DNA from: Candidatus Moraniibacteriota bacterium
GTDB lineage: Bacteria > Patescibacteriota > Minisyncoccia > Moranbacterales > GWC2-37-73
NCBI GenBank assembly: GCA_013336225.1
Contig: JAAXUC010000010.1
Span: 1 to 37,725 of the forward strand
Direction: 5' to 3'
Length of the DNA: 37,725 nt
Below are positions 1 to 37,725 of this stretch, piece after piece; position 1 is the stretch's first letter, and every line of letters begins with the position of its first letter. The translations under genes and the position numbers were made by a program. The notes below the pieces were generated by a model. The model was not told where the DNA came from. It was given only the letters and a program-made list of their open reading frames with translations, and searched no databases.

Positions 1-534
1 AATTGTTTGGCTCCAATGATCAAGGTGTTGGATGACCTTTGCAATGTTGAGCAAGGATTCATGACCACCACGCATTCATATACCAATGACCAGAACTTGT
101 TGGACTTGCCTCATCGCGACATGCGCCGCGCTCGCGCTGCAGCTCTTTCAATCATTCCAACCACTACGGGAGCAGCTAAGACGGTTGGAAAAGTGATTCC
201 GCATTTGAAAGGGAAGTTGGATGGAATTGCACTGCGCGTGCCAACGCCAGTGGTTTCCATTGTGGATTTCATCTGCACTGTTGAACATCCAAAGACTGTG
301 GAAGAAATCAATGCGGCTTTTGAAAAAGCCGCTGAAGGAAAAATGCTCAACATTCTTGATGCGACCAGAAAAGAATTGGTTTCTATGGATTACAAAATGA
401 ATCCACATTCTTCAATTGTTGATTTGCCACTGACCATGTCGATGGGTAATCAGGTGAAAATCGTGGGTTGGTATGATAATGAGTGGGGCTATTCAAATCG
501 CTTGGTTGAAATGGCAATCTATATCTGCAAATAA
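1..534 (+). CDS. gap: Glyceraldehyde-3-phosphate dehydrogenase, C-terminal part
   Basis: Glycolytic enzyme that oxidises glyceraldehyde-3-phosphate to 1,3-bisphosphoglycerate with NAD(P)+. The frame is open from base 1 and begins [10 protein letters not shown], the stretch just after the catalytic cysteine, so about half of the protein (NAD-binding domain and catalytic Cys) lies outside the window. Visible family landmarks are the catalytic-base segment THSYTNDQ, the substrate-binding RRARAAA and [12 protein letters not shown] segments, and [11 protein letters not shown] near the end. The stop is TAA and a strong terminator follows. The C-terminus matches the family in length. Identification is secure; cofactor preference cannot be judged from this part. 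Confidence 0.97.
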
Positions 535-561
535 AAAGAGCTAGAAATATTTGTTGTTCTC

Positions 562-597
562 AATAATCAGGAGCTGAAAGGCTTCTGATTATTTTTT
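562..597 (+). terminator. Intrinsic terminator after gap
   Basis: A stem of 13 bp (562-574 with 581-593, one G-T pair) closes a 6-nt loop and runs into six T. It ends gap transcription. The next gene starts only 25 bases later, and its -35 region overlaps the 3' arm of this hairpin. Confidence 0.85.
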
Positions 598-615
598 GGT
601 TTTTCGTGGTATAAT
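584..615 (+). promoter_or_regulatory. Putative promoter giving a leaderless mRNA
   Basis: A perfect TATAAT at 610-615 ends six bases before the ATG at 622, so transcription would begin at or next to the start codon and the mRNA would have no 5' leader. The -35 region (about 584-592) is poor and lies in the gap terminator. Leaderless initiation is inferred from spacing only. Confidence 0.5.
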
Positions 616-621
616 TGTCGT

Positions 622-1761
622 ATGTTTAAAGAAATTATAAAAACTTTTTCTTTCTTGACAGTATTTTGTATGCTGCCAGGTTTGGTAAATGCGGCACCCA
701 GCATCAGCGCTGCAGTTCCGGTCACAACCTTCTCCCATGAAGGTGTGGTGAACATTTCCGGCAGTGGCTTTGGCGTAAAATCTCAACCTGCGCCATTGCA
801 ATGGGATTCTGTTGGTGGACAAATTTCATATGCAGGATTAAATAATGGAGATGTGATACCTTTCGGAGCTGATAAACCTTGGATGGACTTTGAGGGTGAA
901 TGCCCGGCGTATTATAAGAATACTAATTTGCGAGGTAAGGCTATGGCAAATTACAGTAATCAATGGAACATAAATCCCACGTGTTATGGAAAAGCAACAA
1001 TAGGTGGCAATGATTATCCTTCTGCCAGTGATAAGCTTTATTTATCGTGGTGGATATTCGTGGGTGGTCCAGCTGAGAATCCTGACACAAGCAGCAATAA
1101 ATTTATCAGATTAACTGCGAGCAATGGTTGGGACTCTGGCAATCCAAATGCATTCGGATATTTTTTTGATGAATCACATTCTCAATTATTTGACATGGAT
1201 GGCTTGTATTATAACAGCGTTTGGGGTGGATTTGGATCATGGGGAGTTTGGCAAAGAATAGAAGTCATAGTTGATAATATGAATCTACCGCAGCGGCCAA
1301 GGATCCAAACACTATCGAATAATTCCACGTTGTATGATTATTATCCTGGAAAATTAAATTCATGTTCAATCGGTAGTTGCGCGTCAGTGTCCACATCTCT
1401 TCCGTTGACTAAAATTGGAACTCTTGGATACGATGATAGTGGCACAGGATCTGGAAACCCTACGCCAACAGTTGATTGGGGAGAAATCTATGTTGACAAC
1501 ACGTTGCAACGTGTTGAGATTTGCAATGCTAGCACTAAAGCAGCCAGCAACCACTGTGAAATTCAAATTCCACAAGCCACTTGGATTGATGTGCAAATCC
1601 AAATCAAGGTCAATCAAGGTTCCTTTGCTGATGGTTCCACACAATATCTTTACGTGATGGATGTAAATGGAAACACGAATGCAAATGGCCATGCTGTGTC
1701 TTTTGCTGGATCTTCTGACCTAATCGCACCCAGCGCACCGCAAGGTTTGAGCGTGATATAA
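622..1761 (+). CDS. Secreted protein with N-terminal signal peptide and IPT/TIG-like start
   Basis: A 379-aa protein with a classical signal peptide (KEIIKTF, hydrophobic core, cleavage near NAA-AP at residue 25). Residues 26-60 (VNISGSGFGVKS) resemble the first strands of an IPT/TIG immunoglobulin-like fold. The rest is rich in Trp, Gly and Asn and ends with segments such as WGEIYVDNTLQRVEIC, which look like a beta-sandwich extracellular domain. I do not recognise a catalytic motif. The protein stops at SAPQGLSVI, which resembles the linker and first strand of a fibronectin type III repeat, so a C-terminal domain may have been lost. The gene is probably monocistronic: its own -10 lies six bases upstream and a terminator follows. 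A role in binding surface polysaccharide is only a guess. Confidence 0.75.
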   Translation: MFKEIIKTFSFLTVFCMLPGLVNAAPSISAAVPVTTFSHEGVVNISGSGFGVKSQPAPLQWDSVGGQISYAGLNNGDVIPFGADKPWMDFEGECPAYYKNTNLRGKAMANYSNQWNINPTCYGKATIGGNDYPSASDKLYLSWWIFVGGPAENPDTSSNKFIRLTASNGWDSGNPNAFGYFFDESHSQLFDMDGLYYNSVWGGFGSWGVWQRIEVIVDNMNLPQRPRIQTLSNNSTLYDYYPGKLNSCSIGSCASVSTSLPLTKIGTLGYDDSGTGSGNPTPTVDWGEIYVDNTLQRVEICNASTKAASNHCEIQIPQATWIDVQIQIKVNQGSFADGSTQYLYVMDVNGNTNANGHAVSFAGSSDLIAPSAPQGLSVI

Positions 1762-1783
1762 AAAAGTCTTTGAATTTTACCTC

Positions 1784-1811
1784 AAAAAATGGCTCTCCGT
1801 GGCCATTTTTT
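1784..1811 (+). terminator. Intrinsic terminator (probably bidirectional)
   Basis: AAAAAATGGC at 1784-1793 pairs with GCCATTTTTT at 1802-1811 around an 8-nt loop. It closes the secreted-protein gene and separates it from the non-coding unit that follows. Confidence 0.85.
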
Positions 1812-1831
1812 GCTTGTTAGGGTTGTTTATG

Positions 1832-1860
1832 TTTACAAAATTATAAAAATGTGCTATAAT
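1832..1860 (+). promoter_or_regulatory. Near-consensus sigma70 promoter of a non-coding unit
   Basis: TTTACA at 1832-1837, exactly 17 bases, then TATAAT at 1855-1860. This is one of the best promoters in the window. The predicted start is about 1867, and no convincing coding frame begins within the next 430 bases before a terminator. Confidence 0.85.
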
Positions 1861-1866
1861 TAAAGA

Positions 1867-2297
1867 TAAATTTGTTTGACAAATATCAATCTTGATATAT
1901 GATAAAGGTGTCAGAGGGGCTGGTGTGTATATTTTTGTAAAAAGAATACTAACACAGAAAACCACCTCTCTGGCGTTCCATTCTTGCCAACTTTGATTTC
2001 AATCTTGCTTTCTCTAGTAGCTTGCTTGAAATCTCACAGCCGGGTGCGTATAGTGAAGACGAGCCTTATATCGGCAAAAATCAACACTAAACGTACTCCG
2101 GACCAATTTGAAGGAGTGAGATATGAATTTGATTAATCCTTAGGCGCGCCAGTGGCACATTCTTGTAATGTCCTGACACCTGCCTATGGAAGATTGATCA
2201 AATTTGGAAAAATATCTTTCTTTCATTGAAGAGAAATAACTTTCTCCTTCAAACCTAACACGCGACTATCATCATTGATGATAGTCGTTTTTCTTTC
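1867..2297 (+). ncRNA. Candidate structured non-coding RNA, about 430 nt
   Basis: A transcription unit bounded by a near-consensus promoter and a strong intrinsic terminator, with no plausible gene inside. The sequence is unusually rich in long pairings: a hairpin ATATCAA/TTGATAT (1882-1898); a long irregular hairpin from 1913 to about 1971 (GAGG/CCTC, TGGT/ACCA, GTGT/ACAC); ATCTCAC (about 2031) with GTGAGAT (about 2116); a 14-bp stem between about 2125-2138 and 2192-2205; TAGGC/GCCTA nested inside it; AGGTGTCAG (about 1905) with CTGACACCT (about 2173), which would be a pseudoknot with the previous stem; and a hairpin at about 2226-2252. Landmarks of RNase P RNA, tmRNA, 4.5S RNA and 6S RNA were looked for and not seen. 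The function is unknown, and read-through into smc is possible. Confidence 0.65.
2263..2295 (+). terminator. Intrinsic terminator of the non-coding unit
   Basis: Perfect 11-bp stem CGACTATCATC/GATGATAGTCG with a 3-nt loop, followed by TTTTTCTTT. It defines the 3' end of the candidate RNA near 2295. Confidence 0.9.
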
Positions 2298-2340
2298 CCA
2301 AAATTAAAAAGTATAGTACAATTAAAAAGTTATCAAGTTA

Positions 2341-2386
2341 ACCTCGTTAAATCTGACGAAGTCGGTGCGAAGCAATTTAACAGGGT
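2341..2386 (+). promoter_or_regulatory. Compact three-way-junction element in the smc leader
   Basis: GTTAAAT (2346-2352) pairs with ATTTAAC (2375-2381). The bases between fold completely into two abutting hairpins, CTGAC-GAA-GTCGG (2353-2365) and TGC-GAA-GCA (2366-2374). Both have GAA loops and the junction has no unpaired base. ACCT (2341-2344) and GGGT (2383-2386) can extend the outer stem past one mismatch. A cis-acting RNA element is inferred; the ligand or role is unknown. Confidence 0.45.
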
Positions 2387-2404
2387 GAATCAAGTTGAAA
2401 GCTT

Positions 2405-2473
2405 ATGAAGTCCAGGAGATGGATTTTGTTTGCATTTTGCTTTACAATCTTTATAACTTTAAAAACTTTATGA
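2405..2473 (+). CDS. Possible 22-aa leader peptide / small membrane peptide
   Basis: An ATG-TGA frame of 22 codons starting MKSRRW followed by a wholly hydrophobic stretch (about 13 residues) and a short basic end. It lies between the smc leader hairpins and the GTG start of smc, ending seven bases before it, so translation could be coupled. The SD is weak (AAGTTGAAAG). The window is AT-rich, so a chance frame is quite possible. Confidence 0.3.
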   Translation: MKSRRWILFAFCFTIFITLKTL

Positions 2474-2479
2474 ACTATT

Positions 2480-4783
2480 GTGTATCTAAAAAAAGTTGAA
2501 ATAGCAGGATTCAAATCATTTGCCAATAAAACCACACTGGAATTTCTGCCAGCGGGGAATTTTAATGCTGGCTCAGATGCGCGCGGAATCACAGCGATTG
2601 TGGGACCAAATGGCTCGGGGAAATCAAATGCTTCAGATGCCATCAAGTGGGCATTAGGAGAGCAATCCATGAAGACCCTGCGCGGAAAAAAAGCCGAAGA
2701 CATCATCTTTGCAGGCTCTGGCACCAAGGCGCGACTTTCTAGTGCTCAGGTGACGCTGCATTTTGACAATTCAGACAAAAGAATCCCGTTGGAATTTACG
2801 GAAGTCATCATCACCAGGAAACTATATCGCTCAGGCGAATCAGAATATTTGATTAATGGCAATCGCAGTCGATTGTTGGATGTGAGCGACCTTTTGGCTA
2901 AGGCTGGGGTGGGCAAAGACAGTTATTGCGTGATTAATCAGGGAATGTCTGATTCACTTTTGAATGCCTCGCCAACTGATCGTCGCAGCGTGCTGGAAGA
3001 TGCGGCTGGGGTGAAGCAATATCAAATCAAAAAGGAACGAGCGGCCAAGAAACTTGATTCAACCAGGGAAAACATGGAGCGAACGGCGGGACTCATTCGC
3101 GAGATTGAACCGCATCTGAAAATGCTCAAGCGCCAAGCTGAAAAAGCGCAACTTGGAAAAGCGGTGGCTTCTGAGCTTCGGGAAAAGCAAACCAAATTGT
3201 TTTCATTTTTGTGGCATCAATTTCAGAGCGAAAGGGAGAAATTTTCTCAGGAAAAAGAAACAATGGGGGCTGGCATGATGAACATGCAACGCGAGGTGGA
3301 TAAGATGAATGACGAGCTCACGCGCGAATCAGGCAAGGCGCAAGATGGTGGCGCAGAGCAGGAATTGGAAAGAAAGAAAACTCAAATCAGACATGAACTT
3401 AACAATGTTGAGCGCGAATTGATCATTTCTGAAGGACGCGTCGTGGTTGAACGTGAAAAACTGGCCAATCAAAAAGTGATTGAAATCATTCCAGTTGATT
3501 TGAAATATGTGCAAGCCAAGCTTTCCAACATTCGCATGGCGCAGGAACGCTTGATTTTGCGCGTGGAAGAAGCTGAAAACATGGAAGATTTGCAAGACAT
3601 CAAGGAATCAGCACGAGCCATTCAGCAACAACTTTTTGATCTGTATGAGGAATCTGGCAAAGGTGAAGTTTCAATCAAGAAAGACAATTCCAAAGAAGTT
3701 GGAGAAATCAATAAGAAAATTGAGGAGCTTGAGGAGAAAAAGAAAGGTTTCAAGCTTGAAGAAATCAAATTCAGGGCAGAGTTTGAAAAGATTGAAAAAG
3801 AAATTTTGGCAGAAACTCAGCGCATCAGGCAACTTAGGGAAAGATTTTTTCAATTGGAAAGAGAATCTCGCGTTAAACAAGAACAGCTTAATGTGCTCAA
3901 AGATCAATTTAATGATGCCAAGATAAAGTTGGCACGCGTGGAAGTTCGTGAGGAGGATTTGACCAATGAAATTAAGAATGAACTTAAATGCGAAGTTGCT
4001 GAATTGAAATATGACGGAACTGCAATTGACAGGGAACAATTGGATCGCGAAATCATGAAGCTTAAAAATCAACTTGAACAAATTGGCGGAATCGATCCGA
4101 TGATTGTGGATGAATATAATGAAACCACGGCGCGCTTTGATTTTCTGACGCAAGAATTGAAAGATTTGGCTGACGCTTTGATTTCATTGGAAGCCATCAT
4201 TAAGGAAATGGATCAACGCATCAAGATTGAATTTGAAGAAGCTTTCGAAATGATCAACAAGGAATTTACCAAATATTTCAAAATTATTTTCGGTGGAGGA
4301 AATGCCAATTTGATCAAGATGAAAGTTAAAAACAGAAAATCTAAAATTGCAGAAGATGAAACTGAAGAGCAGCAAGCTGGAGAAGAAAATCAAGAAGAGC
4401 AAGATGACCAAAGAGATGAAGTGGGCGTAGAAATTTCTGCTTGCCCACCTGGAAAAAAGATTGCCAATCTTTCCATGCTTTCTGGCGGAGAAAGATCACT
4501 CACCTCTTTGGCATTGTTGTTCGCCATCATTTCGCACAATCCACCGCCATTTGCGATCTTGGATGAAGTGGAGGCAGCCTTGGATGAAGCCAACTCAGCC
4601 CGTTTCAGCAAAATTTTGCAGGAACTTTCTGGCACCACGCAATTCATTGCCATCACACATAATCGCGAAACCATGCGCCAAGCTTCACTTTTATATGGAG
4701 TGACCATGGGGGAAGACGGAATTTCAAAACTGCTTTCAGTTAAGCTTGATCAAATCGGACAAGGTGGAAAAATCATAAAATAG
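2480..4783 (+). CDS. smc: SMC-family chromosome-condensation ATPase, short form without visible hinge
   Basis: A 767-aa ABC-type ATPase of the SMC family, expected to bind DNA and organise the chromosome. The N-terminal head begins YLKKVEIAGFKSFANKT; Walker A GPNGSGKS is at 42-49 and the Q-loop region follows (DAIKWALGEQS). The C-terminal head has the signature LSGGERS at 667, Walker B FAILDEVEAALDEAN at about 691 and the switch histidine ITHN. Between the heads (about 170-590) there is almost continuous Glu/Lys/Gln-rich coiled coil, broken only by a short SGKGEVS turn near residue 390. Canonical bacterial SMC is about 1150-1200 aa with a folded hinge of about 150 aa; nothing here resembles it. 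An acidic insertion (DETEEQQAGEENQEEQDD) lies in the C-terminal head. The frame is uninterrupted. The GTG start is chosen because it gives the conserved MYLKKVEI terminus; the SD is not clear. Confidence 0.92.
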   Translation: MYLKKVEIAGFKSFANKTTLEFLPAGNFNAGSDARGITAIVGPNGSGKSNASDAIKWALGEQSMKTLRGKKAEDIIFAGSGTKARLSSAQVTLHFDNSDKRIPLEFTEVIITRKLYRSGESEYLINGNRSRLLDVSDLLAKAGVGKDSYCVINQGMSDSLLNASPTDRRSVLEDAAGVKQYQIKKERAAKKLDSTRENMERTAGLIREIEPHLKMLKRQAEKAQLGKAVASELREKQTKLFSFLWHQFQSEREKFSQEKETMGAGMMNMQREVDKMNDELTRESGKAQDGGAEQELERKKTQIRHELNNVERELIISEGRVVVEREKLANQKVIEIIPVDLKYVQAKLSNIRMAQERLILRVEEAENMEDLQDIKESARAIQQQLFDLYEESGKGEVSIKKDNSKEVGEINKKIEELEEKKKGFKLEEIKFRAEFEKIEKEILAETQRIRQLRERFFQLERESRVKQEQLNVLKDQFNDAKIKLARVEVREEDLTNEIKNELKCEVAELKYDGTAIDREQLDREIMKLKNQLEQIGGIDPMIVDEYNETTARFDFLTQELKDLADALISLEAIIKEMDQRIKIEFEEAFEMINKEFTKYFKIIFGGGNANLIKMKVKNRKSKIAEDETEEQQAGEENQEEQDDQRDEVGVEISACPPGKKIANLSMLSGGERSLTSLALLFAIISHNPPPFAILDEVEAALDEANSARFSKILQELSGTTQFIAITHNRETMRQASLLYGVTMGEDGISKLLSVKLDQIGQGGKIIK

Positions 4784-4787
4784 CGTT

Positions 4788-4817
4788 TTAAAAACAGAGC
4801 AAGTGCTCTGTTTTTAA
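4788..4817 (+). terminator. Intrinsic terminator after smc
   Basis: Stem of 13 bp (TTAAAAACAGAGC / GCTCTGTTTTTAA) with an AAGT loop, directly after the smc stop codon. Confidence 0.85.
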
Positions 4818-4882
4818 GTGAATTATTTTTCTCGGCATTTGTATTATCAGTGAGAATTAATTTTTAATCTAATTTAAAAAAT

Positions 4883-5812
4883 ATGGAAACTCAAATTGAA
4901 AGTCAGCAGCAGATAAAACAGGACAGTAATGCTCAAGACTTCTTTCTCTATTTGGTGACTTTCTTGTCACTGGCATTTGTGTCCTTCGGTGAAGGCTCAA
5001 TTTTGTTTGGTTTTGTTGATAAATTCGTGACTGATCTGGAAATGCGGACATATCCAGCTTTCAACCAAGAGGCGGTGAAATTTGGCATTGCGGCACTCAT
5101 AATTGCTGGACCGATATATTTTTTAATTTCGCGAATCATCACCAGGAGAATAAATAATCAGCAGATCTTGCTGGAATCGGTGGTCAGGAAATGGCTGACA
5201 TATATCGTGCTGTTTTTTGCCTCAGCCACAATCATTGGCGACCTTATCGCACTAGTGATCAATTTTTTAGGAGGGGATTACACTGGCAGTTTCTTGTTGA
5301 AAGTTTTGGTGATTCTGCTGATCGCTGGTGGAATTTTTGGTTATTATTTTTGGGATATGCGCAGGACAGAAATCATTTCCGATATTAATAAAAAGGCCAT
5401 GCTTGCTTGCGTGAGTGTTGTGGCAGCGACCTTTGTGGCTGGATTTTTCATCATCGATTCGCCAACGGTGTCAAAGCAGAAAAATGTTGATCAGCAAATG
5501 ATTGATAATTTGGTCACAATCGACAGTGCAATTCAAAACTATTTTAGTGAGACTGAAAAACTTCCTCAAAAATTGGAAGATTTGCAGCAAACAAAATTTT
5601 CCTTCGGAACTCAAAATGTTAAAAATATAATATATAAAATTAAGGATGCAAATTCATATGAATTGTGCGCAGATTTTATGCGTTCAAGTTTGGATGATCA
5701 AGTATCGCAAAATGGCCCATATATAAACGATTGGAAGCATGTTGAGGGCAACCATTGCTTTGTTCGCACGGCTCTCAAGAAGGTGGACACCTTAGTGCCA
5801 AGCAGCAAATAG
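4883..5812 (+). CDS. DUF5671-like integral membrane protein with extracytoplasmic C-terminal domain
   Basis: A 309-aa protein with five or six membrane spans in residues 20-200 (for example FLYLVTFLSLAFVSFGEGS, FGIAALIIAGPIYFLIS, WLTYIVLFFASATIIGDLI, VLVILLIAGGIFGYYFW). The order RxLTYxxLFxA, IGDLxxLxxxFLGG, FLLKxxxILxIxGxxFxYYxxD is what I associate with the DUF5671 family, common in Parcubacteria. The region after about residue 205 (IDSAIQNYFSETEKLPQKLEDLQ, later YELCADF) looks like a pseudopilin-type or periplasmic helical domain and carries two Cys (in YELCADF and NHCFVR). Function unknown. The gene stands alone after the smc terminator. Confidence 0.8.
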   Translation: METQIESQQQIKQDSNAQDFFLYLVTFLSLAFVSFGEGSILFGFVDKFVTDLEMRTYPAFNQEAVKFGIAALIIAGPIYFLISRIITRRINNQQILLESVVRKWLTYIVLFFASATIIGDLIALVINFLGGDYTGSFLLKVLVILLIAGGIFGYYFWDMRRTEIISDINKKAMLACVSVVAATFVAGFFIIDSPTVSKQKNVDQQMIDNLVTIDSAIQNYFSETEKLPQKLEDLQQTKFSFGTQNVKNIIYKIKDANSYELCADFMRSSLDDQVSQNGPYINDWKHVEGNHCFVRTALKKVDTLVPSSK

Positions 5813-5865
5813 ATTGCAAAAAAGCTTGCTTGCCCCATGACTATTGACAATATTTCGAAAAGGAC

Positions 5866-5894
5866 TAGCAAAGCTTTTAATAATGGTGTATAAT
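5866..5894 (+). promoter_or_regulatory. Probable promoter of the HU gene
   Basis: Perfect TATAAT at 5889-5894 with a weak TAGCAA (5866-5871) at 17-base spacing. A consensus TTGACA at 5844-5849 lies too far upstream for this -10. The resulting leader of about 80 nt contains the hairpin TGCATG-AGTCAA-CATGCA (about 5900-5917). Confidence 0.5.
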
Positions 5895-5979
5895 TAATTT
5901 ATGCATGAGTCAACATGCAGAAAAGAAAAATAATTAATAAATAGTTTGTTTTTAACTCCGCATTATTGCTGGATTAAAA

Positions 5980-6276
5980 ATGAAAAAAAACACTATGGCA
6001 AAAATGACAAAGTCACAACTAGTGACAGTCTTGTCTGAAAAAACAGGCTTGGCAAAAAAGGAAGTAACTGGATTCTTTGATGAACTAGTTGCAATCGCAT
6101 ATAAGGAAGTTAAGAAAACTGGAGAATTCGTTGTGCCTGGATTTGGTAAGATGGTTAAAGCAAAACGAAAGGCACGTATGGGAGTTAATCCTGCAACTGG
6201 AGCAAAAATTAAAATTGCTGCAAAAACTGTTGTTAAATTCCGTCTTGCAAAAGCTGCTAAAGAAGCAGTATTGTAA
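5980..6276 (+). CDS. HU/IHF-family nucleoid DNA-binding protein
   Basis: A 98-aa basic histone-like protein that bends and compacts DNA as a dimer. It shows the HU layout: N-terminal helices (TKSQLVTVLSEKTGLAKKEVTGFFDELV), the GEFVVPGFGKM turn, the DNA-binding arm region KRKARMGVNPATGAKIKI with the conserved Pro, and the C-terminal VVKFRLAKAAKEAV. The usual length is about 90 aa. A second ATG at 5995 would give MAKMTK and is an equally reasonable start; 5980 has a weak GGA upstream. The gene has its own promoter and terminator. Confidence 0.95.
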   Translation: MKKNTMAKMTKSQLVTVLSEKTGLAKKEVTGFFDELVAIAYKEVKKTGEFVVPGFGKMVKAKRKARMGVNPATGAKIKIAAKTVVKFRLAKAAKEAVL

Positions 6277-6300
6277 TATCCGCGATTTTCAATATCTCAA

Positions 6301-6334
6301 AACTCTCCTGCTTTGGCGGGAGAGTTTTTTTTTG
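6301..6334 (+). terminator. Intrinsic terminator after HU
   Basis: Stem AACTCTCCTGC with GCGGGAGAGTT, then nine T. Confidence 0.9.
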
Positions 6335-6428
6335 ATTTCAGGATTACTTCGGCAAGGTCATTATAACTGAGTAATTTAGCTACGCTTGGTGTTTCGGTAG
6401 CGAATTAGCCTTTAAATTAGGGCAACTA

Positions 6429-6457
6429 TTGACAAAATATGTCAAAAGTCCTATACT
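6429..6457 (+). promoter_or_regulatory. Strong sigma70 promoter of rpsP
   Basis: Consensus TTGACA at 6429-6434, 17 bases, TATACT at 6452-6457. The leader of about 80 nt holds the hairpin AAAGGGTAT-TGTAG-ATACCTTT (about 6491-6513), a possible control site for S16 synthesis. Confidence 0.85.
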
Positions 6458-6543
6458 GGATGAGTACTAAAAAATAGCTTGTTTAAGGCTTAAAAGGGTA
6501 TTGTAGATACCTTTTGATTTAATTGTAATAAGAAAAGGAAATT

Positions 6544-6888
6544 ATGTTGACTATTAGATTCTCACGCGTTGGACGAAAAAACAGAGCTCAATTTCGAGTG
6601 GTGCTTCAGCAACACACAGCAGCCCCTACAGGTCGTCACGTGGCAGTGCTTGGAAGCTATGACCCACATCAGAAAGTGGCTGTGCTTAAGGCTGATAAGA
6701 TCAAAGAATGGATTGCAAAAGGAGCGCAAGTTTCTGATAGTGCTTACAACCTTTTCGTTAAAGAAGGTGTGATTGAGGGGAAGAAACGAGCTGTTAAGAT
6801 GGTGAAGGCTGTAGTTCCAGTTGTTGAGGAAGAAGTTAAAGCTGAGGAGGTTGCTGCGCCAGCTGTAGAAGAGAAGAAAGCTGAATAA
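6544..6888 (+). CDS. rpsP: 30S ribosomal protein S16
   Basis: A 114-aa component of the small ribosomal subunit, needed for 30S assembly. It begins with the family hallmark MLTIRFSRVGRKNRAQFRVVL and contains RHVAVLGSYDPHQKV and DKIKEWIAKGAQVSDSAYNLFVKEGVI. The core of about 85 residues is followed by an Ala/Glu/Val-rich, low-complexity tail (VVEEEVKAEEVAAPAVEEKKAE), an extension seen in some bacterial S16 proteins. AAAAGGA lies eight bases before the ATG. The gene has its own promoter and is not followed here by rimM or trmD, its usual neighbours in many bacteria. Confidence 0.97.
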   Translation: MLTIRFSRVGRKNRAQFRVVLQQHTAAPTGRHVAVLGSYDPHQKVAVLKADKIKEWIAKGAQVSDSAYNLFVKEGVIEGKKRAVKMVKAVVPVVEEEVKAEEVAAPAVEEKKAE

Positions 6889-6929
6889 TTATCAGCGTAC
6901 AAGGAATTTTGGGAAATTTAAATAGAAAT

Positions 6930-7052
6930 AGTATCCGCAGACAGTAGGCGTCTTGAAAAAGTTTAAGACCTATCGAGGAACTATGAAGATATTTGTAATA
7001 AATATTTTTGTAGTTGCAAAGGTCGATCTGCGGAAACGCAGATTTTTTTAAT
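6930..7052 (+). promoter_or_regulatory. L10 leader (ribosomal protein autoregulation and attenuation)
   Basis: Leader RNA of the rplJ-rplL unit. The kinked arm expected for L10 binding is visible: TAGGCGTCTT pairs with AAGACCTA, followed by the conserved TCGAGGAA. TCCGCAGA (6934-6941) is the exact reverse complement of TCTGCGGA (7027-7034), which is part of the terminator ATCTGCG-GAAA-CGCAGAT-TTTTTT (7026-7049). The two pairings exclude each other, as in the known L10 leader, where the L10-(L7/L12) complex stabilises the form that allows termination. This represses rplJ and rplL when the proteins are in excess. Confidence 0.85.
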
Positions 7053-7105
7053 TGCTACGAATTTACAAACATTAAAAAATTTTTGTAATTAGTAGGAAAA
7101 AGCAA

Positions 7106-7627
7106 ATGCTTACAAAAAGTCAGAAAATTGAGCTTGTTAAAGAGCTTACAGAAAAAATCAAGGCTGCAAAATCAACAATTTTTGTTGATTATAAAGGGCT
7201 TGCGGTTAAAGACTCAACAGAACTTAAGAAATCCTTGAGAGCTGCTGGTGTTGAATATATCGTTGCTCGCAAAACACTTTTCGACATTGCACTTAAAAAT
7301 GCAGGAATCGAAGGTGTTAGTATCAAAAAAATGGAAGGTCAAGTTGCTTTATCTTTTTCAAACACTGATGAAGTTGCTGGAGCTAAAATCATTGATACGT
7401 TTGCAAAAACCAATGAGCATGTGAAATTCCTCGGTGGAGTTCTCGGACAACAAGTCATGAGCGCTGCTGAAGTTAAGGCACTAGCTAAGATTCCTTCAAA
7501 GGAACAATTGTTGGGACAATTGGTTGGAACATTGAATGCTCCGATCTCTGGTTTCGTCAATGTATTGGCTGGCAACTTACGCGGATTGGTCAATGTGCTT
7601 AATGCTGTAAAAGAGCAAAAAGCGTAA
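7106..7627 (+). CDS. rplJ: 50S ribosomal protein L10
   Basis: A 173-aa protein forming the base of the ribosomal stalk; it binds 23S rRNA near the GTPase centre and carries L7/L12 dimers. The sequence follows the family: KIELVKELTEKIKAAKSTIFVDYKGLAVKDSTELKK, then YIVARKTLFDIAL, VALSFSNTDEVAGAKIIDTFAK and a helical C-terminus that binds L7/L12. The length is normal. An L10 leader with attenuator precedes it and rplL follows after 90 bases, the usual order. A weak AGGA lies upstream of the ATG. Confidence 0.97.
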   Translation: MLTKSQKIELVKELTEKIKAAKSTIFVDYKGLAVKDSTELKKSLRAAGVEYIVARKTLFDIALKNAGIEGVSIKKMEGQVALSFSNTDEVAGAKIIDTFAKTNEHVKFLGGVLGQQVMSAAEVKALAKIPSKEQLLGQLVGTLNAPISGFVNVLAGNLRGLVNVLNAVKEQKA

Positions 7628-7674
7628 TTGGTGTATATAATTTATTTTAATTTAATGTTTAAGGTTTTGTCTTT

Positions 7675-7711
7675 AAAGCTGAAAAGCTGAAAAGCTAATG
7701 CCTAAAAAGCT
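7675..7711 (+). repeat. AGCTAATGCC word repeat upstream of rplL
   Basis: AAGCTGAAAAGCTGAAAAG runs directly into AGCTAATGCCTAAAAAGCT, just before rplL. The same core occurs at about 34190-34212 and, inverted, at 34098-34124. It lies in the rplJ-rplL gap; its role is unknown. Confidence 0.6.
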
Positions 7712-7717
7712 ACTATT

Positions 7718-8116
7718 ATGACTGAAGAAAAAAAGGACGTTGTGGTTCCTGCAAAATTTGAAAAACTTGTTGCAGAAATCGAAAAGATGAGTGTTTTGGA
7801 TCTTTCTGAGCTTGTGAAGGTTCTTGAAGAAAAATTCGGTGTTTCAGCTGCTGCTCCAATGATGATGGGAGCTGCTCCTGCTGCTGCAGAAGCTGCTGAA
7901 GAAAAATCAGAATTCGATGTTGAATTGACATCAGCTGGTGCACAAAAAATCAATGTAATTAAAGCTGTTCGTGAAATCACTGGTCTTGGACTTAAGGAAG
8001 CAAAAGACTTGGTTGATGCAGCTCCAAAAGTGATCAAAGAAAAGATTGCTAAGGCTGCCGCTGAAGATGTTAAAAAGAAGCTTGAAGAAGCTGGTGCAAC
8101 TGTAGTATTGAAATAA
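7718..8116 (+). CDS. rplL: 50S ribosomal protein L7/L12
   Basis: A 132-aa stalk protein, present in several copies on L10, that recruits and stimulates translational GTPases. It has the N-terminal dimerisation helices ([29 protein letters not shown]), an Ala/Met-rich flexible hinge ([19 protein letters not shown]) and the C-terminal globular domain ([44 protein letters not shown]). It is slightly longer than the usual 120-125 aa at the N-terminus. It is co-transcribed with rplJ and therefore under L10-leader control. Confidence 0.98.
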
Positions 8117-8143
8117 TCCCACAGTTTTCACTGAGTTATTCCG

Positions 8144-8173
8144 AAAAAGACCTCGCAAGAGGTCTTTTTTTTT
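8144..8173 (+). terminator. Intrinsic terminator of the rplJL unit
   Basis: AAAAAGACCTC pairs with GAGGTCTTTTT around a short GCAA loop, followed by more T. Confidence 0.92.
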
Positions 8174-8255
8174 GTTTCTCTGGCTATTATCATGCCATGG
8201 CTTGACTTTGGAGGGAATATATTGTTAACTTGAATGTACTAAAGTCATATCTAAT

Positions 8256-8284
8256 TTGGTTGTTCTTTAACAATTTCATATAAA
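8256..8284 (+). promoter_or_regulatory. Promoter of the LysM gene
   Basis: TTGGTT at 8256-8261, 17 bases, TATAAA at 8279-8284. The start would be near 8291, followed at once by the SD AGGGGAGG. Confidence 0.65.
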
Positions 8285-8308
8285 ATCAAGCACAAGGGGA
8301 GGTTTGTC

Positions 8309-9232
8309 ATGAGAAAAATAATGTTACTAGTAGCGCTTTTCTGCGGGATGTTTATGTTTAATATAGCTTTTGCTCAAACCATGGAGTTTACTGTCAAAAA
8401 AGGTGATAATTTTTGGACATTGGCAAAAAAATATCAGGTCAATCATGCCGAGCTTATTAAGTTAAATCATAACAAGCTTCGAAAAGCTGGCAACCCAGAC
8501 CTGATTTATCCCGGGGATAAATTCCTTGTTGAGATTGCTGACAATGTCAAAGTCGAAAAGCAATCACAAAAAATAATTAGAAATGGCAATGTTGAGGATA
8601 TATCAACAAATGCCATCTTCAGCTCTTATGGAACAATGAATGCTGCTACGTCTTCAAATCAATCCAACCAGGGACCTGTTGTAGCCCAACAAAAAAAATT
8701 GACTGACGGGAATAAACTTTTCTTTATAGCTATCGTTGGAAGTTCACTATTGACCGGTCTTTTCTTGATGAAGCACAAAAGAAAGCGGATTTTTTGGCAC
8801 AGCAGATTTAAATTGCCTTCCAATGAGTTGAATCCTGTTGAAATTATTTGTGTGGATGATCCTTTTGAGATATTGCCAAAGCAGCAAATGCAAACAGGAG
8901 GAGTGCTGGATACGCCTAAACCAGAAGTCATGATTGTTGAGAATTTATTTCCTGATGTGGATTCTTTGGGTAAAAAGGTTGTTGGCATCACTGGTAAGAA
9001 TGAATTTTGTCTTACTGATGAATCAGGAGGAATGAAGGGTGATTGTAAGCATGTGGCTAGATTTATTGCTGATTTATATGGAAATAGATATAAAGAATTT
9101 GTCTTATATATCAAAAAACCAGTGCACAACATCTTTCAGATGCAATCGTTGAATGTTCAAGAAAGAAGTCAACTTGAAGGCTATATAGACATTATTTTGT
9201 CTCAAAAGATGCAAAAAAATGAATGTGCTTAA
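8309..9232 (+). CDS. LysM-domain cell-envelope protein
   Basis: A 307-aa exported protein. Residues 1-23 are a signal peptide (MRKIMLLVALFCGMFMFNIAFAQ). Residues 27-75 are one LysM domain (FTVKKGDNFWTLAKKYQVNHAELIKLNHN ... NPDLIYPGDKFLVE), which binds N-acetylglucosamine-containing glycan such as peptidoglycan. A membrane span follows at about 135-155 (KLFFIAIVGSSLLTGLFLM), then a basic KHKRKRIFW and a C-terminal domain of about 140 aa that I do not recognise. With LysM outside, that domain would be cytoplasmic if the span crosses once. The strong SD (AGGGGAGG) and own promoter and terminator suggest a single-gene unit. Confidence 0.85.
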   Translation: MRKIMLLVALFCGMFMFNIAFAQTMEFTVKKGDNFWTLAKKYQVNHAELIKLNHNKLRKAGNPDLIYPGDKFLVEIADNVKVEKQSQKIIRNGNVEDISTNAIFSSYGTMNAATSSNQSNQGPVVAQQKKLTDGNKLFFIAIVGSSLLTGLFLMKHKRKRIFWHSRFKLPSNELNPVEIICVDDPFEILPKQQMQTGGVLDTPKPEVMIVENLFPDVDSLGKKVVGITGKNEFCLTDESGGMKGDCKHVARFIADLYGNRYKEFVLYIKKPVHNIFQMQSLNVQERSQLEGYIDIILSQKMQKNECA

Positions 9233-9244
9233 TTATTACTTATC

Positions 9245-9274
9245 GGCCATGCGAAAAAATTCGCATGGCCTTTT
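9245..9274. terminator. Shared terminator between convergent genes
   Basis: Stem GGCCATGCGA/TCGCATGGCC with an AAAAAT loop and T tracts on one side, between the LysM gene and the convergent GHKL gene. Confidence 0.85.
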
Positions 9275-9280
9275 GTCTTT

Positions 9281-10528
9281 TTAAATGCAGAAGATGGTGT
9301 TGAGTTCTATTTTTTCGTCAGCTGAAAGTTCAATGATGGTGGCAAGAAATTCTGGAATTTTGTTTCTAGTCTCACTTTCAAGTACGACGCCTAGCAATCC
9401 AACAAGAAGTTTTTTTTGTTCTAAATTTAGAGAAGTGAAAATTCTGGGTTGCATTTCATAGAGAATTTTGATTGTCTGTTTCAGATTTTCTTTTGCATCT
9501 GGTGATATAATCTTTTTTTGTTCATATTCAAGCAGGAGTTGCTCGGCAAAACCCTTGAGAAATGGTCTTCTTTTGATGCGCAAAATGTTGGCCAATTTTC
9601 TTCGCATGAATCGAAACTGCGTGTCAGAGCGAGTGCCAGCAATGAGTGCTTCTTGTGATTGTGCAGGGTCGCTTTGAAAACTGAAGCCATCAAAATATGC
9701 GCTTTCAATAAAAAAACTGTGATAGAATTGCTCACCTTTATTCTTGATGGCTGTAGGCTCCTTCCAGCGTTCCTTGTGCTCTGAATTAAGATAGTAATAG
9801 CGAGACGGTTCATTGTTGAGACGCTGATCCCAGCGAATATAATACAGAAAAAATACCGTGTTGGTTTCAGGATGAACAAGCTCAAATTTTTCACTGTCTG
9901 CAATGTTTTTCGTATAATCAACAGGTACGCCATTAATGATAATTGCAAAATCTCGATGTCTGTTGAGAGCTAGAAACCAAGAGAACTCCTTGAGAATATA
10001 TTCCTGAAACTTGTCTTCCATTTGCGGGGCAGTGAGCGTATGAATGCCAGTGAAAGTCACAGTGGTACCAGTCTGCTCTGTGGTTTGATGGGGAGTGGCA
10101 TTCACTCCGGTATAGAGATTGATATTTTCAGCATTGGCATAAATTTCATAGGTCATTTTCGCTTTATTTTCAGTGTAAGTTGTTTTCCAAGAAGCATTCC
10201 TTGCAAAAGTGAAGAAGGTCAGTCGGCCGATGCCATTTTTGCCATGGATGGCTGAGAGATTTTTTTTTAATTTGTTTTCCAGGGCCTTTTTTGATTCGAA
10301 AAGCGGCTCAAATTTGTCTTGCAATTTGCCATGCGGAATGCCATAGCCGTTGTCAGAAATTGTGAGCAAGTCAATGTTCCCAAGGGCATCCGCAACGTAA
10401 TCAATTTTGATGATTGAGGCTTGCGCGTCAAAACCATTCCAAACATATTCAATCAGTGATTGGTGAGGTGCATATTTTTTCAGTGCAGCGCGGATGCCTT
10501 TGGCGGTGATTTGGATTTTTGGACACAT
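9281..10528 (-). CDS. GHKL-type ATPase (HATPase_c_3; MORC/Hsp90-like)
   Basis: A 415-aa protein with an N-terminal GHKL ATP-binding domain: N-box IEYVWNGFDAQ (Glu27, Asn31, Asp34), G1 box DNGYGI (59-64), and the ATP-lid G2 motif GKNGIGRL (96-103). The region to about 300 would be the transducer domain that follows GHKL folds in MutL, Hsp90 and MORC proteins; the C-terminal 110 residues are helical. No histidine-kinase motifs and no sensor domain are present. Such ATPases occur in prokaryotic conflict and DNA-repair systems, and the helical end resembles the linker that precedes an effector in longer relatives, so a lost C-terminal nuclease is possible. No partner gene is next to it. Function not assigned. 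Confidence 0.8.
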   Translation of the reverse strand: MCPKIQITAKGIRAALKKYAPHQSLIEYVWNGFDAQASIIKIDYVADALGNIDLLTISDNGYGIPHGKLQDKFEPLFESKKALENKLKKNLSAIHGKNGIGRLTFFTFARNASWKTTYTENKAKMTYEIYANAENINLYTGVNATPHQTTEQTGTTVTFTGIHTLTAPQMEDKFQEYILKEFSWFLALNRHRDFAIIINGVPVDYTKNIADSEKFELVHPETNTVFFLYYIRWDQRLNNEPSRYYYLNSEHKERWKEPTAIKNKGEQFYHSFFIESAYFDGFSFQSDPAQSQEALIAGTRSDTQFRFMRRKLANILRIKRRPFLKGFAEQLLLEYEQKKIISPDAKENLKQTIKILYEMQPRIFTSLNLEQKKLLVGLLGVVLESETRNKIPEFLATIIELSADEKIELNTIFCI

Positions 10529-10642
10529 TTGATTTTTGTTTACTCGAATTAGGCTGACTTTAAGCGTGGTAAATGAAATATTTTTTTAAATACCTTTTAA
10601 TAATAAGGTTTTTATGGGTTTTAGGCAAGAGAAAGCAATAAA

Positions 10643-10672
10643 AATGGGGCTGGCAAATTTTGCCGCCCCATT
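10643..10672 (-). terminator. Terminator of the phospholipase D-like operon
   Basis: AATGGGGC-T-GGCAA and TTGCC-GCCCCATT form a stem; read on the minus strand it is followed by TTTTTATT. It lies six bases after the last gene of the unit. Confidence 0.8.
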
Positions 10673-10677
10673 AAATT

Positions 10678-11016
10678 TCATTTGTCTACAATGAGACCCT
10701 CAATTTCGCTTGGCTTCTTGGGTTTTTGTTTCTTTGACCAAGGATTCTTTTTTTGATTTGATTTTTCAGCAGTGTTGATTGCATCTGGTTTACTGGTCGA
10801 ATCTGCTGGCTCAGTTTTTGCAGCTGTTGTTTTTGGCAGCATCTTTGGCTTTATCGGTGCCAGTGCCATAGACATGATCCCAATCAGCAGCGCCATGACT
10901 GACAGTAGTATGGCAGAATGTTCCATCATCTGAAAAAAAGAATCAATTTCGCGGTCAAATGCCAGACCAAATAATCCAGCAATAGCCATAATACAGCCTA
11001 TGCACTTTTGAATCAT
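10678..11016 (-). CDS. Small membrane protein, hypothetical
   Basis: A 112-aa protein with two predicted membrane spans (CIGCIMAIAGLFGLAF and AILLSVMALLIGIMSMALA) and a Lys/Pro/Ser/Thr-rich hydrophilic tail (about 45 residues, ending PSEIEGLIVDK). The start at 11016 is preferred over a longer upstream frame because AAAGGAGG lies five bases before it and the gene then begins 11 bases after the stop of the phospholipase D-like gene, as expected in an operon. The stop codon is TGA, which shows that UGA is not reassigned here. Function unknown. Confidence 0.65.
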   Translation of the reverse strand: MIQKCIGCIMAIAGLFGLAFDREIDSFFQMMEHSAILLSVMALLIGIMSMALAPIKPKMLPKTTAAKTEPADSTSKPDAINTAEKSNQKKNPWSKKQKPKKPSEIEGLIVDK

Positions 11017-11027
11017 TTCATCCTCCT

Positions 11028-12062
11028 TTATAGGATTGGGTAGAATATCTTGCTGAGAATCAAGATGATATAATCGATGAATCGCATTTTGTATTTTTGT
11101 GGTTTGAATAATTCTGAATTTTGTTTCCATTTTTTCACGACCAATGCAAGTTCTGACAATAGACTTTTTTCTTTGAAGAATATTCCAACTTCTGAGTTCA
11201 ATTGAAAGGAAGCCAAATCGACATTTTGCGAACCGATGAGGCCTTCCTCCTCATCGATAATGAGTAATTTAGCATGATTCATTTTTTTCGCCAAATAAAA
11301 TTTGACGCCCAGCGGGGAAAGCTTGTTCATATAATGCAAATTGATCGGATTCATGATCTCCAAATCAACCTTTTTGGGAATCAATATTTCCACACTGACG
11401 CCTCTGCGAATTGCACTGTCCAGCAGGGAGCTGAGCCAACGTGGCGGGGTGAAATATGGAGTGGCAATCAGAATGCTTTTTTTAGCATGGGAAATTTTTT
11501 CCACGTAATGACTTTTGAGTGTGTGAATGTTTTTTGTTGGCCAATGTTCAATGAGCCAAAATTTCAATTTGGAAGTCAATTTGCCATTTCTGAATTTCAA
11601 AATTTTGGGATTTTTCCCGCCAGCCATTTCGTAGGTATAGGCAAATGAACGCAGGAGTCTGCTTGTGATGCGTCCACTTATCTTTAGTTGCAAATCATTC
11701 CAATGCGTGAAGCGTTTTCCGATGTTGACCCCACCAATGAAAGCAATTCTTTTGTCGACAATCAACACCTTTCTGTGAATGTGCCTCAGCCAATGACTGA
11801 AAAAAATGAGTTCAATGCCAGAGGCTTCCATGGAGTGTGCGATTTCATTTCTCAGATTCTTGCTGCCATAGGCGTCGGCCACAATCACCACTCGCACGCC
11901 TTCGCGGGCTTTTTGTTTCAATTTGCCAATAAAATCATGACTGGTTGTTGTGTCACGTTCAAAAATATACATTTCCAGATAGATGGATTTGGTGGCTTTG
12001 CCAATCTCTTCAATCATGGCATCCCAAGCCTTTATTGAGGTTGTATATAGTTTGTAGTGCAT
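11028..12062 (-). CDS. Phospholipase D-family protein, cardiolipin synthase-like
   Basis: A 344-aa enzyme with two HKD motifs: H96-R-K98-VLIVD103 followed by GGVNIG, and H263-A-K265-LLIID270 followed by IGSQNVD. Both halves of the PLD active site are therefore complete. In the family this fold joins phosphatidylglycerol molecules to cardiolipin or hydrolyses phosphodiesters. The N-terminal membrane spans of ClsA are missing, so it is closer to ClsB-like or general PLD proteins, and the exact reaction is not certain. It is the first gene of a two-gene unit. No promoter is evident between the upstream RND terminator and the ATG. Confidence 0.88.
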   Translation of the reverse strand: MHYKLYTTSIKAWDAMIEEIGKATKSIYLEMYIFERDTTTSHDFIGKLKQKAREGVRVVIVADAYGSKNLRNEIAHSMEASGIELIFFSHWLRHIHRKVLIVDKRIAFIGGVNIGKRFTHWNDLQLKISGRITSRLLRSFAYTYEMAGGKNPKILKFRNGKLTSKLKFWLIEHWPTKNIHTLKSHYVEKISHAKKSILIATPYFTPPRWLSSLLDSAIRRGVSVEILIPKKVDLEIMNPINLHYMNKLSPLGVKFYLAKKMNHAKLLIIDEEEGLIGSQNVDLASFQLNSEVGIFFKEKSLLSELALVVKKWKQNSELFKPQKYKMRFIDYIILILSKIFYPIL

Positions 12063-12086
12063 AGCCCCAGTTTAGCTGAAAAAGAT

Positions 12087-12113
12087 AAAAAGCGCCATGT
12101 GTTGGCGCTTTTT
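12087..12113 (-). terminator. Terminator of the RND efflux operon
   Basis: AAAAAGCGCCA-TGTG-TTGGCGCTTTTT, 14 bases after the stop of the RND gene on the minus strand. Confidence 0.88.
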
Positions 12114-12126
12114 GGTGTTTACTTTT

Positions 12127-15100
12127 TTACTCTTTTTCTTCCCATTTTTTGCCTTCAAATGTTTGATAGAGCAATGGAAAAATGATGAGCGTGAGGAAGG
12201 TTGAAACTGAAAGTCCAAAGATAATCGCCCAAGCCAAACCTTCCCAGACTGGATCGGCAATAATGGTGAGTGAACCTAAAATTGCCGTCAGAGAGGTCAA
12301 AAGAATCGGCAGCAATCGCACGCGCCCGGCTTCCATTAAAGCGGCTGAGAGTGGCATTTTTTGCTCCTTAAGCTCATCAAGATAAGCCAGATAGATGATG
12401 GCATTTTTAACCACAATACCAGCCAGCGCAATGACGCCGATCATGGAAGTGGCATTGAAATAAGTTCCTTTGGTTGCTCCTAAAATTGCAAATCCAACCA
12501 ATACGCCAATTAGGGCTAGTGGAATGGTGGCCATGATGAGCAGGGGAATGACGATTGAACGCAATTGAATGACCAGCACGAAATAAATCAGCAGCAGAGC
12601 AACACCCATGGCAGTTCCAAGGTCGCGGAAAATTTCCAAAGTCAATTTCCATTCGCCATCAATGTGCACGCTGACTTGCTGTCCAGCTGCACTTTCATAG
12701 GTCACACCCAGTGGAGACCAAGCAACAATTTTTCCGCTGCCATCACTGAGATGATAACCAAGAAGTTTTGGAAAAAGATCAAAGACTGCATATATGACAC
12801 TGCGCGCTCCCATTTCTCCGCTGACATAGACAACTTGCTCGCGAGAATCGGTGGCAATTTCACTTTGCATTGATAGCGGCTGCTCAATCAGTAATTCAGA
12901 AATTGGAACCGTGTTTTCATGGGCAGCCCTGACTGTGATGCGCGAAAGATCATTAGTTTCTTTGCGATCATCAGCTTGCATGCGCACAATCACAAACTTC
13001 TGTTCGGCTTGTCGTTGATCGTTATCAGTTGAAGAATAGCGGGCAACATTTAGGCCTGACAGGGAACTATGCAGCGTTTCAATGATGGTGGCTGGCGCGA
13101 TTCCGAGTCTGCCAGCTTTTTCAATGTCAATGCTGTATTGTTTTTCACTTGAGCGCTGCGCAATTGTTGTTTTCAAATCGACGATGCCAGGAATGTTTTT
13201 GGCAAATTGCTCGAGGTCTTGCGCGGTTGAATTCAGCAGCTGCTGGTCATTGCCTTGAACTTTGAGAAAAAAAGTGCTGCGCACTGGTGGTCCTGGTGGA
13301 TCTTCAACAACAGTGATTTTTGCATCAGGTTGCTTGGCCAAAACTTCTGCGGTCAAAACATCTCGCAAACCCAGTGCTAATTGTTCTGAAGTTTGTTTGC
13401 GATCTTTGTGAGAAGTCAGATTTATTTTCAAAGTTGCTTGATTTTCGCCTGAGCGCATGAAGCTTCCCTTGAAAAGACCATTGAAGTCTGAGATGGGAGC
13501 AGTGCCAATGAAATTTTCAACACTGACAACGTCCGCTGAATTCAATGCGCTTTTTTCAAGTTGCAAAGCCACTTCATTTGTTTTGACATAAGTGGCATAG
13601 CTAGGCATATCCAGATAGATGTAGAATTGCTCTTTGTTTGCTTTGGGTAGCATGCGAAATTGCACGATTTTAAATAGGGGCAACAGTAGTGATAGGAATA
13701 ACAACACTGCAGCTGAAGCGAGTACGATGTTTTTCTTACGTTTATTCTTGGTAAGCTCTCCAATTAATTGGGCATAGCGGTTTTCTATTTTATGAATTGA
13801 TTTCACAAAAATGTTTTCTTTTTCTTCTGATTTATGCGAAGAAAAAATTCCAGTAAGAGCGGGATTAATTGTGAAGGCAATTAAAAGTGAAACCAACAAG
13901 GTCACGGAAACAAAAAATGGAATCGGACTCATATATGGCCCCATCATGCCACTGACAAATGCCATTGGAATGAAGGCAAGCAAGATGGTGATGGTGGACA
14001 TGAACACGCCCATACCAACTTCATCCACTGCTTGCACGATCAAGGAGGATTTGTGTTTGCCAGGATTATTTTTGATGGTGCGATGAACATTTTCAATGAT
14101 TACGATGGCATCATCAACCAAGAGGCCAAGCGCCAGAATGAGAGCAAAGAGTGTGATGCGATTCACTGTTTGTCCAGCCAACAGCCCAATTCCAAAAGAG
14201 GTGAGCAGGGTCAGAGGAATTGAAATGGCTACAATCAATGAATTTCTCATCCCTAAAAATGCCATCAGAATGATCACCACAATTAAAATTGAAAAAATTA
14301 GATGCTTTGTGAGCGTGGAAATTTCTTCATGGGCCACTTCTCCATCATCGCGCATGACTGAAAAATTAACCAAAGAAAATTGATTTTGTTTTTCAGCAGT
14401 CGCAAGTTTTTCTCGCACAGCGCTGGTCACCGAGCTGATGTTGGCTCCTTTTATTTTGGCAATGGTCACATAGGCAACTTCTTTGGGCGCAGAATTTTTT
14501 TCGCTGACATGCACACTGCTGCTTATTTCACCGGGACCATCTGTGATGGTGGCCACATCTCCAAGGAGCAGCGGTTTGTCTTGACTGGCAATAAGCACGA
14601 TGTTTGCAGCATCTTTGGCGGATGAAATGCTGCCATTTACCCTAAGGATTTCTTTGTCAGTATTATTTTTTAATGACTCAGCTGTATAGACGCCATTGGC
14701 GCTGCGCAGCACGCCTATCACATCTGAAACTGCCAAATGATATTGCGAAATTTTCTCGCTGTTTAATTCAATTTGCAAGTTATTACTAAGTCCACCGATA
14801 ACGGAAATTTTTGAGGTTCCATCGACAAGCTTAAGTTGATCAGCCAAATCAAAAGCCAAATTTCGTAGTGCTTGTGGAGAACGATTTTCTGAAGTGAGTG
14901 CAATGCTGATAATGGGAACATCATCAGGATCCATAGTGACTAAGGATGCTTCACTAGCACCAATTGGTCTTTGATTGGCATTGTCTCGCAATTTCTGCGA
15001 AAGTGAAATTTTGGCATTTTCAGCTGGCGTGCCAACTTTGAATTGCACCATGGTGACACTTTGTCCGCCATCAAATGAATGAGAGCTGAGTTGATCAATG

Positions 15101-15381
15101 TTTGGAAGTTCACTGATAGCATCTTCTGTTGGACGCGTGATCAATTCTTGAACTTGCTGGGCACTGGCACCAGGAAAGCTGGTGGTGATAGTGAAAGCGG
15201 GCGCAACGATGTCAGGGTTGTACGCTTTTGGTATCAAGATGAAACTGCCTATTCCCCAAACAACAATAAAGAGCATGGCCAAAATGTTCAATTCCTTATT
15301 TTTGACGAATGTCCTGGCTAATTTTCCAGCAAAACCTATTTTCTTCTGTTTTTCTTCAATTGGCATATTAATTTGTTGCAT
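12127..15381 (-). CDS. RND-family efflux transporter (AcrB/HAE1 type)
   Basis: A 1084-aa proton-driven pump of the inner membrane. It has the RND plan: TM1 (ILAMLFIVVWGIGSFIL), a porter domain, TM2-TM7 with the proton-relay segment LALGLLVDDAIVIIENVHRTIK in TM4 (two adjacent Asp), a second porter domain and TM8-TM12 (GVALLLIYFVLVIQLRS, IGVIALAGIVVKNAIIYL). The length is normal. The gene overlaps the end of the membrane-fusion-protein gene by 14 bases, so the two are co-translated. The operon promoter contains a CsoR/CstR-like palindrome, which suggests export of a metal or reactive-sulfur-related compound, but the substrate is not readable from the sequence. No outer-membrane TolC partner is seen; CPR cells generally lack a classical outer membrane. 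Confidence 0.95.
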   Translation of the reverse strand: MQQINMPIEEKQKKIGFAGKLARTFVKNKELNILAMLFIVVWGIGSFILIPKAYNPDIVAPAFTITTSFPGASAQQVQELITRPTEDAISELPNIDQLSSHSFDGGQSVTMVQFKVGTPAENAKISLSQKLRDNANQRPIGASEASLVTMDPDDVPIISIALTSENRSPQALRNLAFDLADQLKLVDGTSKISVIGGLSNNLQIELNSEKISQYHLAVSDVIGVLRSANGVYTAESLKNNTDKEILRVNGSISSAKDAANIVLIASQDKPLLLGDVATITDGPGEISSSVHVSEKNSAPKEVAYVTIAKIKGANISSVTSAVREKLATAEKQNQFSLVNFSVMRDDGEVAHEEISTLTKHLIFSILIVVIILMAFLGMRNSLIVAISIPLTLLTSFGIGLLAGQTVNRITLFALILALGLLVDDAIVIIENVHRTIKNNPGKHKSSLIVQAVDEVGMGVFMSTITILLAFIPMAFVSGMMGPYMSPIPFFVSVTLLVSLLIAFTINPALTGIFSSHKSEEKENIFVKSIHKIENRYAQLIGELTKNKRKKNIVLASAAVLLFLSLLLPLFKIVQFRMLPKANKEQFYIYLDMPSYATYVKTNEVALQLEKSALNSADVVSVENFIGTAPISDFNGLFKGSFMRSGENQATLKINLTSHKDRKQTSEQLALGLRDVLTAEVLAKQPDAKITVVEDPPGPPVRSTFFLKVQGNDQQLLNSTAQDLEQFAKNIPGIVDLKTTIAQRSSEKQYSIDIEKAGRLGIAPATIIETLHSSLSGLNVARYSSTDNDQRQAEQKFVIVRMQADDRKETNDLSRITVRAAHENTVPISELLIEQPLSMQSEIATDSREQVVYVSGEMGARSVIYAVFDLFPKLLGYHLSDGSGKIVAWSPLGVTYESAAGQQVSVHIDGEWKLTLEIFRDLGTAMGVALLLIYFVLVIQLRSIVIPLLIMATIPLALIGVLVGFAILGATKGTYFNATSMIGVIALAGIVVKNAIIYLAYLDELKEQKMPLSAALMEAGRVRLLPILLTSLTAILGSLTIIADPVWEGLAWAIIFGLSVSTFLTLIIFPLLYQTFEGKKWEEKE

Positions 15382-16483
15382 AAGGTGTGGTTGTTATGCC
15401 ATTTATGAGATATTGTTGTCCTTCGGTGACGATTTTTTGATTGGCAGTTATGCCTGAAATAACATCAGCAAATCCATCATGTTCACCAATTGTTCGAATT
15501 GCTTGCTCCTTGGCAACATTATTTTCATCTATAATAAACACTGTAGTGTCGCCACCTCGAGAAATAATGGCCGACCTTGGAATGGAAATTGCGCTTTGCT
15601 CGCGTGGAAACATGATTTTTCCATGCAAGAAATCTCCCAAGTAGACATTTCTTGGAGCGTCATTGAGATGAATTCGAATGAGTGTTTTGAGGCTTTGTGA
15701 ATCAGCGCCGGTTGAAACGGTGGTGACAATTCCAGATATTGGGGCGTTGTCCGTGGCTTGCAAAGTGGCAATGTTGCCAACTGCAATATTTCTTCCATCA
15801 GTGGCGGAAACATAAGTTTCAATTTCAAAACTATTCTTGGTGCTGATACTTACAATTGGCATGGAAAAATTTGCAAAGCCTCCTTCGCGTCCATTGACGG
15901 CGGTGATTGTTCCTGCAAAGGGAGCAAGCACGGTTGAATTTTTTCTGCCAGCTTGAGCAATGCTCAAAGCTCCTTGAGCTGCAATTAGTTGATTCTTGGC
16001 CGCTTGAATTTGCAGGTCGCGACCACGCTTGGCACTTTTTATTGCCTCGTCTGTTGCGTCTGAGCTTGGAGCTTCTTTGGATTGACTGACAAGTTGATCA
16101 TAATATTTTTTGCTGTCATTTAAGGTGGCTTGGAGTGCTTGGGTGCTGGCCTCGGCTGCTGCAACTTGAGCGTCAGCTTGACTAGAATCAATTGTCGCGA
16201 GCACATCGCCCTTTTTAACTAAATCTCCTTCATGCTTAAAGATGCGCAGAATTCTGCCACTGGCCTGGGGTGAGATGTCAGCTCGGTTTTCTCCCCGCAC
16301 AAATCCGGAGATTTCAAGAAAGGAATTCTTGTCAGCTTCCTTGGCAATGATTGTTTTGACAATAGGGGCGGGCGTTGGGTTTTGAGCCTTAGTTTTCCTG
16401 AGAAAGATTGTCCCAGTTGTAGCGGCTATTGAGATTATTATTACAAGTATGATGTAACGTTGTTTTTTTGATTGTTCTTGCAT
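15368..16483 (-). CDS. RND membrane fusion (HlyD-like) protein
   Basis: A 371-aa periplasmic-adaptor-type subunit. One N-terminal membrane anchor (YIILVIIISIAATTGTIFL) is followed by the barrel-sandwich/lipoyl half-motif (ISGFVRGENRADISPQASGRILRIFKHEGDLVKKGDVLATID), an alpha-hairpin rich in Ala and Gln (about 105-175), the second lipoyl half (STVLAPFAGTITAVNGREGGF) and beta-barrel and membrane-proximal domains. It is the first gene of the efflux operon; the stop overlaps the RND start by 14 bases. The start at 16483 has no clear SD and lies about 35 bases after the predicted transcription start. Confidence 0.93.
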   Translation of the reverse strand: MQEQSKKQRYIILVIIISIAATTGTIFLRKTKAQNPTPAPIVKTIIAKEADKNSFLEISGFVRGENRADISPQASGRILRIFKHEGDLVKKGDVLATIDSSQADAQVAAAEASTQALQATLNDSKKYYDQLVSQSKEAPSSDATDEAIKSAKRGRDLQIQAAKNQLIAAQGALSIAQAGRKNSTVLAPFAGTITAVNGREGGFANFSMPIVSISTKNSFEIETYVSATDGRNIAVGNIATLQATDNAPISGIVTTVSTGADSQSLKTLIRIHLNDAPRNVYLGDFLHGKIMFPREQSAISIPRSAIISRGGDTTVFIIDENNVAKEQAIRTIGEHDGFADVISGITANQKIVTEGQQYLINGITTTPYATN

Positions 16484-16522
16484 GTTGTTTTGAATAAAAA
16501 TTTAGATAACTACCGTATATCC

Positions 16523-16552
16523 ACTATACCCCAGGGGGGTATCTTGTGTCAA
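16523..16552 (-). promoter_or_regulatory. RND-operon promoter with CsoR/CstR-type operator in the spacer
   Basis: On the minus strand: TTGACA (16547-16552), 18 bases, TATAGT (16523-16528). The palindrome ATACCCC-AGG-GGGGTAT (16526-16542) fills the spacer and touches the -10, so a bound repressor would block RNA polymerase. The form ATACCC...GGGTAT is known for CsoR-family regulators (CsoR for copper, CstR for persulfide). No csoR-like gene is in the window. Confidence 0.75.
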
Positions 16553-16656
16553 GTCAATTTGTGTGATAGCCTGCTTGATGGAAATGAAAACAAATTATTT
16601 CAGATACGTTGTATTAAGTATTCGCATTTCTTAGTAAATTATTAAAATAAATTAAA

Positions 16657-17544
16657 ATGAAAAATGAAGGATTTGTGGAGCGGGGAATTCAAGCTTCAAT
16701 CAGTGCGGTTTTGTTGATTGGTGCTGTTTTTTGGTTGGCAGGAACTTGGTCCTACGTTATTGGTGGACTTTCAGTGCTGATTGGAATTTTTGCGATAATC
16801 GGTTTTTGTCCACTATATGTCGTGTTGGGGATAAAAAGGCAGCAATCAGTTGAACATGTGCTCAGAAAAAGCTCAATAATCGTGGTCATCTATTTGTCAT
16901 TGTTGATTGCAGGAGGATATGCGAGCATTTTTTTCAGCAAGAAATTTTTCATTGAAGATTTCAATGTCATGAATAATGATTACAAGCAAACTCTTTTCAA
17001 CACGGGACAGGAGAAGAGAACTGAATCAATTGAAAATTATGATAAACTGGTAGCGAGTTATGCTGTTTTTGAAAATAAGTATTTGGCATATCGACCATAC
17101 GCACTGCGCTCGGATAAACTTTTCGAGGGAGATTTGAAAAAAATCGCAAAAATTATTGCTGGCGCTAAAGACGGTGTTTATGGTGGCGACCTGAAAGCTA
17201 TGCATTTGGAATTTGAAAAAGTGCGTCCAATCACTCAGGAAATGTTCAAACGCAATGGATTTTCAATGCTGGCCATCACCTTGGTTGATTTCCATGACTC
17301 CATGGAGAAAGTTTTAGACAAGGCTAATGTGAAAGATACCAGTGGTGTCATCGCCGCCTATGTGGAAGCAGATGACAAGCTTGTCGAAGTGGAAAAAGAA
17401 GCTAATGACGAAGAAATTAAGACAATCAGAAAAAATTTGGAAGATCTTTTGCAGATGGCAAAAGACGGAAAGCTGGATGGTCTGCCAGCAAAATCAGCTG
17501 AACTTAAAAGCAGTTTCGTGAAAGTTTATTTAAAAAGAGGCTAA
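16657..17544 (+). CDS. DUF2892-like membrane protein with extra soluble domain
   Basis: A 295-aa protein. Residues 1-65 (FVERGIQASISAVLLIGAVFWLAGTWSYVIGGLSVLIGIFAIIGFCPLYVVLGI) match the two-span DUF2892/YgaP-type membrane module with its GFCPLY ending. A third span follows (SIIVVIYLSLLIAGGYASIFF, about 72-93), then about 200 residues of charged helical protein that I do not recognise, with repeated Glu/Lys/Asp-rich helices. DUF2892 modules are often linked to rhodanese and sulfur or redox proteins. It is divergent from the RND operon and stands before the ferredoxin gene. Confidence 0.75.
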   Translation: MKNEGFVERGIQASISAVLLIGAVFWLAGTWSYVIGGLSVLIGIFAIIGFCPLYVVLGIKRQQSVEHVLRKSSIIVVIYLSLLIAGGYASIFFSKKFFIEDFNVMNNDYKQTLFNTGQEKRTESIENYDKLVASYAVFENKYLAYRPYALRSDKLFEGDLKKIAKIIAGAKDGVYGGDLKAMHLEFEKVRPITQEMFKRNGFSMLAITLVDFHDSMEKVLDKANVKDTSGVIAAYVEADDKLVEVEKEANDEEIKTIRKNLEDLLQMAKDGKLDGLPAKSAELKSSFVKVYLKRG

Positions 17545-17550
17545 TATATA

Positions 17551-17698
17551 ATAAAAGTGTATTAATACCCCAGGACAAGTCCTGGACCCAATGGGTTTTC
17601 GAGGCAAGCCTCGAGGCATTAAACCTTTTGGTATCGTCATTCACTCGGAAATGCTCGTCTGCTGACGAATCATTTCACTCGTTTCACTAGATAATAAA
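17551..17698 (+). repeat. 148-bp hairpin repeat, copy A
   Basis: Direct repeat with copy B (20603-20750): same length, no gaps, about 90% identity by eye. It contains three hairpins: CCAGGACAAGTCCTGG, CGAGGCAAGCCTCG, and GAAATGCTCGTC-TGCT-GACGAATCATTTC (split as two arms). Its end GATAATAAA lies just before the ATG of the ferredoxin gene. Between copies, paired bases change together (A-T to G-C in the first hairpin, C-G to T-A in the third). Confidence 0.85.
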
Positions 17699-17702
17699 AA
17701 AT

Positions 17703-18833
17703 ATGAAAAACATCCTTACCCCGCGGAGAATCTCACAAGCAATCGTGCTTGGCATCGTTTTGTTTCTGACAATCAGTCATTTGCGCTTTGGCATTGAAAA
17801 AGCTGCTCCAATTGACGCCTTTTGTCCCTTTGGTGCAGTCGAAGGTTTTTTGACCTATCTCACTACGGGACAATATTTGCAAAGAATCTATACAAGCTCT
17901 TTTATTTTGATGGGAATAGTGATTTTGCTGACATTGTTTTTCGGTCGAGTTTTTTGTTCATTTTTATGTCCACTAGGAGCTGTCCAGGAATGGCTGCGAG
18001 CACTTGGGAAAAAGCTTGGAATTAAAAAAGATCTTGAACTTCCAGCATCAATAGATAAATATGCCAGATATTTGAAATATTTAATTTTGATGGCAATTAT
18101 CTATTTTTCCTATAAAACAGGGGATTTGATTTTCAGGGGCTATGATCCTTTCAATGCATTGATGCATTTGGGTGAGGAATTTGATGAAAAGGTGGCTGGG
18201 TATTCAATTTTGGGTGTCTTGTTGTTTGCTTCAATATTTTCCAAGAATTGGTGGTGTCGCTATTTTTGTCCATTGGGCGCAGCGCTGGGAATCATTAAAA
18301 AGTTGAGTCCATTCAGAATCAAAAGAAATGAATCCAGTTGCATTAGTTGCGGCAAGTGCGACATTGTTTGTCCAGCCAAGTTGAATGTCAGCAGTGTCAA
18401 AGAAGTGAATTCAGCAGATTGCATCAGTTGTTTGGGTTGTGTGAAGAATTGTCCAAACAGCAGTCTAAAAGCTACAACTTTTGGCAAGGAAATCTCCAAG
18501 AAAAATTTCGGCTGGATTATCATGTTAGCCTTTTTCATTCCATTGGGTATTTTAACTTTTACTCCAATTTGGAAAACAAAATATCCTTCAAATATCGTGA
18601 CCGATACTGGAGAATTGAATGCTGCAAACTTGCGTGGCAGTAACACGCTTCAATATGTGCTTGATACAACAAAAATTCCCTTTGCGGTTTTTCAAGAAAA
18701 GCTCAATCTGCCTGACAATATCGACAAGACCATGAAATTAAAGGACATTGGGATTAAATATAATCTCAAAAATGAGGCGGGCGTTCTTATTGAAGTGGAA
18801 GATTTTAGAGCGGTCATTGAATCGATGAAATAG
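17703..18833 (+). CDS. NapH-like membrane ferredoxin (4Fe-4S, CPxxG-type membrane domain)
   Basis: A 376-aa membrane electron-transfer protein. It has about five spans; the paired cysteine motifs FCPFGAVE (Cys41), CSFLCPLGAVQE (Cys85, Cys89) and CRYFCPLGAALG (Cys185, Cys189) are typical of the NapH/CcoG/YccM membrane domain. Two ferredoxin-type clusters follow: Cys213-x2-Cys216-x2-Cys219-x3-Cys223-Pro and Cys240-x2-Cys243-x2-Cys246-x3-Cys250-Pro. After a last span (IIMLAFFIPLGILTF) comes a tail with LRGSNTLQYVLDTTKIPFAVF, a small helical module seen at the end of some membrane redox proteins. Electron donor and acceptor are unknown. An energy-linked or thiol-redox role fits the DUF2892 and thioredoxin neighbours. 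The start is five bases after repeat A. Confidence 0.88.
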   Translation: MKNILTPRRISQAIVLGIVLFLTISHLRFGIEKAAPIDAFCPFGAVEGFLTYLTTGQYLQRIYTSSFILMGIVILLTLFFGRVFCSFLCPLGAVQEWLRALGKKLGIKKDLELPASIDKYARYLKYLILMAIIYFSYKTGDLIFRGYDPFNALMHLGEEFDEKVAGYSILGVLLFASIFSKNWWCRYFCPLGAALGIIKKLSPFRIKRNESSCISCGKCDIVCPAKLNVSSVKEVNSADCISCLGCVKNCPNSSLKATTFGKEISKKNFGWIIMLAFFIPLGILTFTPIWKTKYPSNIVTDTGELNAANLRGSNTLQYVLDTTKIPFAVFQEKLNLPDNIDKTMKLKDIGIKYNLKNEAGVLIEVEDFRAVIESMK

Positions 18834-18939
18834 CTGTGAGATGTCTACTTGCCGAATATGATTTGAAAATATATCAATCTTGAAAGTAAAGTTGCTTTTT
18901 GGTGTAGTAATTGATGCATTAATCATCTAATTAAAACAT

Positions 18940-19140
18940 ATGAAAAATGAAAGCAATTTTGATCGAGGGTTGAGAGTTGTTTTGGGTGCAATCTTGTTTC
19001 TTGTTGGCACAACCATGCTTACTGGAACAGCGAGCATTATAGCTTATGCCTTGGGATTCGTGTTATTAGTGACTGCGGCCACTGGATTTTGCGCGCTGTA
19101 TAGGCTTTTTGGCATTAATACTAATAAGGATAATAAATAA
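18940..19140 (+). CDS. DUF2892 (YgaP-type) small membrane protein
   Basis: A 66-aa protein consisting only of the two-span DUF2892 module: FDRGLRVVLGAILFLVGTTMLTG, IIAYALGFVLLVTAATGFCALYRLFGI. It is a paralogue of the N-terminal part of the gene at 16657 (both start MKNE and end with GFC.LY..FGI/LGI). The role of the module is unknown; it is often found near sulfurtransferases and redox proteins. A terminator follows. Confidence 0.88.
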   Translation: MKNESNFDRGLRVVLGAILFLVGTTMLTGTASIIAYALGFVLLVTAATGFCALYRLFGINTNKDNK

Positions 19141-19165
19141 GCGTTACGATGCTTAAACAGTTGTG

Positions 19166-19195
19166 AAAACACAGCTAAAAAGGCTGTGTTTTTTT
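19166..19195 (+). terminator. Intrinsic terminator
   Basis: AAAACACAGC pairs with GCTGTGTTTT, followed by TTTTT. It separates the ferredoxin/DUF2892 unit from the sigma-factor unit. Confidence 0.88.
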
Positions 19196-19251
19196 GCATG
19201 AAAACAAATGGCTCAAAAAACGTATTATGTTAAGTGTGTTATCATGAAATT

Positions 19252-19827
19252 ATGAGCGAAGAAAATGTCCGTTCGGACGCTGATTTAATTGAGTTGTCGA
19301 AAAAAGACCCAGAAATGTTTGGTCTTTTAATGGAGCGCTATCAGGGGCCACTTTTTCACTATATTCGGCGCCTAACTCAACTTGGGAGTGATGACATTCA
19401 GGATTTGTTGCAGGAAGTTTTCATCAAGATCTATCAAAAGCTAAATGAATATGATGAGGAATTGAAATTTTCCAGTTGGGCCTATCGCATCGCACATAAC
19501 CATATTATTGATCATTTTCGCAAGGTTGGCGCCAGGCCGCAAACAAATTCTTTGGAAGATTATGAATGGGAGAAAATTATCAGCGCCAGTGTGCATATTG
19601 AAAAGGAAATTATAAATAAGGATTGTGTGGAAAAGGTCAAGGGTTGCATCGAACAATTGCCACTAAAATACAGGGAAGTGTTGATCTTGCGCTTTGTGCA
19701 AGAGTTGGAATATGAGGAAATTATGGATATTTTGAAAAAACCCAAAGGAACTGTTGCGACTTTGATTAACAGAGGAAAAGATTTATTGGTTAGAAATATG
19801 AAAGAGCAAAAAATTAATTGTTTTTAG
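19252..19827 (+). CDS. RNA polymerase sigma factor, ECF (sigma-70 group 4) type
   Basis: A 191-aa sigma factor. Region 2 is clear (FGLLMERYQGPLFHYIRRL ... DIQDLLQEVFIKIYQKLNEY ... FSSWAYRIAHNHIIDHFRK), and region 4 has the helix-turn-helix (LPLKYREVLILRFVQELEYEEIMDILKKPKGTVATLINRGKDLL). There is no region 1.1 or 3, as expected for an ECF sigma. The ATG at 19252 is preferred to a GTG at 19234. The next gene, a membrane protein, begins nine bases after the stop, the usual place for an anti-sigma factor. Targets are unknown. Confidence 0.92.
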   Translation: MSEENVRSDADLIELSKKDPEMFGLLMERYQGPLFHYIRRLTQLGSDDIQDLLQEVFIKIYQKLNEYDEELKFSSWAYRIAHNHIIDHFRKVGARPQTNSLEDYEWEKIISASVHIEKEIINKDCVEKVKGCIEQLPLKYREVLILRFVQELEYEEIMDILKKPKGTVATLINRGKDLLVRNMKEQKINCF

Positions 19828-19835
19828 AAAAAGTT

Positions 19836-20606
19836 ATGAAAGATCTAATCAAGGATACAATTGGAAAAATCAAAAAAGAACATATTGAACCTGAGTCAAA
19901 ATGGAAGTATTTGATCAGGAAATATGGCATGTGGTTTCTATTTGGAATGATTGTGGTTTTTGGTGCAATGTCATTTTCATCAGCATATTATCTGTTGGCC
20001 AGTTTGGATTGGGATTTGTATCGTTTTGTGCATAGCAATAGGCTGGGTTATTCATTGTCAATTTTCCCATATTTCTGGGCTGTATTGATCAGCATCTTTA
20101 TGTTGGCTGCATTTTTTGAAATTCGCAAAACTGAAACAGGCTATCGCTTTAGTTTGCTCAAAATTTTTCTCATAACAATAGGGGGCATTATTGTTCTTGG
20201 ACTCACAATGTCTTTTCTTGGGTTGGGAAATAGGTTCAATATGATGATGGCCGAAGGAGTGCCATATTATGGACAACATATGATGGTCACTAAGGAGTCG
20301 CAATGGAGCAATCCACAAGAAGGTTTTCTAGCTGGAAAAATTATTACAAGCTCAAGTGACGAAATGAAAATCACGGATTTGAATGGAAAAAGTTGGAATG
20401 TGCTGCTCTCTGAAACAACCTTAATCAGGCCAAAAGCAAATGTTTCAGTGGGGCAAATGATTAAAATCATTGGAAAGTCTTTGAGCTCCAGCACCTTTCA
20501 AGCAACTGAAATCCGTCCTTGGATGGGCGGCAACATGATGGGCGGCGACAGTGGTGGTCAAGCATGCATGTCAGTGCAGACTGATTGTCCTATGCAAAAA
20601 AAATAA
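19836..20606 (+). CDS. Membrane protein with Met/Cys-rich tail, possible anti-sigma partner
   Basis: A 256-aa protein starting nine bases after the sigma-factor gene. A cytoplasmic N-terminus (KDLIKDTIGKIKKEHIEPESKWKYLIRKYG) is followed by three membrane spans (WFLFGMIVVFGAMSFSSAYYL, FPYFWAVLISIFMLAAFF, IFLITIGGIIVLGLTMSF). The outer domain (about 160-235) has the pattern GKIITSSSDEMKITDLNGKSWNVLL...VGQMIKIIGKS, like a small OB/DUF5666-type beta-barrel. The end is WMGGNMMGGDSGG plus ACMSVQTDCPMQ, with clustered Met and two Cys suited to binding soft metal such as copper(I). Position suggests it controls the sigma factor; metal sensing is inference. A typical zinc anti-sigma motif (HxxxCxxC) is not seen. 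Confidence 0.7.
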   Translation: MKDLIKDTIGKIKKEHIEPESKWKYLIRKYGMWFLFGMIVVFGAMSFSSAYYLLASLDWDLYRFVHSNRLGYSLSIFPYFWAVLISIFMLAAFFEIRKTETGYRFSLLKIFLITIGGIIVLGLTMSFLGLGNRFNMMMAEGVPYYGQHMMVTKESQWSNPQEGFLAGKIITSSSDEMKITDLNGKSWNVLLSETTLIRPKANVSVGQMIKIIGKSLSSSTFQATEIRPWMGGNMMGGDSGGQACMSVQTDCPMQKK

Positions 20607-20750
20607 AAGAGTATTAATACCCCAGGGCAAGCCCTGGACCCTTTGGGTTTTCGAGGCAAGCCTCAAGGTATTAAACCTTTTGGTATCGTCACTCACTCGG
20701 AAATGCTTGTCTGCTGACAAATCATTTCGCTCGTTTAGCTAGATAATAAA
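20603..20750 (+). repeat. 148-bp hairpin repeat, copy B
   Basis: Second direct copy of the element at 17551-17698. It starts over the stop codon of the preceding gene and ends GATAATAAA about 115 bases before the next start codon. The two copies bracket 2.9 kb that hold the ferredoxin, DUF2892, sigma factor and membrane-partner genes. Confidence 0.85.
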
Positions 20751-20863
20751 TTGAAAACTTTTCTGATGGCTTACGTTTTATGTAATGTTGGCAACAATTA
20801 ATAAGTAAATTATAATCCCAGTTAAATAATGTGGATTACCACAATTTAACAGGACAAGAAAAT

Positions 20864-21307
20864 ATGATGAACAAAGGAATCGCCTTGGGAGTGCTAAGTC
20901 TCGCAATCGTTGGTGCTGCTGCTTATGGTGTTAGTGCCTATGCTGCTCAAGGGCGCGCAGCTGGTCAATTTGGCCCAAACTACACTCCAGAGCGTCATGC
21001 GCAAATGCAAACAGCTTTTGAAAGCAATGACTATGCTGCTTGGAAAAATCAAATGGGAAACCGTGGAGCAACTCGCGTTGTGAATGAGCAGAACTTCTCA
21101 CGCTTCACTCAAATGCATAATTTGATGCTGGAAGGAAAGACTGCTGAGGCTGCTGCAATTCGCACAGAGCTCGGACTTGGCCAAGGTCAAGGCAAGGGTC
21201 AATGTGGTGGACAAGGTGGATGCGGAGCACACAAACAGCAAGGACAAAATAAGGGGGGAAATTTTGTTGATGCTAATGGTGATGGGAAATGTGACAAGAT
21301 GAAATAA
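20864..21307 (+). CDS. Small secreted Gly/Gln-rich protein
   Basis: A 147-aa exported protein. The signal peptide is residues 1-24 or so (MMNKGIALGVLSLAIVGAAAYGVSAYAAQ). The mature part is helical (YTPERHAQMQTAFESNDYAAWKNQM; FTQMHNLMLEGKTAEAAAIRTELGL), then low complexity (GQGQGKGQCGGQGGCGAHKQQ), and it ends FVDANGDGKCDKMK. The DANGDGKCD segment is like the Asp-rich calcium loop of EF-hand/dockerin-type motifs. The Cys- and His-containing tail could bind metal. ATG 20864 has AGGA nine bases upstream; ATG 20867 is an alternative. The gene sits between repeat B and the regulated thioredoxin gene and has its own terminator. Confidence 0.75.
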   Translation: MMNKGIALGVLSLAIVGAAAYGVSAYAAQGRAAGQFGPNYTPERHAQMQTAFESNDYAAWKNQMGNRGATRVVNEQNFSRFTQMHNLMLEGKTAEAAAIRTELGLGQGQGKGQCGGQGGCGAHKQQGQNKGGNFVDANGDGKCDKMK

Positions 21308-21323
21308 TGTTGCATTAAGAAAC

Positions 21324-21352
21324 AAAAAAAGAAGCTTCACGCTTCTTTTTTT
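21324..21352 (+). terminator. Intrinsic terminator
   Basis: AAAAAAAGAAGC-TTCAC-GCTTCTTTTTTT after the small secreted protein gene; the thioredoxin promoter begins two bases further on. Confidence 0.9.
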
Positions 21353-21353
21353 G

Positions 21354-21400
21354 TTGACATGACTTGGGCACTATGTTAATATACCCCTTGGGGGTATATT
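21354..21400 (+). promoter_or_regulatory. Thioredoxin promoter overlapped by CsoR/CstR-type operator
   Basis: TTGACA at 21354-21359, 17 bases, TAATAT at 21377-21382. The palindrome ATACCCC-TTG-GGGGTAT (21381-21397), with flanking AAT/ATT symmetry out to 21378-21400, covers the -10 and the start site. Its half-sites are identical to those in the RND-operon promoter at 16526-16542, so the same repressor probably controls both. Confidence 0.8.
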
Positions 21401-21422
21401 AATTAAATTAAAGAAAAATAAC

Positions 21423-21746
21423 ATGAGCAAAGAAATGGAATTTACTGATCAAAATTTTGATCAAGAAGTTATTAATTCGCAAGTCCCAGTGTTGGTTGAC
21501 TTTTGGGCACCTTGGTGTGGACCATGTCAAATGATGGGGCCAATTATTATTGAACTGGCTGAGGCCATGGGCGAAAAGGCGAAGGTTGGAAAAATAAATG
21601 TTGATGAGAATGGAAAAGTTTCTTCAGCCTATGGAATCATGTCAATTCCAGCACTCAAAATTTTCAAAGGAGGTGTTGTAGTTAAGGAGTTTATTGGCGT
21701 GCAGTCAATAGATGTTCTCAAGAAAGCCTTGGAAGAATTGGCTTAA
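21423..21746 (+). CDS. trxA: Thioredoxin
   Basis: A 107-aa thiol-disulfide oxidoreductase of the cytoplasm. The active site is WAPWCGPCQMMGP with Cys32 and Cys35, and it has the KINVDENGKVSSAYGIMSIPALKIFKGG segment with the cis-proline, plus a normal C-terminal helix. The length is that of classical thioredoxin. Unusually, its promoter carries a CsoR/CstR-like operator, which points to induction by metal or persulfide/thiol stress rather than simple housekeeping expression. No thioredoxin reductase gene is in the window. Confidence 0.95.
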   Translation: MSKEMEFTDQNFDQEVINSQVPVLVDFWAPWCGPCQMMGPIIIELAEAMGEKAKVGKINVDENGKVSSAYGIMSIPALKIFKGGVVVKEFIGVQSIDVLKKALEELA

Positions 21747-21782
21747 TTTTTTTCAAAAGTTCTTTTTGAAAAAGTTGCATGA

Positions 21783-21816
21783 AAAAAGCCTGTGGAAATA
21801 TTTTCCACAGGCTTTT
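21783..21816. terminator. Bidirectional terminator
   Basis: AAAAGCCTGTGGAAA/TTTCCACAGGCTTTT with a short AT loop lies between thioredoxin and the convergent zinc-ribbon gene and can serve both. Confidence 0.88.
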
Positions 21817-21829
21817 GCTGTGCTTAATT

Positions 21830-22003
21830 TTAAACACGCACCGGCTTTCCTTGTCTGATGACATCAATCCTCTCTTCCTCGATTCTCGCTGGCAGAATTC
21901 TCCAGATATGTCCACACCCACATTCCTTGATGGGATTTCCTGATACATATCCTCCTGCCTCATAGACCTCAAACACTCTGCTTTCACAATTTGGACATTT
22001 CAT
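21830..22003 (-). CDS. Small zinc-ribbon protein, 57 aa
   Basis: A short frame that starts MKCPNCESRVFEVYEAGGYV and contains ECGCGHIW. The CPNC knuckle and the CGC pair give four cysteines for a zinc ribbon. AAAGGAGA lies ten bases before the ATG, a likely promoter lies 55-80 bases upstream, and a terminator follows, so it looks like a real single-gene unit although it is only 57 codons. Zinc ribbons of this size often bind RNA, DNA or protein partners; the function is unknown. Confidence 0.75.
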   Translation of the reverse strand: MKCPNCESRVFEVYEAGGYVSGNPIKECGCGHIWRILPARIEEERIDVIRQGKPVRV

Positions 22004-22056
22004 CGCTTTTCTATCTCCTTTTGTTGGGATATTTTACTGTCAAAGAATAAGTGTTT

Positions 22057-22084
22057 ATTTTATACTATTTTGAAAAAAAGTCAA
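22057..22084 (-). promoter_or_regulatory. Likely promoter of the zinc-ribbon gene
   Basis: On the minus strand TTGACT (22079-22084), 16 bases, TAAAAT (22057-22062). The TTGACTTT block recurs in the promoters at 23961-23989 and 24772-24800. Confidence 0.5.
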
Positions 22085-22117
22085 CATTTTATCGTATCTC
22101 TACTCTATGTGGTGTGA

Positions 22118-22123
22118 TATAAT
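22118..22123 (+). promoter_or_regulatory. -10 box before the permease gene
   Basis: Perfect TATAAT 25 bases before the GTG start at 22148; the -35 is not recognisable. Confidence 0.45.
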
Positions 22124-22147
22124 CTGCTTAATGCTTGGGGAAATTTA

Positions 22148-23047
22148 GTGTCTTTTAATTTTAAATTTGATAAGCATCTTTGTATGTCAATAATCCTGCT
22201 GGCGATCATAAATTCAATAATCTGGACGCTGCTATCCATTAGATGGAAAAGTCTCAGAAAAAAGGACATTTCATCAATCAGTTCTTTTGGTCTGCTTTCG
22301 GCTGGTTTGCCGCTTTGGCTTATTTCCTTTGTATATCTATATTATCAGCATAATTTCATCTATTCAGAAAGATATGCCGCCAATTTGTTGCTTTGGATTG
22401 TGCTGTGCATTGCAACCAACCTGGGTATTTTGTATATTTTGAAATTCAAGGCACTCTCTGAACTTGGCATCTATCAATTGGCAATTTCCACTTTTGTGGC
22501 AATGCTCATTGACGTCATCTTTTTCAAGAGCAATTTCAATTTGCCAACATTATTGGGTGTGATGATGCTTTTATTGGCAGGATTTTTATTGTCAAAAAAT
22601 AAGATCAGTCAAAATAAAGATCCTAAATTGAGCTCAACCTTATTGTTAGTGCTGTTTTTAAGCATTGCTGGTGTGGTGCAGTTTGCTGCCTATAAAAATG
22701 CTTTAATGGTTCAGTCTATGCCACTGCTGCATGTGATGTTTGCGCAAGTGATTTTGCATCTGGTTTTCTTGGCAGTTTGCCTTAATAGTTTGAAGCGTGA
22801 TTTTGTTGGTGGAAAATTGAAAATTGCCGATTTTGTTTTTTTTGGATTTTTGATCTATGTCTTCACGATCATTGAAGCTTTTTTGTTTAAGGAGCTTCCA
22901 ATCACACTTTTGATTTCTTTGACAGTTTTGAACATCTTGCTGTTCCAAATTTATGACATCAAAAACAAAGATCTGAAACATTCCTGGCAGCTCTATTTGG
23001 CTGCCTGTCTGGCTGTAGCGGCAATAGTCATGATCAGATTAAGATAA
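22148..23047 (+). CDS. Multi-pass membrane protein, EamA/DMT-transporter-like
   Basis: A 299-aa protein with about ten hydrophobic spans (such as LLAIINSIIWTLLSIRW, FGLLSAGLPLWLISFVYLYY, LLLWIVLCIATNLGILYIL, LLGVMMLLLAGFLL, LAACLAVAAIVMIRL), the two-times-five layout of drug/metabolite transporter-type permeases. The features AISTFVAMLIDVIFF ... LLGVMMLLLAGFLLS fit the end of the first EamA repeat. It is slightly diverged and the substrate is unknown. The start is GTG, with GGGG nine bases before it. A strong terminator follows. Confidence 0.7.
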   Translation: MSFNFKFDKHLCMSIILLAIINSIIWTLLSIRWKSLRKKDISSISSFGLLSAGLPLWLISFVYLYYQHNFIYSERYAANLLLWIVLCIATNLGILYILKFKALSELGIYQLAISTFVAMLIDVIFFKSNFNLPTLLGVMMLLLAGFLLSKNKISQNKDPKLSSTLLLVLFLSIAGVVQFAAYKNALMVQSMPLLHVMFAQVILHLVFLAVCLNSLKRDFVGGKLKIADFVFFGFLIYVFTIIEAFLFKELPITLLISLTVLNILLFQIYDIKNKDLKHSWQLYLAACLAVAAIVMIRLR

Positions 23048-23086
23048 ATTACAAATGCAAAAAATTCCATAAAATGAAAGTAATTT

Positions 23087-23117
23087 AAAAGGGTAGACAT
23101 GTTATGTCTACCCTTTT
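23087..23117. terminator. Terminator between convergent genes
   Basis: AAAAGGGTAGACAT-GTT-ATGTCTACCCTTTT, 14 bp, can end both the permease gene and the minus-strand unit starting at 23894. Confidence 0.9.
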
Positions 23118-23141
23118 GCGAATGTAAATTTATGACAGCCG

Positions 23142-23471
23142 TCATTGCTCGCAATCAACTTCAGTGTCTAAGCTATTGTGATAATCAACAAGGTCAATGC
23201 TGCTTCTGAACCACGTTTTGCCTTTTCTCCAAATCCCGATACCTGCTTTTTGGGAAGTTGGATGCTTGAGGCGAAATGCCAATGCTTCAAGTGGAGTTGA
23301 TCCTGCTGGCATAGGTGGTTGCTCCAGTAGTTTGGTTATAATGATGCAATCATAGTTATAGCCAAGCGATTTAGCTGTGAATTCATCGCAGCGACAATCA
23401 TGACGTCTTTCGCGGCAATAGATGCAATCTCCTTTGCCATTGTCAACAAACTTTCTGTATTTCATCTCCAT
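23142..23471 (-). CDS. Hypothetical Cys-rich small protein
   Basis: A 109-aa protein not recognised. The N-terminal part holds a cysteine cluster, GDCIYCRERRHDCRCDEF (four Cys within 13 residues), suited to bind zinc, followed by KSLGYNYDCIIITKLLEQ and a Trp/Arg-containing part (GIGIWRKGKTWFRSS). AAGGAGAAGAAAGG precedes the ATG. It is the second gene of a two-gene unit with the gene at 23508 (gap 36 bases). An accessory or mobile-element origin is possible. Confidence 0.6.
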   Translation of the reverse strand: MEMKYRKFVDNGKGDCIYCRERRHDCRCDEFTAKSLGYNYDCIIITKLLEQPPMPAGSTPLEALAFRLKHPTSQKAGIGIWRKGKTWFRSSIDLVDYHNSLDTEVDCEQ

Positions 23472-23507
23472 AGCCTTTCTTCTCCTTTTGCAAAAAAGTT
23501 TTTAAGT

Positions 23508-23894
23508 TCATGTTTTTTCATCTCTTTCATAAATCACAAACTGCAAATTATCTGCGAAGAATTTGCGAAATGTTTTGTCTGAAATATCCCTGTTGTCATT
23601 TTTTTCCGCCAGCACAGCAATGAAATTGCTGGCAGCAATTGTTCTTTCGATCTTCTTAGCCCTAGGAGTTTCTTTGGCATTATGTTGAAACTCAATGGTG
23701 CATTTTTTTGAAAGTTCAATGTTCGGTGGCAGGTATCCAAGGCTGCGAAGAGCTCTGGACAATTCCCTGAGTGTCGATTTGTCTTCTTCTTTTTGCAAGA
23801 CTTCACCATTCTTGAGTGCAATGATGCCACACAGTTTTGTTCTCCCTCTTTGCGTTTTTGTGTAAGTTTTAACCAAGAGTGTATATGCTGGCAT
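23508..23894 (-). CDS. Hypothetical protein, 128 aa
   Basis: Not recognised. The sequence has an N-terminal beta-rich part (YTLLVKTYTKTQRGRTKLCGIIALKNGEVLQ), a middle STLRELSRALRSLGYLPPNIEL and a basic segment (ETPRAKKIERTIAASNFI). The frame is fixed by a perfect SD, AAAGGAGG, six bases before the ATG at 23894. A competing frame starting five bases upstream lacks this spacing. The promoter is TTGACT-N17-TATCAT at 23961-23989. First gene of a two-gene unit. Confidence 0.6.
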   Translation of the reverse strand: MPAYTLLVKTYTKTQRGRTKLCGIIALKNGEVLQKEEDKSTLRELSRALRSLGYLPPNIELSKKCTIEFQHNAKETPRAKKIERTIAASNFIAVLAEKNDNRDISDKTFRKFFADNLQFVIYERDEKT

Positions 23895-23960
23895 GGCAAG
23901 CCTCCTTTGAAAGTTTTTACTTTGAGTTGTTAAATTGCTAGTTTTTTTGGTTGGTTTTTA

Positions 23961-23989
23961 ATGATACAAGACGGTTGAATGAAAGTCAA
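23961..23989 (-). promoter_or_regulatory. Promoter of the two small-protein genes
   Basis: Minus strand: TTGACT (23984-23989), 17 bases, TATCAT (23961-23966). The -35 lies in the block TCAATTGACTTT, which is identical to that in the promoter at 24772-24800. Confidence 0.7.
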
Positions 23990-24040
23990 TTGATGTTTAT
24001 ATTTGGATAAAATAGATGATCACCCTTGATTAGCAGATAG

Positions 24041-24067
24041 AAAAAGCGCTTCAGTTGCGAAGCGCCT
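24041..24067 (-). terminator. Terminator after the 178-aa gene
   Basis: GGCGCTTCGC-AACT-GAAGCGC followed by TTTTTC on the minus strand. It separates the gene at 24107 from the promoter at 23961. Confidence 0.8.
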
Positions 24068-24106
24068 TATTAAAAATTTCATCAATAAATTGTTTTAACC
24101 CTGAGG

Positions 24107-24643
24107 CTAATAGCACATTGGCAGGCGATGCCTGATTCGTAGCCAACTGGCGAAAGTGATCCAGTTATCTTCGAACTGCACATATGTTTCTTGTTTGATT
24201 GTGAAGTTGGCAACCGTGTGCCCATTGTTATCATCCACGCCAAGAATGTTTAATATTTCCTGGACAATATTAATAGCCATGTCGCAGAAATTTTCTCCAT
24301 TGTCCATCTGGAACTCAATTGCATAAACACCAGAATGATCATTTTCATTTTTAATGATGATATGATCATTATTGTTGTTAAGGCGAAGCAATTCCTTTTT
24401 CTGCTTCCAAAGTCCTTCGGACAATAGGGTAAGAATGTTTTTTCTTTCCGTTGTTGGACTGATGCAAACCCTTCTGATGCACACCTCTACTTGTCCTCTT
24501 CGATCAGGAAGAGCAGTTGCTTTGATTGAACTAACCGTGTGGATATGCTTTTCGCTTTGCTCATGCCAGTCGGTGACGGGCACGATTGTCTTCAGGCCAA
24601 GGTAGCAATTCCATTCCATCGTCGTCTTCTGATATCGCTTCAT
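24107..24643 (-). CDS. Hypothetical protein, 178 aa
   Basis: Not recognised. The start at 24643 (MKRYQKTTMEW) is chosen because GGAGG lies six bases before it; a longer frame upstream to 24754 lacks a start signal. The protein is mixed alpha/beta, with VEVCIRRVCISPTTERKNILTLLSEGLWKQKKELLRLNNN, HSGVYAIEFQMDNGENFCDMAINIVQEILNILGV and the end ITFASWLRIRHRLPMCY. No signal peptide or membrane span is apparent. It has its own promoter (24772-24800) and terminator. Probably accessory. Confidence 0.55.
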   Translation of the reverse strand: MKRYQKTTMEWNCYLGLKTIVPVTDWHEQSEKHIHTVSSIKATALPDRRGQVEVCIRRVCISPTTERKNILTLLSEGLWKQKKELLRLNNNNDHIIIKNENDHSGVYAIEFQMDNGENFCDMAINIVQEILNILGVDDNNGHTVANFTIKQETYVQFEDNWITFASWLRIRHRLPMCY

Positions 24644-24771
24644 TTCAACCTCCAGGCTGTCGCATGGGACTTGGACAATCCAAGTGCTCGGCATTATACC
24701 GAATCTTTGGTGACAGCATCCTGAGTCCATAAAGGCTAAAGATGCTATCACCAATTTAAGGAACTATAAAT

Positions 24772-24800
24772 ATCCTAGAGAAAATGTGATATAAAGTCAA
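24772..24800 (-). promoter_or_regulatory. Promoter of the 178-aa gene
   Basis: Minus strand: TTGACT (24795-24800), 17 bases, TAGGAT (24772-24777), with the same TCAATTGACTTT block as the promoter at 23961-23989. It would give a leader of about 125 nt. The interval 24643-24944 holds this promoter and the hairpins at 24819-24940; no gene is visible in it. Confidence 0.5.
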
Positions 24801-24818
24801 TTGAAATAATAACTGTCA

Positions 24819-24940
24819 GCATTTGAAGGTAATCCTGGATTTGAATCCAGACTTTAAATGCAAAGATACCAACCATGAATGTTCGGTATCTTCTTTATCT
24901 ATCGATGCTGTGGCTCAGCAGAGGACTGTCCTCGGCTGAG
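24819..24940. other. Cluster of three hairpins in an intergenic region
   Basis: GCATTT/AAATGC (24819-24862) encloses CTGGATT-TG-AATCCAG. Next is AAGATACC-AAC/GTT-GGTATCTT (about 24863-24892), then CTCAGC...GCTGAG (24914-24940) with AGAGGA/TCCTC inside. Each hairpin is followed on the plus strand by a CTTTA-type stretch. They may be terminators for the gene at 24944 or parts of a small RNA; neither is proven. Confidence 0.4.
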
Positions 24941-24943
24941 TCT

Positions 24944-25618
24944 TTATTTTAAATTATTAACTATTCCCAATACCCAGCCCTTAATTCGTCTGTTCAAATC
25001 AGTGCTTCTTGTAATATCTATTCTTAATAAACCATTGTAATCATTGTGTGAATTTTTCCAAATCGTTTTTGGATTGTGATTTTTTAAATGTACTTTCTCG
25101 ATTTTTTCATCTAGGAGTTTGCTCCAGAATTTTTTTGCTTTTTCTATATCAGCTGTATTGTGTATGTAAATCCTATAATCAAATCTTTCTTTTGAAACAT
25201 TGCAGCATTCTTGCATCCATTTATGAAATAATAAAATCATTTGCGGATCAGAATTTCCAAATGATACGCCTTGTGAAACATTGGTTTCTTTTTGCTTTGA
25301 ACCTTCAGCCCAGTACAGTGCAATTCCAATCAGCCAAAGTTCTTTTTGTGAGATTTTTTTTACTTCAGATCTTGCTTGAGAGATGATGTTTCTCTCTTTT
25401 TCTATTCTATTGTTTCGACAAGTTTGATGAGCTTTTTGTTGTGCAACCTTTCTTTTTTCTGTTAATCTTTGAGTTTGCTTTTTTGCAATTCCAATATCTC
25501 TTAGCCAAACAGAGAGGGTTGATTTGGCCACTGGAATTTTTTGAAGAATTTCATTATATGAAAATCCTTGCTTGCGCAAAGCTATCGCTGCTAATTTTTC
25601 TAAGTTCTTTTTAATCAT
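24944..25618 (-). CDS. Helix-turn-helix protein with LAGLIDADG-endonuclease-like domain
   Basis: A 224-aa protein. Residues 5-45 form a resolvase-type HTH (AAIALRKQGFSYNEILQKIPVAKSTLSVWLRDIG), followed by a basic coiled linker (about 45-90). From about residue 93, LWLIGIALYWAEGSK and VSFGNSDPQMILLFHKWM look like the first helix (LAGLIDADG-type) and the strand after it of a LAGLIDADG homing-endonuclease fold, as in WhiA and many CPR proteins of this form. The conserved acidic residue of the motif would be Glu in WAEG. The role could be DNA cleavage or only DNA binding. Upstream are the tRNA-Gln and dnaX genes. Confidence 0.7.
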   Translation of the reverse strand: MIKKNLEKLAAIALRKQGFSYNEILQKIPVAKSTLSVWLRDIGIAKKQTQRLTEKRKVAQQKAHQTCRNNRIEKERNIISQARSEVKKISQKELWLIGIALYWAEGSKQKETNVSQGVSFGNSDPQMILLFHKWMQECCNVSKERFDYRIYIHNTADIEKAKKFWSKLLDEKIEKVHLKNHNPKTIWKNSHNDYNGLLRIDITRSTDLNRRIKGWVLGIVNNLK

Positions 25619-25770
25619 ATAAAAACCATAGTTATTATGTTTATATAATATATCTGTGGTTCGATATTGTCAAAATATTGTTGCATGTTTTTTTGTTTGT
25701 TAAATAGGCAACATTAAAAAAATACGTAACTGATTACGTATTTTTTATTTCGATAGAATTCTGTGCGCAG

Positions 25771-25842
25771 TTGGGCCGCTAGGATTCGGACCTAGGTATG
25801 ACGGGATCAAAACCCGTTGCCTTACCGCTTGGCTACGGCCCA
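25771..25842 (-). tRNA. tRNA-Gln (anticodon TTG)
   Basis: Complete cloverleaf on the minus strand: acceptor TGGGCCG/CGGCCCA with the weak U1-A72 pair usual in tRNA-Gln, D arm GCC-AAGCGGTAA-GGC, anticodon arm ACGGG-TTTTGAT-CCCGT with anticodon TTG, T arm CTAGG-TCCGAAT-CCTAG, discriminator A. CCA is not encoded. It borders an accessory gene block. Confidence 0.95.
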
Positions 25843-25885
25843 ACTTCACACAAAATTTTTCAAAAAAGCTTTTTTTATTGTTTGA

Positions 25886-27637
25886 CTACTCAATAATCTG
25901 TCCGCCCATGATTCCCATCGCATCTGAAAGCAGGGAGCTGGTTTCATGAGGTGTTTGTTCGACGCTGCCAGTTGAAACGTGTTGGTTCAAACTGGATGCA
26001 ATTGTGATGCCAGCTTCCTCGGCGGTGATCACTTTCATGAGCAATCGCAACCCCAGTATTTTAGCAAAAACTTCTTCCAATGTCAATTTGTTGCCATATT
26101 CATTTAATTTGTCTTTGTGGAAAGTGAATTTGGTGGCCACGGTGACAATTCCAGCGGTGACATCAACAGGTTGGCAGCTTTGCAGTACAGCTGAAAGACT
26201 GTGATTTTTTTGTTTTATTTCAATGATGAATTGACCCCAATGTTTCTTGACATCATTGAGAGTGAAACCAGAATCTGCAATTTGGGCTTCATTTTTGACC
26301 AAAGTTGGCTCAACTGAAGGAGAAATTGGAGCTTTCTCGCTTGGCTGAGATTTTATGGGTGCCACTTCAGCACTTTGAGGGGTAAATGGTGAAATGGGAT
26401 CCATTTTAGGCGTCTGGGGCGCTGCTGGAGTTGAAATTGTCTGAGTTGGGACAGGCGTACTCATTTGTGGAGCACTAGGGGCTGCTTGGACAGGCCTTGG
26501 CGTGGGAGCGATATTCTGAGTCTGCGCTGTGGCTTGAATTGGCGCTGAGGTAGGCGAAACAGCCTTGATGATAGCCATTTCCAAAGGAAGCTGGGGAATG
26601 AACGCTGATTTCATTTTGCCTTGAATTTCAGAGAAACATTGAATGATCAAAAGCAATTCTTTGGGACTGTGATTTTTGGCCTGCTCAACAAGAGCCGAAG
26701 ATTGATCTTTGGTCAGTTCATAGGCAAAGATTTTGGCCAATTTTTCATCCACCGAGACCAGCATCACTTGGCGCAAATAGTTCAGAAATGATTTATTGAA
26801 AACATCCAGGTCATAGCCGTCGCGAGAAAGTTCATTCACCAGTGTGATGGCGCTGGCTGCATTTTTGCTGAGCAAATATGAAACCATGGCTTCCAGGGAT
26901 TGTCGTTGCGTGGTGCCCAGGATTTCTTCCACTTCTTTGGCGGTGATTTTCTTGTCTTCAAGTGCCATCACTTGTGAGAGCAATGATTCAGCGTCGCGCA
27001 TACCTCCTTCGGCAGCAATGGCAATCATCTCAAGCGCATTTTTTTCAATGGAAACATTTTCATTTTTTGCGATGGTGGAAAGTTTTTCAATGATATGTTC
27101 CAAGGAAAGACGCGTGAAATCATAGCGCTGACAACGTGAAATGATGGTTTCGGGAACTTTGTGAATTTCCGTGGTGGCCAGAATGAAAATGACATGTGCC
27201 GGTGGTTCTTCCAGAGTTTTGAGCAGCGCATTGAAAGCGCCAGTGGAAAGCATGTGAACTTCATCGATGATATATACTTTGAATTTTGCTTGCGACGGTG
27301 GGAACTTCACGTTTTCACGCAGTTCGCGAATGTTGTCCACGCCAGTGTTGGAAGCAGCATCAACTTCGAAGATGTCGAGCGATGTTCCTTGCGTGATGTT
27401 TTTGCAGACGTCACATTCTAAACATGGATCAGCGCCTTTGGGATTTTGACAATTCACAGCTCTGGCAAAAATGCGAGCCATGGTGGTTTTGCCTGTTCCG
27501 CGCGGACCAGTGAAAAGATAGGCATGGCCAACTCGAGAATGCAAGATTGCATTGGAAAGTGTTTGCACGATGTGACCTTGTCCGATGACATCTGAAAAGG
27601 TAAGTGGGCGATATTTTCTGTAGAGAGCTGTTGCCAT
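25886..27637 (-). CDS. dnaX: DNA polymerase III subunit gamma/tau
   Basis: A 583-aa clamp-loader ATPase of the replisome. Walker A GPRGTGKTT is at 44-52, the zinc module has Cys63, Cys72, Cys75 and Cys78, Walker B is IIDEVHML near 124-130, and the LEEPPAHVIFILATTE and ISRCQRYDF (SRC sensor) motifs are all intact. AAA+ and collar domains (to about 360) are followed by a Pro/Ala/Thr-rich linker (about 370-450, many APT/PQT repeats) and a C-terminal domain of about 130 aa. I see no evident slippery A-run for tau/gamma frameshifting. The gene stands alone on the minus strand after tRNA-Gln. Confidence 0.97.
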   Translation of the reverse strand: MATALYRKYRPLTFSDVIGQGHIVQTLSNAILHSRVGHAYLFTGPRGTGKTTMARIFARAVNCQNPKGADPCLECDVCKNITQGTSLDIFEVDAASNTGVDNIRELRENVKFPPSQAKFKVYIIDEVHMLSTGAFNALLKTLEEPPAHVIFILATTEIHKVPETIISRCQRYDFTRLSLEHIIEKLSTIAKNENVSIEKNALEMIAIAAEGGMRDAESLLSQVMALEDKKITAKEVEEILGTTQRQSLEAMVSYLLSKNAASAITLVNELSRDGYDLDVFNKSFLNYLRQVMLVSVDEKLAKIFAYELTKDQSSALVEQAKNHSPKELLLIIQCFSEIQGKMKSAFIPQLPLEMAIIKAVSPTSAPIQATAQTQNIAPTPRPVQAAPSAPQMSTPVPTQTISTPAAPQTPKMDPISPFTPQSAEVAPIKSQPSEKAPISPSVEPTLVKNEAQIADSGFTLNDVKKHWGQFIIEIKQKNHSLSAVLQSCQPVDVTAGIVTVATKFTFHKDKLNEYGNKLTLEEVFAKILGLRLLMKVITAEEAGITIASSLNQHVSTGSVEQTPHETSSLLSDAMGIMGGQIIE

Positions 27638-27661
27638 AATTTTTTATTTGATATGATTCCG

Positions 27662-27694
27662 ACTAAATTACTAATCTTTTACTAATATACTAAT
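27662..27694. repeat. Inverted repeat, left arm, around the GxxExxY gene
   Basis: About 33 bp whose reverse complement recurs at 28084-28116 with three or four mismatches; the inner 25 bp differ at one position. It overlaps the stop codon of the GxxExxY gene. Inside it, CTAATCTTTT occurs twice. Confidence 0.8.
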
Positions 27695-28085
27695 CTTTTC
27701 TTATATTAACTATGCGTTTAAATTTAACTCCATTTGGCGTAAAGTTTGCCAATATCGCTAATCTCATGCTGGTTGCCTTTAAGTATTCATTAATTTGTTC
27801 AATATTTCTCTTTGAAAAATAATTTCCTTTTTTAATTTCGAGCACTATTTTTTCATCAATAAGAAAATCTAAATAAAATCTTCCAATAATTTTTCCATGA
27901 AAAGAAAGAATAAAGGGAGCTTGCTCCTTATACCTTATATTTTTTTCATCCAAGCATTGCTTGATAGCTTTTTCATAATATATTTCTTTATACCCATAGC
28001 CTAGCTCATTGTAGACTTCAAAGAGAATTCCGACAAGCTCGAAGCTTAAATCCTTATATTCTAAATCTATTTGTTTTGTGGACAT
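27690..28085 (-). CDS. GxxExxY family protein (PD-(D/E)XK-like)
   Basis: A 131-aa protein of the GxxExxY family. The name-giving motif is present as GYKEIYY in LGYGYKEIYYEKA. The following FYLDFLIDEKIVLEIKKG gives the D...(E)xK-type residues of a PD-(D/E)XK nuclease-like core, and the end (IEQINEYLKATSMRLAILANFTPNGVKFKRIV) is typical. The family is widespread in CPR and Planctomycetes; its function is unproven. The start codon lies in the right and the stop codon in the left arm of a long inverted repeat, so the gene fills the element almost exactly, which suggests a mobile cassette. Confidence 0.92.
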   Translation of the reverse strand: MSTKQIDLEYKDLSFELVGILFEVYNELGYGYKEIYYEKAIKQCLDEKNIRYKEQAPFILSFHGKIIGRFYLDFLIDEKIVLEIKKGNYFSKRNIEQINEYLKATSMRLAILANFTPNGVKFKRIVNIRKD

Positions 28086-28116
28086 TAGTATATTAGTAAA
28101 AGATTGGTATTTTAGT
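28084..28116. repeat. Inverted repeat, right arm, around the GxxExxY gene
   Basis: Partner of 27662-27694. It overlaps the start codon of the GxxExxY gene. No target-site duplication was found by eye. Confidence 0.8.
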
Positions 28117-28153
28117 GGGGACTTTATACTATTCTAACATACTAAAATAAAAG

Positions 28154-28181
28154 AAAAAACCCCACTTTTCAGTGAAGTTTT
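28154..28181 (-). terminator. Terminator of the GtrA gene
   Basis: Minus strand: AAAACTTCACT-GAAA-AGTGGGGTTTT followed by TT, with two G-T pairs. Confidence 0.8.
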
Positions 28182-28197
28182 AATACGAGTGAAGAAG

Positions 28198-28857
28198 TTA
28201 TTTCTTAAAAACCCAAAGCTTGTAGCCGATGAAGTTCCAGGCAAGTCCAGCAATTGAGCCGGCAGCTGCGCCGAGCAGACCAAGTTGTCCATCAGTAAGA
28301 GTGGTTGCTGATCCCAGAATGGTCTTGAAAACGAATGATGCAACAAAAACATTAATCAAAAATCCAACAATGCTGACTGCAAAAAATTGCATAAATTCAG
28401 ATTTGGTTTGTTTTTTTGCACCTTGATCAAATGTCCAATATTTGTTCCAGAAATAGCTACTGATGTTGGCAATGATAAATGAAGCAGCTTTGTAGATGGA
28501 ATAGAAAGTTATTGTTCCAATTAAAACACTTTTGGCTTCAATTTGGAAATAGAAGCTGAAAAGCAAAGTGATCAAAGCAAGAACACCCAAATCAACCAGT
28601 GTGTTGAGCACTCCAATTAATCCAAATTTTGCAATTTGATAGATGATGGCGATTTTTTTGCCAAACAAAAATGCAATGCGCAATCCAAGTGGTGTGGCCA
28701 GCAGAAAAAATGGCACAATGGCAATGGCAAATTTCGCGAAAAGCTCAGGCTTGGCAGTTTTGAGAACCGGCAATAATAGTAGTCCAATTAGAAGTCCTGC
28801 TGCGATGGCGAATTCGTAATCTCTTTTGGTAATTCTGATTCCCGTTGTATTTTCCAT
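28198..28857 (-). CDS. GtrA-like membrane protein
   Basis: A 219-aa protein. The C-terminal 130 residues are a GtrA domain with four spans: FGLIGVLNTLVDLGVLALITLLF, YKAASFIIANISSYFWNKYWTF (the hallmark NxxxYxxNRxWxF-type segment), MQFFAVSIVGFLINVFVASFVF, and LLGAAAGSIAGLAWNFIGYKLWVF. Two extra N-terminal spans (EFAIAAGLLIGLLLLPVL; FAIAIVPFFLLATPLGLRIAF) lengthen it beyond the usual 130-150 aa. GtrA proteins are thought to move lipid-linked sugars across the membrane for surface glycan modification. The gene has a terminator; no glycosyltransferase is directly adjacent. Confidence 0.9.
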   Translation of the reverse strand: MENTTGIRITKRDYEFAIAAGLLIGLLLLPVLKTAKPELFAKFAIAIVPFFLLATPLGLRIAFLFGKKIAIIYQIAKFGLIGVLNTLVDLGVLALITLLFSFYFQIEAKSVLIGTITFYSIYKAASFIIANISSYFWNKYWTFDQGAKKQTKSEFMQFFAVSIVGFLINVFVASFVFKTILGSATTLTDGQLGLLGAAAGSIAGLAWNFIGYKLWVFKK

Positions 28858-28898
28858 GCATGTATAATGAGGATTAATGATTTAAATGTAAATTTTGA

Positions 28899-28978
28899 TT
28901 CTACAAATTACAAATCATTTACAAATGTACAAAAATTCGTATATTTGTAAATTTGTATTTCATTGGTAATTTGTAGAG
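28899..28978. repeat. AT-rich palindromic word repeat
   Basis: TCTACAAATTAC (28899-28910) and GTAATTTGTAGA (28967-28978) are perfect inverted arms. The 56 bases between are built from variations of ACAAAT and ATTTGTA. It sits between GtrA and the 275-aa gene. Confidence 0.6.
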
Positions 28979-28980
28979 TA

Positions 28981-29808
28981 TTAGATTTGTTGGGCTTTGA
29001 TTTCCTTTTCCAATTCTTCAATGTCACTTGTCCATTCATCAACGAAATCATCCTTGGCTAGTAGTGGCTTGGCGTCGTAGTTGTTTTTTGGAGGATCTTT
29101 TTCTTCATGTTCCTCATGCTTAAGATCTTCTTTCCAGGAATTTAATTCGTTGTCAACTGGAAATTTTTTGTGAAGCGGTGGTTTTGGCATGGCTTTTGGC
29201 TCGGCTGCTGAATATCTTGACATGGAAATGGCCACATCATTTCCTTTTTGTAAAACATTTTCAATGGCTGCCCAAGTGGCTTCAATTTCACGCGGAAGCA
29301 TGATGACAACTTCGTCTCCTGGCTCAGCTTTGAAATATGTCACGGAAGCCAGTAAAACCTTGTATGGTTTTCCTTCTGAAAAAATGAAATAGTTGCCTTT
29401 TTCATCCTGGCTGACAATTCCAATCACGCTTTTTCTGTCTGCGGGCCCGATTTGTTTATATACGAAAGATCCGTCGTTGGTGATGGTTAATTTGAGCATG
29501 TCACCTTCGACAAGTTTTGATTTTGAAGCATAGTTTGCAGGCACTGGATATTGTTTTCCATCAACTCCGATCATGATTTGTCCATCGAAAGTTCCTTCGA
29601 CAACATTTCCTTCGGCATCTTCGTCAATCTTTTTCTTGCGCCCAGTTTTTTTCTTGCCTTCCAGTTGCAAAAGCATCGCTTTGGCGCTTTGCATGGTTTT
29701 TTCTGCCTGCAGCATCATTTGCCGAAGCATTTCAATTTTGTGAGCCTTGTCTTGCTCACTTATTTCATCGCTGGTGTGTTGATTTAATGTCATTTTTGTT
29801 TTTGACAA
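28981..29808 (-). CDS. Conserved hypothetical protein, 275 aa, beta-barrel core
   Basis: Function not recognised. Residues 20-55 form a Met/Gln-rich helix (KIEMLRQMMLQAEKTMQSAKAMLLQLEG), then a basic GKKKTGRKKK. A beta-rich core (about 65-180) follows: FDGQIMIGVDGKQYPVPANYASKSKLVEGDMLKLTITNDGSFVYKQIGP and KPYKVLLASVTYFKAEPGDEVVIMLP. The rest is acidic and Lys-rich and looks disordered. The core looks like tandem small barrels of the OB/TRAM kind, and the basic and acidic flanks suggest nucleic-acid or ribosome association; that is inference. Repeat copy C lies 50 bases upstream. Confidence 0.65.
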   Translation of the reverse strand: MSKTKMTLNQHTSDEISEQDKAHKIEMLRQMMLQAEKTMQSAKAMLLQLEGKKKTGRKKKIDEDAEGNVVEGTFDGQIMIGVDGKQYPVPANYASKSKLVEGDMLKLTITNDGSFVYKQIGPADRKSVIGIVSQDEKGNYFIFSEGKPYKVLLASVTYFKAEPGDEVVIMLPREIEATWAAIENVLQKGNDVAISMSRYSAAEPKAMPKPPLHKKFPVDNELNSWKEDLKHEEHEEKDPPKNNYDAKPLLAKDDFVDEWTSDIEELEKEIKAQQI

Positions 29809-29857
29809 GAAGAACTCAGGTTTTTAATCCTAAGCACCACCCGTATTTTGATTTTTG

Positions 29858-29945
29858 TTTTATTATCAAGCGAAGCGAGTGAAAAGAAGATTCATCTTCT
29901 TTTCCGAGCGAGCGCAGATACCAAAAGGTGGAAAACCTTTTATGC
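29858..29945 (-). repeat. Hairpin repeat, diverged partial copy C
   Basis: On the minus strand CCTTTTGGTAT, CTCGGAAA, a hairpin, TTTCACTCG and GATAATAAA follow in the same order and spacing as in copies A and B. The hairpin arms differ (AAAAGAAGAT-GA-ATCTTCTTTT) yet still pair perfectly. As in copies A and B, the GATAATAAA end points at the next start codon. Confidence 0.7.
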
Positions 29946-30038
29946 TAAAATTATACACCATGTTTGAAATATCTGCAATGTTTTTTTATCCAAAATTGTG
30001 TGGTATATTGATAAGATAAATTGTCATTATATTATCTT

Positions 30039-30347
30039 ATGTCTATGGAGAAATTATTGTTAGAGCATTTATGGATTGTCATTGTAGTATTGGTGCTGAC
30101 TGTGCCTTTCAAAGCTGCGGCTCTTTGGCGGGCGGCGCGGCGCGGACATGTGGGGTGGTTTTTGTCATTGATGGTTTTAAATACACTTGCAATTTTGGAT
30201 ATCATCTACATCTTCATTTTCAGTGGTGAGGAAGTTGGCAAAAAAAACGAGCAAAATGACCAGCAACAAGATGAATTCAAACGAGAGCCACAAGATCGTC
30301 AACATAAATTCTCCTCGAGCTCAAAAAGCCGAACAACAATATTATAA
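30039..30347 (+). CDS. DUF5652-like small membrane protein
   Basis: A 102-aa protein with two spans: HLWIVIVVLVLTVPFKAAALWRAAR and GWFLSLMVLNTLAILDIIYIFIF, the arrangement (ALWxAA...WF...NTLxILxIxYxF) I associate with DUF5652, frequent in Parcubacteria. The tail is hydrophilic (Gln/Glu/Lys/Ser). ATG 30039 or 30045 is the likely start. The stop TAA abuts the ATG of tsaC, so the two genes are probably co-translated. Confidence 0.7.
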   Translation: MSMEKLLLEHLWIVIVVLVLTVPFKAAALWRAARRGHVGWFLSLMVLNTLAILDIIYIFIFSGEEVGKKNEQNDQQQDEFKREPQDRQHKFSSSSKSRTTIL

Positions 30348-30959
30348 ATGCGGATGAAAAAAGAAGATTGGAATCAAATTCAAAAAACCATCGCGCCAAT
30401 TTTGAAATTGGGCGGAGTTGGCATTGTTCCAACTGACACGCTCTATGGAATTGTTGGCAGTGCGCTCGACAAAAAAACAGTGGAGCGAATTTATGAACTT
30501 CGAAAAAGAGAATTGGGAAAGCCGATGATCATTTTGATTTCATCTTTGAATGATCTCAAGAAATTCGGCGTTGTTTGCAGTGCTGCGCAAAAAAATGTTT
30601 TGAAAAAGCTTTGGCCAGGCAAGGTGAGTGTGGTTTTTGGCTGCAAGCTCAAGAAATGGGAATATCTTCACCGCGGGAAAAACAGCTTGGCTTTTCGCCT
30701 GCCTGCTGATGAAGAGCTCGTGAGTCTTTTGAAAAAAGTTGGACCACTGGTGGCGCCAAGTGCCAATTTGGCAGGTAAAAATCCGGCTACAACATATTTG
30801 GAGGCCAAGAAATATTTTGGCGAAGAAGTGGATTTCTATGTTGATTGGGGAAAATTGAAATCCAAACCTTCAACCATTGCTGAGATTGGCAATGATGGCG
30901 AGCTGAAAGTTTTGCGCGAAGGCGCAGTGAAAATTGCCAAAACACTGATTATGGCTTAA
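30348..30959 (+). CDS. tsaC: L-threonylcarbamoyladenylate synthase (TsaC/Sua5/YrdC)
   Basis: A 203-aa cytoplasmic enzyme that makes threonylcarbamoyl-AMP from Thr, bicarbonate and ATP, the first step of t6A37 modification of ANN-decoding tRNAs. Family signatures are IVPTDTLYGIVGSALD, the KRELGKPMIILISS segment, LWPGKVSVVF, LAFRLPADEELVSLL, PLVAPSANLAGKNPATT and PSTIAEIG. Only the YrdC domain is present (no Sua5 C-terminal domain), which matches the short TsaC type. The start directly follows the stop of the preceding gene; a second ATG at 30354 is possible. Confidence 0.93.
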   Translation: MRMKKEDWNQIQKTIAPILKLGGVGIVPTDTLYGIVGSALDKKTVERIYELRKRELGKPMIILISSLNDLKKFGVVCSAAQKNVLKKLWPGKVSVVFGCKLKKWEYLHRGKNSLAFRLPADEELVSLLKKVGPLVAPSANLAGKNPATTYLEAKKYFGEEVDFYVDWGKLKSKPSTIAEIGNDGELKVLREGAVKIAKTLIMA

Positions 30960-31014
30960 GATAAGGGGTATTAAGATTTGTCACTTATGTTTGGTGGCTA
31001 TTTGTTTAATTATA

Positions 31015-31137
31015 TAAAATTTCGAAGTCTGAATTTCGAATTTCGAATCAAATCTGAATGACTGAATGTTTGAAATATTAAAACATTGGAAATTCATTCA
31101 AGATTCAAAATTAAAAATTCAAAATTTCATAACAATT
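31015..31137. repeat. TTCGAA/TTCAAA word-rich leader before lysS
   Basis: The stretch is made of overlapping near-repeats of AATTTCGAA, GAATTTCG, TTCAAAATT and AATTCAAAATTTC. No terminator or clear promoter is visible in it. It resembles the other AT-rich word repeats in the window in style, not in sequence. Confidence 0.5.
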
Positions 31138-32592
31138 ATGGTACGCGAAGATATTTTACAGACCAAATTGGAAAAACTTGAGAAAATCAGAGAGTTTGGC
31201 ATGGATCCATATCCGGAAAAATCAGAGCGCGAAATGAAAAATTCCGAGGCTTTGGAAAAGTTCGCTGAATTGGGAGATAAGAAAATCACCTTGGTTGGAC
31301 GTGTGCGTTCAATGCGGCCAATGGGTGGCAGTGCTTTTGCCAACATTGAAGATGAATCAGGCAAGATGCAACTTTTTCTGAATAAGGGAAACATGGCTGA
31401 GGAATTGTTCAAACTTTTCACGAAGAATGTTGAGTTGGGAGATTTTGTGCAAGTGACTGGAGAATTGTTTGTGACCAAGACCGAAGAAAAATCTCTGAAA
31501 GTTGTTGATTGGAAAATGCTTTCCAAAAACATTCGTCCAATTCCAACGGAGCATTTTGGAATCAAAGATGAAGAGGAACTTTTAAGAAAAAGATATTTGG
31601 ATTTGATGACCAATCCTGAAACGCGCGATCTTTTCCGCAAGAAAAACATCTTCTGGCAAACTGTGCGAATGTTTTTGGCTAAGGATGGATTTTTGGAGGT
31701 GCAAAACCCAGTGTTTGAGCACACTCCAGGAGGAGCTGATGCTGAGCCATTTGTCACGCATCACAATGCACTTGATCAAGATTTCTACATGCGAATTTCT
31801 TTGGAGCTGGCCTTGAAAAGATTGTTGGTGGGCGGCTATGAAAAAGTTTTTGAAATAGGACGTGTTTTTCGCAATGAGGGAATTGATCGTCATCATTTGC
31901 AAGAATTTGATCACATGGAATTTTATGCAGCATATTGGGATTTGCAAAAGGGAATTGAATTTTCTGAAAATATGTACAAAGAAATTGTGAAGAATGTGAC
32001 TGGCGGAATGACCACTGAATATGAAGGCGCAACAATTGATTGGTCACAAAAATTTCCAATCGTGGATTATTTTGATGCTTTCAAAAAGGAAACTGGCATT
32101 GATTTGTCTGGCGAAGTGAGTGTGGCTGATTTAATGAAAAAAGCGGATGAACTCGGAATCAAATATGAAAAAACTTATGGCAAAGGGCGCATGATCGACA
32201 CGGTGTATAAAAAAACAGTGAGACTTAAAATGATTCAGCCATGTTTCTTGGTTGGTCATCCAATTGAGGTTTCACCTTTGGCTAAAAAAGATCCCACCAA
32301 TCCCGCCAAGGTTTTGCGCTTTCAGCTTGTAGCTGGCACAGCAGAGCTTTGCAATGCTTTTGCTGAGCTCAATGATCCAATTGATCAGAAAGCTCGCTTT
32401 GAAGATCAGATGAAGCTGCGTGAAGCTGGCGACGCCGAAGCACAAATGATTGACGAAGACTTCTTGGAAGCTCTTGAATATGGCATGCCAAACGCCTTTG
32501 GCTTCGGAATGAGTGAACGCTTCTTTGCCTTCTTGATGAACAAATCAGTCCGCGAATGTGTGATTTTCCCAGGGATGAAATCTAAAGAATAG
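31138..32592 (+). CDS. lysS: Lysyl-tRNA synthetase, class II
   Basis: A 484-aa enzyme that charges tRNA-Lys. The N-terminal OB-fold anticodon-binding domain (KITLVGRVRSMRPMGGSAFANIEDESGKMQLFLN) is followed by the class II core: motif 1 region (FLEVQNPVFEHTPGGADAEPF), motif 2 (EIGRVFRNEGIDRHHLQEFDHMEFY) and motif 3 near the end. Motif 3 reads GFGMSERFFAFLM, with Ser-Glu-Arg where GIDR is usual; the key Arg is kept. The start at 31138 (MVREDILQTKLEKLEKIREFGMDPYP) is chosen over a longer in-frame upstream extension because the extension is encoded by the TTCAAA word repeat. Translation signals are weak. Confidence 0.94.
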   Translation: MVREDILQTKLEKLEKIREFGMDPYPEKSEREMKNSEALEKFAELGDKKITLVGRVRSMRPMGGSAFANIEDESGKMQLFLNKGNMAEELFKLFTKNVELGDFVQVTGELFVTKTEEKSLKVVDWKMLSKNIRPIPTEHFGIKDEEELLRKRYLDLMTNPETRDLFRKKNIFWQTVRMFLAKDGFLEVQNPVFEHTPGGADAEPFVTHHNALDQDFYMRISLELALKRLLVGGYEKVFEIGRVFRNEGIDRHHLQEFDHMEFYAAYWDLQKGIEFSENMYKEIVKNVTGGMTTEYEGATIDWSQKFPIVDYFDAFKKETGIDLSGEVSVADLMKKADELGIKYEKTYGKGRMIDTVYKKTVRLKMIQPCFLVGHPIEVSPLAKKDPTNPAKVLRFQLVAGTAELCNAFAELNDPIDQKARFEDQMKLREAGDAEAQMIDEDFLEALEYGMPNAFGFGMSERFFAFLMNKSVRECVIFPGMKSKE

Positions 32593-32623
32593 GAAAGTTT
32601 ATAAGGTTTATAAAATAAAAGCT

Positions 32624-32977
32624 ATGGGCATTGTAGTTGAATTTAATCCGGACTTGGCACTGCGTGACATTTCTGAATTCAAAGCTGGAAGAAGAAAAAT
32701 ACAAGAGTGTATTCCTGAGAATCTTGAAGAAGGTGGAATTTATGATTTTTTAAAAAAAGACCAAAGAAATTATTGGCTTTTTGGAGAAATTCCACTTATT
32801 GAAACAAGAGGAAATTCAATTCTTTCGAGACCAAAGGCAAGTATTATTATTCTGGAAGCCACTCACTTTTTGGAAAATGGGGAGATGTATACAAAAGGAA
32901 AATATAAAGTAATTAAAGTCTTGGGGGAGGATATTTATTTTGAATATCTTGATCCAATCAGGAAAAGAGATTTTTAA
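32624..32977 (+). CDS. Hypothetical protein, paralogue 1 (MGIVVEFNPDLALRDI family)
   Basis: A 117-aa protein of unknown function. It begins MGIVVEFNPDLALRDISEF, then KAGRRKIQECIPENLEEG, IYDFLKKDQRNYWLFGEIPLIET, and ASIIILEATHFLENGEMYTKGKYKVIKV. It is about 60% identical by eye to the gene at 34221, with the same length and near-perfect identity in the first 25 residues. The predicted fold is mostly beta with one basic helix. No signal peptide. It ends four bases before the PIG-V gene. Confidence 0.75.
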   Translation: MGIVVEFNPDLALRDISEFKAGRRKIQECIPENLEEGGIYDFLKKDQRNYWLFGEIPLIETRGNSILSRPKASIIILEATHFLENGEMYTKGKYKVIKVLGEDIYFEYLDPIRKRDF

Positions 32978-32981
32978 AAAT

Positions 32982-34094
32982 ATGAAAAGAATATTACTCA
33001 TCGTTTTGACTTGGTTGTTCATTGTTAATCTGTTTGGTTTTGTGGCGCTGAATCGTTTCAATCTGACACCCGACACGTCTTACACTTGGATCATGCCGGA
33101 AAGTTTCCCAGTAGCCAAGGATTCGGGACTGGTCGATATGCACAATCGCTGGGACACTTTTTGGTATCTGGACATCGTCAATAATGGATATCATCTAAAT
33201 TCCAACAACACTTTGGCCAACGTGGTTTTCTTTCCGCTCTATCCAACCTTGATAAAAATTCTTGGCACAATTTTGCTGGGCAATTTCGTGTTAGCTGGCT
33301 GGATTTTGAGCATGACATTCTTGATGCTGTCTTGCGCATATTTCTATAAATTCGTGAAGGAGTTTCATCCCGATGTTGATCCAGAATTGCCGATTTTGCT
33401 GATGCTGATTTTCCCAACTGCCTTTTTCTTTAATGTTGTGTATACTGAATCAATTTTTCTTTTTCTGACCATTGCGACTTTCTATTATGCATTTCGCAAA
33501 AATTTTTATTTGGCAGGTTTGCTGGCCTTTTTGGGAGCGCTGGCGCACAGCAATGGAGTTTTTTTGGCCCTGCCAATTCTCTGGAAGATTGTTGAGCTTA
33601 GAGGCTTTCAAAATATGTTGGCTCTAAAGATGTGGAAACATTTAACTCCGGTTTTCTTTGCTCCAATCGGTTCGTTTTTATTTCTCGGATATGATTGGTG
33701 GAAATTTGGCGATCCCATGTTGTTTTTCAAGATCCAAAGTGCTTGGGGGAGATCGTTCACAATCAACTGGGAGCATTTTTCTTTTTTCTCACATCCTTCC
33801 ATTGCCAACATGAGCATTGATATTTTCTTGGCCGTCTTCATTATCTCGGCCGTCGTGGTGGTGTATCGAAAACTTTCGCCACTCTATGCAATTTTCATGT
33901 CGACGACATTGATTGCAGCTTTCACCTCTGGAACTTTGATGAGCGTTGGACGCTACAGCTTGGTGATGTTTCCACTTTTCATTTTGCTGGCCAAGATTAA
34001 AAACAAACTTGTTTTGCAGGCTTGGATTTTGCTTTCAACTTTGTTTTTTGCGCTCGACATCATTTTGTGGGTCAATAATTATTGGGCAGGCTAG
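32982..34094 (+). CDS. PIG-V-like mannosyltransferase, multi-pass membrane protein
   Basis: A 370-aa integral membrane glycosyltransferase of the GT-C kind. The first span (RILLIVLTWLFIVNLFGFVAL) is followed by an outer loop with HNRWDTFWYLDIVNNGYHL and FFPLYPTLIKIL, the WDxxWYxxIxxxGY plus FFPLYP signature of PIG-V-type enzymes; the acidic WD is the expected catalytic residue. About eight further spans follow. The family transfers mannose from a polyprenyl-phosphate donor to a lipid- or protein-linked acceptor outside the membrane. ATG 32982 is preferred to an earlier in-frame start overlapping the upstream gene. It is sandwiched between two paralogous small genes. Confidence 0.88.
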   Translation: MKRILLIVLTWLFIVNLFGFVALNRFNLTPDTSYTWIMPESFPVAKDSGLVDMHNRWDTFWYLDIVNNGYHLNSNNTLANVVFFPLYPTLIKILGTILLGNFVLAGWILSMTFLMLSCAYFYKFVKEFHPDVDPELPILLMLIFPTAFFFNVVYTESIFLFLTIATFYYAFRKNFYLAGLLAFLGALAHSNGVFLALPILWKIVELRGFQNMLALKMWKHLTPVFFAPIGSFLFLGYDWWKFGDPMLFFKIQSAWGRSFTINWEHFSFFSHPSIANMSIDIFLAVFIISAVVVVYRKLSPLYAIFMSTTLIAAFTSGTLMSVGRYSLVMFPLFILLAKIKNKLVLQAWILLSTLFFALDIILWVNNYWAG

Positions 34095-34097
34095 GGC

Positions 34098-34212
34098 AGC
34101 TTTCTAGGCATTAGCTTTTAGCTTCCTAGGAAAATGCAAAAATAAAAAATAATAAACTTTAGACATTAACTTTTAACTCTTTTAAAAAGCTAAAAAGCTA
34201 ATGCCTAATAAG
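34098..34212. repeat. Inverted AGCTAATGCC word repeat
   Basis: The left arm at 34098-34124 is the reverse complement of the right arm at about 34185-34212 apart from one indel and two mismatches. The core AGCTAATGCCTA also occurs upstream of rplL (7675-7711). The arms could form a long hairpin after the PIG-V gene. Confidence 0.65.
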
Positions 34213-34220
34213 CTAATTCT

Positions 34221-34571
34221 ATGGGTATTGCAGTTGAATTTAATCCCGATTTGGCACTGCGTGACATTTCAGAATTCAAAGCTGGAAGAAGAAAAGTTGA
34301 AGAATGTATTCCAGAGAAATTGGAAGTTGGAAAAGTGTATGATTTTTTCAAAAAAGAACAAAGAATTTATTATTTGCTCGGCGAAGTTTCCTTGATTGAA
34401 ACCACCACGACTGGTGGAAGTTTTTCCAAGGCGCGAGCCAATGTGAACATTTTGGAAGTGACGCATTTTCTTGAAGATGGCATTGTTTGCACCAAGGGAA
34501 AATATCAAGTGGTTGAAATTTGTGAAGTTGATCAAGACGCTGCTTTTGAAAAATGCAGCATGGCTAAATAG
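34221..34571 (+). CDS. Hypothetical protein, paralogue 2 (MGIAVEFNPDLALRDI family)
   Basis: A 116-aa paralogue of the gene at 32624, with the same start MGIAVEFNPDLALRDISEF and KAGRRKVEECIPEKLEVG, VYDFFKKEQRIYYLLGEVSLIET, VNILEVTHFLEDGIVCTKGKYQVVEI. It diverges only in the last 15 residues. Function unknown. It is followed after two bases by the cytidylyltransferase gene, suggesting co-transcription. Upstream lies the inverted AGCTAATGCC repeat. Confidence 0.75.
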   Translation: MGIAVEFNPDLALRDISEFKAGRRKVEECIPEKLEVGKVYDFFKKEQRIYYLLGEVSLIETTTTGGSFSKARANVNILEVTHFLEDGIVCTKGKYQVVEICEVDQDAAFEKCSMAK

Positions 34572-34573
34572 AT

Positions 34574-34984
34574 ATGAAAAAGGTTTTGGTGTTTGGGACA
34601 TTTGATATTTTTCATGAAGGTCATTGGGACTTTTTGAAACAAGCCAGAAAGCATGGCGAGTTTTTGCGTGTGGTGGTGGCGAGAAATGTCACGGTGCTGA
34701 ATGTTAAAGGACGATTGCCTAGATATTCTGAAGGTGAGCGGGTAACAGCAATCAAGAAAAGTGAATTGGCTGATGAGGTTGTTTTGGGAAGCTTGAATGA
34801 TCGATATGAAGTGGTGAGGGAATACAAACCAGATGTGATTTGTTTGGGCTATGATCAAAAACAATCTGTGGCGGAGCTGCGCAGGAAGCTGAATGAATCA
34901 GGAATGGAAAGAACGAGAATTGTAAAGCTGAAAGCATATCAACCCGAGAAATACAAATCATCTTTGCTTCGAGATGCTGCATAA
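34574..34984 (+). CDS. Cytidylyltransferase-like nucleotidyltransferase (TagD/RibL type)
   Basis: A 136-aa enzyme of the HxGH nucleotidyltransferase fold. VLVFGTFDIFHEGHWDFLKQAR carries the HEGH motif, and GYDQ and YQPEKYKSS stand where the second nucleotide-binding segment (ISTT-like in TagD) is expected. The length and pattern fit glycerol-3-phosphate cytidylyltransferase or the archaeal-type FAD synthase RibL; the two are not separable by eye. The substrate could be glycerol phosphate (surface polymer) or FMN. The preceding PIG-V gene makes surface glycan synthesis a reasonable context. Confidence 0.85.
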   Translation: MKKVLVFGTFDIFHEGHWDFLKQARKHGEFLRVVVARNVTVLNVKGRLPRYSEGERVTAIKKSELADEVVLGSLNDRYEVVREYKPDVICLGYDQKQSVAELRRKLNESGMERTRIVKLKAYQPEKYKSSLLRDAA

Positions 34985-35028
34985 CATGAACTTGAAATAT
35001 TTTTTTCACAGGCGTGTAATAATTAGCA

Positions 35029-35168
35029 TGGTCCGTAGCTCAGAGGTAGAGCGACTATCGGGGTGATGCGGAAAGGCTTTGGTTGATAATCCTTTGAAAG
35101 GAGTTTCGTCAATCATTACTCTCTCTGTCTGATAGCATGGCACGCTAGTTCGAATCTAGCCGGACCGT
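35029..35168 (+). tRNA. tRNA-like gene with an oversized anticodon side (unassigned)
   Basis: The outer parts are a good tRNA: acceptor TGGTCCG (35029-35035) with CGGACCG (35161-35167), T8 A9, D arm GCTC-AGAGGTA-GAGC (35038-35052), T arm GCTAG-TTCGAAT-CTAGC (35144-35160). Instead of a 17-nt anticodon arm plus a variable loop of about 5 nt, there are about 90 nt between the D and T arms. These fold: CTATCGGG (35055-35062) with TCTGATAG (35128-35135); GTGATG (35064-35069) with CATTAC; GGTTGA (35081-35086) with TCAATC; TCCTT-TGA-AAGGA. No anticodon with T33 and a paired 5-bp stem can be assigned. It could be an intron-containing or damaged tRNA, or a tRNA-like regulatory RNA. CCA is not encoded. 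A terminator follows directly. Confidence 0.55.
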
Positions 35169-35173
35169 CAAGT

Positions 35174-35201
35174 AAAAAACATTTCAGTAGAAATGTTTTT
35201 T
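35174..35201. terminator. Bidirectional terminator
   Basis: AAAAAACATTTC-AGTA-GAAATGTTTTTT, six bases after the tRNA-like gene and upstream of the convergent HD-domain gene's stop. Confidence 0.9.
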
Positions 35202-35223
35202 GTATTTCCGGCTATATTTAGGT

Positions 35224-36549
35224 TTAGGCTGCAAGATGCCCATCTTTCTTTTCATCTGGCAAGTTGTCAGAAAGAAATTCGTCAATAAATAGAATTTCTT
35301 CATGGCTTTTTTGCAAAAAAGCATGATGTTGAAATTTGGATTGCATGTTGCGAATTTCATCTAAATATTTGGGATGTTGCAAACCTATGATTTTGATTTC
35401 ATCGTCAACCCATTCGGCGGTTAGCGCTGGATCAATTTTTCCAATTTTTGCATCATCAATGAGGAATGTCATGATGCGCAATATTGGTTGTTTGCTGTGA
35501 TAGGAGCGATTTTCATTGAGCGCATGTTGAACATCGGCAAGATGAATTATGCTCGAAGCAATTTCCGTGCTTATGTGCAGCGTTGACAATGCGACTGGCT
35601 TTTCTCCTAGTTTTTCGCTTTTATGCTTGTAATTGTGGTGATTTCCTGCAAGAAAAGCTTCCAGCGCATAGCCAAGTTTCTTGAGGATTTCTTCAGAAAA
35701 ACCTTCATGTGTTTGCATGATTTCACCTAATGATTTTTCAGGATCAAAATTTTGTTTTTTTAGTGATTCTATTTGTTCGGGGGATAGAATTATTTTTATG
35801 GGAAAATATTTTTCAGGTCGCAGCTTGTTGGTAGAAAAAAATTCCAACATCTTGTCTGAATCTTCTCTGATGCTATCTGGCACGATTATTTTGTTTTCAA
35901 CCAAAATTTCATCTTTCTCATCTTGATCATCAATCATCATGAAACAATTGATCCAATCTTTGTCTGTTGCCTTGTTGTTAAAGATGAAGCTTGGAATGCC
36001 AAGTTTCCCAATATCATGAAAAAGACAGGCGCGATATAATTGTTCCAGCTGAACACCTTCGTGCGCAAGTTCACCTCCAAGCTTGATCAATCTTTTCTCT
36101 ATTTTATTCTTGGCGATAAGATATGTTCCAATGGAATGTTCAAAAGTTTTTTTGTCGCAAAGTTCAACGGCAGCCAACACTTTCCAATCTTTTTCAGTGA
36201 GAAATGTTGCTGTGGACAGTTCTGTTTCATATGCCTGTTTGATTCTCGCAATTTCATTTTCAAAAACTGGGCTCGCAGTTTCATTTCCAAGAAATTCTGT
36301 GATTGCTTCCAAATTTCCAGACTTGAAAACAGCTAGCTCCTTTTTCTTTTCAAAAGTTTGTCTTATTTTTGAGTTTTCTCGAACAAGAAGATTTTGTCCA
36401 AAGTTGATCACATGTTGTTTGTCAAACGGACGCGATTGTTGTGGGAAATGTTTTTCTTCTTGTTTGGTCTCAATAGAGCAGTCTTCACTCGAGTGAATTT
36501 CTTTTGGAATGATGTGATTATTGAGATGTCTTTCGAAATTTAGTGGCAT
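35224..36549 (-). CDS. HD-domain protein (phosphohydrolase-like)
   Basis: A 441-aa cytoplasmic protein. The central region has YRACLFHDIGKLGIPSFIFNN, the His-Asp metal pair of HD superfamily phosphohydrolases, and downstream QTHEGFSEEILKKLGY, FLAGNHHNYKHK and IIHLADVQHALNENRSYH, in the order found in HD-GYP-like domains (although the GYP triplet itself is not seen). The first 130 residues are charged and probably helical, without a recognised sensor domain. The expected chemistry is metal-dependent hydrolysis of a phosphoester or nucleotide, and the substrate is unknown. The gene stands alone between two terminators and promoters facing other ways. Confidence 0.85.
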   Translation of the reverse strand: MPLNFERHLNNHIIPKEIHSSEDCSIETKQEEKHFPQQSRPFDKQHVINFGQNLLVRENSKIRQTFEKKKELAVFKSGNLEAITEFLGNETASPVFENEIARIKQAYETELSTATFLTEKDWKVLAAVELCDKKTFEHSIGTYLIAKNKIEKRLIKLGGELAHEGVQLEQLYRACLFHDIGKLGIPSFIFNNKATDKDWINCFMMIDDQDEKDEILVENKIIVPDSIREDSDKMLEFFSTNKLRPEKYFPIKIILSPEQIESLKKQNFDPEKSLGEIMQTHEGFSEEILKKLGYALEAFLAGNHHNYKHKSEKLGEKPVALSTLHISTEIASSIIHLADVQHALNENRSYHSKQPILRIMTFLIDDAKIGKIDPALTAEWVDDEIKIIGLQHPKYLDEIRNMQSKFQHHAFLQKSHEEILFIDEFLSDNLPDEKKDGHLAA

Positions 36550-36630
36550 GTTTTTATTTTTGTTGAACCTGCTTCTTAAAGTATTTTCATCCTATATATT
36601 ATACCTCAAAAATGTTTAAATTTCTAATTC

Positions 36631-36659
36631 TTGCAAAAAGGCCAAAAATAGGCTAAAAT
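36631..36659 (+). promoter_or_regulatory. Promoter of serS
   Basis: TTGCAA (36631-36636), 17 bases, TAAAAT (36654-36659); the start would be near 36666, giving a short leader to the ATG at 36693. Confidence 0.7.
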
Positions 36660-36692
36660 TAAGCTATTAAAAAAGTTTTAACAAAGAAAAAT

Positions 36693-37725
36693 ATGTTGGA
36701 TATAAAATTTATCAAAGAACATCGTGAGGAAGTTGCAGATGCAATTCTTCGAAAGAACATTGATTTGGATTTGGAGCATCTGTTGGCAGTGGACAAGGAG
36801 CGCGTCAGCTTGCTGCAGGAAGTTGAGCAATTGTTGGCACTTAAAAATGATTTGAATGACATCATTAAATCTGCAGCAGATGACAATGAGCGCAAAGAGG
36901 TCATTGAAAAAGGCAAGGAAATCAAAGCTAAGATTGAAATCAAAGACCCACAATATAAAAAAATCAAAGAAGAATTTGATGATTTGATGGTGAAAGTTCC
37001 AAACATCATTTCAAAAGACACTCCCACTGGAAAGTCGGATGAGGACAATATTGAAGTTGATAGAAATGGGGAAATTCCCAAATTTGATTTCCAAATCAAA
37101 GATCATGTGCAGCTTGGAAAAGATTTGGACATTTTGGATTTGGAAAAAGGCACCAAGGTCGCTGGTTTTCGTGGATATTATGTGAAAAATGAAGGCGCAT
37201 CACTCATGATGGCGCTGATGATGTATGCGATGAATAAACTGGTTGAAAAAGGATATGCGCCCATGATTCCTCCGACACTTGTGAAAGGCTCTGCACTTTT
37301 TGGCACGGGATATTTCAAAGGAACGGAATATGACAGTGCGGTGGATGAGGTGTATGAAGTTGCTTCTGGCGATAAAGAAGCTGATGGGAAAGCGAGCAAA
37401 GAAAAGAAATTTTTGGTTGGAACTGCGGAACCATCATTGCTTGCATATTATGCTGATGAAGTTTTAAAAGAGGAGCAATTGCCAATCAAGATCGTGGGAT
37501 ATTCGCAGTGCTATCGCTCAGAAATTGGATCATATGGAAAAGACACCAAGGGATTCTATCGCGTGCATGAGTTTATGAAAGTTGAGCAGGTTGTGCTTAT
37601 GGCAGCTGATGAAGAAGCTTCAATCAAAATGCACGATGACATGCTGGAAATTTCCAAAGAAGTGCACGCTGAACTCGGACTTCCATATCGCGTGCTCAAA
37701 ATTTGCTCTGGCGACATGAGCGCTG
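36693..37725 (+). CDS. serS: Seryl-tRNA synthetase, N-terminal part (runs off the window)
   Basis: Class II synthetase that charges tRNA-Ser (and tRNA-Sec). The frame is open from the ATG to the end of the window (344 codons). The N-terminal start MLDIKFIKEHREEVADAI leads into the long antiparallel coiled coil that grips the tRNA variable arm (about 25-110). The catalytic part shows GFRGYYVKNEGASLMMAL, YAPMIPPTLVKGSALFGTGYF and motif 2 CYRSEIGSYGKDTKGFYRVHEFMKVEQ. A short Lys/Glu/Asp-rich insertion (SGDKEADGKASKEKK) precedes FLVGTAEPSLL, which differs from the usual LIPTAEVPL. Motif 3 lies beyond the window. Confidence 0.95.
   Translation, partial: MLDIKFIKEHREEVADAILRKNIDLDLEHLLAVDKERVSLLQEVEQLLALKNDLNDIIKSAADDNERKEVIEKGKEIKAKIEIKDPQYKKIKEEFDDLMVKVPNIISKDTPTGKSDEDNIEVDRNGEIPKFDFQIKDHVQLGKDLDILDLEKGTKVAGFRGYYVKNEGASLMMALMMYAMNKLVEKGYAPMIPPTLVKGSALFGTGYFKGTEYDSAVDEVYEVASGDKEADGKASKEKKFLVGTAEPSLLAYYADEVLKEEQLPIKIVGYSQCYRSEIGSYGKDTKGFYRVHEFMKVEQVVLMAADEEASIKMHDDMLEISKEVHAELGLPYRVLKICSGDMSA

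Follow-up and report, generated by a model that had tools for sequence, protein, structure and literature searches.

The genome of a Candidatus Moraniibacteriota bacterium carries a tRNA-like gene in which a structured arm occupies the place of the anticodon arm, raising the question of what an RNA of this kind is for. The window, that is, the whole stretch of 37,725 nucleotides that was analysed, corresponds to contig C8 in a genome of 1.11 Mb. To our knowledge, small RNAs have seldom been described in CPR bacteria, and a literature search covering mostly openly readable papers has returned no description of this one. The evidence presented below points to a probable answer, a small RNA specific to one family, which does not decode and has a tRNA as its scaffold. 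With slightly less assurance, it may be regarded as an undescribed class of CPR small RNA, where a tRNA that has left decoding serves as scaffold and a conserved, trans-acting binding arm has taken over from the anticodon arm. The RNA itself is composed of the following elements, paired cells being those of the alignment described further on:

35028-35171, plus strand: whole tRNA-like RNA, from A-1 to the bases CAA at the CCA position, 144 nt in total (Rfam tRNA match, homologues, covariation).
35029-35035, plus strand: 5' strand of the acceptor stem, UGGUCCG, pairing with 35161-35167; A35028 can pair with U35168.
35036-35052, plus strand: U8, A9 and D arm (GCUC/GAGC, loop with GG), 98.1% of cells paired.
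35055-35135, plus strand: replacement arm, a hairpin of ~80 nt with closing stem CTATC (35055-35059)/GATAG (35131-35135) and 71 nt between (covariation).
35061-35067, plus strand: near-invariant unpaired GGGTGAT, a lopsided internal loop facing CT (35129-35130) (conservation).
35069-35076, plus strand: 5' strand of the middle helix, pairing with 35120-35127; 86.5% of cells paired, five pairs with double changes.
35080-35086, plus strand: 5' strand of the outer helix, pairing with 35109-35115; 89% of cells paired, three pairs with double changes.
35087-35108, plus strand: variable apical part capping the outer helix.
35144-35160, plus strand: T arm, GCTAG-TTCGAAT-CTAGC, 100% of cells paired, with double changes.
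35161-35171, plus strand: 3' strand of the acceptor stem, U73 and CAA, with CCA in its stead in four relatives.

Homologues have been found in several genera of one bacterial family (Ca. Moranbacteria); no full homologue has been detected outside it, so that the RNA is possibly confined to this family, though relatives may be missed. BLAST recovers the 140 nt at 75-86% identity in G010 and in each of the remaining five genomes of the genus, and a covariance model adds full-length copies in genera g7 (G011, G014, G015, G016, G018) and g4 (G008), as well as a copy in G012 with a damaged 5' half. This amounts to 13 full-length homologues, the window included, with G012 taken as partial. A model of the insert only (R3) finds the arm once per genome and in the family only, except for two weak matches without tRNA parts, which indicates that the arm is not a dispersed repeat. 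A search of 84,980 species genomes with an IUPAC pattern of the arm returned nine contigs belonging to this group, along with one match outside it (L120, Eubacteriaceae), rejected as a chance match lacking tRNA parts; viral contigs gave no match to the pattern. Among the matches listed in 131 genomes of the order and 384 of the class (models R1 and R2; the best 8-24 candidates scored per genome, with ordinary tRNAs competing for places), there is no full-length copy, only ordinary 76-nt tRNAs. G006, G007, G009 and G017 lack the RNA at the syntenic locus, showing that the family can do without it. In G015 (D arm) and G012 (5' half) tRNA features have decayed and the arm has been retained, which hints that the arm may matter more than the tRNA features; decay of the whole gene in these two is another possible reading.

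The body of the RNA is clearly that of a tRNA. The Rfam tRNA model, when searched against the short stretch, matches 35029-35168 with 33.9 bits, against a gathering score of 29 bits, and places a 73-nt insertion in the anticodon loop; neither ARAGORN without introns nor an Rfam scan of the whole window calls the tRNA-like. This alignment bears out the canonical acceptor stem, U8/A9, D arm and T arm described in an earlier note on this DNA. U8/A9, the D loop and the T loop are tRNA-like in 12 of the 13 homologues, G18 and G19 are likewise present in 12 and lost in G015, and the acceptor helix (eight pairs including -1:73) is paired in 95.2% of cells over the 13 sequences, with double changes in five pairs. 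By alignment, the closest among the genome's own tRNAs is an elongator-type Met tRNA, which is also the ordinary tRNA matched in relatives. The RNA would have originated from a duplicated tRNA gene, most like elongator tRNA-Met, that exchanged its anticodon arm for a conserved, kinked hairpin of ~80 nt. The tRNA-like loops are compatible, too, with a function depending on a genuine tRNA (charging, EF-Tu), and it is conceivable, if unlikely, that the RNA is a dedicated amino-acid donor, a charged tRNA-like barred from the ribosome and serving cell-wall, lipid or other side pathways. Selection on the elbow and acceptor stem speaks for such a donor, as does the fact that G013 and four g1/g6 homologues encode their CCA end. 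Nonetheless, the 1:72 pair and base 73 vary by genus (U-G/U, C-G/U, A-U/A or G), so one conserved aminoacylation identity is not kept; G3-U70, which would signify alanine, occurs only in G010, every other homologue having G3-C70; and charging does not need a conserved 80-nt arm.

Concerning codon reading, the same genome has been found to encode 39 other, ordinary tRNAs, whose isoacceptors cover all amino acids, with TTG and CTG both present for Gln. Taken together with a separate tmRNA, this complete set makes the RNA surplus to decoding and, given that its anticodon arm has been replaced by a conserved hairpin, a job other than codon reading is probable. A decoding tRNA with a short anticodon-loop intron of a new kind, removed by an unknown mechanism, is a doubtful alternative, at roughly one chance in ten. 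The insert lies where tRNA introns do, in 12 of 14 homologues ARAGORN, when introns are allowed, reports a tRNA interrupted by one of 59-68 nt, and longer introns, probably of group I, split tRNA-Phe in relatives; however, the anticodon called by ARAGORN jumps by species (Asp, Asn, Lys, Thr, Glu), and among 24 possible 7-nt loops (all splits, three stem registers) none combines U33 in all 13 species with one amino acid. The genome's own tRNA set, already complete, also argues against it. Group I introns in tRNA genes similarly sit in the anticodon loop, but the insert here is ~70 nt, leaves no recoverable anticodon and has no Rfam intron match at gathering score or E<=10, in agreement with the earlier note, which had dismissed a group I intron. 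The bulge-helix-bulge of archaeal-type introns was not seen on inspection of the alignment, the internal loop being 7-10 nt rather than 2-3 nt. A spliced tRNA-Gln(CTG), which the same note had offered as an alternative, is contradicted by the loss of that loop in other genera, by the presence of ordinary Gln(TTG) and Gln(CTG) tRNAs and by the lack of a splice geometry fitting 13 species; no clean spliceable intron leaving a normal anticodon arm was found. Membership in tmRNA has been rejected as well, since a separate tmRNA lies on contig C21, only tRNA was matched in Rfam at 35029-35168, a tag ORF is nowhere apparent and homologues fail to keep G3-U70. Insert lengths across homologues (64, 65, 68, 69, 70, 71 and 73 nt) are not frame-keeping. 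A lookalike of RNase P was discarded, the genome's RNase P having its own locus. In practical annotation, a standard tRNA caller overlooks the RNA when run without introns and, once introns are allowed, would give it a false Asp, Asn, Lys, Thr or Glu label, so tRNA counts in CPR genomes should be read with caution.

The surroundings of the RNA within the window comprise these features:

31138-32592, plus strand: lysS, class II lysyl-tRNA synthetase (Pfam PF00152; synteny), the conserved upstream neighbour.
34992-35022, plus strand: promoter-like element, TTGAAA (34992-34997) and TAATAA (35017-35022), ending 5 nt before the first base of the RNA.
35174-35206, plus strand: intrinsic-terminator-like hairpin AAAAAACATTTC-AGTA-GAAATGTTTTTT, a 12-nt perfect inverted repeat that could act on both strands.
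35224-36549, minus strand: gene for an HD-domain protein (Pfam PF01966), a convergent neighbour in part of the family.
36693-37725, plus strand: serS, seryl-tRNA synthetase (Pfam PF02403, PF00587), the conserved downstream neighbour, which runs off the window.

The promoter-like element has been identified by conservation rather than by consensus, and a generic scan, using the plain sigma-70 consensus for the promoter, scored neither this element nor the hairpin. The boxes occur at the same distance upstream in the other genomes, except for the partial G012 copy; all full-length homologues have TGAAA and TGTAnnA in nearly the same register, the second box being TAGTAT or TAATAT in most homologues. 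As this box ends ~5 bases before the RNA, the transcript is expected to start at or beside the mature 5' end. A similar hairpin is found in the same place in most homologues, with a T-run after it. The fixed-distance element and this hairpin appear to mark a single-gene unit, in which the RNA would be transcribed alone from its own promoter and stop at the hairpin with its T-run.

The arrangement lysS-RNA-serS is found in genera g1, g4, g6 and g8, and in g7 a folC-like gene adjoins the RNA and serS lies elsewhere. In E. coli, thrS is controlled through a tRNA-like operator, a precedent for a cis-acting leader, and a tRNA-mimic leader controlling serS (or lysS) would suit both a locus placed between these genes in most genomes and the distance of only 120-130 nt to serS in G003 and G008. 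This explanation is nevertheless improbable, considering that the RNA ends in its own terminator-like hairpin, that in other genomes the convergent HD gene stands between it and serS and that g7 keeps the RNA with serS elsewhere. The interval between lysS and the RNA (window 32600-34570) varies in gene content by genome and constitutes a gene-gain hotspot beside the tRNA-like, holding ASCH-like, nucleoside-deoxyribosyltransferase-like, cytidylyltransferase and small unknown proteins, two of which, both unknown, are similar to each other (32624-32977 and 34221-34571).

Selection on the structure has been assessed by aligning 13 sequences with plain MAFFT (A6) and scoring 37 pairs derived from the window sequence. 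Standard pairs occupy 93.6% of pair cells and double changes occur in 19 of the 37 pairs, distributed over the acceptor, D and T stems, the stem at the anticodon position and the two outer helices of the arm. Neither figure is attained in any of 500 shuffles, though the sequences are related and the count is not tree-corrected, so that independent events are fewer than this comparison suggests. Shifting the partner by one to three columns lowers pairing to 27-47%, and compensated changes are seen within g1 and also between genera. The structure is under selection, with the tRNA body and the new arm both contributing. Homologues thus carry a conserved, covarying insert, rather than the normal tRNA with random insert by which a pseudogene could have been recognized. 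A decaying tRNA pseudogene that captured a hairpin, to which the absence or damage of the RNA in several genera might be ascribed, is therefore very improbable in view of the compensated changes in every helix, the conserved bulge, promoter-like boxes and terminator across several genera and the lack of other arm copies in the genome, covariation refuting it for g1 and most of g7 and leaving at most G012 and perhaps G015.

Conservation and covarying pairs also bear out the claim of the earlier note that a structured arm replaces the anticodon arm, with a revised internal architecture. The closing stem CTATC/GATAG changes to TTCTC/GAGAA in genus g7, with 98.5% of cells paired. These are the outer five pairs of an 8-bp helix previously proposed (35055-35062/35128-35135), and they are supported across genera; its inner three bases are instead part of the bulge region. 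The bulge reads GGGTGAY in 11 of the 13 aligned sequences and in the partial G012 copy, with the variants GGGTGGT (G002) and GGGTATA (G008). Beyond it, CGGAAAGG (35069-35076) pairs with TCTCTCTG (35120-35127) with one mismatch, in place of a previously suggested GTGATG/CATTAC helix whose pairing homologues do not keep; the GGTTGA/TCAATC helix suggested alongside is real and covaries. Folding of the window sequence alone gives z = -1.0, and the structure would not have emerged from single-sequence folding by itself. A 3-bp pseudoknot candidate beside the closing stem, TGC/GCA, shows one covarying change only (G010, G012). A K-turn or C/D-box reading of GTGATG...CTGA was rejected by inspection, since the required stem overlaps CTATC/GATAG and the motif is lost in G008. 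GGGTGAY could also pair with the 3' end of 16S (AUCACCU) in many species, but this reading is unsupported, the last base of the motif varying between T and C and the match being broken in G002 and G008. In the family-specific small RNA favoured here, the arm would be the working part, with the GGGUGAY bulge and its flanking helices probably serving as a trans binding site for a protein or another RNA. The acceptor, D-T elbow and T arm that make up the tRNA body would probably allow tRNA enzymes to trim the 3' end and add CCA, and would probably protect the RNA from nucleases.

By analogy, the closest functional counterparts of such an RNA would be the tRNAOther of Bacillus cereus and the tRNA-like half of tmRNA. 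The tRNA-like domain of tmRNA joins an acceptor and T arm to a long helix in place of the anticodon arm, a likeness that had been remarked from the sequence and that the present results support. Unlike tmRNA, the RNA described here has an intact D stem, does not keep G3-U70, measures 144 nt, has neither tag ORF nor pseudoknots and coexists with a separate tmRNA. YrlA and other bacterial Y RNAs are also non-decoding and combine a tRNA-like module with a protein-binding stem; membership among them was rejected, as their partner Ro60 (TROVE, PF05731) is absent from all 19 family genomes searched. The tRNAOther of B. cereus is a tRNA-shaped RNA outside translation, proposed to be a regulatory RNA on a tRNA framework (PMC3399842), but it retains a Trp anticodon, has no replaced arm and belongs to an unrelated host. 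In the laboratory tRNA scaffold, the acceptor, D and T arms are retained and the anticodon stem-loop is turned into a hairpin insert, and the product accumulates in E. coli (PMC3753655). That scaffold is artificial, whereas the RNA in Ca. Moranbacteria is natural and conserved: a tRNA with its anticodon arm swapped for another conserved arm is the very design that laboratories use for expressing foreign RNAs. It offers a clear test case of how tRNA genes turn into other RNAs.

Additional tRNA-like elements have been observed in the same group. In G013, where the order is rdgB-like-RNA-polX-HD-serS, a 140-nt tRNA-like that has diverged strongly and encodes its CCA (L172:637-776, G013:C23) lies upstream of serS, accompanied by promoter-like boxes (TTGACA/TACCAT) and a hairpin resembling a terminator; its fold, at best three hairpins in the insert, beats all 200 shuffles (z = -4.4), and it is treated as a positional relative rather than a proven homologue. 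In its sister G006 that place holds no tRNA-like; ~90 nt with a poor fold and no tRNA likeness lie there, flanked by promoter-like sequence and by a strong hairpin resembling a terminator (L170:2130-2250, G006:C1). A different tRNA-like, with ~55-76 nt in the anticodon loop and a covarying stem (TGTG/CACA, TGCG/CGCA), is near-identical in two species (minus strand, L098:1379-1529 in G003:C18 and L099:1576-1726 in G005:C5). In both species another tRNA follows it, Leu-like in G003 and Gln in G005. This tRNA-like also adjoins a tyrosine-recombinase-like ORF in G003 and perhaps belongs to an integrative element. The interrupted anticodon loops of tRNA-Phe(GAA) are found in L153 (G007:C16:83087-83222) and L018 (G017:C47), with group I-like introns, 255 nt long in G017. 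Finally, part of the T arm recurs as an inverted copy beyond the terminator, both in the window (35153-35164/35207-35218, 12 nt at 92%) and in relatives (L110:4905-4921/4971-4987, 17 nt at 100%; L107:4088-4101/4151-4164, 14 nt at 93%), and this copy tracks each species' own T-arm changes, as if through template-switching correction or maintenance by pairing.
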